A stretch of 38,219 bases of DNA from Halonotius pteroides (GTDB taxonomy: Archaea; Halobacteriota; Halobacteria; Halobacteriales; Haloferacaceae), in NCBI RefSeq assembly GCF_003605635.1, contig NZ_QMDW01000024.1:1-38219 (forward strand), written 5' to 3'. Positions 1-38,219 of the stretch are shown in pieces. Under the pieces are notes generated by a model. It ran no database searches. It was given only the letters and a program-made list of their open reading frames with translations, and was not told the origin of the DNA. The translations under genes and the position numbers were made by a program. Position 1 is the stretch's first letter, and every line of letters starts with the position of its first letter.

Positions 1-55
1 TGTCACCGTATTGGATACTGTGGCTCAACCCTCATGAATTTTCAGCTATCAGTAT
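1..55. repeat. left copy of 55-bp terminal inverted repeat
   Basis: Bases 1-55 are identical to the reverse complement of 38165-38219; identity stops at base 56 (C here, T in the other copy). The repeat is coding sequence: on the plus strand it is open for 18 codons before a serine and a TGA at 58-60, while the right-hand copy continues into a TrmB-family regulator. The recombinase stop codon (42-44, minus strand) also lies inside it. Exactly 55 bp is a common assembler k-mer, so the true repeat may extend beyond the window. Confidence 0.9.
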
Positions 56-60
56 CATGA
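1..60 (+). pseudogene. truncated alternative end of a TrmB-like gene (partial, open at left edge)
   Basis: Reading from base 1 gives 19 open codons (C-H-R-I-G-Y ... M-N-F-Q-L-S-V-S) and a TGA at 58-60. The first 18 codons are identical to those of the TrmB-family gene at the right edge, which continues for about 190 more residues. Whatever gene enters here from outside would therefore end abruptly. It may be the 'off' configuration of an invertible gene or simply a duplicated fragment. The part outside the window decides which. Confidence 0.45.
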
Positions 61-1037
61 GAGTCGATGTCGGTTTCCCTACTATCTTCGCACCCGCCGT
101 CAATGGCCTCCTGAGAGTCGGTGGCTGCTCCGATACACTCGTAGCTCAGAACACGATGTCCCCACCGCTTATCACTACCTTCCGTATCAACATCCCCGCC
201 ACACTCTGGACACCGACCCTTGATGATATCGAATAGTTGGATTGATCCGTCAATTCCGAATCGTTCGATAATCGATTCCAGGGCGTGATCAAGGTCGTCG
301 TTTTCACTATTGTCTGGCTTGCCTATCTTGTCGATGACACGCTCATACTCCTCGTTTGATATGATCTGAGGGATATGGCCAACCACCTCATCGTCATGTT
401 CTAAATCGCCAGTGTATTTTTTATTCCGTAGGATATAGAAGAACGACGCGTATTCAGGGAAATCTTCAATTTTAGCTTCATATTTGTCACTAAGATCGTC
501 GTAGATCGAACTCACGACAGGATCTGCAGTTGATAGTATTCTATCAATGGCTTGATTAATTACTTCTGCTTGTTGCTCGTTGATCTCAAGTTTATTAGAT
601 TGATTGTCATCACTCGCATCATCCTTCGTATCAGGCTTAGAGTATCCAAACGGTGCCTTACCGGGGAAGCCACCATCCTCTTTGACACCTTTTTGCCCGG
701 ACGAAGTACGTTCGATGATGCTATTGTACTCATCTCGCGCACCAACTAATGCGTGGAATATGATCAGTTGTTGGTAAGGATCGCTGAAATCAAAATATCC
801 CCAGTTGCCAAAGTAGAATACCACGTCAAATCTGGAGAGCACCCACAGAAAGACAGCCGCCTCAAATGGTGGCGCTCTGGACAGCCTGTCCACGTCTTCT
901 ATCATCAGTCCTACTGTCTTCTCAGGATGACTACGGACGGTTTCAACTATTTCATCAATGTTTTCCCGTAACATTGTACTCGCAGACTCCCAATCCTTTG
1001 ATACCGGTATCACTTCCTCAGAATCTATGTTGTCCAT
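42..1037 (-). CDS. large serine recombinase (resolvase/invertase family), start unresolved
   Basis: A site-specific recombinase of the serine family. From the ATG at 1037 it shows the helix motif D-R-L-S-R (residues 50-54), then a recombinase domain with the G-x-P-P/A-F-G-Y type motif (GKAPFGY) and I-S-N-E-E-Y-E, and a C-terminal zinc ribbon with Cys276, Cys279, Cys301 and Cys316. The ATG is too far downstream: the same frame is open upstream and encodes the catalytic motif Y-I-R-V-S-G-Q-E-Q, with the nucleophilic serine codon at 1098-1100. The open frame runs back to a TAA at 1353-1355 with no ATG, GTG or TTG. The extra stretch (about 1140-1352) would encode two hydrophobic segments. The gene may therefore use a rare start near 1119-1130 or have a rearranged 5' end. 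Its last residues and stop lie in the terminal inverted repeat, which makes it the natural candidate for recombining those repeats. Confidence 0.8.
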   Translation of the reverse strand: MDNIDSEEVIPVSKDWESASTMLRENIDEIVETVRSHPEKTVGLMIEDVDRLSRAPPFEAAVFLWVLSRFDVVFYFGNWGYFDFSDPYQQLIIFHALVGARDEYNSIIERTSSGQKGVKEDGGFPGKAPFGYSKPDTKDDASDDNQSNKLEINEQQAEVINQAIDRILSTADPVVSSIYDDLSDKYEAKIEDFPEYASFFYILRNKKYTGDLEHDDEVVGHIPQIISNEEYERVIDKIGKPDNSENDDLDHALESIIERFGIDGSIQLFDIIKGRCPECGGDVDTEGSDKRWGHRVLSYECIGAATDSQEAIDGGCEDSRETDIDSHDTDS

Positions 1038-1410
1038 TTCATCTTGAATTGCATCTTTTTGTCTTTCTTTTCCATGTTTTTTGCTTTGTTCTTGACCAGA
1101 AACTCGGATATATTCGATAATGATGTCAATACGTTGTCTCGCCTTATCAGGGCTAATCCCAGCGAATCCGACCAGAGGTGCAAACCAGTAGATCGTCAGC
1201 TGTTCAGAGAGGTTATAAAAGCACCAAATGAGATCCCTAACGCCGTACTTAATAGCGGTATCTGGAATCCATACCCCTGCAAATACAATACATAAAACAG
1301 CGGTAAGTGTAACACCTATGAGATGGTTGAGATAATACAGAAAGATTGCCGATTAAATATTAGTATGAATGGTCAAAAGATATATACTATAATACGACAT
1401 TATCTCTTGT

Positions 1411-1658
1411 ATGTACAGGCAAAAGGAAAATCTACTGGTCTCTAAGAAGGATAGGTCGGATCTAGCCACGACTGATCCATTCGATTCATTACTTAGTACA
1501 CTACCCGATGACTGTCCCATTCCGACTCCTATCATCAAATTTGGAATATTGACACAGCATTTGCAACCGACAAGTGATGATTACGAGGTGTCTATCGATG
1601 AAGGAATTGTCGAATCGTCAAGTCGTGCTGTCGTCCCACCGAAGACCTTGGCCGCAAT
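1411..1658 (+). other. open reading frame of unknown nature upstream of the DsrE remnant
   Basis: An AT-rich frame starts at 1411 (M-Y-R-Q-K-E-N) and runs about 83 codons before its composition changes sharply near 1655. From there the DsrE remnant is read in another frame and this frame becomes an Arg/Gly/Pro-rich shadow. I do not recognise the 83-residue part. It may be the 5' piece of a gene cut by the same event that truncated DsrE, or non-coding. Confidence 0.2.
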
Positions 1659-2011
1659 AAGATACTTTCTGGGGACTCGACATCCTCCACGAGGAGAAGT
1701 CAGAGAACCTCCAGCTGTCGGCGGTCGGCAACCCCAGCATGCCAATGCCGAACGCGCTGGCGGCCCTCCCGGGGATGGATCGGCTCGCCACGCGCATGAT
1801 GGAGTCCCGGATCGACGACAACGGGACGGCGACGATCAAGGAACTCATCGATCTCTCGCTGGATCAGGGCGTCGAACTGCAAGCCTGCCAGATGATCATC
1901 GAGCTGATGGAGTACGACGAGGACGACTTCTACGACGATGTGACCGTCGGTGTTGGCGCGGCCACCGCACTCCAGCATATGGCTGAATCCGACATCCAAC
2001 TGCTGGTCTGA
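1659..2011 (+). pseudogene. DsrE/DsrF-like sulfur-relay protein, 5'-truncated remnant
   Basis: The frame beginning D-T-F-W-G-L-D-I-L at 1661 continues through the P-S-M-P-M-P-N motif, a conserved cysteine in E-L-Q-A-C-Q-M, and a TGA at 2009-2011. This is the C-terminal two-thirds of the haloarchaeal DsrE/DsrF/DrsH family, small proteins that carry persulfide sulfur on cysteine. An in-frame TAA at 1658-1660 sits immediately before the recognisable part, and the usual N-terminus (about 50-60 residues) is missing. The ATG at 1739 could start only a 90-residue fragment. Its position just upstream of a CoA-disulfide-reductase/rhodanese gene fits a former sulfur-handling pair. Confidence 0.65.
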
Positions 2012-2164
2012 GCGACTTGCACAGACAGCCGGTCAGGTGGGCCGAGTTCGTCCGGAGTCCACCGCACCTGTATATGGACTGGTGGTGCTGCTCCCGACAG
2101 CTGAGCGGCAGTATTGTTACCTTTACACTGAGAGGGTATTCTATGATTTTGGGAAGACACTACA

Positions 2165-2171
2165 ATATATA
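2165..2171 (+). promoter_or_regulatory. TATA box for the flavoprotein-rhodanese gene
   Basis: An A/T-only stretch (ATATATA) is centred about 30 bp before the ATG at 2198. In haloarchaea transcription usually starts about 25 bp downstream of the TATA box, so this gives a nearly leaderless transcript. The placement supports 2198 as the start codon. Confidence 0.45.
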
Positions 2172-2197
2172 CCTACTATCGTCGCCTTGCGATATGT

Positions 2198-3883
2198 ATG
2201 ACACAGAAGTATGTCATCATCGGTGGGAACGCCGCCGGGATGAGCACCGCGACGCGGCTGCGACGGCTCGATGAAACCGCCGAGATCATTGTCCTCGAAC
2301 AGGGCGAGCACGTCTCGTATGCGAGCTGTGGACTGCCGTATCACCTGAGCGACACCGTCCCCGAGGAGAACCTCGCTGTGATGGGAGTCAAGCAGCTGAG
2401 TGCTGCCTTCGATCTCGATATTTGCACGGGCGTCATAGCGACCGATATCGATCCGGACACACACACTGTCTCGGTTACAGACGCTGACGGCAAGTCGATG
2501 ACCATCGGCTACGACGACCTCGTCGTCGCAACGGGGGCCGAACCGCTCGTTCCCCCGATGTTCGACCTCGACGAGCTGGAGCACTGCCACACCCTCCGCA
2601 CCGTCTCGGATGCGACAGACATCCGCGAGGAGGTTGCCGACGCCGAGCGCGCACTCGTCATCGGTGGTGGGTACATCGGGCTCGAAGTCGCCGAGAATCT
2701 CCACGAGGCCGGCCACGATGTGGTCGTCGCCGAGTTGCTCGATCAGGTGATGCCGAACACGCTCGGCCCGGAGATGGCGGCGGTGGTCGAGTCCCACCTC
2801 CGCGAGCAGGGGATCGACCTTCGGCTGGCAACCGGTGTCGACGACCTGGCCGAACCCGGCGACGGGACGGTCGTCGCCACGATGGGCGACACCGAACATA
2901 CCTTCGACCTCGTTGTCGTCGCTACCGGCGTCACACCGCGAACGGAACTGGCCGAGTCGGCTGGTATCGAACTCCACGACAGCGGTGCAATCGCCGTCGA
3001 CGAGCGAATGCGAACCTCGGTGGAGTCGATTCACGCGGTCGGCGATGCGGCCGCGCCACCGGCGGTTCGCGCCGACGGGAACGCATGGGTACCGCTCGGT
3101 GGCCCGGCCAACCGCATGGGTCGTGTCGCGGCCAACGATATTGCGGGCCACGACGACCAACTCGATCCCGTTCTGGATACGGCGATCGCCAAGGTGTTCG
3201 ACCTCGATGTCGGCACCGTCGGCAACACTGCCGCGACACTCGATGAGCTCGGTCAGCCCTACGAGGCGGTCTACACGAGTCAGCCGAACCACGCCGAGTA
3301 CTATCCTGGTGCGACCGAGATCCAGTTCAAACTCCTCTTTGATCCCGACGATGGGACGCTCTTTGGCACACAGGCTATCGGCCAAAACGGCGTCGATAAA
3401 CGGATTGACGTGCTGGCGACGGCCATCGCCCACGACGACACCGTCTTCGACATCCGGGATTACGACTTGGCGTACGCGCCGCCGTACTCGGCCGCCAAGG
3501 ATCCGGTCAACATGCTGGGGATGATCGGCGCGAACGTCGTGGAGGGCGTCGCCGACATCGTGCATCTCGATGAGTTCCTCGACCACAAGGACGACACGAC
3601 CGTCATCGATACTCGCCCACCCGAAATGCGCGAGGCGCAGGGCTGGATCGACGGCGACGAGAACGTTCCGCTCGGCAAACTTCGGGACTGGGCTGCCGAC
3701 GCCGACCCGAACGGTGAGGTGTTGACCTACTGCAAGATCGGCAAAAGCTCCTACATGGCGACCCGAATCCTTGCGGAACACGGCATCGAAGCCCGCAGTC
3801 TCACCGGCGGCTACTATCGATACGAAGCCGCGATGGGCAACGACGACGAAGCCGACGACGAACCGGTAACAGCAGAACAGTAG
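2198..3883 (+). CDS. FAD-dependent CoA-disulfide/persulfide reductase with C-terminal rhodanese domain
   Basis: A 561-residue pyridine-nucleotide disulfide oxidoreductase. The N-terminal FAD Rossmann motif is G-G-N-A-A-G-M (residues 9-15). The redox cysteine is Cys44 in Y-A-S-C-G-L-P-Y, the single-cysteine active site of CoA-disulfide reductases and NADH oxidases. The NAD(P)H motif is V-I-G-G-G-Y-I-G-L-E, followed by a dimerisation domain. From about residue 450 a rhodanese domain follows with catalytic Cys512 in Y-C-K-I-G-K-S-S. The family uses NAD(P)H to reduce CoA disulfide, CoA persulfide or polysulfide, with the rhodanese domain passing sulfane sulfur. It is cytoplasmic. Length and both active sites look intact, the stop is TAG, and the upstream DsrE remnant supports a sulfur role. 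Exact substrate is not readable from sequence. Confidence 0.85.
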   Translation: MTQKYVIIGGNAAGMSTATRLRRLDETAEIIVLEQGEHVSYASCGLPYHLSDTVPEENLAVMGVKQLSAAFDLDICTGVIATDIDPDTHTVSVTDADGKSMTIGYDDLVVATGAEPLVPPMFDLDELEHCHTLRTVSDATDIREEVADAERALVIGGGYIGLEVAENLHEAGHDVVVAELLDQVMPNTLGPEMAAVVESHLREQGIDLRLATGVDDLAEPGDGTVVATMGDTEHTFDLVVVATGVTPRTELAESAGIELHDSGAIAVDERMRTSVESIHAVGDAAAPPAVRADGNAWVPLGGPANRMGRVAANDIAGHDDQLDPVLDTAIAKVFDLDVGTVGNTAATLDELGQPYEAVYTSQPNHAEYYPGATEIQFKLLFDPDDGTLFGTQAIGQNGVDKRIDVLATAIAHDDTVFDIRDYDLAYAPPYSAAKDPVNMLGMIGANVVEGVADIVHLDEFLDHKDDTTVIDTRPPEMREAQGWIDGDENVPLGKLRDWAADADPNGEVLTYCKIGKSSYMATRILAEHGIEARSLTGGYYRYEAAMGNDDEADDEPVTAEQ

Positions 3884-3974
3884 CGGACGGTGCGGCAGTC
3901 GGATCCGAACGACTGTCCACCAGTGTAGGTTCGACAGCCACATCATTATTGTGGTTCAGATACAATATTGATAC

Positions 3975-4553
3975 ATGGGAGCAACATCATCGCCGCCGGA
4001 GGGATGGGCCGACAGCATCAGACAGCAACGGCAGACCAAACGCGACCACTTCAAGAACTCACCGCGGTCGCCGCTGCCCGACGAGCAGCGCGGCGCGGCG
4101 TTTCCAGAGCTTGCCTACTACGAGCCCGACCCAGCCTATCGCTTCGTGGTACCGCTGGAGGAACACGAGACGAAAGAATCGGTCACCGTCGAAACGACAG
4201 CTGACGGCGAACAGACGTATCTCCGGTGGGGCGCGTTCAGATTCAAGCTTGACGGTGAGACGTATATCCTGCAGGCCTACCGACCGGATCGGGAAGCCGA
4301 CCGCTTCTGGGTACCGTTCCGCGACGAGACGAGCGGTGAGACGACTTACGGGGCCGGTCGGTATCTCGATCTCGAACCTGACACCCACCGCGTCGACGAC
4401 AGATGGATTCTCGATTTCAACGCAGCGTATAATCCGACGTGTGCCTACAACCACGCCTACGAGTGTCCGATGATTCCACCCGAAAACTGGCTCGATGTCC
4501 GCATCGAGGCCGGCGAACAGGATTTCCCCGGCGAGTCTGCTGATCCTCGCTGA
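3975..4553 (+). CDS. DUF1684 family protein
   Basis: A 192-residue soluble protein matching DUF1684. The diagnostic motifs are F-R-D-E-T-S-G-E-T-T-Y-G-A-G-R-Y-L, then L-D-F-N-A-A-Y-N-P-T-C-A-Y and C-P-M-I-P-P-E-N-W-L, near residues 115-180. The family is widespread, has a compact beta fold and no firmly established reaction. The N-terminus (to about residue 45) is polar with Y-Y-E-P-D-P-A-Y. It is convergent with the ZIP-like gene, with only 12 bp between stops, so the two are separate transcription units. The ATG at 3975 is close behind an AT-rich promoter-like stretch and is a sensible start. Confidence 0.8.
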   Translation: MGATSSPPEGWADSIRQQRQTKRDHFKNSPRSPLPDEQRGAAFPELAYYEPDPAYRFVVPLEEHETKESVTVETTADGEQTYLRWGAFRFKLDGETYILQAYRPDREADRFWVPFRDETSGETTYGAGRYLDLEPDTHRVDDRWILDFNAAYNPTCAYNHAYECPMIPPENWLDVRIEAGEQDFPGESADPR

Positions 4554-4565
4554 CCGTTCAAGGGG

Positions 4566-5447
4566 TTAGACAACGACAAGCCACGTAGCGACGACGGCTG
4601 CCGCGCCGCCGAGTGAACTCACGGCGGCGTGGGTGCGCAGCCGATCTTGGAAGCGATGGGCGTCGCTGTCGCCTGCAACGTCGATAGGGCAGGTGTCGCT
4701 GCCGGCGGTACACTCCGGTAAGAGATCGACGGCGACATGAAGGAAGACGCCAGCCCCGAATCCAAACAGGAAGCCGCGCAATATCGGTGACGGCGATAGC
4801 CCTGTCATTCCGACCGGTAGTGCGACCAGCCCAACGGCCGCCGCCGGCAACAGGAGTGCGACGACCGACCGATTCCGGTCAGCCAGCCGGCACGCGACGG
4901 CATACCCGGCCGGTGCCTTGTGTGAGACAAGGGCGACGCCAAGGATCGATGTCAGCGACGGCATCGCCGTGTAGATCGCCCCGATGATCGCGCCGGCGGC
5001 CAGCGCGTGGACGGTCAGCTCCGCGGCTGTCTGTTCGATCGGCACGTTGAGGTACGTGAGCCGGTGGCCAAGTGCGTGGCCGACGTACCCAGCCAGGAAG
5101 CCGGCTGCGATCCCAAGGCTCCCAAACCGCCCGTGTTGGCCGAGTGCCTGTGGGATCAGGAACAGCGCGGCACTGGTCACCATCGCGCCGCTGGCGAGAC
5201 CGTATCCCCAGACGGTTTCGACGGGCTGGGCCGTCTGGGCGGTTCGCGCCCCCAGCGGCGCGCCGATAGCCACCGCGGCGAAGGCCACCCACGAGATCGC
5301 CAGGAGCTTCCATGTTACCCCGACGCTGTAGGCGAGCACGGAGAGCCCCGCAAGTGCGACAACGCCGGCGACCCCAACTGCTCGTTCAGCAGTGACGTGT
5401 GCTCGCTGTGCTGTCTGCACCGACGATAGTATTTGTATTATTGTCAT
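4566..5447 (-). CDS. ZIP family metal transporter-like membrane protein
   Basis: A 293-residue integral membrane protein with about eight hydrophobic segments. ZIP-like signatures are the H-A-L-A-A-G-A helix around residues 145-160, the partner helix V-S-H-K-A-P-A-G-Y, which corresponds to the H-K-x-P-E metal-site motif with Ala in place of Glu, and L-H-V-A-V-D-L-L-P-E near residue 240. ZIP proteins move Zn, Fe or Mn into the cytosol. The missing Glu at one canonical position means metal choice and even transport activity are uncertain. A decayed nickel/cobalt-permease-like gene lies upstream of its start, so this may once have been a metal-handling neighbourhood. Confidence 0.65.
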   Translation of the reverse strand: MTIIQILSSVQTAQRAHVTAERAVGVAGVVALAGLSVLAYSVGVTWKLLAISWVAFAAVAIGAPLGARTAQTAQPVETVWGYGLASGAMVTSAALFLIPQALGQHGRFGSLGIAAGFLAGYVGHALGHRLTYLNVPIEQTAAELTVHALAAGAIIGAIYTAMPSLTSILGVALVSHKAPAGYAVACRLADRNRSVVALLLPAAAVGLVALPVGMTGLSPSPILRGFLFGFGAGVFLHVAVDLLPECTAGSDTCPIDVAGDSDAHRFQDRLRTHAAVSSLGGAAAVVATWLVVV

Positions 5448-5689
5448 TACTCTACATTACTAATTACGCACTGGTTATTATTAATTCATGTGCTGAGACA
5501 CAGAGTTCCCCGGAAAGCGGTTTAAACAAACAATAACGTGCGCGTTAACCACTGGGGGTTTGGTATCCGACGCCTATCGCTGCGTGTATGATTATGTAAA
5601 ATTTCTAATTACTACACTACTACCCCATTCAATCGTCTCGGAGAATCATAAGCCTCACTGGATATACCCCGTCGAAATCACGGATGTCG

Positions 5690-6104
5690 TAGGTGTGTTC
5701 TCGCACTCGCTCACCTGCTCCGTGACAGAACGGGGATTCGAGACACCACTCGGCTAACACGCGTACTTCCAGTCGTCAGTGGACATGAACACAACCACAG
5801 TGGCTCCTCTGACGTTGCCGAACGGGGACTGTTCGGGATTGCATGGTTTGCCTTCCTGCTCGGGGTTGCCCACGAGGGAGAGTTCGAGATCATCGCCCGT
5901 TTTGCCGGCTCGAATTATTGCCTTTCACTGATGAGCGCGTACGCGATAACCGTTATCTGTGGTATCGCTGACCTAACGATACTGCTGATTGCAGGCTATC
6001 ACCACCACGAAGAGACCGTCTCGCAGTACACGCCGTACCTCCCGGTTGTCTCCGCTGCCGTACTCACCATCATGGGTCTGTGCTTCATTGCCGGTGTGTT
6101 CTGA
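5690..6104 (+). pseudogene. decayed nickel/cobalt permease-like membrane protein
   Basis: The frame running G-L-F-G-I-A-W-F-A-F then G-V-A-H-E-G-E-F-E-I-I, followed by two further hydrophobic helices and a TGA at 6102-6104, resembles the C-terminal half of haloarchaeal NicO/HupE-type nickel/cobalt permeases (the A-H-E-x-E-F helix). Upstream, L-A-L-A-H-L-L-R-D-R-T-G-I-R is in the same frame, but the part before it (I-T-D-V-V-G-V, about 5670-5690) is in a different frame, and no plausible start exists. The gene is therefore shifted and truncated. The stretch 5448-5690 before it is AT-rich and shows nothing else I can name. Confidence 0.45.
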
Positions 6105-6368
6105 CTGTCACTGTTGTCTACCCCACTGTCTGCTGTCGATTCATCCGGCATATGCGTTCGAAACCGGTGTCGCAATACTGCTCTCCTTCATCATGGCTCT
6201 CAGGGATGTGTCTTGCTGTCTACGCCCAGACGACTGCTCTCTGACGACCTCGGTGCTCGGTAGTCTGAAGAGAGTATTGTATTTATATTACAAGAATGTT
6301 TATATCATTACTTACCTCCGGTACTAATACGTTTCGGCGAAAATATAATTTTGGCAAAGCAAAAAAGA

Positions 6369-6380
6369 GTTTATTTTATC
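6369..6380 (+). promoter_or_regulatory. TATA box for the 76-residue protein
   Basis: The AT-rich stretch around TTTATTTT lies about 27 bp before the ATG at 6402, the distance expected for a leaderless haloarchaeal transcript. A second TATA-like stretch at about 6287-6297 has no obvious gene of its own. The rest of 6105-6401 shows no gene. Confidence 0.4.
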
Positions 6381-6401
6381 TATACTCTTTGACTAACTGC
6401 A

Positions 6402-6632
6402 ATGGTAGTCGAAGCTGACGAACTACAGGCGGAACTCGAATCGAAAGGTGAACTGATGCTTGCCGTCTCGGAGTTCGATGAACCGCTGGAGATGCACCTC
6501 CACGACACGGAGATCGACGATGAATCCGTCCGGATCGAGCTGACCGATGGTGTCCTCACGTTCGACGTTGAGGAGGTCGTCTCGATGTGGCATCACACGC
6601 ACTCACTCGCGGATTTCGGCCTCGAAGACTGA
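6402..6632 (+). CDS. small acidic hypothetical protein
   Basis: A 76-residue, strongly acidic protein (many Glu/Asp, typical of halophile cytosol) with no membrane segment or cysteine. The middle alternates short beta-like stretches (E-M-H-L-H-D-T-E-I) and the end holds W-H-H-T-H-S. I do not recognise the family. A well-placed TATA box upstream and a T-rich stretch after the stop make it look like an independently transcribed real gene. Confidence 0.6.
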   Translation: MVVEADELQAELESKGELMLAVSEFDEPLEMHLHDTEIDDESVRIELTDGVLTFDVEEVVSMWHHTHSLADFGLED

Positions 6633-6652
6633 TCACCGGTATCGCTCGACCC

Positions 6653-6660
6653 GTTTTTAT
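6653..6660 (+). terminator. T-rich terminator after the 76-residue gene
   Basis: A run of five T (6654-6658) preceded by GC-rich sequence about 22 bp after the stop codon matches the T-tract type of archaeal termination signal. Confidence 0.3.
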
Positions 6661-6805
6661 TCGCAGTAACTGCGTTCCCGACGGTAGGCCCTGCTAGCTC
6701 TGACAATACAACTGTACGCTGCTCTCCACAAACTCAACTAGACTGATCGATGTCGCTCAGCGCGTCGATTCGATGTTCCCGACGGGTGCAGCCACACGTC
6801 GCCGA

Positions 6806-7882
6806 TTATACCATCTCGCCGAGCGTGAAGTCGGTCAGTGTTTCAGGATTGACGACATGCATGGGCTGTTCATCGTTGACCAATGCTTCGATATCGTTCA
6901 CGGTGAGTTCACTATGCCGATTGATGACATCCTGTGATGCCGAGGCGATATGCGGTGTTGTAACAACGTTTTCCATCTCCAACAACGGATCGTCTTCGGC
7001 GATCGGTTCTTCAGGGTACACGTCGAGTGCCGCACCCTCTATCTCGTCTGTCTCAAGTGCTTCAAGCAGCGCGCCATCTTCGATGAGGGCAGCCCGTGCT
7101 GTATTGACGAAGTAGCCGTCGTCGGGCATCGCTGCGAACGCTGCCGGGCCGATCATATTGCGCGAGCCTGGTGCAACTGCGGCATGAAGGCTGACGATAT
7201 CGCTTTGTTGACACAGCGATCGGACATCAGTCACCTTGTCGACGTTGAACGGTTCCATCTCAACATGGTCAACAAACGGATCGTAGGCGAGTACGTCCAT
7301 CCCAAAGCCGTCGCGGGCTCGCTTTGCGACCCGGCGTCCGATCCGGCTAAAGCCAACGATACCGAGTGTCCGGCCACGAAGTTCTGGCCCTCGAAGCGTC
7401 GTGTACGGTGATTCGGAACCGATTCCCCATGTGACATCCTCACGCTCGCCACCTGCTGCGGCGTCCTCCTTTGGGGTACCGGTATCTTTGCCCATCCGCA
7501 GTCGATGGTGAGCCTGTGCAATATTCCTCGTGGCAGCCAACAACAGTCCTATTGTGTGGTCGGCAACAGTTTCTGCGTTTCTGCCCGGTGCATACAGAAC
7601 TGGAATCCCGCGGTCGGTCGCAGCGTCAATATCCACGCTGGCTTCAGGGCCACCGCGCGGACAGGCGATAAGTTTGAGATCATCGGCAGCGTCCATGAGT
7701 TCAGCTGGCACACCTTCGAACCCAGAGATGAAGATGTCAACACCCTCCAATCGCTGTTCCAGTGTCTCAACCGACATCCGGCCGTCACGGCTTTCAATCG
7801 GATCGAACGTAACATCGAACCCGAGATTGGTTAGTCGCTCAATGCCGGCTTCAGCAAAATTTGAAGTGATAAACATGTTCAT
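6806..7882 (-). CDS. D-isomer-specific 2-hydroxyacid dehydrogenase
   Basis: A 358-residue NAD-dependent D-2-hydroxyacid dehydrogenase, acting on a 2-keto/2-hydroxy acid pair in the cytoplasm. The cofactor-domain motif is G-I-V-G-F-S-R-I-G-R-R (174-184). The catalytic triad of the family is present: Arg263 in N-T-A-R-A, Glu in Y-P-E-E-P (291/292) and His311 in P-H-I-A-S. The N-E/A-T-V-A-D-H-T-I-G-L helix at 102-113 is also typical. It is longer than average because of an insert near residues 130-160. Members include phosphoglycerate, glyoxylate and C-terminal-binding-protein-like enzymes; substrate cannot be chosen here. It stands alone on the minus strand with transposase debris upstream. Confidence 0.85.
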   Translation of the reverse strand: MNMFITSNFAEAGIERLTNLGFDVTFDPIESRDGRMSVETLEQRLEGVDIFISGFEGVPAELMDAADDLKLIACPRGGPEASVDIDAATDRGIPVLYAPGRNAETVADHTIGLLLAATRNIAQAHHRLRMGKDTGTPKEDAAAGGEREDVTWGIGSESPYTTLRGPELRGRTLGIVGFSRIGRRVAKRARDGFGMDVLAYDPFVDHVEMEPFNVDKVTDVRSLCQQSDIVSLHAAVAPGSRNMIGPAAFAAMPDDGYFVNTARAALIEDGALLEALETDEIEGAALDVYPEEPIAEDDPLLEMENVVTTPHIASASQDVINRHSELTVNDIEALVNDEQPMHVVNPETLTDFTLGEMV

Positions 7883-8014
7883 GGTATTGTGTTTTCTCTA
7901 CAATTCAGATAGCAGCACTTTCGGTTTAAATCTGTCGAGCATTCTCACTCATCCATACACCGATAATAAAAGACATGACCAGATATACGTCGAGAATGAC
8001 TACTCTATCCGTGG

Positions 8015-8324
8015 AAGGGTCAAAGCTCAATCGAGTAATTCGAAAGTTTACACGAATCTGGTGATGCTGCCCCCGAACGAAGACAGCGATCTCGACGGCG
8101 TGCGACCATTCGTGACGAACCTCGCCGTCAACGACGACATCCGAGTGGATCGCGTTCAAACCGTCGAGAAAATTCAGCGGTATAATTACCGCGGTGGCAT
8201 TGAGGCGAGCTACAAATCGATCAAAGAGTGCGCTGCATGGAAGACCTCGAAAGCGATTGAAGTGCGCTGGTTACACTTTGCATTCGCTTGCGTGATATAC
8301 AATATCTTAGACTCAAATCTTTGA
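8015..8324 (+). pseudogene. IS4-type transposase, C-terminal remnant
   Basis: From about 8015 the frame encodes the end of a DDE transposase. The decisive feature is the IS4-family Y-(2)-R-(3)-E-(6)-K motif, seen as Y-N-Y-R-G-G-I-E-A-S-Y-K-S-I-K, preceded by P-F-V-T-N-L-A-V and followed by H-F-A-F-A-C-V-I-Y-N. The first two catalytic aspartates and the N-terminus are absent and the upstream frame is antisense to the dehydrogenase. An IS remnant, only 81 bp from the next element. Confidence 0.7.
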
Positions 8325-8405
8325 GTGTCCTCCAGATCGAAGTATCCTACGTCCAATCACTCTACAAACATTTCCGAAGCGTAATCATATACAGTATACA
8401 GTAGG

Positions 8406-8425
8406 TGACGGCACCGTAGAAAGGG
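8406..8425. repeat. left terminal inverted repeat of the IS1182-type element
   Basis: Twenty bases beginning TGACGGCACCG match the reverse complement of 10408-10427 at 19 of 20 positions. The transposase starts 100 bp inside it. Confidence 0.75.
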
Positions 8426-8524
8426 CCGACGATGAGTTTTCTAAGCTTTCAAAGTGACTTCTAACAAAGTATCTTCAATTATACTCGTAAGTTATTTACA
8501 TCAGAGTTTCGAAAAGTCAATAAC

Positions 8525-10300
8525 TTGGGTAATAACATGTTCAGAGAGAACACTGACCATGAACAAGAGATGCTATTTTCGCCTTTGAAGGATCTCTCAG
8601 GCAGGGTACAGAAGAAACTAGAGAATCACTGGTCTACTCATTTTTACGAACATGTTTTCACCCAAATTGATGAAAGGAAGTTCGAACGGCTATACCACGA
8701 CGGGTATAGCCGTCTGAACAAACCAGCCAACGAGCTTGTTTCCTTGGAAATCATCAAACACCTACTCGGCATGTCCGACAAAGAGCTCGAACATGCCTAC
8801 GTCTTCGACTTTCGCGTCAGGAACGCATTAGGAAAAGAGACGCTTGGAGACAACATCTGTGAGAAGACACTGACCAACTTCCGCTGTCGGTTGATGGAAT
8901 ATGAAGAAGAGACCGGCCAGGATCTGCTACACGAGGTTTTTGAGAATCACCGCACCTACTTTCAGCGTGAATTTGAGATTGATGCGAGTACTCAACGAAT
9001 GGATTCGACGTTCATTGAGGCCAACATCAAGCAACTGTCTCGGGTCGATCTCCTCGCTAAAGTGCTTCACAATTTCCTGTGCGATCTCCCGGAGGAGATC
9101 GTACAGGAACTCCCTGCCGGAATGGACGAGTTCGCCGACACCGAGAACTTAGAGTTGTCCTATCATCTTGAACCAGACGAAATTCCTGCAGAGATGGAAA
9201 CACTTGCTGAGCATATCGTGTGGCTTGTTGAGCGGTTCAGAGGTGAGGCTGAATACGCCGAGTTGGAAAGTTTCGCTCATCTACAGCGTGTCCTTGAGGA
9301 ACAATGCTATCGTATTCCTGAGTTCGAAGACGATACCGATAATCTGGAGCCAGATGATCGAGGCCATCCCGGTGACGAGTCACCGGGCTGGCAGCCACTC
9401 CAAACGTACACCTCTCCAAGTGAATCCACGGCGACTGCTGGAGATGAATCCGACTCCGAATCGGGTGAAAGAGATGCTGAAGAGAGACACGATCACGTCG
9501 GACTGGAAGAGTCCGACGAGATCGGCAGTGAATCACTGCAAAACCCTCACGACGACGAAGCGACGTATCGCTCCAAGAACGCGGAGGATTACTTCGGCTA
9601 CAAGTCGAATATCGCTGAGACATGCAATGGTGAAAATCCGTTCCGCTTGATTACAGCGGTGCAAGTCGATACGAACAACACAGACGATGGAGACCTCTTG
9701 GGTGAGGACGCGAGGAATCTGGCTGAGGAAACGGGATTATGTGACCTGCTCGTAGATGGCGGGTACACGCACAAGGAAGTAGAGAAGTGCTGTCGTGATC
9801 AGGAGATCACGCAGCACTTCACTGGAATCACGGGTCAACGTCCTGCAGCGGAGAAGATGTCGCTTGCTGCTCCAGAGTGGGATGGGACGAGAATGGTTGC
9901 GTGTCCTGCCGGACACGAACCATTCGAGCAGAACCATTACGAGACTGGCCGTATCTCGGGAAAGATGGACAAGAAGTTCTGTGATGGCTGCCAGTACCAA
10001 GAGAACTGTTTCGTCGAGGAACAACAGGAACACTACAGCTACGGGTTCAGGAAACGGCGGGTAGAAGTTGCTCAGCGACGGCAGCGGTTAGATGATCCAG
10101 CGGAGCAGGAGTTCCTGAACCTACGTGCCGGAGTGGAATCATTGATGAACGAGATGTATCACAAGGACGGTGAGAAAACGGAGTTCACGGGGAAAATCAA
10201 GGTGAAGAACGCCTCGATAGCGAAAGCTATCGGGAGAAACCTAAAGCGAGCCTCCGGATTCCTGGAATCGGAGGCGAAGCAAGAGAAATCAGCAGGATAG
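8525..10300 (+). CDS. IS1182-type DDE transposase
   Basis: A 591-residue transposase. The N-terminal part has the DUF772-type helical domain (L-V-S-L-E-I-I-K-H-L-L-G-M-S-D-K-E). The DDE triad reads Asp160 in R-M-D-S-T, Asp411 in L-V-D-G-G-Y-T and Glu538 in G-V-E-S-L-M-N-E. A long acidic insert (about 185-355) separates the first and second aspartates. A cysteine-rich patch (C-P-A-G-H, then C-D-G-C and C, near residues 460-500) is probably a zinc site, as in other family members. It catalyses excision and insertion of its own element. No frameshift is seen, so it may be active. Codon use is less GC-rich than the neighbouring core genes, in line with horizontal arrival. Confidence 0.9.
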   Translation: MGNNMFRENTDHEQEMLFSPLKDLSGRVQKKLENHWSTHFYEHVFTQIDERKFERLYHDGYSRLNKPANELVSLEIIKHLLGMSDKELEHAYVFDFRVRNALGKETLGDNICEKTLTNFRCRLMEYEEETGQDLLHEVFENHRTYFQREFEIDASTQRMDSTFIEANIKQLSRVDLLAKVLHNFLCDLPEEIVQELPAGMDEFADTENLELSYHLEPDEIPAEMETLAEHIVWLVERFRGEAEYAELESFAHLQRVLEEQCYRIPEFEDDTDNLEPDDRGHPGDESPGWQPLQTYTSPSESTATAGDESDSESGERDAEERHDHVGLEESDEIGSESLQNPHDDEATYRSKNAEDYFGYKSNIAETCNGENPFRLITAVQVDTNNTDDGDLLGEDARNLAEETGLCDLLVDGGYTHKEVEKCCRDQEITQHFTGITGQRPAAEKMSLAAPEWDGTRMVACPAGHEPFEQNHYETGRISGKMDKKFCDGCQYQENCFVEEQQEHYSYGFRKRRVEVAQRRQRLDDPAEQEFLNLRAGVESLMNEMYHKDGEKTEFTGKIKVKNASIAKAIGRNLKRASGFLESEAKQEKSAG

Positions 10301-10387
10301 TCGGGGAGAAAGTGTCGTTTGTCGCTGTCAGCTGGTTCTTCTGTGGCGACGACTCCATTCTGATGAGAAATTACTGGTGATCGGGCC

Positions 10388-10411
10388 GGGGTGTTCTCGA
10401 CAGAACACCCC
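10388..10411. terminator. perfect hairpin at the IS right end
   Basis: GGGGTGTTCT, a CGAC loop, and AGAACACCCC form a perfect 10-bp stem that overlaps the inner bases of the right terminal repeat. It lies 88 bp after the transposase stop. It may end transposase transcription or block read-through from outside; there is no T tract. Confidence 0.5.
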
Positions 10412-10427
10412 TTTCTGCGGTGCCGTC
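10408..10427. repeat. right terminal inverted repeat of the IS1182-type element
   Basis: Reverse complement of the left repeat with one mismatch (C/T in the GGCACCG-x-AGAAA core). Its outer end is 40 bp from the end of the DUF4097 gene. Confidence 0.75.
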
Positions 10428-10467
10428 AGAGTTTGCATCTTGTATGAGACCACAGTCACCACCCACC

Positions 10468-11256
10468 TCAGCGATCGCCCCGGATCGTGAGGTCGCCGTT
10501 GTTTGTGGTAACCGTGAGCTGGTGGGTTCCGTTGCCGAGCGTCCGCTCAACGCCGGCGTCGGCCTTGATCGACCCGGCATCAAGACCACTGGTCTCGAAC
10601 CCACCGTTGGTCGTCTCGTAGCTGATCGATGGCTCCGCACTTGCTGGCAGCGTGATCGACACGTTGCCGTTCGTCGTGTCGGCCTGCACGTCAGTTGCCC
10701 CAACAACTGAGAGGCCGACATCACCGTTTGTTGTCTCGGCGGTCACACTGTCAGCATCGCCCGTGTCAATATCGATCTCCCCATTTCTCGTCTCGGCGGT
10801 GATACTGTCGGCACCTGCCGTGTCGATGGTGATCGTTCCGTTTGTACTCCCGAGATCAAGCTGCAGTCCCCGTGGCACGGTAACCGCGAGATCCATCCGC
10901 GGCGTGGGCCCCAGCGAGAGGAGCCCGCTGTCTCCGCTGTCGACGGTGAGCGACAGCTGATTGTCGATTCGCTCGTCCTGCAGTGTGAGACGATCAAGTG
11001 CCTCGTCGTCGACGGCCTGTTTTGTCGCCTCGACGCCGACTGTTGCCCGCTGTTCATCGGTGAGATTAATTGTTCCGTTTGGTACGTCGATGACGAGTGC
11101 CGCAATGGCAGCCGCGTCGTACTCATGAGTAACGGTCGTCTCAGCGGCAAGCGATCTGGACGAACAGCCGGCGAGACCGACGGTGGTTGCGGTGGCACAG
11201 CCACCGAGCAGCGTGCGTCTTGACAGCAGCGGTGTCAAATGTGTGTCGTCGTGCAC
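10468..11256 (-). CDS. Tat-exported lipoprotein with DUF4097 beta-repeat domain
   Basis: A 262-residue secreted protein. The signal has twin arginines (S-R-R-T-L-L, residues 12-17) and a lipobox L-A-G-C with Cys31 as the likely lipidation site, so it should be exported folded by Tat and anchored on the outer membrane face. The mature part has repeated short units of the type T-x-x-T-T-N-G-D/N-V (about 130-255), the right-handed beta-solenoid pattern of DUF4097. Such proteins are described as adhesin-like, with no fixed activity. An IS1182-type element sits 40 bp beyond its stop, leaving the coding region intact. Confidence 0.8.
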   Translation of the reverse strand: MHDDTHLTPLLSRRTLLGGCATATTVGLAGCSSRSLAAETTVTHEYDAAAIAALVIDVPNGTINLTDEQRATVGVEATKQAVDDEALDRLTLQDERIDNQLSLTVDSGDSGLLSLGPTPRMDLAVTVPRGLQLDLGSTNGTITIDTAGADSITAETRNGEIDIDTGDADSVTAETTNGDVGLSVVGATDVQADTTNGNVSITLPASAEPSISYETTNGGFETSGLDAGSIKADAGVERTLGNGTHQLTVTTNNGDLTIRGDR

Positions 11257-11341
11257 ACCCGAAGCTCACTGCGATCAGTAATCAAACGGGCACACCCGTT
11301 TCACCCACAGCAACACATGACAGAAGAGTTGTCAGGCTTAT

Positions 11342-11507
11342 CTATCTAAGCACCGTGATTGCGAGACTGAGTCCGCCAGCCAGCACTGCACTAGTAACTC
11401 TCGACGTGAACGAATTGCCGATAGAAAGCTGCCACAGCACTGCGATGACAGTGAGGATGCCTATCAGGCCCCAATCAAGGTATCTGAGCGTTCTTTACTG
11501 CCCCATA
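11342..11507 (-). pseudogene. small two-helix membrane protein with early stop
   Basis: Minus-strand frame: ATG at 11505-11507, M-G-Q, then TAA at 11496-11498, then R-T-L-R-Y-L-D-W-G-L-I-G and two hydrophobic helices ending V-L-R and TAG at 11342-11344. It looks like a small haloarchaeal membrane protein of about 53 residues carrying a nonsense codon at position 4, or one with an unseen start. The rest of 11257-11665 shows no gene. Confidence 0.3.
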
Positions 11508-11665
11508 CAAAGAGGTTACACCGTTCCACTCACTTAGATTCCGTGTGTACACTGAATTGATCGAATCAGACGTATCTGATTCCGTATTTTCGACATGCTA
11601 ACGACGCCTGTTGTACCGAGTGGCTCTCCGTGTGTTGCTGTGATAGAAACGCTGAGTCATCTTTT

Positions 11666-12643
11666 ATGTCGAATGCCTCTCTGAATTGTGATGTGACAAA
11701 AACGCTGATTTCCACCGTCAGGTCGGCACTATTTGGCTCTCAAGATGGACAGTTACGATGTTCTTGGCGTGTTTTGATAGCTGTCGTCATTACATTCGCT
11801 GCCGTTTTTGGGTTCATATTCACCGCAAAGGCAGTAGGAATAGATCCACCTAGTTGGGCAGAAATAGCCGTCGTGCATCCGGCCGCCGTTATTGGCGTCC
11901 TCATCGCAATGGCTCTGCTGAAGCGATACGTCGATCATCGGGACATCACCGACTACGGTTTTAATCTGTCCCGTCAGTGGGGGGTAGATGCTCTCGCTGG
12001 GTTTGCCTTAGCCGTCTTCCTTGAGGCTGGATTGTTCGTCATCGAGTACCAGCGGGGAGGGGTACAGATCATCGGTACCTGGATCGACGTGGCTGCCGTC
12101 CCAATCGTCCTTCAGGTTGGAATCCTCGTCTTTGGATGGATCGCACTCGGGTTCTGGGAGGAAACGCTATTCAGAGGTATTTTCATATCAAACGCCGTTG
12201 AAGGACTCGCGTCCAGAGGGTTCTCCGATCGAACGGTTATTATTGGGGCTTTACTCAGTAGTTCGGTTGTCTTCGGGTTCGGTCACGTGATTTTCGGAGC
12301 ACTTTCAACAGGAGACTCGCTACTCTATGCGCTGGTTATGACTTCTATCAGTGGTGTCCTGTTGGGGTGGGCCTATCTGCTCTCCGGGGAACTTGCGTTT
12401 CCTATCGGTCTCCACATGGGCGGTAATCTCGCCACCACGATGCTCATCAGTAGTTCCGGCGCGACCTACCCCAAGGTCGTGGAGTACAGCGTCTCCGGTA
12501 GATCGATTGGGTTCAATACGTCCGATCCCGCTATCTTGTTCTTGCTTTTTGCAATCGAATTCCTCATCATCAGCGGGTATTTTTATTTTCAATACGGTGC
12601 CGTCGCTCCCGATCCAAACTGCAGCGAATCGCCCAGTGGCTGA
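11666..12643 (+). CDS. CPBP family intramembrane metalloprotease
   Basis: A multi-pass membrane protein (about eight segments; 325 residues from the ATG at 11666). Hallmarks of the CPBP/Abi (type II CAAX protease) family are the E-E-T-L-F-R-G motif (about residues 165-171), the F-G-F-G-H helix some 40 residues later, and H-M-G-G-N near residue 250, supplying the metal-binding Glu and His residues. These enzymes cleave within the membrane; archaeal substrates are mostly unknown, and some bacterial members process bacteriocins or prenylated peptides. A GTG at 11630 in frame is a less likely start because it adds a Cys-rich polar stub. Intact and transcribed on its own. Confidence 0.8.
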   Translation: MSNASLNCDVTKTLISTVRSALFGSQDGQLRCSWRVLIAVVITFAAVFGFIFTAKAVGIDPPSWAEIAVVHPAAVIGVLIAMALLKRYVDHRDITDYGFNLSRQWGVDALAGFALAVFLEAGLFVIEYQRGGVQIIGTWIDVAAVPIVLQVGILVFGWIALGFWEETLFRGIFISNAVEGLASRGFSDRTVIIGALLSSSVVFGFGHVIFGALSTGDSLLYALVMTSISGVLLGWAYLLSGELAFPIGLHMGGNLATTMLISSSGATYPKVVEYSVSGRSIGFNTSDPAILFLLFAIEFLIISGYFYFQYGAVAPDPNCSESPSG

Positions 12644-12749
12644 CCCACTGCACTCACTGACGACTATAACAGATCAATAACGGCTGGAGCAACGTGGCGA
12701 GGATACCTGACTACATCCACGTCCCCGGGAGGGCCACCGCCGGCAATTT

Positions 12750-13243
12750 TTGGCACATCGATCACCAAGGAAAGCGGTCGATGTCTGCCAGTATTTACCG
12801 GTTCTGACTGATATACAGACCAAGATCACAGCTATGTTTATGCTGCTCGGTTTCGAATCAGCGACGCATATAACGGTTCTAATTGACGGTCAATGGATTC
12901 ACTTTGCTGCACCCATCGGCATTGGCGCCGTCAGTCTGAGTCTAAGCTGCGGTCAGTGGCCGCAGACAATGGTTTCCAAGACTGGCACACCGAGTACGAG
13001 ATTGCTGCTCAGGACATTGAATATCTTGTCCACCATCGCGGCTCTCGACCGCTTGCAGTAGCGAATAACGCAATTATCCGCGACAAAGGCTACGGCCAGC
13101 GATGGATGGCAGAGACAACGTACTCAACGACCAAGCGAACGCAGGGCGGAGTCCTGCGTTCGCGGTTCTGGTATCGTCAGTTCCGGGAGATCATTCTGCT
13201 ATTCGCACTCAACAATATTAAGAAGCTCACCAAGACGCTATGA
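12750..13243 (+). pseudogene. IS transposase remnant
   Basis: From 12893 the plus strand encodes the end of a DDE transposase: V-A-A-D-N-G-F-Q-D-W, then I-R-D-K-G-Y-G-Q-R-W-M-A-E-T, S-T-T-K-R-T-Q-G and F-W-Y-R-Q-F-R-E-I, the C-terminal pattern of haloarchaeal IS5/IS4-like transposases (second Asp and final Glu). The preceding part (V-L-I-D-G-Q-W-I and upstream) lies in a different frame, and the N-terminal half is missing. Dead copy. Confidence 0.6.
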
Positions 13244-13511
13244 TTGTACTTCCGTACCACGTTTTCAATAGAGCAACTTTTACTGGTTCTCTGTTTGGTA
13301 AGATAACCGACTCAGGTCAGTGTATAGACATCGGATCTCAACCACTTACAAGACGCTATCATAAAATATGTTTGATTACGTATAATACAAGCAGTTGTAT
13401 GCGATGCAACAAACGGAGAATGAATGTAATAAAGATCATCAGCATCGTTGCCTTGTATCTAAAAGCACCAATAATGGTATTCAAGTGGTTGTAGCCCCTG
13501 TATAGTGTAAA
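13244..13511. other. gene-free AT-rich spacer
   Basis: No coding frame with recognisable features on either strand. It separates the transposase remnant from the CheF gene and presumably holds that gene's promoter (AT-rich stretch near 13498-13508). Confidence 0.4.
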
Positions 13512-13565
13512 ATGAGTATGGCAGAGATAGCGGATATTCAGGAGGTAGCGCTGCATGAGTGGTAA
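13512..13565 (+). CDS. possible 17-residue leader peptide overlapping cheF
   Basis: An ATG at 13512 begins M-S-M-A-E-I-A-D-I-Q-E-V-A-L-H-E-W and stops at 13563-13565, 8 bp past the CheF start and in another frame. The CheF ribosome-binding site lies inside it. Such an overlap could couple translation, but the frame may be chance. Confidence 0.2.
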   Translation: MSMAEIADIQEVALHEW

Positions 13566-14460
13566 GGCAGACCGCGCTGAGACGAGGGTGGTAAATCAAA
13601 TAGAGAATAATATTTCTGACACGACTGGAAAATTCACCATAGCTGTCAAGAATGGCACACAGGTTGACCAAGTTTCATGGTTGGAGGGCCGCATTATTTT
13701 ATCCGATGAGCGACTGATCCTCCTCGGCGATAGTGGACAACTCGCCATTGATTTCTCGGATATAACTGGGCTTTCAGGGCAGAAGCAACCTGATCAATCA
13801 TTAGCTGCACTCTCAGATTATATGCGAGTTGAGTTAGGAAGCGACGTTATTATTATTATCCCAGAAAGGTACGAGTCGTTCAGAGAACGGTTCTATACGG
13901 CCACACTTGAGGGAGAAACGGTCAGATGTAAGCATCCAGCGGTCAGCGGTGGTGTGGTACAGACTGCGAGTTGGGAAACAGCTAGATTAGGGATTAATCC
14001 GAATCATGTTGTGGTAACTCTGAATGATGGTACACAGGCGACTCTAGAGTTTGAGGAACTATCTGACACAACTGTGACCAACCAAACAATTAACGGAGCA
14101 GAACGAACTGTTATTCATGTTTCACATCTGGCCGGCAAAACCATGGTAGAGACCCACATTGCGGTTCCACAGCGAGCTCGTGTGTTTGCTCAATCGCTAT
14201 TCAAACAGGCAGAACGGCGCAGTCAGACAGATATTGAACTGACACGAACTGAACAGGAGGTGCTGTTGGCACTGCATACCGGAGTCCGGCCGTTTGATAT
14301 TCCATCGTTCGTTGGGAGCGACGTGACGACGATTGAAGAGACATTTGACCAACTTATTGAATACGGTATCATCAATCGGGTGCGCATGAGGCAAGAAGTT
14401 GAATTGAACGCCAGCGGTCGTAATATTGCTGCCAACGCGCTTGATGACCGATCACAGTGA
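13555..14460 (+). CDS. CheF-family taxis protein homologue
   Basis: A 301-residue soluble protein resembling archaeal CheF, the adaptor that links CheY/CheC/CheD signalling to the archaellum switch in Halobacterium. Conserved features are the early G-R-I-I-L-S-D-E-R-L-I-L-L segment, V-R-C-K-H-P-A with a glycine-rich follow-on near residue 125, the A-R-L-G-I/L segment, and a C-terminal winged-helix-like part (L-T-R-T-E-Q-E-V-L-L-A-L-H, about 225-295). An AGGAGGT Shine-Dalgarno sequence lies 8 nt upstream of the ATG, unusual here where most genes look leaderless. No other che or arl genes are in the window, so this is an orphan copy. Its partner could be one of the nearby sensor kinases, but that is inference. 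Confidence 0.65.
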   Translation: MSGKADRAETRVVNQIENNISDTTGKFTIAVKNGTQVDQVSWLEGRIILSDERLILLGDSGQLAIDFSDITGLSGQKQPDQSLAALSDYMRVELGSDVIIIIPERYESFRERFYTATLEGETVRCKHPAVSGGVVQTASWETARLGINPNHVVVTLNDGTQATLEFEELSDTTVTNQTINGAERTVIHVSHLAGKTMVETHIAVPQRARVFAQSLFKQAERRSQTDIELTRTEQEVLLALHTGVRPFDIPSFVGSDVTTIEETFDQLIEYGIINRVRMRQEVELNASGRNIAANALDDRSQ

Positions 14461-14467
14461 ACCACCA

Positions 14468-14908
14468 CTATCGTCGTAAACTGAGAAACTGTGTTCTATC
14501 GCCGCTATATTGTGCTTGAAACTTGGTGTTGCAGTCCTGCAATTTGTCTTTACAAACACCTAACTCGCCAGGTTCGATCTGTTCCAAGCGGCCTGCTCGA
14601 AAGCCATACTGATTGATATCGTGCTCGACAACTTGCTCGAAGAGCGTGTCTGGATCAAGATTTTGCCAGTTGTCAGGCGTATCGGCAATGGCATCTCGAA
14701 ACGCTACGATGATGAGTTGTTCGTCGGCAAGATACTCAGGACTTTCCGCAGCAGCCGTGGTGGTTCCGGAATCCGTTTCGTGTTTCCAATCGGCGATTGT
14801 CTTGTCTGTGGGGCAGTTCACGACGATGGCTCCGTCGGGGTCATCATCGCCAGTATCAGCCACTGAGTCGCCAACAGAGAATGTCACAACTGATTGCTCG
14901 GGGGCCAT
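14468..14908 (-). CDS. haloarchaeal hypothetical protein
   Basis: A 146-residue acidic cytosolic protein with no membrane segment. It shows an N-terminal V-G-D-S-V-A-D-T segment with an acidic D-D-D-P-D-G-A-I-V-V stretch, a Y-L-A-D-E-Q-L-I-I-V-A-F segment and I-N-Q-Y-G-F-R-A-G-R-L with I-E-P-G-E-L. I recall similar uncharacterised haloarchaeal proteins but no function. Two cysteines close to the end (C-K-D-K-L-Q-D-C). It is convergent with CheF, 7 bp between stops. Confidence 0.6.
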   Translation of the reverse strand: MAPEQSVVTFSVGDSVADTGDDDPDGAIVVNCPTDKTIADWKHETDSGTTTAAAESPEYLADEQLIIVAFRDAIADTPDNWQNLDPDTLFEQVVEHDINQYGFRAGRLEQIEPGELGVCKDKLQDCNTKFQAQYSGDRTQFLSLRR

Positions 14909-15130
14909 CTTAGTTGTTCAAAACGAGCCATCCATCAAGTATCTCCCGGCTGAGAGTATTTATAGATTCCCAACATGATTTGTCTGTCCCCTGCTTTGCA
15001 GTCGCCTATCCGAAATGTAAAATATGTCATTGAAAGCTAACATGCTGAAGATAACTAGAGTTGCTTCAGAATTCGATTGAGCATGATAGCAGCGGGCTAC
15101 ACTGGGTGTCGGTCGGACTGTACAACTACG

Positions 15131-15499
15131 ATGTCAGCGATAGAGTCCAAGAGCGAACCTCCGGCTTCACTGCCGGACTCTCGACACAGCACGGAAGCAC
15201 ATACTACAGAGTCCATCGATGCAGAGTGTTTTCTAGAGCTCATCTCCGACACGTATGCACAAAAAATCTTGACGGCCTTGGCTAATCGTCCGACAGCAGC
15301 CGCCACGTTAGCCGAGGAACTGGATGCGTCACGCCCGACCGTCTATCTTCGGCTGAACTCCCTTGAGTCAGCTGGGCTGATTAAAAGTACCGTTGCACTC
15401 GACGCTGACGGTCGCCATCGGAAACGATTCCACGTTGTCGTGGACAGCGCAAATCTCACATTCAACAGCAGTGGGATTGAAATCACGGCTTTAAGCTGA
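15131..15499 (+). CDS. ArsR-like winged-helix transcription regulator
   Basis: A roughly 122-residue protein from the ATG at 15131; a TTG at 15077 and an ATG at 15083 are in frame but add an atypical Cys/Thr-rich extension. Residues 33-105 form a winged helix: L-I-S-D-T-Y-A-Q-K-I-L-T-A-L, then A-A-T-L-A-E-E-L-D-A-S-R-P-T-V-Y-L-R-L-N-S-L as the helix-turn-helix, and a wing with D-G-R-H-R-K-R-F. This is the ArsR-type domain common in haloarchaea. No metal-binding cysteines are visible in the domain, so it is not an obvious metal sensor. Target unknown. Confidence 0.7.
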   Translation: MSAIESKSEPPASLPDSRHSTEAHTTESIDAECFLELISDTYAQKILTALANRPTAAATLAEELDASRPTVYLRLNSLESAGLIKSTVALDADGRHRKRFHVVVDSANLTFNSSGIEITALS

Positions 15500-15662
15500 T
15501 TTGTTGCTGTAGCGGAGAAACCAAGATTCACGTATTGGCCTGTAGTACTTGTTGTAACAGACGCCTTGCAGATAGACAAACAACCGTCTGCGTGCTACTG
15601 TTTCTGAGACTGAAACAGGTATTCACAATATAACCTCCTTCGCTTCAATCGATTATTCACAC

Positions 15663-15806
15663 ATGTCGATCAGCAAAAAACAGATCGCTGGCATAAGCGC
15701 TGTGGCACTCACGGTGGTGTATAGCCTTCGCCGCTGGCATAGTGGCTCACCCAGAATTGATGCTCCCGAGTTCGAGCCTGAACAGCCCTCTCCCACTGCC
15801 GACTAA
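15663..15806 (+). CDS. 47-residue single-pass membrane protein
   Basis: ATG at 15663 begins M-S-I-S-K-K-Q-I, followed by one hydrophobic helix, an R-R-W stop-transfer and an acidic Pro-rich tail ending at TAA 15804-15806. Typical layout of small haloarchaeal membrane proteins. It overlaps the 5' end of the AIM24-like frame in another phase. Function unknown. Confidence 0.45.
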   Translation: MSISKKQIAGISAVALTVVYSLRRWHSGSPRIDAPEFEPEQPSPTAD

Positions 15807-16500
15807 CCGTCAATCGAACAGTCCAATAGACTACGAATTCTCACACCGACCGTCGTACACGGACTTGACCGTTTCACTACAACAGGGTGAATCAATCATC
15901 GCTGAACCTGGTGCAATGGTCGGTCACTCGACGACTGTTGATGTCGAGACCGAAACGAGCCGCGATGGATTGCTCAGCTCAGCCAAATCCATGCTAGGCG
16001 GGGAATCGATGTTCACCAACACATTCGTTGCCAGAAACGGGTCAGGATAGGTTACTCTAGCACCGCCCACGCCAGGAGACGTGATGGCCCACAAACTTCG
16101 TGATGAGACATTGTATTCGACGGATGGGGCGTTTATCGCTGGAACAGAAGGGATTGATATCAATTCAGAGGTCGGCGGACTCAAATCGATGCTAAGCGGG
16201 GCTAGGATCACACCGCTTGCCTTGAAAGGCAGCGGCACAGTCTTTATCGACGCCTACGGCGGTCTTGGGAAGCTAGAGTTGGCCGCAGGCGAATCGTACG
16301 TTCTGGATAACGAGCACCTTATCGCGTGGGATAACACGATTGAGTACTCCACCCGGCGGGTTGGCGATCTAAAATCAACACTGCTGAGTGGTGAAGGGCT
16401 TGTCTTCGAGTTCACTGGCCCTGGGACAACGTGGTATCAGACCCGTGATATGGACTCTCTGGTGGAGGTTACCGCTCCGCGACTGCCGAATCAGGGGTAA
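15742..16500 (+). pseudogene. AIM24/DUF124 family gene with in-frame amber codon
   Basis: A single reading frame encodes an AIM24 (TIGR00266-type) protein: D-Y-E-F-S-H-R-P-S-Y near the start, G-E-S-I-I-A-E-P-G-A-M, L-G-G-E-S-M-F-T-N-T-F, then after the break T-L-A-P-P-T-P-G-D-V, G-T-V-F-I-D-A-Y-G-G and a final Q-T-R-D. At 16048-16050 a TAG falls where the family has Glu (G-E-V-T-L-A-P), consistent with GAG to TAG. Both halves stay in the same frame. In addition, the usual start Met of M-D-Y-E is ATA here. TAG ends intact genes elsewhere in the window (3883, 10300), so read-through is unlikely. The family is of uncertain function. Confidence 0.7.
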
Positions 16501-16598
16501 AAAGCTGATTTTTGATGAATAAAAGCGTTGCCTGGAACATGCAGAGATAGTACGACAGAAAAGCTGTCTCGAAGCCTGATCCCACCCACTAGCTTTGT

Positions 16599-18236
16599 TC
16601 AATCATATAGTCGAACAGTGACGATACTACCGGTTGGGTCGTTTTGATCGAACTCAAGTTCACCACCAAGTTGTGTGACAGCCCAGTTCACAAACCATAG
16701 TCCGATTCCGCTACCATGTTTGAGTTGGGTCTCTCTTCCGTCGGCCAGGGCTTCTTGCTCCAAATTTGGGATGCCGGGGCCGTTGTCAGCGACAATGAGT
16801 TCGGTAGCCCCCTCGGACTCCTCTCGAACGGTGATATAGACACAGGGTGTGTCGGTGTCAGAATGCTTCAGTGCATTTTCGATCAACTCATGGAGAATTC
16901 GTCGAACAACAGGCTGGTAGGATACGATCTGGATATCGGCTGCCTCTACGGTAATGTCTCCACTCGGCTCGCCAGATCGAAACCCATCGGCTACGGATCT
17001 TGCTAGTGCCCCAAGGTCGAATTTCTCTGTCGAGGCGGTGACAGTGCTCATCACCTCCTCAGCCTCACGAGCCTTTGTGCTTAGTCGAAGTGTTCCGTGG
17101 AGTGTCTGCTTAATATTCGAGCGGATATCGTCGTCCGTGATGCGATCCGTATGGGCGAGAACGACATCCAGATCGTTTCGGACGTTATGTCTGAGAATCC
17201 GATTGAGAACCTCAATCCGCTGGCGCCGCATTTCACGGTCGGTCACATCAATGAGGGTGATGGTAAGACCCAGTCGCTGACCACCGCCGCCAGCTATACT
17301 TGACACACGGGGGTCAAACTTCTGCGTCCCGGTTGTGGTCGAATATTTGAGTGTATCACACGCACGCACTGACGTGACTGGTTGCCCAAGGACGTTTTCG
17401 AAGGATTCACCGACGACATCTGAGCCAAAGAGGGCCGTTGCCGCCGCATTCGCGTTGACTATGTTCTCATCGGTATTGATTATCAATACCGGTTCGTCCA
17501 TCTCGGTCACCACCGAGCGAAGGCCCAGACGACTTGTCCCCGGCCTGCGAGTAAGCACATCGTATTGGGTGACAGCTATCCATAGTGATCCGGTAGCAAC
17601 CGCAAATACAGTCGTGTTAGCTATCGTTCGCGTGTTGGGATCAGCACCAAGCCCCTGTGATGCCATCATTAGCACAACGAGTGGAAGTACCGCTGCCAGA
17701 CTCTGTCCCATGGGGAGTTCGGCGTCTCGATACGTGGAGAGTAACACGATGCCGACGATTGCGAATGTCCCGCCAAGCAGGCTTACTACCCCGATACCCA
17801 ACAGGATAGTCAATGGAGTCGATCCCGGAAGCGTTTCTGTGACACTCAATATGAAGACAGTGACGAAGAGATAGAGTAAGCCGCTAGCAACACCGATTCG
17901 ACGATTCGTCAAAAGGTGATCTCGTCCGGTGTACCTGAGGCAGAATACAGCCCATGGAACCAGTACTGCCGCCAAGATTACCAGAGGCAACAGCGCATAG
18001 GCGTCTGTCGGTATGATGCCCTCATACGCCGGAAAGGAGACAACAAGCACCCCGAACAGTACCGTTGTAATAATAAATGGGACAATTAAATCAGCATGAT
18101 GCGCACGCAATTGGGGCCACCGAACCACCCATAGCCAGACAGGGAGCGCACATGCTACCAGCCCAACCAGAACGGTTAGACCAATCGCAAATGTGCTGGG
18201 AGAGCTTTGGAGGAGCACTATCAGCGTGTCTATCAC
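16599..18236 (-). CDS. membrane sensor histidine kinase (7TM-like, PAS, HisKA, HATPase)
   Basis: A 545-residue sensor kinase. The first 220 residues hold about seven hydrophobic helices in the layout of haloarchaeal N-terminal 7TM sensor domains. A PAS domain follows (about 235-335, E-M-D-E-P-V-L-I-I-N-T-D). The HisKA box is R-I-L-R-H-N-V-R-N-D-L with phosphoacceptor His350. The ATPase domain has the N box E-L-I-E-N-A-L-K-H, the G1 box D-N-G-P-G-I-P and the G2 box G-S-G-I-G-L-W. No response regulator is adjacent, which is usual for haloarchaeal orphan kinases. Signal unknown. Confidence 0.88.
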   Translation of the reverse strand: MIDTLIVLLQSSPSTFAIGLTVLVGLVACALPVWLWVVRWPQLRAHHADLIVPFIITTVLFGVLVVSFPAYEGIIPTDAYALLPLVILAAVLVPWAVFCLRYTGRDHLLTNRRIGVASGLLYLFVTVFILSVTETLPGSTPLTILLGIGVVSLLGGTFAIVGIVLLSTYRDAELPMGQSLAAVLPLVVLMMASQGLGADPNTRTIANTTVFAVATGSLWIAVTQYDVLTRRPGTSRLGLRSVVTEMDEPVLIINTDENIVNANAAATALFGSDVVGESFENVLGQPVTSVRACDTLKYSTTTGTQKFDPRVSSIAGGGGQRLGLTITLIDVTDREMRRQRIEVLNRILRHNVRNDLDVVLAHTDRITDDDIRSNIKQTLHGTLRLSTKAREAEEVMSTVTASTEKFDLGALARSVADGFRSGEPSGDITVEAADIQIVSYQPVVRRILHELIENALKHSDTDTPCVYITVREESEGATELIVADNGPGIPNLEQEALADGRETQLKHGSGIGLWFVNWAVTQLGGELEFDQNDPTGSIVTVRLYD

Positions 18237-18258
18237 TGCTTCGTATTAATTCGGTGTT

Positions 18259-18510
18259 TTATTTTGTTTCTGCAATAGCTTGCTCTTTGATATCGTTGGT
18301 ATTCCTGTTTGTCGTCGAGAGACTGGGAAACTCTTCAAGGGCGCAACTTGGACAGTAGAAATTATAATTTTCGGACACTGTCCACAAGGGAATGCCAGCG
18401 ACCACGTATTCCTAGCGATAGCGACGAACCAATCCGTCATTTTGACCGGAACCACAGCTGACGCAAACCGCATCTCCATATTCGGTTTCTGAGACGGTCG
18501 TATTTTCCAC
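18259..18510 (-). pseudogene. zinc-ribbon protein with in-frame amber codon
   Basis: A GTG at 18508-18510, 9 nt after the stop of the preceding gene, starts V-E-N-T-T-V-S-E-T-E-Y-G-D-A-V-C-V-S-C-G-S. After 32 codons comes a TAG (18412-18414), then the same frame continues E-Y-V-V-A-G-I-P-L-W-T-V and F-Y-C-P-S-C-A to a TAA at 18259-18261. The two C-x-x-C pairs, one on each side of the stop, make a complete zinc ribbon only if both halves are joined, so the gene was a single 83-residue protein. The nonsense change is probably recent because the second half shows no other damage. Confidence 0.55.
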
Positions 18511-18519
18511 GGTTTTGAT

Positions 18520-18639
18520 TTACCCGAGCCTGGCAAGTCCGTGGCGGCGGTCTATCCGGCGACGAAAACGTGGGTTGACGAATATCCCTGCGACTGTGAG
18601 CAACAATCCGAATCCGAGCACCACAAGTGGGGCTATCAT
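18520..18639 (-). CDS. 39-residue single-pass membrane protein
   Basis: ATG at 18637-18639 overlaps the stop of the upstream gene (ATGA). The protein has one hydrophobic helix (M-I-A-P-L-V-V-L-G-F-G) followed by a basic tail N-P-R-F-R-R-R-I-D-R-R. Second gene of a three-gene minus-strand operon. Function unknown. Confidence 0.5.
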   Translation of the reverse strand: MIAPLVVLGFGLLLTVAGIFVNPRFRRRIDRRHGLARLG

Positions 18640-18785
18640 TTCGGCTGGGTAGCCTGCTGTAGAATTCCACCGACACCACTCAGCGATGCCGCGATACCGA
18701 GTGCAATTAAAATCCACCCGGCTATTCCATTCATCAGGTCAGCCATGGTCTCGGCAATGTCGATTTTGGAGGGCTCGGGAGACAT
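18636..18785 (-). CDS. 49-residue single-pass membrane protein
   Basis: ATG at 18783-18785 gives M-S-P-E-P-S-K-I-D-I-A-E-T, then one hydrophobic helix (G-W-I-L-I-A-L-G-I-A) and a glycine-rich end Q-Q-A-T-Q-P-K with TGA. It overlaps the next gene by 4 nt, so the two are translationally coupled. First gene of the small operon that ends in the interrupted zinc-ribbon gene. Confidence 0.5.
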   Translation of the reverse strand: MSPEPSKIDIAETMADLMNGIAGWILIALGIAASLSGVGGILQQATQPK

Positions 18786-18845
18786 TACGCTGTGGGTGTA
18801 TGAATGTGATCCACTAAATTCGTCGGTATTGCTGATTAGCAGTGT

Positions 18846-19260
18846 TCAGATAAGCTGGTTCCATGCGAATCTGAATGATCTGAGCCAGTTGTCGGCTGTG
18901 TCTGCTGCGGCGTTGATGAAACAGTTCGAGAAAGAGAAACTTCGGCGTTTTGGTTTTCTGAAGACAGGTTCGACAACGTTCCGATTTCCATGTTGCTCGT
19001 GTTTGAAATCGCAGCCGGCATGGTGACAGGCAGCCTGTAATGAGTGAGCATCATCAATGAGAAAGACAGCGTCAGCAAGGTTGTGTCTGTTGAGTTGTCG
19101 GCAGACGCGGGTCGCAGCAAGGAGAAAACCCGGTGCGGTGTGAGCGACTTGTGTATCAAATCGCTAACGCAAACAAACCCAAACCGCTGAAACCGGCGAA
19201 TTCGGGCGACTCATCAACATCGATGAACTGAGCGTTATCCATCAGATAGCGATTTGTTAG
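18846..19260 (-). pseudogene. IS6-type transposase, C-terminal remnant
   Basis: The minus strand reads A-D-A-V-F-L-I-D-D-A-H-S-L, then H-G-N-R-N-V-V-E-P-V-F-R-K-P-K-R-R and F-S-N-C-F, ending W-L-R-S-F-R-F-A-W-N-Q-L-I and TGA at 18846-18848. This is the C-terminal end of an IS6-like DDE transposase, including the final Glu helix and its K-R-R basic patch. Upstream, N-A-Q-F-I-D-V-D-E-S is separated by a TGA. The N-terminus is missing. No inverted repeats were seen. Confidence 0.55.
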
Positions 19261-19364
19261 GACAAGCTACTATAATTCTGCTCGATCTCGGTCAACACAA
19301 ATAGTCGGGCGGCTGGCCTTCATTTGGACTCACGTGGTATGTTTCCCCACCGAAATCAGTCGTC

Positions 19365-19736
19365 TCAAGACCTTGCGGTTCGATAATACCAGTCTTCAAC
19401 AATTCCACCTAATATGGTGATTGTCCCGAATAAAATGAATGAAAGCGGCCACAAGAACAACAACTCCCATACTTCAAGCACATTTAGCACTATGAGTTGT
19501 ATACCAATTCCAAGTGTGATGGACGCCCCAGGCTTGATTACTGCATAAAACCGGCTTGTATAAAGATCATACAAACCACCAATAATCAACGCGAATCCAA
19601 GAAAAAAGAATATTGTTTTTCGAACAACTAGTATGGATGCTGGAATTGTTGCCGTCCCTGATAAGAAAAGACCAATACCCATATATTTTTGAAACTTGGC
19701 ATTGGTATATAGTTGTTCTTGGATTGGACTAATCAT
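19365..19736 (-). CDS. hypothetical membrane protein, four helices
   Basis: A 123-residue integral membrane protein with about four hydrophobic segments, one notable for a run of phenylalanines after R-K-T-I-F-F-F. No charged catalytic motif is visible. I do not recognise a family. AT-rich composition, isolated between an IS remnant and a gene-free spacer, suggests an acquired gene. Confidence 0.55.
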   Translation of the reverse strand: MISPIQEQLYTNAKFQKYMGIGLFLSGTATIPASILVVRKTIFFFLGFALIIGGLYDLYTSRFYAVIKPGASITLGIGIQLIVLNVLEVWELLFLWPLSFILFGTITILGGIVEDWYYRTARS

Positions 19737-20070
19737 AGGCTAGGTCTAACCTCGACAGAGCGTGCGGCCAGTCCAATCAAGCGTCGTATGGACAGGTATC
19801 TTCGGGTCTATGATAGGTATTCCTCCTACATATCAATTACTCGGATATAATATAAGTCATGGCATCGTTCTCACCGTACAGGAAAGGTCATCTTTATACA
19901 ATAACTGGATTGAACAACAATCTAATAGATTCTGGTGAATTTAACAGTAGAGTAGCATATATCTACCATGGAATGATCGACCTCATCGTCGAACAGTCCT
20001 AAAGCGTGTGCTTGCCGATCCCCTGGTTTTATCAAATTTTTATTACGCTGTCAGCGGCGATGTGGCTAAA
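19737..20070. other. gene-free AT-rich spacer
   Basis: It holds a strong TATA-like stretch at about 19846-19856 (plus strand) and a 47-codon frame at 19859-20002, which starts too close to that TATA box to be translated from it. I see no convincing gene. Confidence 0.35.
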
Positions 20071-20517
20071 CTACTCAACAGTGCCGCCGAACTCGCGGCC
20101 ACTCATCTCCGTTAGATCAAGCTGAAAAATAGTAACATCAATCTCGCTTTCTGGCGCATCAAAAACATTGACCCCAGGGACGAATGAGCCGTTATCTGCG
20201 AGTGCATCGACTGCTGCTTTCTCGTCGTCAAGTGGTGGTTGAATCAACTTACCAGTCATGACCACACTTCGCCACATCTCGGTGGGTTCCTGACTCTGCT
20301 GGACAACGGTGAGACAGACACGAGGGTTTATCAATAGTGCTGCCAGCTTACGGCTCTCAGCGGCCCTGTCAGCCTGCAGAATAAAACTAACCTCGCCGTC
20401 ATCGTAGCCAAATGAAACAGGGATTCCGTAGGGCTCCTCCTCGCTAATCATCGATAGCACTCCGATCCCGACTGTAGTTATCGTCTCTCTAATTTTTTCT
20501 TTATCCAACTGTCTCAT
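20071..20517 (-). CDS. pyridoxamine 5'-phosphate oxidase family (FMN-binding split barrel) protein
   Basis: A 148-residue protein of the PPOX-like split-barrel class. Features are the early helix-strand V-G-I-G-V-L-S-M-I, the strand E-P-Y-G-I-P-V-S-F-G-Y, and A-A-E-S-R-K-L-A-A-L-L-I-N-P-R-V-C-L-T-V-V, the usual flavin-binding region of this group. Relatives bind FMN or F420 and act in redox or detoxification reactions. Full-length for the small subgroup. Not linked in operon to neighbours: 184 bp separate it from the kinase. Confidence 0.75.
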   Translation of the reverse strand: MRQLDKEKIRETITTVGIGVLSMISEEEPYGIPVSFGYDDGEVSFILQADRAAESRKLAALLINPRVCLTVVQQSQEPTEMWRSVVMTGKLIQPPLDDEKAAVDALADNGSFVPGVNVFDAPESEIDVTIFQLDLTEMSGREFGGTVE

Positions 20518-20701
20518 ATGCTACTCATTTTGCGGCTTTCTATTAAAATGAGTCTATTATTCACAGGGTCATGTTTCATTCAACATGACATACGTCAATT
20601 CATGCCTGTCTCCCCATAGCTAGGATGATACGAGGAGTGAAAAATGAAAAATCGGAATAAACAATATGAATTGTTTAGATAGCTGAAATATAAAACATGC
20701 C

Positions 20702-23700
20702 CTAACCATCTCCTACCGCCGGCAGCTCAACTACAAACACCGCACCCTCAGAAGGGGTATCGGCGGGTGTTTCGGTATCAATAATATCGCCTTCTTCTCG
20801 ATCTTCGATCCAGACATCACCACCGTAGCTCTCTACTAACGACTTGACGAGATAAAGGCCGATTCCGGTACCCTCACTGTCGAGTCCTTTCTCTCCCTTA
20901 CCGAAGATATCCTCCTTTGCGGCGTCAGAAATGCCTGGGCCGTTGTCCGCAACTCGGATTTTGATACTTCCATCCGCTGTGTCCGATGACACGGCAACGG
21001 TCGGAACTGGTTTGTCGTTATGCTGCACCGCATTCTTCAACAGGTTTCGGAACACAGAGCCTAACATTTCGTTAGCTCGCACAGATTCCTGGTGAATCTC
21101 CGAAGCAGGGATGATGTTGGCGTCTGGATATGCTTCCCTGATCTGTTCAATCTCAGATTGTACTACCGAACGGATACTGATCGGTTCAAGTTCTTGCTCC
21201 GCTGAGAGCATGACAGCTGCCATCTCTCGGGCTACCTTTGTGAGATCAACGGCATGCTCTGCGTTTTCATAGACGGTATTCAAATGCGTTTCTGCCTCAT
21301 CATCATCTATCGTGTCCGCAACCATCTCCGTATACGCAAGGATCAATTGGAGGTCGTTCCGGATATCGTGACGCAGCACCTGATTGAGAATATCCAGATT
21401 ATCGCGTTGTTCCTCTAACTGGCGTTCATAGGCTTTCCGTTGGGTGATATCGTTCGCCACAGCGACGAATTTCTCCGGGGTTCCCTCATCATCAGTAAGC
21501 GGTGAGATGGTCTGACTGAGTACGACCTCCTTGTCGTTTGCCCGTTCATCAATCACCTCGGCTTCCCACTGATCACCGGCGAGGATCGTCTCCCAAAGCT
21601 CGTCGTAGAAGTCCTCGCTGTGCTCACCTGATTTGAGGATACTCGGCTCGCGACCGATTGCCTCGGATTTGCTGTATCCGGTGATCGACTCAAATGCCGG
21701 ATTGACGTATTCGATGGTTCCGTCTGTCTCGGTCATATACACCGCGTGACCGGTCTGTTCGACGGCTTTCTGAAATTGTTTGAGTTGTTGTTCTCGTTCT
21801 TTTCGCGCAGAGATATCACGGACAATCGCATGGACTGCTGGCTCACCTTGATGTTCGAACCGACTGAGCTTTACCTCAGCAGCAAACTCCGTGCCATCAC
21901 CACGCTGGTGGATCCATTCAAAGAATGCCGCCCCTTCGTTGAACGCTTTTTCAATGTGTTCCAATGCTATTGCTTTCGAGTCTCTGCCATCTGGTTGGGA
22001 CTGCGGCGCGAGTTCCCACGGGGCGTACTCGGCGAACGCCTCCACAGACTCGATGTCGAACAGTTCCAGTGTCTGTTCGTTGCAATCAAAAAATCCGTCC
22101 CGGTCAAGCAGCATGAGGGCATCGCGGCTATCCTCAAACAGGCTTCGATATTTTGCCTCGCTGATTTCGAGTGATCGCGCCTGTTCTTTTCGCTCGGTGA
22201 TATCTCGAACGAGGGCGTGTACAACTGATCTGTCGTTATACGCAAATTGCGTGAGTTTGACCTCTGCGGGGAATTCTGTCCCATCGGCGCGCTGGTGTAC
22301 CCACTCAAAAACTGCTTCACCTGACTCAAAGGCCTCATCAATCCATTCACTCGCAGCCTCCTGTGAAGGTCGTCCGTCGGGCTGTGTTGTAGGTGACAGC
22401 TCCCATGGGGCGTGCGTGACGAACTCCTCAACAGAGTCGATTCCAAACAGTTTGAGTGCTTGTTCGTTGCAATCGAGATACCCCTCGCGATTCATAAGCA
22501 TGAGGGCATCGCGATTGTCCTCAAACAGATTGCGGTATTTCTGCTCGCGGGCTTCAAGCTCTCGCTGATTTTCTTTTTGCTCTGTTACGTCGATTAGATA
22601 GCCGACGAGTGAGGTGTCTCCGGGTTTGTCCGGAGCTGTGTTTGTGTATTCCTTTACCCAGCGGGTGTTCCCATCAGCATCACGTATCCGATAGGGATCC
22701 AGAGTGACCAACTCAGTATCAGTTTTTCTCTCTCTACCGAACGACTCCTTGACCTGTTGTACGTCCTCGTCGTGAACAAGTGAGACAAACTCAGTTGGCT
22801 GGAGTTCAGCCGGTGTATAGCCGAACGTGTCCTTGACGTTATCTGAGACATATTCGATGGGCCAGCCAGCATCATCGCCCCAGCGAAAGACAACTGCTGG
22901 CCCTTGTTTGAACATCTCTCGCTCAGCTTCGAGTGCCTGTTGGGCGGTCTTTTGCTGGTCGATATCAATGTGAATTCCAACCGCACGGATCGGATCACCA
23001 TCGGCATCTCGTTCGACAATGGTTCCGATATCGCGGATCCACTTCCAATCGCCGCTTGCGGTTTTCATCCGGTGTTCTGTGTCGTAGTATTCGGTTGCTT
23101 GCTGCTCGTGGTTTTCTAATGCTGTTTTGATTCGCTCAGCATCATCTGGGTGGGTTCGACTCTCCCAGGCACTGAGATGTGGCTCGATGTCGTCAAGTGA
23201 GTAGCCGAGCATTGAGGCCCATTGCTCGTTGTATTCGACTTGATCGGTCGTCATATCCCAATCCCAGATGCCGATTCCCGCACCCTCAACAGCGAGTTTG
23301 AGCCGTTCTGTGAGCTGTGCTACTTCCTGATTCGATTGTTGGCTATCAGGTGGTGGAGATTCTGAGACCTCCTGAGAGGTCGCCACAATCTTTTCGACGG
23401 TTCCATCCTGGACAACAGGCGTGTACGTTGTCTTCCACGACACTGTCACTTTCGGCCAGTTGATGGTTTCAGTCCGTTCAACTGGCTCAGCATGGTCGAG
23501 ACAGTCTTCCAGTGAGTGACGAAGCGCGGCTGCATCTTCAGCATCTAACAAGTCGTTCAGTGGTTGGCCACCGTGGTTGTCTCTCTCAACCCCGGTTTGT
23601 TCGCTGTGGATAGTATTGTTATGTTCAAACACGAATGTGGGGCCGGTGTCACTTCGTTTGACGGTAAACACACAGAGAGGCTCAGAGATGCTACTACAGA

Positions 23701-23749
23701 CCGCGTTATAAACGCCTGAATAGTCGGTTTCTGTGTTTTTCGATATCAT
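20702..23749 (-). CDS. multi-PAS sensor histidine kinase (soluble)
   Basis: A 1015-residue kinase without membrane segments, so a cytosolic sensor. It has about six PAS or PAS-like domains: residues 10-125, 145-270 (G-I-G-I-W-D-W-D), 280-395, 405-530, 530-655 and 660-785 (A-V-Y-M-T-E-T-D-G-T-I-E-Y-V-N-P). Domains four and five are a close internal duplication (both D-A-L-M-L, C-N-E-Q, A-P-W-E-L and D-G-T-E-F). The HisKA motif is V-L-R-H-D-I-R-N-D-L with His794. The ATPase domain has D-N-G-P-G-I and G-T-G-I-G-L-Y. PAS domains of this kind commonly bind haem, flavin or small ligands; which ones cannot be told. No adjacent regulator gene. Confidence 0.9.
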   Translation of the reverse strand: MISKNTETDYSGVYNAVCSSISEPLCVFTVKRSDTGPTFVFEHNNTIHSEQTGVERDNHGGQPLNDLLDAEDAAALRHSLEDCLDHAEPVERTETINWPKVTVSWKTTYTPVVQDGTVEKIVATSQEVSESPPPDSQQSNQEVAQLTERLKLAVEGAGIGIWDWDMTTDQVEYNEQWASMLGYSLDDIEPHLSAWESRTHPDDAERIKTALENHEQQATEYYDTEHRMKTASGDWKWIRDIGTIVERDADGDPIRAVGIHIDIDQQKTAQQALEAEREMFKQGPAVVFRWGDDAGWPIEYVSDNVKDTFGYTPAELQPTEFVSLVHDEDVQQVKESFGRERKTDTELVTLDPYRIRDADGNTRWVKEYTNTAPDKPGDTSLVGYLIDVTEQKENQRELEAREQKYRNLFEDNRDALMLMNREGYLDCNEQALKLFGIDSVEEFVTHAPWELSPTTQPDGRPSQEAASEWIDEAFESGEAVFEWVHQRADGTEFPAEVKLTQFAYNDRSVVHALVRDITERKEQARSLEISEAKYRSLFEDSRDALMLLDRDGFFDCNEQTLELFDIESVEAFAEYAPWELAPQSQPDGRDSKAIALEHIEKAFNEGAAFFEWIHQRGDGTEFAAEVKLSRFEHQGEPAVHAIVRDISARKEREQQLKQFQKAVEQTGHAVYMTETDGTIEYVNPAFESITGYSKSEAIGREPSILKSGEHSEDFYDELWETILAGDQWEAEVIDERANDKEVVLSQTISPLTDDEGTPEKFVAVANDITQRKAYERQLEEQRDNLDILNQVLRHDIRNDLQLILAYTEMVADTIDDDEAETHLNTVYENAEHAVDLTKVAREMAAVMLSAEQELEPISIRSVVQSEIEQIREAYPDANIIPASEIHQESVRANEMLGSVFRNLLKNAVQHNDKPVPTVAVSSDTADGSIKIRVADNGPGISDAAKEDIFGKGEKGLDSEGTGIGLYLVKSLVESYGGDVWIEDREEGDIIDTETPADTPSEGAVFVVELPAVGDG

Positions 23750-24121
23750 CGGCTTACACTTGTTTTCCAGTGGGTTGTCTCATAGTAACACTTCTCTAGA
23801 TCAATATTATGAGATACGAAGTATAAATCAATGGGGTCGATCTGTAACGGAGAGGGCGTATAACCGAAGGAAGCAGACTGAAGCCAACAAATAGATTAAA
23901 AATACATCTTTGATCTTGCCTAATCTGGTAAAAAACCACTTGAAGTTTGATATAGGAATATTTGGAGTGCTGCACGTAAAGCGTGAGTTCACCAACGTGG
24001 ATGGAGCGATAAAAATAGATAGCAGCCGCCATGGAGAGGTAGCGATTAAATACCCACCCCGAATTATAAGATCGTGAGAAAGTTAGTGGTGACTAATAGC
24101 TAAAGATGCGAATTTATACAT
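23750..24121. other. gene-free AT-rich spacer
   Basis: No recognisable coding frame. TATA-like stretches at about 24045-24052 and 24110-24118 could serve the gene at 24122; the second is too close to the ATG to give a normal start. No repeat or hairpin of note. Confidence 0.35.
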
Positions 24122-24334
24122 ATGGGACTAGATTCGTTTGATCATATCGACACGATGTTAAAAAGCGTACAAGAAGAGGTAACAGAGTCGGAGCTAACAT
24201 TCAAATTACGTACCGCACGTCAACTATGCGACGCACTCAAAGAACAGTATACAGCTGGACAAGAAGCAATTGAAAGAGCCGATTTAGACGAAGAAACACT
24301 CGAATCGCTTCGTCAATTAGGCTATCTTGATTGA
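24122..24334 (+). CDS. small helical hypothetical protein
   Basis: A 70-residue acidic protein predicted mostly alpha-helical, with heptad-like leucines (L-R-T-A-R-Q-L-C-D-A-L-K) and an ending L-R-Q-L-G-Y-L-D. One cysteine, no membrane helix. I do not recognise it. AT-rich compared with core genes. Confidence 0.5.
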   Translation: MGLDSFDHIDTMLKSVQEEVTESELTFKLRTARQLCDALKEQYTAGQEAIERADLDEETLESLRQLGYLD

Positions 24335-24927
24335 GCGGAGTGCTGTGCAAGACTTGCGCCCTACATCTTGCGCTGGCCCTCCTATCGTACAACTTATACT
24401 TTAGAGCCTCCATTGAAACGTGGAGAGGAGAAGGCTCTAACGCAACACAGTGAGTCGGCGAGAACGGCAAGTGCAGCGAAGGGAGTGGATTATGGAATCC
24501 GGAAGCGGGGAATGGTGTCAGAGCATACCCGCCGACTCTACCAATACATCGACTCAGGGAGAATAAAAAGCCGAGCTGGGGGTTTCTGATCCTGAAACAA
24601 TCAGCGGTGCTCGCTGAGCTTCTCGTGAACTTGGGATTCTCTGTGTAGAATCCTAAGTTGAGTGCCTACAACCCGTCGATTATTTATAAAAACGATTCAA
24701 CAATGGAAAAATATAGATTCCACACTTCATTCGAAAAATCGTTTCCGGATTGCAATGTATGACCCCCAGAACGCCTCTACTGGTGTTTTCTGACCGTTTG
24801 TTTGTGTTCGGTTAGTTCTGGAACGATTTCCGGAATTCATTTGGGTGGATTCAGTCGATGTACTCTCCACTGAAGGAATATATGAATTTGCCAAAGAACT
24901 ATATTCCTTTAAACCGTGCGTTTCTAT
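24335..24927. other. gene-poor segment with two hairpins, possible relic of a mobile-element right end
   Basis: No convincing gene. A 9-bp stem (TTAGAGCCT at 24401-24409 with AGGCTCTAA at 24432-24440) and a 13-bp stem with a 6-nt loop (24628-24640 with 24647-24659, one G-T pair) are the only structures. Hairpins in this setting occur at right ends of IS200/IS605 elements, but no TnpA or TnpB sequence is recognisable here, so this is a weak suggestion. A TATA-like TTTAAA lies at 24909-24914, only 14 bp before the ATG at 24928. Confidence 0.3.
24628..24659. repeat. 13-bp inverted repeat (hairpin)
   Basis: AACTTGGGATTCT pairs with AGAATCCTAAGTT across a CTGTGT loop, one G-T pair. No gene ends next to it, so it is not an obvious terminator of a neighbour. 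Confidence 0.5.
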
Positions 24928-25518
24928 ATGAACGACCGAAACCCACCAGATGAGTTTGCAGACGTCAACGAAGCAGTTGGTGAGGAATGGGAAGCAGAAA
25001 CAACTCCATATGAGCGCATTCGACACGTCGTTGCGCATACGTACAGCCCCGTCTCAGCTGATACCGTAGCTGACGATGCACGGACGGCTCCAAAGACCGC
25101 TCGAAAGCACCTGAATACACTCGCAGATGAGGGGTTTGTCGAGACGACACCCGGCGAACAGGGTGGCACGCTCTATCGGCGCTCACCTGAATCACTCGTC
25201 GTCGAACAGGCTGCTGACATCCTTGATCACGTCTCGACCGATGAACTCCTCACCCGAATTCAGGAGATGCGCGAGCAACTCACCGAGTATCGGTCTGAAT
25301 TCGGTGTTGATTCCCCAGAAGAATTGGCGGTCAACCAGACGAACCAGGCTCTCAGCGAAACCGGGCCCCCACAGGATGAGATCGACCCAGAGACGATTCG
25401 TGAATGGAAGACGCTTCGACGGAATCTTGCGTTCGCGAACGCTGCCCTCTCGATCGACAACGCCGAGCAATTCGTCGACAGTGACCGTCAGTCGACCGAC
25501 GACAGCGTCCCTGCCTGA
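24928..25518 (+). CDS. DUF7342-type helix-turn-helix protein, possible antitoxin
   Basis: A 196-residue protein from the ATG at 24928 (a GTG at 24916 is also in frame). The family signature is P-Y-E-R-I-R-H-V-V, then a winged helix with A-R-T-A-P-K-T-A-R-K-H-L-N-T-L-A-D-E-G (about 25-100), followed by a helical region (L-T-R-I-Q-E-M-R-E-Q-L). This matches haloarchaeal DUF7342 DNA-binding proteins. The next gene starts 3 bp after its stop and resembles a TumE-type toxin, so this protein is probably the antitoxin and autorepressor of the pair. That role is inference from arrangement. Confidence 0.6.
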   Translation: MNDRNPPDEFADVNEAVGEEWEAETTPYERIRHVVAHTYSPVSADTVADDARTAPKTARKHLNTLADEGFVETTPGEQGGTLYRRSPESLVVEQAADILDHVSTDELLTRIQEMREQLTEYRSEFGVDSPEELAVNQTNQALSETGPPQDEIDPETIREWKTLRRNLAFANAALSIDNAEQFVDSDRQSTDDSVPA

Positions 25519-25521
25519 GTA

Positions 25522-26004
25522 ATGCGAGATTCTCCTGACCAAGCAGAAACCCATACTCTTCGGGGGGCTACGGATCGACCGGCACTACTGACGATTCGTG
25601 ATGTCGTCGAGGAGATGGAACCACTCGCAACAGCTGAACTTGACGACTACCTCCATCCATCCGTCCTCGAAGTTGTGCTTGACGACGGATTATGTGTCGC
25701 CGATGAGGCCCGAATCGACATCCAGTGGACGACACGAGATGATTACAAATTCCACTACACGGACACTGAGGGGATGAACCTACGCTGGGGGAAACACCTC
25801 CACGCGGGAGACTACATCCACGTCTCCGGGTTAGAACACTATCACCCACCGCCGAATGCGAGTTCTGACCCAAACGATGTCGAAGCGTCTTGTATCACAC
25901 AATCTCCCGAAGAGTTAGTCACTCGCGCCGTCCTCAAACTCTGGCGGGTCGCCTACCACACGGATTCGTATGAGCCACTCAATGCAGGTCGCAACCCGCC
26001 GTAG
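25522..26004 (+). CDS. TumE/DUF6516-like protein, possible toxin
   Basis: A 160-residue soluble protein. The core D-I-Q-W-T-T-R-D-D-Y-K-F-H-Y, then L-R-W-G-K-H-L-H and H-Y-H-P-P-P-N-A, resembles the D-(I/V)-x-W ... H-x-H/H-P-P-P pattern of haloarchaeal TumE (DUF6516) proteins, annotated as toxins of type II systems. A tail E-L-V-T-R-A-V-L-K-L-W follows. Start codon lies 3 bp after the HTH gene, so the two are co-translated. Assignment rests on motif resemblance and on the HTH partner; an unrelated small family is possible. Confidence 0.4.
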   Translation: MRDSPDQAETHTLRGATDRPALLTIRDVVEEMEPLATAELDDYLHPSVLEVVLDDGLCVADEARIDIQWTTRDDYKFHYTDTEGMNLRWGKHLHAGDYIHVSGLEHYHPPPNASSDPNDVEASCITQSPEELVTRAVLKLWRVAYHTDSYEPLNAGRNPP

Positions 26005-26038
26005 GAGGCCCGACGGAGGAAAGTCACCACACACCCTT

Positions 26039-26233
26039 ATGAGTACGAAACACGTGGATACAGCTATGAGTAAGGAACAGTCACGCGAAGACCCCTCGGA
26101 GGAGGTTATCAGCATGGACGAGTTGACCGAGATCCTCGCCGAGGCCGAAGGGGTAACTCCCGAAGAGATCGAGCAGGGTGCCGAGGAACTCGATCTGGCA
26201 CCACCCGAAGAGGCGACTGTTCTCAACGAGTAA
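26039..26233 (+). CDS. small acidic hypothetical protein
   Basis: A 64-residue protein from the ATG at 26039 (or 55 residues from 26066). Very acidic (E-E-V-I-S-M-D-E-L-T-E-I-L-A-E-A-E), helical, no cysteine. It begins 35 bp after the TumE-like gene and may be a third member of the operon. Function not recognised. Confidence 0.45.
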   Translation: MSTKHVDTAMSKEQSREDPSEEVISMDELTEILAEAEGVTPEEIEQGAEELDLAPPEEATVLNE

Positions 26234-26580
26234 CGGCGTTCTGCAGTTCTATTCTATCGTCGATGGCGAGCAGTGACTGTCGATCACCGCGTCGGCTCAG
26301 TGACAAACCTCCTGACTTTTGATCTCGGTGAACTACCACAGTAACACCGACACGGGGCAGGAAATGTTTCCTCACCCGTAGCCTGTCATCGAATCACTCA
26401 CGACGTGCCGATAGCTCGGTAATTGGGTCAGCCCAGCTGTTTTGTAGGGTTTTGGACTGACTGGTCGAAATACTACCAGATAAGAATGATATTTGTTCTG
26501 GTATGCAAGATGCGAGGCGCGTATATCCCGTCATGAATAGGAGTACTAAATTCATAACAATTGTCCGTTATTTACAGATA
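26234..26580. other. gene-free spacer
   Basis: No supported gene. The minus strand can be read as short Leu/Val/Arg-rich fragments that might be eroded coding sequence, but nothing identifiable. Confidence 0.3.
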
Positions 26581-26590
26581 TATTTATATA
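26581..26590 (+). promoter_or_regulatory. TATA box for the zinc-finger microprotein
   Basis: TATTTATATA ends 22 bp before the ATG at 26612, the usual spacing for a leaderless haloarchaeal mRNA. Confidence 0.5.
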
Positions 26591-26611
26591 TTATTAGACT
26601 AATTTTTAGTA

Positions 26612-26734
26612 ATGAATTCACACACAACCAAATGTCGTAAATGCGGCTGGAATTATGATACTACTGTAAATCGACGTTGTCCACGGTGTAAAACTCCACT
26701 ACACCCACCATCAGATAGGGCATTTGTAGGTTGA
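26612..26734 (+). CDS. 40-residue zinc-finger microprotein
   Basis: M-N-S-H-T-T-K-C-R-K-C-G-W-N-Y then R-R-C-P-R-C-K-T-P-L: two C-x-x-C pairs 12 residues apart, the arrangement of a single treble-clef or ribbon zinc site. Small C-P-x-C-G type proteins are abundant in haloarchaea and several affect growth or biofilm when deleted in Haloferax. The correctly spaced TATA box and the intact cysteines argue that this is a real gene despite its size. Confidence 0.6.
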   Translation: MNSHTTKCRKCGWNYDTTVNRRCPRCKTPLHPPSDRAFVG

Positions 26735-26866
26735 GGTAAGTGAGCAACTAAACAGCTTTATTCGTCACTTGGCAATCTCTCAATGATTGAATAACACATA
26801 TTTCTGGCTCAGACTGAGCAATTACGGCAGTATCAGGCAGAGTCTCTGAATAAGCCTTGGCAGATG

Positions 26867-27127
26867 TCAATCAGCGATAGAAACAGGATCCTCGGTGACT
26901 TTCCATGTGATACTGCCAGATTTTCCCCACCGTTCTATAGTGAGTCCGAACTCCCCATCACGGATCGCCCCAATATTTGTACCAACTTCCTTCGCTGATA
27001 GCCCAATATCTTGGCCGATGACGCGTGATTTGAAATACATTTGAGCATCCACTTCACGGCGAAAGTACGAGAGAATACGTTGTTGCTTGTCTGTGAGAGT
27101 GGTACTCACGGTAGATGAGCTACTCAT
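26867..27127 (-). CDS. DUF7123-type winged-helix protein
   Basis: An 86-residue protein with the haloarchaeal DUF7123 pattern: L-T-D-K-Q-Q-R-I-L-S-Y-F, Y-F-K-S-R-V-I-G, L-S-A-K-E-V-G-T-N-I-G-A-I-R and E-R-W-G-K-S-G-S-I-T-W-K-V. This is a winged helix with the recognition helix at L-S-A-K-E-V-G. Probably DNA-binding; targets unknown. It lies downstream of the secreted-protein operon in the same direction, separated by about 220 bp without a gene. Confidence 0.75.
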   Translation of the reverse strand: MSSSSTVSTTLTDKQQRILSYFRREVDAQMYFKSRVIGQDIGLSAKEVGTNIGAIRDGEFGLTIERWGKSGSITWKVTEDPVSIAD

Positions 27128-27347
27128 CGGTGCTCTCCCATGTAGCTATGATCGTGCTTGATAGATCTGGGTGGTCGTGGTTCGCTTGGCCCATTGTGTC
27201 ATAGTTGTTGTGCCATTGATAAAGCTGGATACTTTTTTCATAATAGTAACAACAGCCAAATTCCGATGAATATTCATATAATGTGGTTGTTAGGTGGTAA
27301 CTGGTTTTGGAGCATGCGTGATACTAATTTGTACTGCATACTATCTA

Positions 27348-27494
27348 TCAACCCATTTCGATGATCCGATTGATCACACCACTAAAGAATATAAACAGAA
27401 CTACGTAAACAAGGATCACAAGCACGTTCCGGCGAATCGCATGTGGTCTCATGCCAGGAAGTAGGAGATTTGGTGGCCATATTGAGGGAGACAT
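27348..27494 (-). CDS. 48-residue membrane protein, last gene of the SipW operon
   Basis: ATG at 27492-27494 shares its A with the preceding gene's TAA stop (TAATG), showing translational coupling. The protein has a Pro-rich start (M-S-P-S-I-W-P-P), basic R-P-H-A-I-R-R-N, then one hydrophobic helix ending I-I-E-M-G. It may anchor or assist the secreted products of the operon. No family recognised. Confidence 0.5.
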   Translation of the reverse strand: MSPSIWPPNLLLPGMRPHAIRRNVLVILVYVVLFIFFSGVINRIIEMG

Positions 27495-28843
27495 TATTCG
27501 GAACCGGTGGATTCGTCTGACGAGTCGCTAGATCCACCGCCCCGGTTTGATCGGGTATTTGAGTTCGGAGTCGAATCAGGTTTGTTGCTACCAGAGTCTA
27601 CCCCTGAAGACGACCCAGCGGACTTCACACTACTCCCAGTGGAGTCGCCGTTTGATCCACCGTCGGAATCTTTTGGCTGTCCGGAGGTTTGGGTGTGTGA
27701 ATCTGCCGTACCACTGGCTGGTGAGCTATCATGCCGTTGTGTATCAGATTCGGAGGAGGCGGGTGGAGACTTACTTGGTGTCGTCGCCTGCTCTGAGGTC
27801 TCTATTGTGGAGGATTGTGAATCTCCTCCCGTCGATGTGTCATCCGATTTGGGAGGTGCTGATTCCTCCGACGTTCCAGATTGTGGTGCTCCACCGTCGG
27901 AAGTCGGATTCGTACCTGAGGGCGATTCGGATGTATCATCTTCCTCAGGTGATTCGCTCGGTTGGGAGTCTGAATCGCTCTCAGTGGGCGATCCTTCTGA
28001 ACTGTCGGCTTCTAAGTCGTTCGGCTCTTCGGACTGTGGAGTCGTACTGTCCGAAGGCGAATGTGAGTCCTCATTTGGATCTGGCCCATCCGTATCGTCT
28101 TCAGCGGGTGGATGATCTGATTGGGATCCTGATTCTTCTTTTGTAGACGACTCCTCTGATTCTTCAGACTGCGGTGCCTTCCCACCGGAAGCAGATTGCT
28201 CATCTAACGCTGTATCAGATGTGTCGTCCCTTGGAGGGGGATTGTCTGATTTCGATTTTGAGTCTTCATCAGGAGACGAATCTTCTGATTCGGCCGGTGG
28301 TGAGTGATCTGATTTTTCCGATTGTAAAGTCCCATCGTTGGATCCAGTGTTGGATTCACCATTTGAAGTTGGATTAGACGTGTCGTCTTCCGCTGGTGAA
28401 TTAGCTGGTTGCGACTCTAGACGTTCTTTTGTAGTCGAGTTTTCTGATCGATCGGATGCCGAGTCCTCTGGTTCTTCCGACTGTGGAACTTCCTCATCGG
28501 GAGCCAAACTTCCATTGGAAGGCAGTTCAGATGCGTTATTTTCCGGGAGACCGTCCAGTACCGGTGATGGGTTCTCATCAGTATCCGGTACCAATGAACC
28601 GTTTTCCGTTTGGTTTTGTGCTGTCTCGTTGCTGGTGGCGTTTCGTGCTGTCTCGTTGCTAGTAACATTTGTCTCTATGGTATGCAGGGTGTGATCCTGT
28701 GAAACCATCTCAATGGCCGGTACATCGGCATTAAAACCGATGGAAACAGATTCTCCATCTGATAGGAATGCGACTGACCCGCTTCCAGTCGTCGCCGCGA
28801 CGAAGACAAAGAGGGCACTGAGAACGACGGGTAGTTTACTCAT
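27494..28843 (-). CDS. secreted low-complexity Ser/Asp/Glu/Pro-rich repeat protein
   Basis: About 449 residues from the ATG at 28843 (the in-frame start at 28873 lies inside the upstream gene). It has a signal helix near residues 3-22, then A-F-L-S-D-G-E-S-V-S-I-G-F-N-A-D, the same layout as the SipW-type substrates upstream, then N-linked-glycosylation-like N-x-T/S motifs. The rest is a degenerate tandem repeat of about 45-50 residues with landmarks P-Q-S-E-E and P-(A/P)-E-D-D-T, seen five or six times, ending in a Ser/Gly tail without a membrane anchor. Such regions act as extended stalks or matrix. It overlaps the peptidase gene by 8 nt, so it belongs to the operon. Confidence 0.7.
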   Translation of the reverse strand: MSKLPVVLSALFVFVAATTGSGSVAFLSDGESVSIGFNADVPAIEMVSQDHTLHTIETNVTSNETARNATSNETAQNQTENGSLVPDTDENPSPVLDGLPENNASELPSNGSLAPDEEVPQSEEPEDSASDRSENSTTKERLESQPANSPAEDDTSNPTSNGESNTGSNDGTLQSEKSDHSPPAESEDSSPDEDSKSKSDNPPPRDDTSDTALDEQSASGGKAPQSEESEESSTKEESGSQSDHPPAEDDTDGPDPNEDSHSPSDSTTPQSEEPNDLEADSSEGSPTESDSDSQPSESPEEDDTSESPSGTNPTSDGGAPQSGTSEESAPPKSDDTSTGGDSQSSTIETSEQATTPSKSPPASSESDTQRHDSSPASGTADSHTQTSGQPKDSDGGSNGDSTGSSVKSAGSSSGVDSGSNKPDSTPNSNTRSNRGGGSSDSSDESTGSE

Positions 28844-29822
28844 CGCTTTCCTCCGACATCTCACCCTCGCCACCGTCAGGCAGCGGGAGGGCCGGTGGCA
28901 AACGTGGCTCGTCGGGGTTATTCGCTTGCCATGCCGAGATGGTCATCGCCCCCGTAAACAGGAGCCCAAGAAGCCCCGCAGTGAAGACACCGACCGAGAG
29001 TGGGGTCGGTGCGGCGGCGGTAGTGACCTCACGGTAGATGTTCCAGCCCGCATATACGAGCAAGACTGTCATCGCAAGTAGTGTGAGTTTCAGATCCACG
29101 ATTGCGAGTTGCCCGGTGTCGGACGAGGACGGGTTATGGAAGTCCGAGCTTGCAGTGGCTTGGCTAGTGGGAGTAGACTGTGTTTCAGGATCGATATCAT
29201 CGGCGTGGGCAATCGCATTCTCCACGTCATCCGTAGTCTGCCACTTAAAATTCTGCTCGCCATCGGTACCGACGGTCGCTGTTGGATTATCGGCCGATAC
29301 TGACTGGTGGGCTGTGTCTGATGCGGTGGTGGGATCCTGGCGAGCCCACTTGCGGAGTTCACTCACCCCGAGTAGCACCAGCGGAATCACCACAAGCAGG
29401 ACGTAGCCGACAGGCGAATTCGCCCACAGGATCACATATCCGACAAACGGGATCGTGATGATGGTGCGTCCGATAACGGATTCAAAGGCAACAAGCCCCG
29501 AATCAACGTTCTCATTGGCATCACCTTTGGTCTGGTAGCCACCGTCCCGTTCGTCGATCACACGGTGTGTTGTCGGCACTTGGTCGCCGGTATCATACGT
29601 GATGATGTCACCGACACCCACGGTGGCAGTTGCATCGACGATCACTACATCACCGGGCGAAAGTGTTGGCTCCATACTCCCTGACAGGACGACGTAGCTC
29701 TCGTCGGCCCCAACCACCTCGGGGAGGGCAAACACTACAAACGGCGAGACAGCCGCGATCAGCACGAGCGTCACCACAAGGCTACGCGCTCTCGGCAACG
29801 ATGACCGTGAGAGCGGGATCAT
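28836..29822 (-). CDS. SipW/Sec11-type signal peptidase I
   Basis: A 328-residue membrane serine protease of family S26B. The nucleophile is Ser49 in S-G-S-M-E-P, the basic residue is His86 in T-T-H-R-V, and Asp101/Asp107 in K-G-D-A-N-E-N-V-D complete the Ser-His-Asp triad of archaeal and ER enzymes. A transmembrane helix precedes the site; two or three more follow (about 125-150 and 240-290), with an acidic linker between. It should cleave the signal peptides of the exported proteins in the same operon, as SipW does for TasA and TapA in Bacillus. It overlaps its neighbours by 4 nt and 8 nt. Confidence 0.85.
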   Translation of the reverse strand: MIPLSRSSLPRARSLVVTLVLIAAVSPFVVFALPEVVGADESYVVLSGSMEPTLSPGDVVIVDATATVGVGDIITYDTGDQVPTTHRVIDERDGGYQTKGDANENVDSGLVAFESVIGRTIITIPFVGYVILWANSPVGYVLLVVIPLVLLGVSELRKWARQDPTTASDTAHQSVSADNPTATVGTDGEQNFKWQTTDDVENAIAHADDIDPETQSTPTSQATASSDFHNPSSSDTGQLAIVDLKLTLLAMTVLLVYAGWNIYREVTTAAAPTPLSVGVFTAGLLGLLFTGAMTISAWQANNPDEPRLPPALPLPDGGEGEMSEESDE

Positions 29823-30997
29823 CGGTCACCTCGGGCAGCTCCGGACGCACCATTGCCGTTCCCGTTCCAACCGCTGACGACAGTATTCGAATGTGAGGGA
29901 TCAGTACACCCCTCGCAGTCTGCCTTCGAATCGGCCGTACAGACACAGACTGTGACGTGGCTAATCGCGGTTCCCTCTGGTGCGTACACGATACCGTTGG
30001 TGTCACTGCCAGGGAGAGACAGTGTGTCCGCCGAGAGGCCATCGGTGCGGTCATACTGCTCGTATCCGCGACCACCTTTGACCGCGACCGTGCAAATCGG
30101 CGGGGCGTTTCCACCGGTAAAGCTCACAAGCCGGAACGCAATCCCGACCGTTTCGCTACCGCCACCCTTGTCTGCGGTATCGTAGATCTCCAATCCGTAG
30201 TCTGGATCGCCGTTATTGAAAGCGTATACTCCGGGGGTGGCGAAACTCTCGCTTAGTCCCGACTGCGTATCGTCTTCAAACTCAAGTTTCCCAAGCGTGT
30301 TGCAGCATGGGCATGGGTCAGCGGCAGGACATGGATCTGAATCCACCCCTGCAAAGGGATTCTGCGTGGATGCGTTTCGGCACTGGAGGGCTGCAAACCA
30401 CAGCGGTAACGCAACCGTCTCAGTTCCGATATAGCCGTCGAGTTCGTACTCGATGAGGAGACAGACAGTGTCGACCAAGCAGTCGTTGCCTGCCGTCGAC
30501 GGATCACCGTCGACCCGGAATCCCCCGCGGAGATCCTCAGCAACCTCACGCAGTGATCCAGCAGTGACTCGCTGGAGGCGGCTTCCGGAGTGACAGTCAG
30601 CGTACGACACCACAACGTGAATCGACTCCGCTACTGCAGTCGATTGTGGAACCGGGCAGTCTGTCGCAAGCCACAACGCTGCCGGGTTGTTGACCGCATC
30701 GCCACGTTGCGGCAACGCGAACGTGAGACGCATGCTCCCGGAGGCAGCAGTTGGGCTGAGCGACCCGATTGGCAGCCTCACACGTGGGCCATCGATTATC
30801 CCCTGTCCGTCAGGCTCGCCAGCACCCGGGCCGGTCAGCAGTTCGTACTCCGCACGCAGGTCGACTGTGCCGGCCGTGATCGAGGCGTCATACCGCTCTG
30901 TATCGCGGAGCATTGCAGCGGTACCAGTTCCCATCAGCGCGCCGGCCCCACCCGTGGCGGCTACCGCCGCCAAGATCCGGCGTCGAGTCACAGTCAT
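29819..30997 (-). CDS. exported SipW-type substrate, cysteine-rich
   Basis: About 392 residues from the ATG at 30997; the longer in-frame start would add an Arg-rich stretch overlapping the previous gene. The N-terminus M-T-V-T-R-R-R-I-L-A-A-V has twin arginines, then M-L-R-D-T-E-R-Y-D-A-S-I-T-A-G-T-V-D-L, the post-cleavage motif of TasA/camelysin-type proteins. The domain that follows has beta-rich character with L-P-Q-R-G-D. A cysteine cluster (D-P-C-P-A-A-D-P-C-P-C-C) sits near residue 265, and the C-terminal section is a separate beta-like domain. Overlaps the signal peptidase gene by 4 nt. Probably a fibre or surface-matrix component. Confidence 0.7.
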   Translation of the reverse strand: MTVTRRRILAAVAATGGAGALMGTGTAAMLRDTERYDASITAGTVDLRAEYELLTGPGAGEPDGQGIIDGPRVRLPIGSLSPTAASGSMRLTFALPQRGDAVNNPAALWLATDCPVPQSTAVAESIHVVVSYADCHSGSRLQRVTAGSLREVAEDLRGGFRVDGDPSTAGNDCLVDTVCLLIEYELDGYIGTETVALPLWFAALQCRNASTQNPFAGVDSDPCPAADPCPCCNTLGKLEFEDDTQSGLSESFATPGVYAFNNGDPDYGLEIYDTADKGGGSETVGIAFRLVSFTGGNAPPICTVAVKGGRGYEQYDRTDGLSADTLSLPGSDTNGIVYAPEGTAISHVTVCVCTADSKADCEGCTDPSHSNTVVSGWNGNGNGASGAARGDR

Positions 30998-31812
30998 TGT
31001 GACCCTCCACCGGTGAACGGGCTGTCTTCCCCACACGGACCGCCACCGAAGGAGAAATCGAATCCCAGTGAGTCCCCTTGCGCTTCGTTGCCGGTGTTGG
31101 CCGGTACCGCCCAGCGAAGCGCGACACACCGCAAGGTTCCCGGATCAAGACAGTCGAATGCGAGAAGCCCTGCATCAGCACCAACGTTAGTCGTCGGCGA
31201 GAAGGCTTCAGCGACGGGGGCGGGCGCGACAAGCGGCGATTCAAGACTCTCATCGAACTCTTTTTTACCGTTACAGCTGCCAAACGGGGAGCCGTCGCGC
31301 CATATCTCAACGGTCGCAAGCTCGTCAAGTTCACCGTCATTCGATGTCGTATCGCCCTCAACCTGTTCGGGGCCGTTGATGCCATTCTCGGAATCGTCTG
31401 TTACCTCTGCACGGAGCCACACGTCAAGCGGCTCGGCAGGATCTGCAACCACTTCGAGACCGACAACGACAACCCCGGTGTCACCCGGAAGGACGTTTTG
31501 CACGGCAATAACCGGGCCGGAGGCGTCAGTCACGAACGTCGCTTCTTTTGTGTACCCAGGGCCCCCATCGGGATCTAAGGTTGTTTCGAGGTCGTCGTCG
31601 GTGTCGGCATGGTTTTCGACAAACGTGCCGTTGTATCGCTCATACCACGCGATGCTGAGGCGTTGGTCGTCGGTATCATCATCGGGTGCGGCGTACGTGT
31701 ACTGTGAGAACTGCGGCGGGTTCCAGGGCGCTTTCCCGACGGCGACGATCCCACCGACTGTGAGCGTCCCGCCACCGATACCCGTCAACAGTTTCCGGCG
31801 TGTTAATGTCAT
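30994..31812 (-). CDS. exported TasA/camelysin-like protein
   Basis: A 272-residue exported protein. The signal starts M-T-L-T-R-R-K-L-L-T-G-I (twin arginine), and the mature part carries V-L-P-G-D-T-G-V-V-V-V-G-L-E-V, the repeated P-G-D-x-G beta-strand motif seen in the sibling proteins. The end has conserved C-V-A-L-R-W-A-V-P and G-D-S-L-G-F-D-F, also shared with the vWA-containing protein. Four-base overlap (ATGA) with the next gene. First gene of the tightly packed five-gene block; 370 bp separate it from the upstream vWA gene. Confidence 0.7.
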   Translation of the reverse strand: MTLTRRKLLTGIGGGTLTVGGIVAVGKAPWNPPQFSQYTYAAPDDDTDDQRLSIAWYERYNGTFVENHADTDDDLETTLDPDGGPGYTKEATFVTDASGPVIAVQNVLPGDTGVVVVGLEVVADPAEPLDVWLRAEVTDDSENGINGPEQVEGDTTSNDGELDELATVEIWRDGSPFGSCNGKKEFDESLESPLVAPAPVAEAFSPTTNVGADAGLLAFDCLDPGTLRCVALRWAVPANTGNEAQGDSLGFDFSFGGGPCGEDSPFTGGGSQ

Positions 31813-32184
31813 TGTCAGTTGTCCCGGATACGCCGGGTCGTTGGTGGATCGGACGTACCGATCCGTTGGTCGGATGAGTGTAGATCAATAGCGGAAATAG
31901 GTATGAGCCGATGTCATCCAGGTACGGCGTTCGTACCGGACGGCAGGCGGCCACTACCACGCTCACTAAATCATGCTACCTCATCGGGGCGATATGCTGT
32001 GGTGTTCAGTTTGGGGTCGTTATGTTCTATCATTATGCTGTTTATTCCGGTATTCGTTGGGTTATCTGCGGTCTTGTGTGACCGTTGCCGGTGCCTGTTT
32101 CGTGCTCCCTGTCTCGGTGACGGAAGAATACCCACCGGAGGAGTCGAACCCCCGTTCGCCGTCGTGGGCTGTCGCAAGAACCGA
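31813..32184. other. long intergenic leader holding a tRNA-like minihelix
   Basis: No gene. The minus-strand tRNA-like structure at 32131-32168 lies near its upstream end. The remaining 300 bp shows only short AT-rich and GC-rich patches; a promoter for the downstream gene block may be inside. Confidence 0.35.
32131..32168 (-). ncRNA. tRNA-like minihelix 2, 3' of the vWA gene
   Basis: On the minus strand, CCCAC (32168-32164) pairs with GTGGG (32135-32131). Between them a T-arm-like hairpin has stem GGGGG (32153-32149) and CCTCC (32141-32137), one G-U pair, with the 7-nt loop TTCGACT. The T-loop consensus TTCRAnY, 5-bp stem and 7-nt loop are those of tRNA, but there is no D or anticodon arm. 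It begins 16 nt after the vWA gene's stop codon. Possible recognition element for RNase P or tRNase Z; function is inferred. Confidence 0.4.
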
Positions 32185-33882
32185 TCAAGCGACTTGCGGC
32201 CCGGCACCATCGTTGTGCCGTTCTTGTTCGGTGTAGAACCCTAAGTCGAAGCCAAGGGTGTCACCTTGCACCTGATTTCCGACTGTGAACGGAAGTTCCC
32301 ACGAGAGTGCAACACAGTGCATCACGCCCTCGCCGCGGAACGCCTCTCGATCGGGGTTGTCAGCAGGATCAGTCAGCTCGTCGTAGATCGTGGCTCGGTT
32401 GCCGTCAAGCGGGATCCCGTTACCATCCGCTAATTCGGTGAGTACAGTGGCAAGACTATCTTGCATGATAACTTTCTCAGCGACCGTTTGAGCCGCGAGA
32501 TTTCCGAACACATTCGGGATATCTACTGGGTTGTCAACATCGTTGAAGAAGGATGGATCTCCGCCGGTTCCACCGGCCGAACCAGCCATCGACTGAAGGA
32601 TACTATCGTTTGCGCTTCCAACCGAAATGGTGAACACGTCTGTAGGCGGCGACAGTGATCCAGCACGGGCGTTGTCGGCTGCGGTGACTGGATCGGAAAA
32701 CTGCGTGCTTCCGGTTCCGTTGAACGATTCGCCATCCGAGAGAATGATGTTCGTGTAATCCACCCCGTTGCGGCCATTAGCATCGATTTCAGCTTGCGCA
32801 TCGTCGACGCCTTCGCCGATGTAGGTACCCGTCGCAATCCCATTCGTAAAGAATGGACTCGGATTACCGTCACCATCGAACGGCGTCGATGGAGCACTAC
32901 CGGTCACAACATTTGCAAGTTTCTGGCGAAGCCCTGAGAGCGCCCCGTCGACAACCGAGAGGTCAGTCGTCAGTGGCTGGAGGATCCCAGTTCGAGGAAT
33001 ATTGTCGTCGGTTCCTTCGCCGTCAAAGTAGGCGACCCCAACTTGCACATCCGCGTTCTGGGATTGAAGGTAGTCAACGAACTGACGAGTCCCCAATTCA
33101 ACGAGATCAATCTTTGTCGTTTCTGACAATGTAGTCCCATTGAGCTGAATGTCGTCAGTACTGACAAGCCCGCCGTATTGATCGTACAGCATCGATCCAG
33201 AGAAGTCCAATGTCAGCATGATATCGACCGGTTCGTCGATATCGTAGACATTGTCGCAGTCCTCATCGTACCACAGCGTCGCTTGGATCTCATCCCCAAG
33301 CGTACCGAGGTTGTCTGGATCAACTGCCATTTCAGGGTCAGTGAGGATACCGCCGTCTTCGGAAACATTGTCAGCCTGCATCCATAGGTAGCCAGGATTA
33401 TCACACAGGTGAAGCGAAAACGTAATTTCGCCGCTGTCTCCGGGCTTTACATCGGAGAACTGCACCAGCGTCTCCATGTTTTCATCGGTAACAGGGTCAA
33501 CGCCGAAGTCAGCCTCCGATAGCGGCGGAATGTTCTCACAGGTCAACCCGGGGATGTTCGCACCATTGCTGTCAGGATCGTCGTCGTCCGGGAAATCACT
33601 GTAGTTTTGAACGGTCTGGGTCTCTGGGTCAATGATCGACTGTTCGCCGTCGTTGTCGTGATCGGGGTGGGCACTGACGAAGGTTTGGCCGTCGCCGAAG
33701 TCGTAGGTCTGTTGCCAGTCGACCAGCAGGTCAAGCTCACCCGCGACGAGCGAGTTGTCGACGAACTCCTCTTCATCGCTAAAGAACGCGCTCGTGCCGG
33801 CACCAGCACCCGCAGACGCGAGTCCAACGACACCGATCCCCGCGAGCACCTTGCGGCGGGAAAGTCTGGGTCTTTTATTCAT
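32185..33882 (-). CDS. exported SipW-type protein with von Willebrand A domain
   Basis: A 565-residue exported protein. The signal L-S-R-R-K-V-L-A-G-I has twin arginines and is followed by S-A-F-F-S-D-E-E-E-F-V-D-N-S-L-V-A-G-E-L-D-L, the TasA/camelysin signature. A beta domain with V-K-P-G-D-S-G-E-I follows (about 50-210). A vWA domain begins near residue 219 with the metal site D-F-S-G-S (Asp226, Ser228, Ser230) and extends to about 490. The end shares C-V-A-L-S-W-E-L-P and G-D-T-L-G-F-D-L with sibling proteins. vWA domains mediate adhesion, so this could be a fibre tip or cell-contact protein. Flanked on both sides by tRNA-like minihelices. Confidence 0.8.
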   Translation of the reverse strand: MNKRPRLSRRKVLAGIGVVGLASAGAGAGTSAFFSDEEEFVDNSLVAGELDLLVDWQQTYDFGDGQTFVSAHPDHDNDGEQSIIDPETQTVQNYSDFPDDDDPDSNGANIPGLTCENIPPLSEADFGVDPVTDENMETLVQFSDVKPGDSGEITFSLHLCDNPGYLWMQADNVSEDGGILTDPEMAVDPDNLGTLGDEIQATLWYDEDCDNVYDIDEPVDIMLTLDFSGSMLYDQYGGLVSTDDIQLNGTTLSETTKIDLVELGTRQFVDYLQSQNADVQVGVAYFDGEGTDDNIPRTGILQPLTTDLSVVDGALSGLRQKLANVVTGSAPSTPFDGDGNPSPFFTNGIATGTYIGEGVDDAQAEIDANGRNGVDYTNIILSDGESFNGTGSTQFSDPVTAADNARAGSLSPPTDVFTISVGSANDSILQSMAGSAGGTGGDPSFFNDVDNPVDIPNVFGNLAAQTVAEKVIMQDSLATVLTELADGNGIPLDGNRATIYDELTDPADNPDREAFRGEGVMHCVALSWELPFTVGNQVQGDTLGFDLGFYTEQERHNDGAGPQVA

Positions 33883-33906
33883 TATATGTCATCCCCATAG
33901 GGGGAA

Positions 33907-33951
33907 ATCCCGCCGACGGAATCGAACCGTCGTGGTATACCAACGCGGGAT
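33907..33951 (-). ncRNA. tRNA-like minihelix 1, 5' of the vWA gene
   Basis: On the minus strand, ATCCCGC (33951-33945) pairs perfectly with GCGGGAT (33913-33907). Inside are the self-complementary TGGTATACCA (33933-33942) and a T-arm-like hairpin CGACGG / TTCGATT / CCGTCG with a 7-nt T-loop. The 3' strand of the T-stem abuts the acceptor-like strand directly, as in tRNA. Only 24 nt separate it from the vWA start codon. No D-arm, anticodon arm or CCA. Function inferred; it could also be a remnant of tRNA sequence. Confidence 0.45.
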
Positions 33952-33964
33952 GGGAACCGATCCG

Positions 33965-33991
33965 CTGTCCGGTATCGTTTCCACCGGACAG
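33965..33991. terminator. perfect 9-bp hairpin between two surface-protein genes
   Basis: CTGTCCGGT (33965-33973) and ACCGGACAG (33983-33991) with a 9-nt loop. It lies between the stop of the 34077 gene and the tRNA-like minihelix. It could attenuate or stabilise the upstream message; there is no T tract. Confidence 0.4.
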
Positions 33992-34076
33992 CAGAGCCTG
34001 AACAGCGGGGGGAGCCAGTCAGCGTCAGCGGGGAAGGCTCCAAAAGAATCCGCTATTCGGTACTTCTACTACGAGC

Positions 34077-34946
34077 TTATTGACCACCAGTTGAGTTGTT
34101 CACCGGAGCTGTGTTGTTGAACGGATCCTCGTTGTGTCGAACCTGTTCGGTCTCGAAGACGAGATCAAACGAGATCGAGTCGCCCTGAATCACGTTGCCG
34201 ACCTGGAACGGGATCTCAAGGAGGAGACAAAACGAGTAGACGCCCTGGTTGGCCTGGTCGTTAATCGGCAGCAGGTCGCCGTTGTCGTCTTTGATTAGGT
34301 ATCCATCCTCAAGCACTCCGTTTGCCTCGCGGGCGTTTGTGTAGTGAGTGACACCGTCGACGACACCACCAACATCTGGCGATCCGTAACTGATGTTAAG
34401 ATCATCAGAGGCATTGTTGAATACGGGATCGAGTGTGGAGAGTCCAGTCTTGTCGCCACTGGTCTCGTCATAGTTTTGCCACACGGTCGTCAGCAGGAAT
34501 TCACCGAGGTCGGCATCGTTGTCGGTGTCACCCTCGACGTCCTGCTCGGGTTCGGGGTTGGCACCACCGTTCTCTACGAACTCTTCTGTGCGCACCTGCA
34601 CGTAGCCGGGGTTGTCGCCGACCTCGATATCGAAGCAGATAACCGCCCAGTCGCCGGGCTTGACATCGTCGACCTGAATGCCCGAAACCACGTCGCCATC
34701 AGCTGTTTCGCTCAGGTCAAGGGCACCTTGCCCGGTCCAGTAATCGTCGGCCGCGACGACGTTGGCGGTGACACTCATATCGAGCGTCCCCGCGGTGAGC
34801 GTGTTATTTTCGAAGCTCTCTTCATCGCTGAAAAACGCCGAGGTACCGACGCCGGCACCCGCAGACGCGAGGCCGACAACACCGAGACCGGCTACCATTT
34901 TGCGGCGTGAGAGGCTGTACAGTTGGGGGTTGTTGTCTTCTGTCAT
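34077..34946 (-). CDS. exported TasA/camelysin-like protein, likely major subunit
   Basis: About 289 residues from the ATG at 34946 (a longer in-frame start at 34979 adds 11 residues). The signal L-S-R-R-K-M-V-A-G-L is nearly identical to that of the vWA protein, then S-A-F-F-S-D-E-E-S-F-E-N-N-T-L-T-A-G-T-L-D-M. The beta domain contains V-K-P-G-D-W-A-V-I-C-F-D-I and D-N-P-G-Y-V, and the end has L-L-E-I-P-F-Q-V-G-N and G-D-S-I-S-F-D-L. It is the simplest of the family here and lies nearest the promoter, so I infer it is the most abundant subunit. Mature TasA-like proteins polymerise into fibres, including archaeal bundling pili. Confidence 0.75.
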   Translation of the reverse strand: MTEDNNPQLYSLSRRKMVAGLGVVGLASAGAGVGTSAFFSDEESFENNTLTAGTLDMSVTANVVAADDYWTGQGALDLSETADGDVVSGIQVDDVKPGDWAVICFDIEVGDNPGYVQVRTEEFVENGGANPEPEQDVEGDTDNDADLGEFLLTTVWQNYDETSGDKTGLSTLDPVFNNASDDLNISYGSPDVGGVVDGVTHYTNAREANGVLEDGYLIKDDNGDLLPINDQANQGVYSFCLLLEIPFQVGNVIQGDSISFDLVFETEQVRHNEDPFNNTAPVNNSTGGQ

Positions 34947-35010
34947 GGGTCTGTTTCCCGGGTAGACCACGTTGAACAATCACAGGATCGTCCGGTCGGC
35001 TCGGGACAAC

Positions 35011-35032
35011 TATCCCCACATCACAGGGGGTA
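35011..35032. promoter_or_regulatory. imperfect palindrome upstream of the surface-protein operon
   Basis: TATCCCCA and the matching GGGGGTA form an imperfect inverted repeat about 70-85 bp before the start of the 34946 gene. A possible operator. Confidence 0.3.
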
Positions 35033-35120
35033 TTACCTATGTGCTGATTCAACTGTTTGAGGCCCTCTCGGAGGTGTTTTGAACGGATGATTACGCCATT
35101 TGGTATTCAAACAGACTGAC

Positions 35121-35255
35121 CATACCAGTTTGCACGGAACGCATACCGCCTCGTTAGGCGGACATACCGGTCGTCTCCAGCCACCATACCGACTGGGTTG
35201 ACTAGTCATACCGATTTGTACAGCTCCCGTACCAGTAGTATCCAGTTGACATACC
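35121..35255. promoter_or_regulatory. seven helically phased CATACC repeats between divergent genes
   Basis: CATACC occurs at 35121, 35142, 35163, 35185, 35207, 35228 (as CGTACC) and 35250. Spacings are 21, 21, 22, 22, 21 and 22 bp, two DNA turns each, so all copies face the same side. The extended core is about CATACC(A/G)(A/G)T(T/C)TG. The array is 41 bp before the GTG of the DUF7344 gene (35296) and 175 bp before the divergent surface-protein operon. This looks like a cooperative operator; the DUF7344 regulators are candidate binders. Confidence 0.8.
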
Positions 35256-35295
35256 GGTTTGGTACTCTTACCCTTCTATCTGTACCCAAATAGCA

Positions 35296-35880
35296 GTGAA
35301 TTCATATCTATCTCACTCACGCGCGTTGCGACGAGCAATGTTCAATCAGGCCATGCTGCCCGAGGTAGAGGTGTACAGCGTGCTCAGTAACGCGCGCCGA
35401 CGCGAGGTGCTCATAGAGCTGTGGAAACAGCCTGAGAGTATGTCGTTGCGTGACCTTTCGGAACGAATCGCAGCCACAGAGTCTGGAGAACGCCCCGCGC
35501 CACGCGCGCTCCGGGAGAGCGTCTACAACGCGCTCCATCAGACACACCTTCCGAAATTGGACAGCCTCGGACTGGTGGTGTATGATCCAAACCGGAAGAC
35601 GGTGCGTGTCTGCTCGCAGGCAGGGCAGCTGAATCGCTATATGGATGTGACAACACGTATCGGCGTCACATGGGGGGAGTATTATCGCGCACTCGGCGTT
35701 GTCGGACTGGTTGTGACAGTCGGCTCGTTAGCAGCAGTTCCGCTACTCGCTGCAGTCGATCCGCTTATCCCCGCAACAGCCTGTCTCTTGTTGTTTGCCG
35801 GTTCAACCATCTATCAGCTATACGCTGGGCGGCTGGGTACCGGCGGTCAGGTGACACGGCTCCTCGCACGCTTCTTATAA
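35296..35880 (+). CDS. DUF7344 helix-turn-helix regulator with membrane helices
   Basis: A 194-residue protein (GTG start at 35296; an ATG at 35338 is also possible). Residues 25-110 form an ArsR-like winged helix: V-Y-S-V-L-S-N-A-R-R-R-E-V-L, a wing, and V-Y-N-A-L-H-Q-T-H-L-P-K-L-D, the DUF7344 hallmark. Two hydrophobic helices follow (about 130-175), so it is probably a membrane-tethered DNA-binding protein. It is transcribed divergently from the SipW/TasA-like operon across the phased CATACC array, which suggests that it controls the operon and itself. A paralogue lies at 36976. Confidence 0.75.
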   Translation: MNSYLSHSRALRRAMFNQAMLPEVEVYSVLSNARRREVLIELWKQPESMSLRDLSERIAATESGERPAPRALRESVYNALHQTHLPKLDSLGLVVYDPNRKTVRVCSQAGQLNRYMDVTTRIGVTWGEYYRALGVVGLVVTVGSLAAVPLLAAVDPLIPATACLLLFAGSTIYQLYAGRLGTGGQVTRLLARFL

Positions 35881-35901
35881 CAGCCCGCGATGTGCGTTCG
35901 T

Positions 35902-36726
35902 TTAATCGTCATCAACAGCAGCTGCGTCAGTCTCGAAGAGGCGAGCATCACAGTCGTGGCAGACGGCAGCGACCACCTCGTACTCCCGACAGCAAGAACT
36001 CACTGATTCGGTTCCAAGCCTGATCTCGCCCCAGCAGACGGGGCAGGTGTCACAGCAGGCGCGGATTGCTGAGAGGGTTCGTCCCCGAGCCGAACCCGGA
36101 ACCATATCCCATTCATCAGTCCAGTCAGCAAGTGTACGGTGAGCAGCAAGATCGGTAATAAACGCCGCCCGTGACTCCCACTTGCCACGGATCGAGTCGT
36201 CAACAGAGACACGCCACGACAGGCCGCCATCGACAAACGATAGCTGCTCCGGGGCAACATCTAGCAGATCAGCCGAGCCAGCGAGCAGTGCTGCATCGGA
36301 ATCAAGCTCAAGTGCGGCCACTTTGAGACCCACTTCAAACTCCGGGGCGAGCCCAATATCGTCACCGTCGTCGACCACAACCGATGTTCGGGTGAGAAAG
36401 GAGACAATGTCGAATGCATCCGTCGGTTCCTCTGGTGGCATCGGGGTGTCGGCCGCCGACTTTCCAAACAGATCGAGCACTCGGTCAGGGAGATACCGTT
36501 TGGTTAACGCAGGCGTCCCGGGTACCAAGTACCCACGAAGATAGATACTCGCAAGCGAACCCAGCGCAACCGGAATGCCGGCTGGCTGCCAGACAGCCGT
36601 AGCCCCAGCAGTAATCGCCGCCGCAAACATGAGGTTGACAACGGTACAAGGGCGACACCGATTCTCACCGGTATACTCAGGGCGGCGAATCGCCCGAAAA
36701 AGGCCAGAAGTCGATTTTTGTGTCAT
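35902..36726 (-). CDS. membrane protein with C-terminal zinc ribbon, hypothetical
   Basis: A 274-residue protein with C-R-P-C and two hydrophobic helices near residues 25-65, a soluble middle (F-L-T-R-T-S-V-V-V-D-D-G and L-S-W-R-V-S-V-D), and a cysteine-rich end: R-A-C-C-D-T-C-P-V-C-W-G, S-S-C-C-R-E-Y-E and V-C-H-D-C-D. The last part looks like two zinc ribbons. The family seems haloarchaeal and has no known role. It lies between the two DUF7344 genes on the opposite strand, convergent with the first (21 bp between stops), which suggests it works with them, perhaps as a membrane partner. Confidence 0.55.
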   Translation of the reverse strand: MTQKSTSGLFRAIRRPEYTGENRCRPCTVVNLMFAAAITAGATAVWQPAGIPVALGSLASIYLRGYLVPGTPALTKRYLPDRVLDLFGKSAADTPMPPEEPTDAFDIVSFLTRTSVVVDDGDDIGLAPEFEVGLKVAALELDSDAALLAGSADLLDVAPEQLSFVDGGLSWRVSVDDSIRGKWESRAAFITDLAAHRTLADWTDEWDMVPGSARGRTLSAIRACCDTCPVCWGEIRLGTESVSSCCREYEVVAAVCHDCDARLFETDAAAVDDD

Positions 36727-36821
36727 GTGGTTCCGCTAAACGATGGTCGTTAGAACAATTAGGTATGGTTGACCTAACCCGATTGAAGAAATCGTTCGAC
36801 TCAAAAAGGAGATCCCGGGGT

Positions 36822-36858
36822 CTGTAATTACAGGTTTCGATCCGATTCCCGGCCGGGA
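36822..36858. promoter_or_regulatory. two 12-bp palindromes upstream of the second DUF7344 gene
   Basis: CTGTAATTACAG (36822-36833) and TCCCGGCCGGGA (36847-36858) are perfect palindromes with centres 25 bp apart. They lie between divergent genes and could be operators. A TATA-like GTATTAAT at 36941-36948, 28 bp before the ATG at 36976, is the likely promoter of the right-hand gene. Confidence 0.4.
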
Positions 36859-36975
36859 TACCCGATAAAAGTATACTGAGTGCGTAATCGCCCTCCCTGT
36901 CACTCGATTAATAAATAACCAACTAAACTGGAAATTGTGTGGTATTAATGTAGCAGAGAGTGCTTTACGGTTCGT

Positions 36976-37575
36976 ATGAGCAAACTGCAGCCAGTTGCCA
37001 AACCACTCCCAGCCGACAAACAACAGCTATCAACCGAAGCTGTCTTCGAAACACTAAGTAGTCGCCGGCGTCGGTTCACACTTTATTATCTGTCACAGGT
37101 CGGTGAGTCTGTCACCATCCGGGAACTTTCTACGCAGATCGCCGCATGGGAAAATGGCGTTGAACTACACGCAGTGACACCGAAGCAACGAAAACGGGTG
37201 TATACCGCCCTCCACCAAACGCATCTCCCGACGATGGATCGGCTAGATGTGATCGTGTATTCGAAAGATCGCAAAACCATCACCATCACCAATCAGATTC
37301 AGGAATTTGATCTCTACCTCGATGTTGTGCCACCTAATGACCTCCCGTGGAGCCAATTTTATTTGTTACTGAGTGCAGCTATCTCTGTGTTGGTAATCAT
37401 CGCTGTCCAAGGGGTGGCACCGTTTTCTTCCGTTGGCGGATTCGGGTACGCACTGCTGGCCAGTGGCGTCTTCATTATCACCAGCAGCCTCCATTACCTC
37501 CGTGATCGACGGACGCTAATCGGATCCGCAGCGACGCCTCCGGAGGTGGAGCCACCACGGGAAATTACGGAATAA
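36976..37575 (+). CDS. DUF7344 helix-turn-helix regulator with membrane helices (paralogue)
   Basis: A 199-residue paralogue of the gene at 35296. The winged helix has V-F-E-T-L-S-S-R-R-R-R-F-T-L, I-R-E-L-S-T-Q-I-A-A-W-E-N-G and V-Y-T-A-L-H-Q-T-H-L-P-T-M-D-R-L, with a wing K-D-R-K-T-I. Two hydrophobic helices follow (about 130-175) and a short acidic tail. A well-placed TATA box suggests a leaderless transcript. Two such genes close together may bind as heterodimers or control different parts of the locus. Confidence 0.75.
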   Translation: MSKLQPVAKPLPADKQQLSTEAVFETLSSRRRRFTLYYLSQVGESVTIRELSTQIAAWENGVELHAVTPKQRKRVYTALHQTHLPTMDRLDVIVYSKDRKTITITNQIQEFDLYLDVVPPNDLPWSQFYLLLSAAISVLVIIAVQGVAPFSSVGGFGYALLASGVFIITSSLHYLRDRRTLIGSAATPPEVEPPREITE

Positions 37576-37598
37576 CGCTGTCGTCGTAGTTCCAACAG

Positions 37599-38219
37599 CT
37601 ACGCTCCCGACGCGTTCTCGGTGACAAGCCCCTGAGACATCAGCCGGCGAGCAACGACTACAAGCCCGTTTCCAAACCCCTCACCGAAAACGGCTTGTTC
37701 AGCTTTTGAATCCGGTATGATCGAACTTACTAGAATTGAGGCACCGTCAACCATCAGCAGGCGACCAATCGCAGTGTCATCCGCCGTTGCATTCTCACCG
37801 TGCAACCAGCCAAGCTCCGAGACAAACGTCGTGGCGGCCGGCACGGCTGTTTGAATCTCTGCTTGCAGCGACGGCGTTAGTGCGCCCACGGTTAGTTCGA
37901 TGTCGTCTTCCACCCCGGTTAACGTCTCGACAAGGTCTGCGGTCAACAGCGTTTTATCCCCGATAACCAAGACAATCTCTTCGGTCGCTGTTTGGATTAG
38001 CTGTTCTGCCCGGTTTTCGATCGGGTCTCGGCCGCGCATCGTCCAGACTTCCTGTGCCGACGAGCTGTCGTTATCCTCGACGGTCTCGACTGTCTTGAGC
38101 GCGTTGTGAAGGCGATCAACACGACTCTCATACCGATCACGAAGTGTGGCAGTTGTCTCCTCTAATACTGATAGCTGAAAATTCATGAGGGTTGAGCCAC
38201 AGTATCCAATACGGTGACA
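37599..38219 (-). CDS. TrmB-family transcription regulator, C-terminal part (open at right edge)
   Basis: The frame is open from 38219 inward and ends at a stop at 37599-37601. What is present is the helical linker (E-E-T-T-A-T-L-R-D-R-Y) and the TrmB effector-binding domain: W-T-M-R-G-R-D, E-I-V-L-V-I-G-D, I-G-R-L-L-M-V-D-G-A-S-I-L-V-S-S, and G-E-G-F-G-N-G-L-V-V-V-A-R-R-L-M. The N-terminal winged helix should lie beyond the edge. An internal ATG at 38186 is in the repeat and would give only the effector domain. The first 18 codons are the 55-bp inverted repeat, whose left copy leads to a stop instead. Confidence 0.75.
   Translation of the reverse strand, partial: CHRIGYCGSTLMNFQLSVLEETTATLRDRYESRVDRLHNALKTVETVEDNDSSSAQEVWTMRGRDPIENRAEQLIQTATEEIVLVIGDKTLLTADLVETLTGVEDDIELTVGALTPSLQAEIQTAVPAATTFVSELGWLHGENATADDTAIGRLLMVDGASILVSSIIPDSKAEQAVFGEGFGNGLVVVARRLMSQGLVTENASGA
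38165..38219. repeat. right copy of 55-bp terminal inverted repeat
   Basis: Reverse complement of 1-55, identical over all 55 bases. Here it is in-frame coding sequence of the TrmB-family gene. Inversion of the segment between the copies would exchange the TrmB C-terminus for the short tail found at the left edge. Confidence 0.9.

Follow-up and report, generated by a model that had tools for sequence, protein, structure and literature searches.

Operators built of regularly phased sites are of a known kind in Archaea, since regulators of the Lrp family, such as Ss-LrpB and Ptr2, bind cooperatively to several sites placed on one face of the DNA at intervals of two or three helical turns; Ss-LrpB was shown to regulate its own gene (PMC2995911). 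ArnR and ArnR1 of Sulfolobus acidocaldarius, which regulate surface structures, are described in the relevant section of one source as proteins with an N-terminal helix-turn-helix and two C-terminal membrane helices, and binding of ArnR is said there to need both of its boxes, two 15-bp inverted repeats TCGAC-N5-GTCGA (PMC6396743). EarA of Methanococcus maripaludis, a winged-helix regulator of surface-appendage genes, is presented in the corresponding sections of two sources with a 6-bp box, TACATA, occurring in four copies in a promoter (PMC6396743; PMC13286277). TubR, a small winged-helix protein, coats the several direct repeats of tubC as a filament and represses its own operon (PMC5016525).

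We analysed a stretch of 38,219 nucleotides of Halonotius pteroides DNA (contig NZ_QMDW01000024.1; hereafter, the window), in which an array of short boxes lies between a gene coding for a DUF7344 protein, denoted here DUF7344-A, and a divergent set of genes coding for SipW-type, TasA-like secreted proteins. In literature searches we found no paper naming the DUF7344 domain, none dealing jointly with haloarchaea, SipW and TasA, and no account of the control of SipW-type or TasA-like proteins in haloarchaea. The array shares with the Lrp-type operators the location of sites on one face and their two-turn spacing (21 or 22 bp in clear arrays). However, each Lrp site is an inverted repeat, 13-17 bp long and AT-rich in the middle, as stated in the part of PMC6396743 dealing with them, whereas the logo of the boxes studied here is CRTACCGGT. 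The array is further set apart from the Lrp operators by its direct repeats, by the alternation of strong and weak boxes, with up to seven or eight strong ones, and by the vicinity of an unrelated, uncharacterized regulator family. ArnR, as portrayed in the section cited above, is the closest system in protein layout and role; unlike DUF7344-A, which with its 180 amino acids has no room for them, it contains HAMP and sensor domains. The sections on EarA mention neither membrane anchoring nor two-turn phasing for this protein. TubR appeared among the weak fold matches of DUF7344-A, but TubR/tubC is a plasmid partition system operating with TubZ, and nothing of this kind is found at the array locus.

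Results

Structure and rarity of the array

The sequence-only reading had reported seven CATACC motifs phased every two helical turns. Six of them were exact in a motif search of the window, whereas box 6 reads CGTACC (Table 1), and the array covering positions 35121-35255 consists of six CATACC copies and one CGTACC. The distances between successive boxes, 21, 21, 22, 22, 21 and 22 bp, were precisely those claimed. The supposition that chance is a very unlikely source of such regularity also held: the chain score, combining the motif with its phasing, gave z = 27.6 relative to 200 dinucleotide shuffles, none of which reached the score of the array. Genome-wide work in the host consisted of pattern searches of its 3.0-Mb genome, in which three-box patterns were unique to the array, and two-box pairs occurred 22 times (three of them supplied by the array), compared with 11 occurrences of a reversed control pattern. 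The CATACC word alone was found 21 times in the window versus 13.7 expected, and because the array itself makes up most of this excess, it is the array and not the word that constitutes the signal. Recent tandem duplication was ruled out by the diverged linkers separating the boxes and by TRF, which detected no tandem repeat at the array; an RNA element was rejected, as no Rfam match was obtained.

Table 1. Positions of the array, its flanking elements and neighbouring genes in the window
Feature	Position	Strand	Basis or remark
Divergent gene set following its first gene (second SipW-type protein, two further proteins, archaeal signal peptidase I)	28839-33882	-	
Archaeal signal peptidase I	28839-29822	-	TIGR02228, 94 bits (cut-off 51.85)
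Second SipW-type protein	32185-33882	-	TIGR04088 above cut-off
First gene of the putative divergent operon, SipW-dependent-type signal-peptide protein (TasA/camelysin-like)	34077-34946	-	TIGR04088, PF12389
Conserved element GTATTACCTATG (CATAGGTAATAC on the - strand; GGTATTACCTATG at 35029-35041), probable core promoter	35030-35041	-	-308 from ATG
Box 1, CATACC(A)	35121-35126	+	-217 from DUF7344-A ATG
Box 2, CATACC(G)	35142-35147	+	-196 from DUF7344-A ATG
Box 3, CATACC(G)	35163-35168	+	-175 from DUF7344-A ATG
Box 4, CATACC(G)	35185-35190	+	-153 from DUF7344-A ATG
Box 5, CATACC(G)	35207-35212	+	-131 from DUF7344-A ATG
Half-period weak box, GTACAG	35218-35223	+	
Box 6, CGTACC(A)	35228-35233	+	-110 from ATG; departs from CATACC, fits the family consensus RTACC
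Similar weak box, GTATCC	35238-35243		
Box 7, CATACC(G)	35250-35255	+	-88 from DUF7344-A ATG
Similar weak box, GTACTC	35262-35267		
Probable TATA region of the DUF7344-A gene, CATATCTATCTC	35303-35314	+	
DUF7344-A, winged-helix domain and hydrophobic C-terminal helices; proposed binder	35338-35880	+	PF24035, AlphaFold2, hydrophobicity
Conserved 274-aa protein gene, between the two DUF7344 genes	35902-36726	opposite	
Second DUF7344 gene (B)	36976-37575		Downstream of DUF7344-A in almost every member of the clade of the window
TrmB-like gene	37599-38186		Weak match to a TrmB model, E = 0.0027, below cut-off

Genes flanking the array

Matches of the flanking genes to PF24035 and TIGR04088 confirmed that the array is located between a DUF7344 regulator and a SipW/TasA-like operon. 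DUF7344-A belongs to the former family with 91.9 bits (gathering cut-off 27.8; E = 3.3e-26), and conservation places its start at the ATG at position 35338, not at the upstream GTG at 35296. The fold predicted by AlphaFold2 (mean pLDDT 76) is a winged helix followed by hydrophobic helices. Its comparison with known folds yielded weak, generic winged-helix matches (PadR/LmrR, MarR, E2F and TubR), none of them with E < 0.001, and one weak match of ArsR type was found at the level of sequence. Five DUF7344 proteins are encoded in the host genome, and a first look brought dozens of candidates in some haloarchaeal genomes.

On the other side of the array, the product of the first divergent gene scored 29.6 bits with TIGR04088 (cut-off 19) and matched PF12389 with E = 1.8e-6, which, together with a signal peptidase I encoded in the same gene set, identifies it as a SipW-dependent secreted protein; the Bacillus SipW model NF046067 was matched below its cut-off. 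Judging from strand and packing, the genes between 28839 and 34946 appear to form an operon. The product of the 32185-33882 gene contains DFSGSM, a sequence resembling the metal-binding motif of von Willebrand A domains, and no match to such a domain was returned by Pfam at the threshold used. The gene for the 274-aa protein, for which neither Pfam nor NCBIfam gave a match, is often present at the locus within the clade of the window. The TrmB-like gene was also considered as the source of the binder and was rejected, being kept only by the nearest relative among ten loci compared.

Conservation of the array in haloarchaea

Orthologues of DUF7344-A came from two sources, a set of named genomes (Halonotius, Haloglomus, Halobellus, Halorientalis and others) and a 392-genome sample of the order. 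Their upstream regions carry the same phased boxes, and the linkers between these have diverged. In lag spectra, which use no motif model, identical 5-mers in the group of at least 60% identity recurred at 21, 22, 43, 64-65 and 86-87 bp, with z reaching 31.5, and TACCG was the most frequent of the repeated words; the coding control did not show the lags of the array. A scoring matrix was trained on nine of the assessed loci, excluding in each case the locus being scored. It detected a forward array at z of at least 5 in 24 of the 75 assessed DUF7344 upstream regions, belonging to many haloarchaeal genera, and an opposite-strand array in four. A divergent SipW-type gene is present in all 24 forward-array regions versus 25 of the 47 array-less ones. 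Many DUF7344 relatives at about 45-52% identity are devoid of the array, and half of these also adjoin SipW-type genes.

Strict three-box matches were found upstream of a DUF7344 orthologue in ten of the 392 genomes. All of the 24 other match places examined lie inside open frames of 125 to 726 codons, and no DUF7344 homologue was found in their flanks; the remaining strict-pattern matches, for the most part near-identical tandem repeats, were assessed from the search output alone. On the DUF7344 tree, the loci with an array group together (8 changes versus 22.7 in shuffles); they correspond to one DUF7344 clade, that of the window, and a second one with a changed box. In the former, 17 of 19 tree rows have the array beside DUF7344-A; the region upstream of one of the two exceptions ends at a contig end, and the other contains two boxes (z = 4.4). 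The array could thus be found beside DUF7344 genes of related genomes, as the sequence-only reading had proposed to check, and its absence from orthologous loci, named there as the outcome that would speak against a regulatory role, was sought and not observed within the DUF7344 clade of the window. The array, together with the SipW-type gene and the orthologue of DUF7344-A, is missing from two Halonotius genomes that are more than 90% complete, G002 and G004. No clear array was seen upstream of distant DUF7344 paralogues in the genus, in a test which is weak, some of the loci having been read in the wrong orientation.

These data bear on the possibility that the array has no regulatory role and consists of replication iterons, serves as a partition site, or is a tandem repeat of chance or coding origin, which we regard as extremely improbable. 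Direct repeats of about 21 bp do have a spacing like that of plasmid iterons; however, no replication or partition gene was recognised beside the array, the combination of 21- and 22-bp spacings breaks the reading frame, and the position is locked to the divergent promoter region in many genera. The diverged linkers and the missing Rfam match mentioned above argue in the same direction.

Consensus of the box and the repeat unit

The logo prepared from 37 boxes reads C-R-T-A-C-C-G-G-T, and on this comparison of sequences the box is better given as (C)RTACCGG than as CATACC. Across orthologues, at least four of six matches occur at offset 10 or 11 in 57% of boxes versus 11-19% at other offset pairs. 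As a weaker copy often lies midway between the strong boxes, the basic period is a single helical turn, and strong copies alternate with weak ones. The two-turn phasing described earlier for CATACC remains valid for the strong boxes, and it was refined by the longer motif, the weak half-period box and an underlying period of about 10.5-11 bp. Five loci belonging to the second DUF7344 clade mostly have CCTACCG as their box. The partial dyad ACCGGT is kept neither in that clade, where CCTACCG is followed by variable bases, nor in locus L112 (CATACCGGAT).

Register of the array with the probable flanking promoters

In the seven closest loci, representing several genera, the boxes are found at positions -217, -196, -174, -152, -131, -110, -88 and -67 from the DUF7344 ATG, nearly always within one base and with some missing (coherence 0.95 over 49 boxes). 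On the SipW side, the first box is separated by 91-92 bp from the start of GTATTACCTATG in all seven. These fixed distances on both sides put the array in register with the two promoter regions. The element GTATTACCTATG, found in most members of the window's clade, is probably the core promoter of the SipW-type operon, and TATA-like words occur at about -29 to -38 from the ATG in most array loci. Since GGTATTACCTATG, strongly conserved in this clade, contains the core of the box as an inverted pair (GGTA-T-TACC), this element may be more than a core promoter.

The distance between GTATTACCTATG and the ATG is 308-309 bp in five of the seven closest loci, whereas the other two have 286 and 267 bp, respectively. 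The element is separated from the first good box by 60 bp, three turns less, in three Halorientalis loci and in L049, and shorter arrays therefore look like loss of whole turns. Among six lineages, the element-to-ATG distances of 308, 286, 279, 277, 267 and 226 cluster in helical phase with P of about 0.02 at 10.5 bp per turn and not at 10.8 or more, which makes this clustering suggestive only. Conservation of the box, phase and register across genera bears out the earlier notion that all copies face the same side of the DNA, as for binding of a regulator.

Discussion

In our view the array is likely to act as an operator serving two divergent promoters, to which the membrane-anchored DUF7344-A binds cooperatively on one face of the DNA. 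An operator function is strongly supported by the comparison of sequences, and cooperative binding may reasonably be inferred because the box, phase and register are conserved. DUF7344-A, the only regulator gene product encoded next to the array in every lineage examined, is the best candidate for the binder, though an unproven one; it is favoured by this constant proximity, and also because the array follows the DUF7344 phylogeny and the box is altered in the other DUF7344 clade. As DUF7344-A and the SipW-type operon travel together, the comparative evidence falls short of proof, and the array could therefore be tied to a regulator encoded elsewhere. The many DUF7344 relatives at about 45-52% identity that are devoid of the array, and the purely generic fold matches of DUF7344-A, also count against it as the binder.

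One such possibility would be that the same two-promoter operator is bound by an unlinked regulator, for instance an oligomer of the Lrp/AsnC type, which seems to us unlikely. Archaeal Lrp regulators do recognise groups of evenly spaced sites whose centres are separated by two or three turns (PMC2995911), but their sites, according to the above-mentioned part of PMC6396743, are imperfect inverted repeats, whereas direct repeats with a C/G-rich core are present here. Moreover, presence of the array tracks the DUF7344 tree, and the only conserved neighbours seen were the DUF7344 genes, the 274-aa gene and the SipW-type operon. It is still less probable that the binder is a heteromer, with DUF7344-A occupying the strong boxes and the second DUF7344 protein, B, the weak half-period ones. 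The alternation of strong and weak boxes and the nearly constant location of B downstream of DUF7344-A in the window's clade would agree with this idea; on the other hand, no array was seen upstream of B, and in four array loci of the second clade, which have DUF7344-A and are devoid of both B and the 274-aa gene, no B was found within about 4.5-5 kb downstream.

If DUF7344-A alone is the binder, as we prefer to assume, the 135-bp array would serve as an operator for the promoter of the SipW-type surface-protein operon as well as for that of the DUF7344-A gene. DUF7344-A would bind to the (C)RTACCGG boxes head-to-tail on one face of the DNA, where strong boxes recur at two-turn intervals and a weaker box, presumably also occupied, lies in each intervening turn. 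Neighbouring protomers would touch, making the occupancy cooperative, both promoters would be switched together, and DUF7344-A would be autoregulated. As to the sign of this regulation, activation may be slightly favoured as a guess, because the boxes stop upstream of the probable TATA region of the DUF7344 gene and not over it. A more far-reaching version, in which DUF7344-A forms a head-to-tail filament on the one-turn strong/weak repeats and, anchored in the membrane, pulls the divergent promoter region to it, is in our opinion rather doubtful. If it were true, the surface-protein operon would be transcribed beside the export site of its products, which would represent a new mode of archaeal gene control, exerted by a large uncharacterized family of regulators.

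For DUF7344 proteins, which are abundant in haloarchaea, the array offers a specific and conserved candidate target, a consensus of the box and its clade-specific variants, so that the function of this family becomes directly testable. The array also hints at how SipW-type, TasA-like secreted proteins might be controlled in haloarchaea.

A separate problem is posed by the arrays located on the opposite strand in loci L112, L104, L057 and L100, for which a strict geometric model would have to account. In L112 (genome G025), six copies of a 22-bp composite unit, approximately ACATACCGGATCGGATACTAGT, extend from -148 to -38 from the DUF7344 ATG; this array is composed of the same box, inverted and placed nearer to the DUF7344 gene, and the arrays of the other three loci are weaker.
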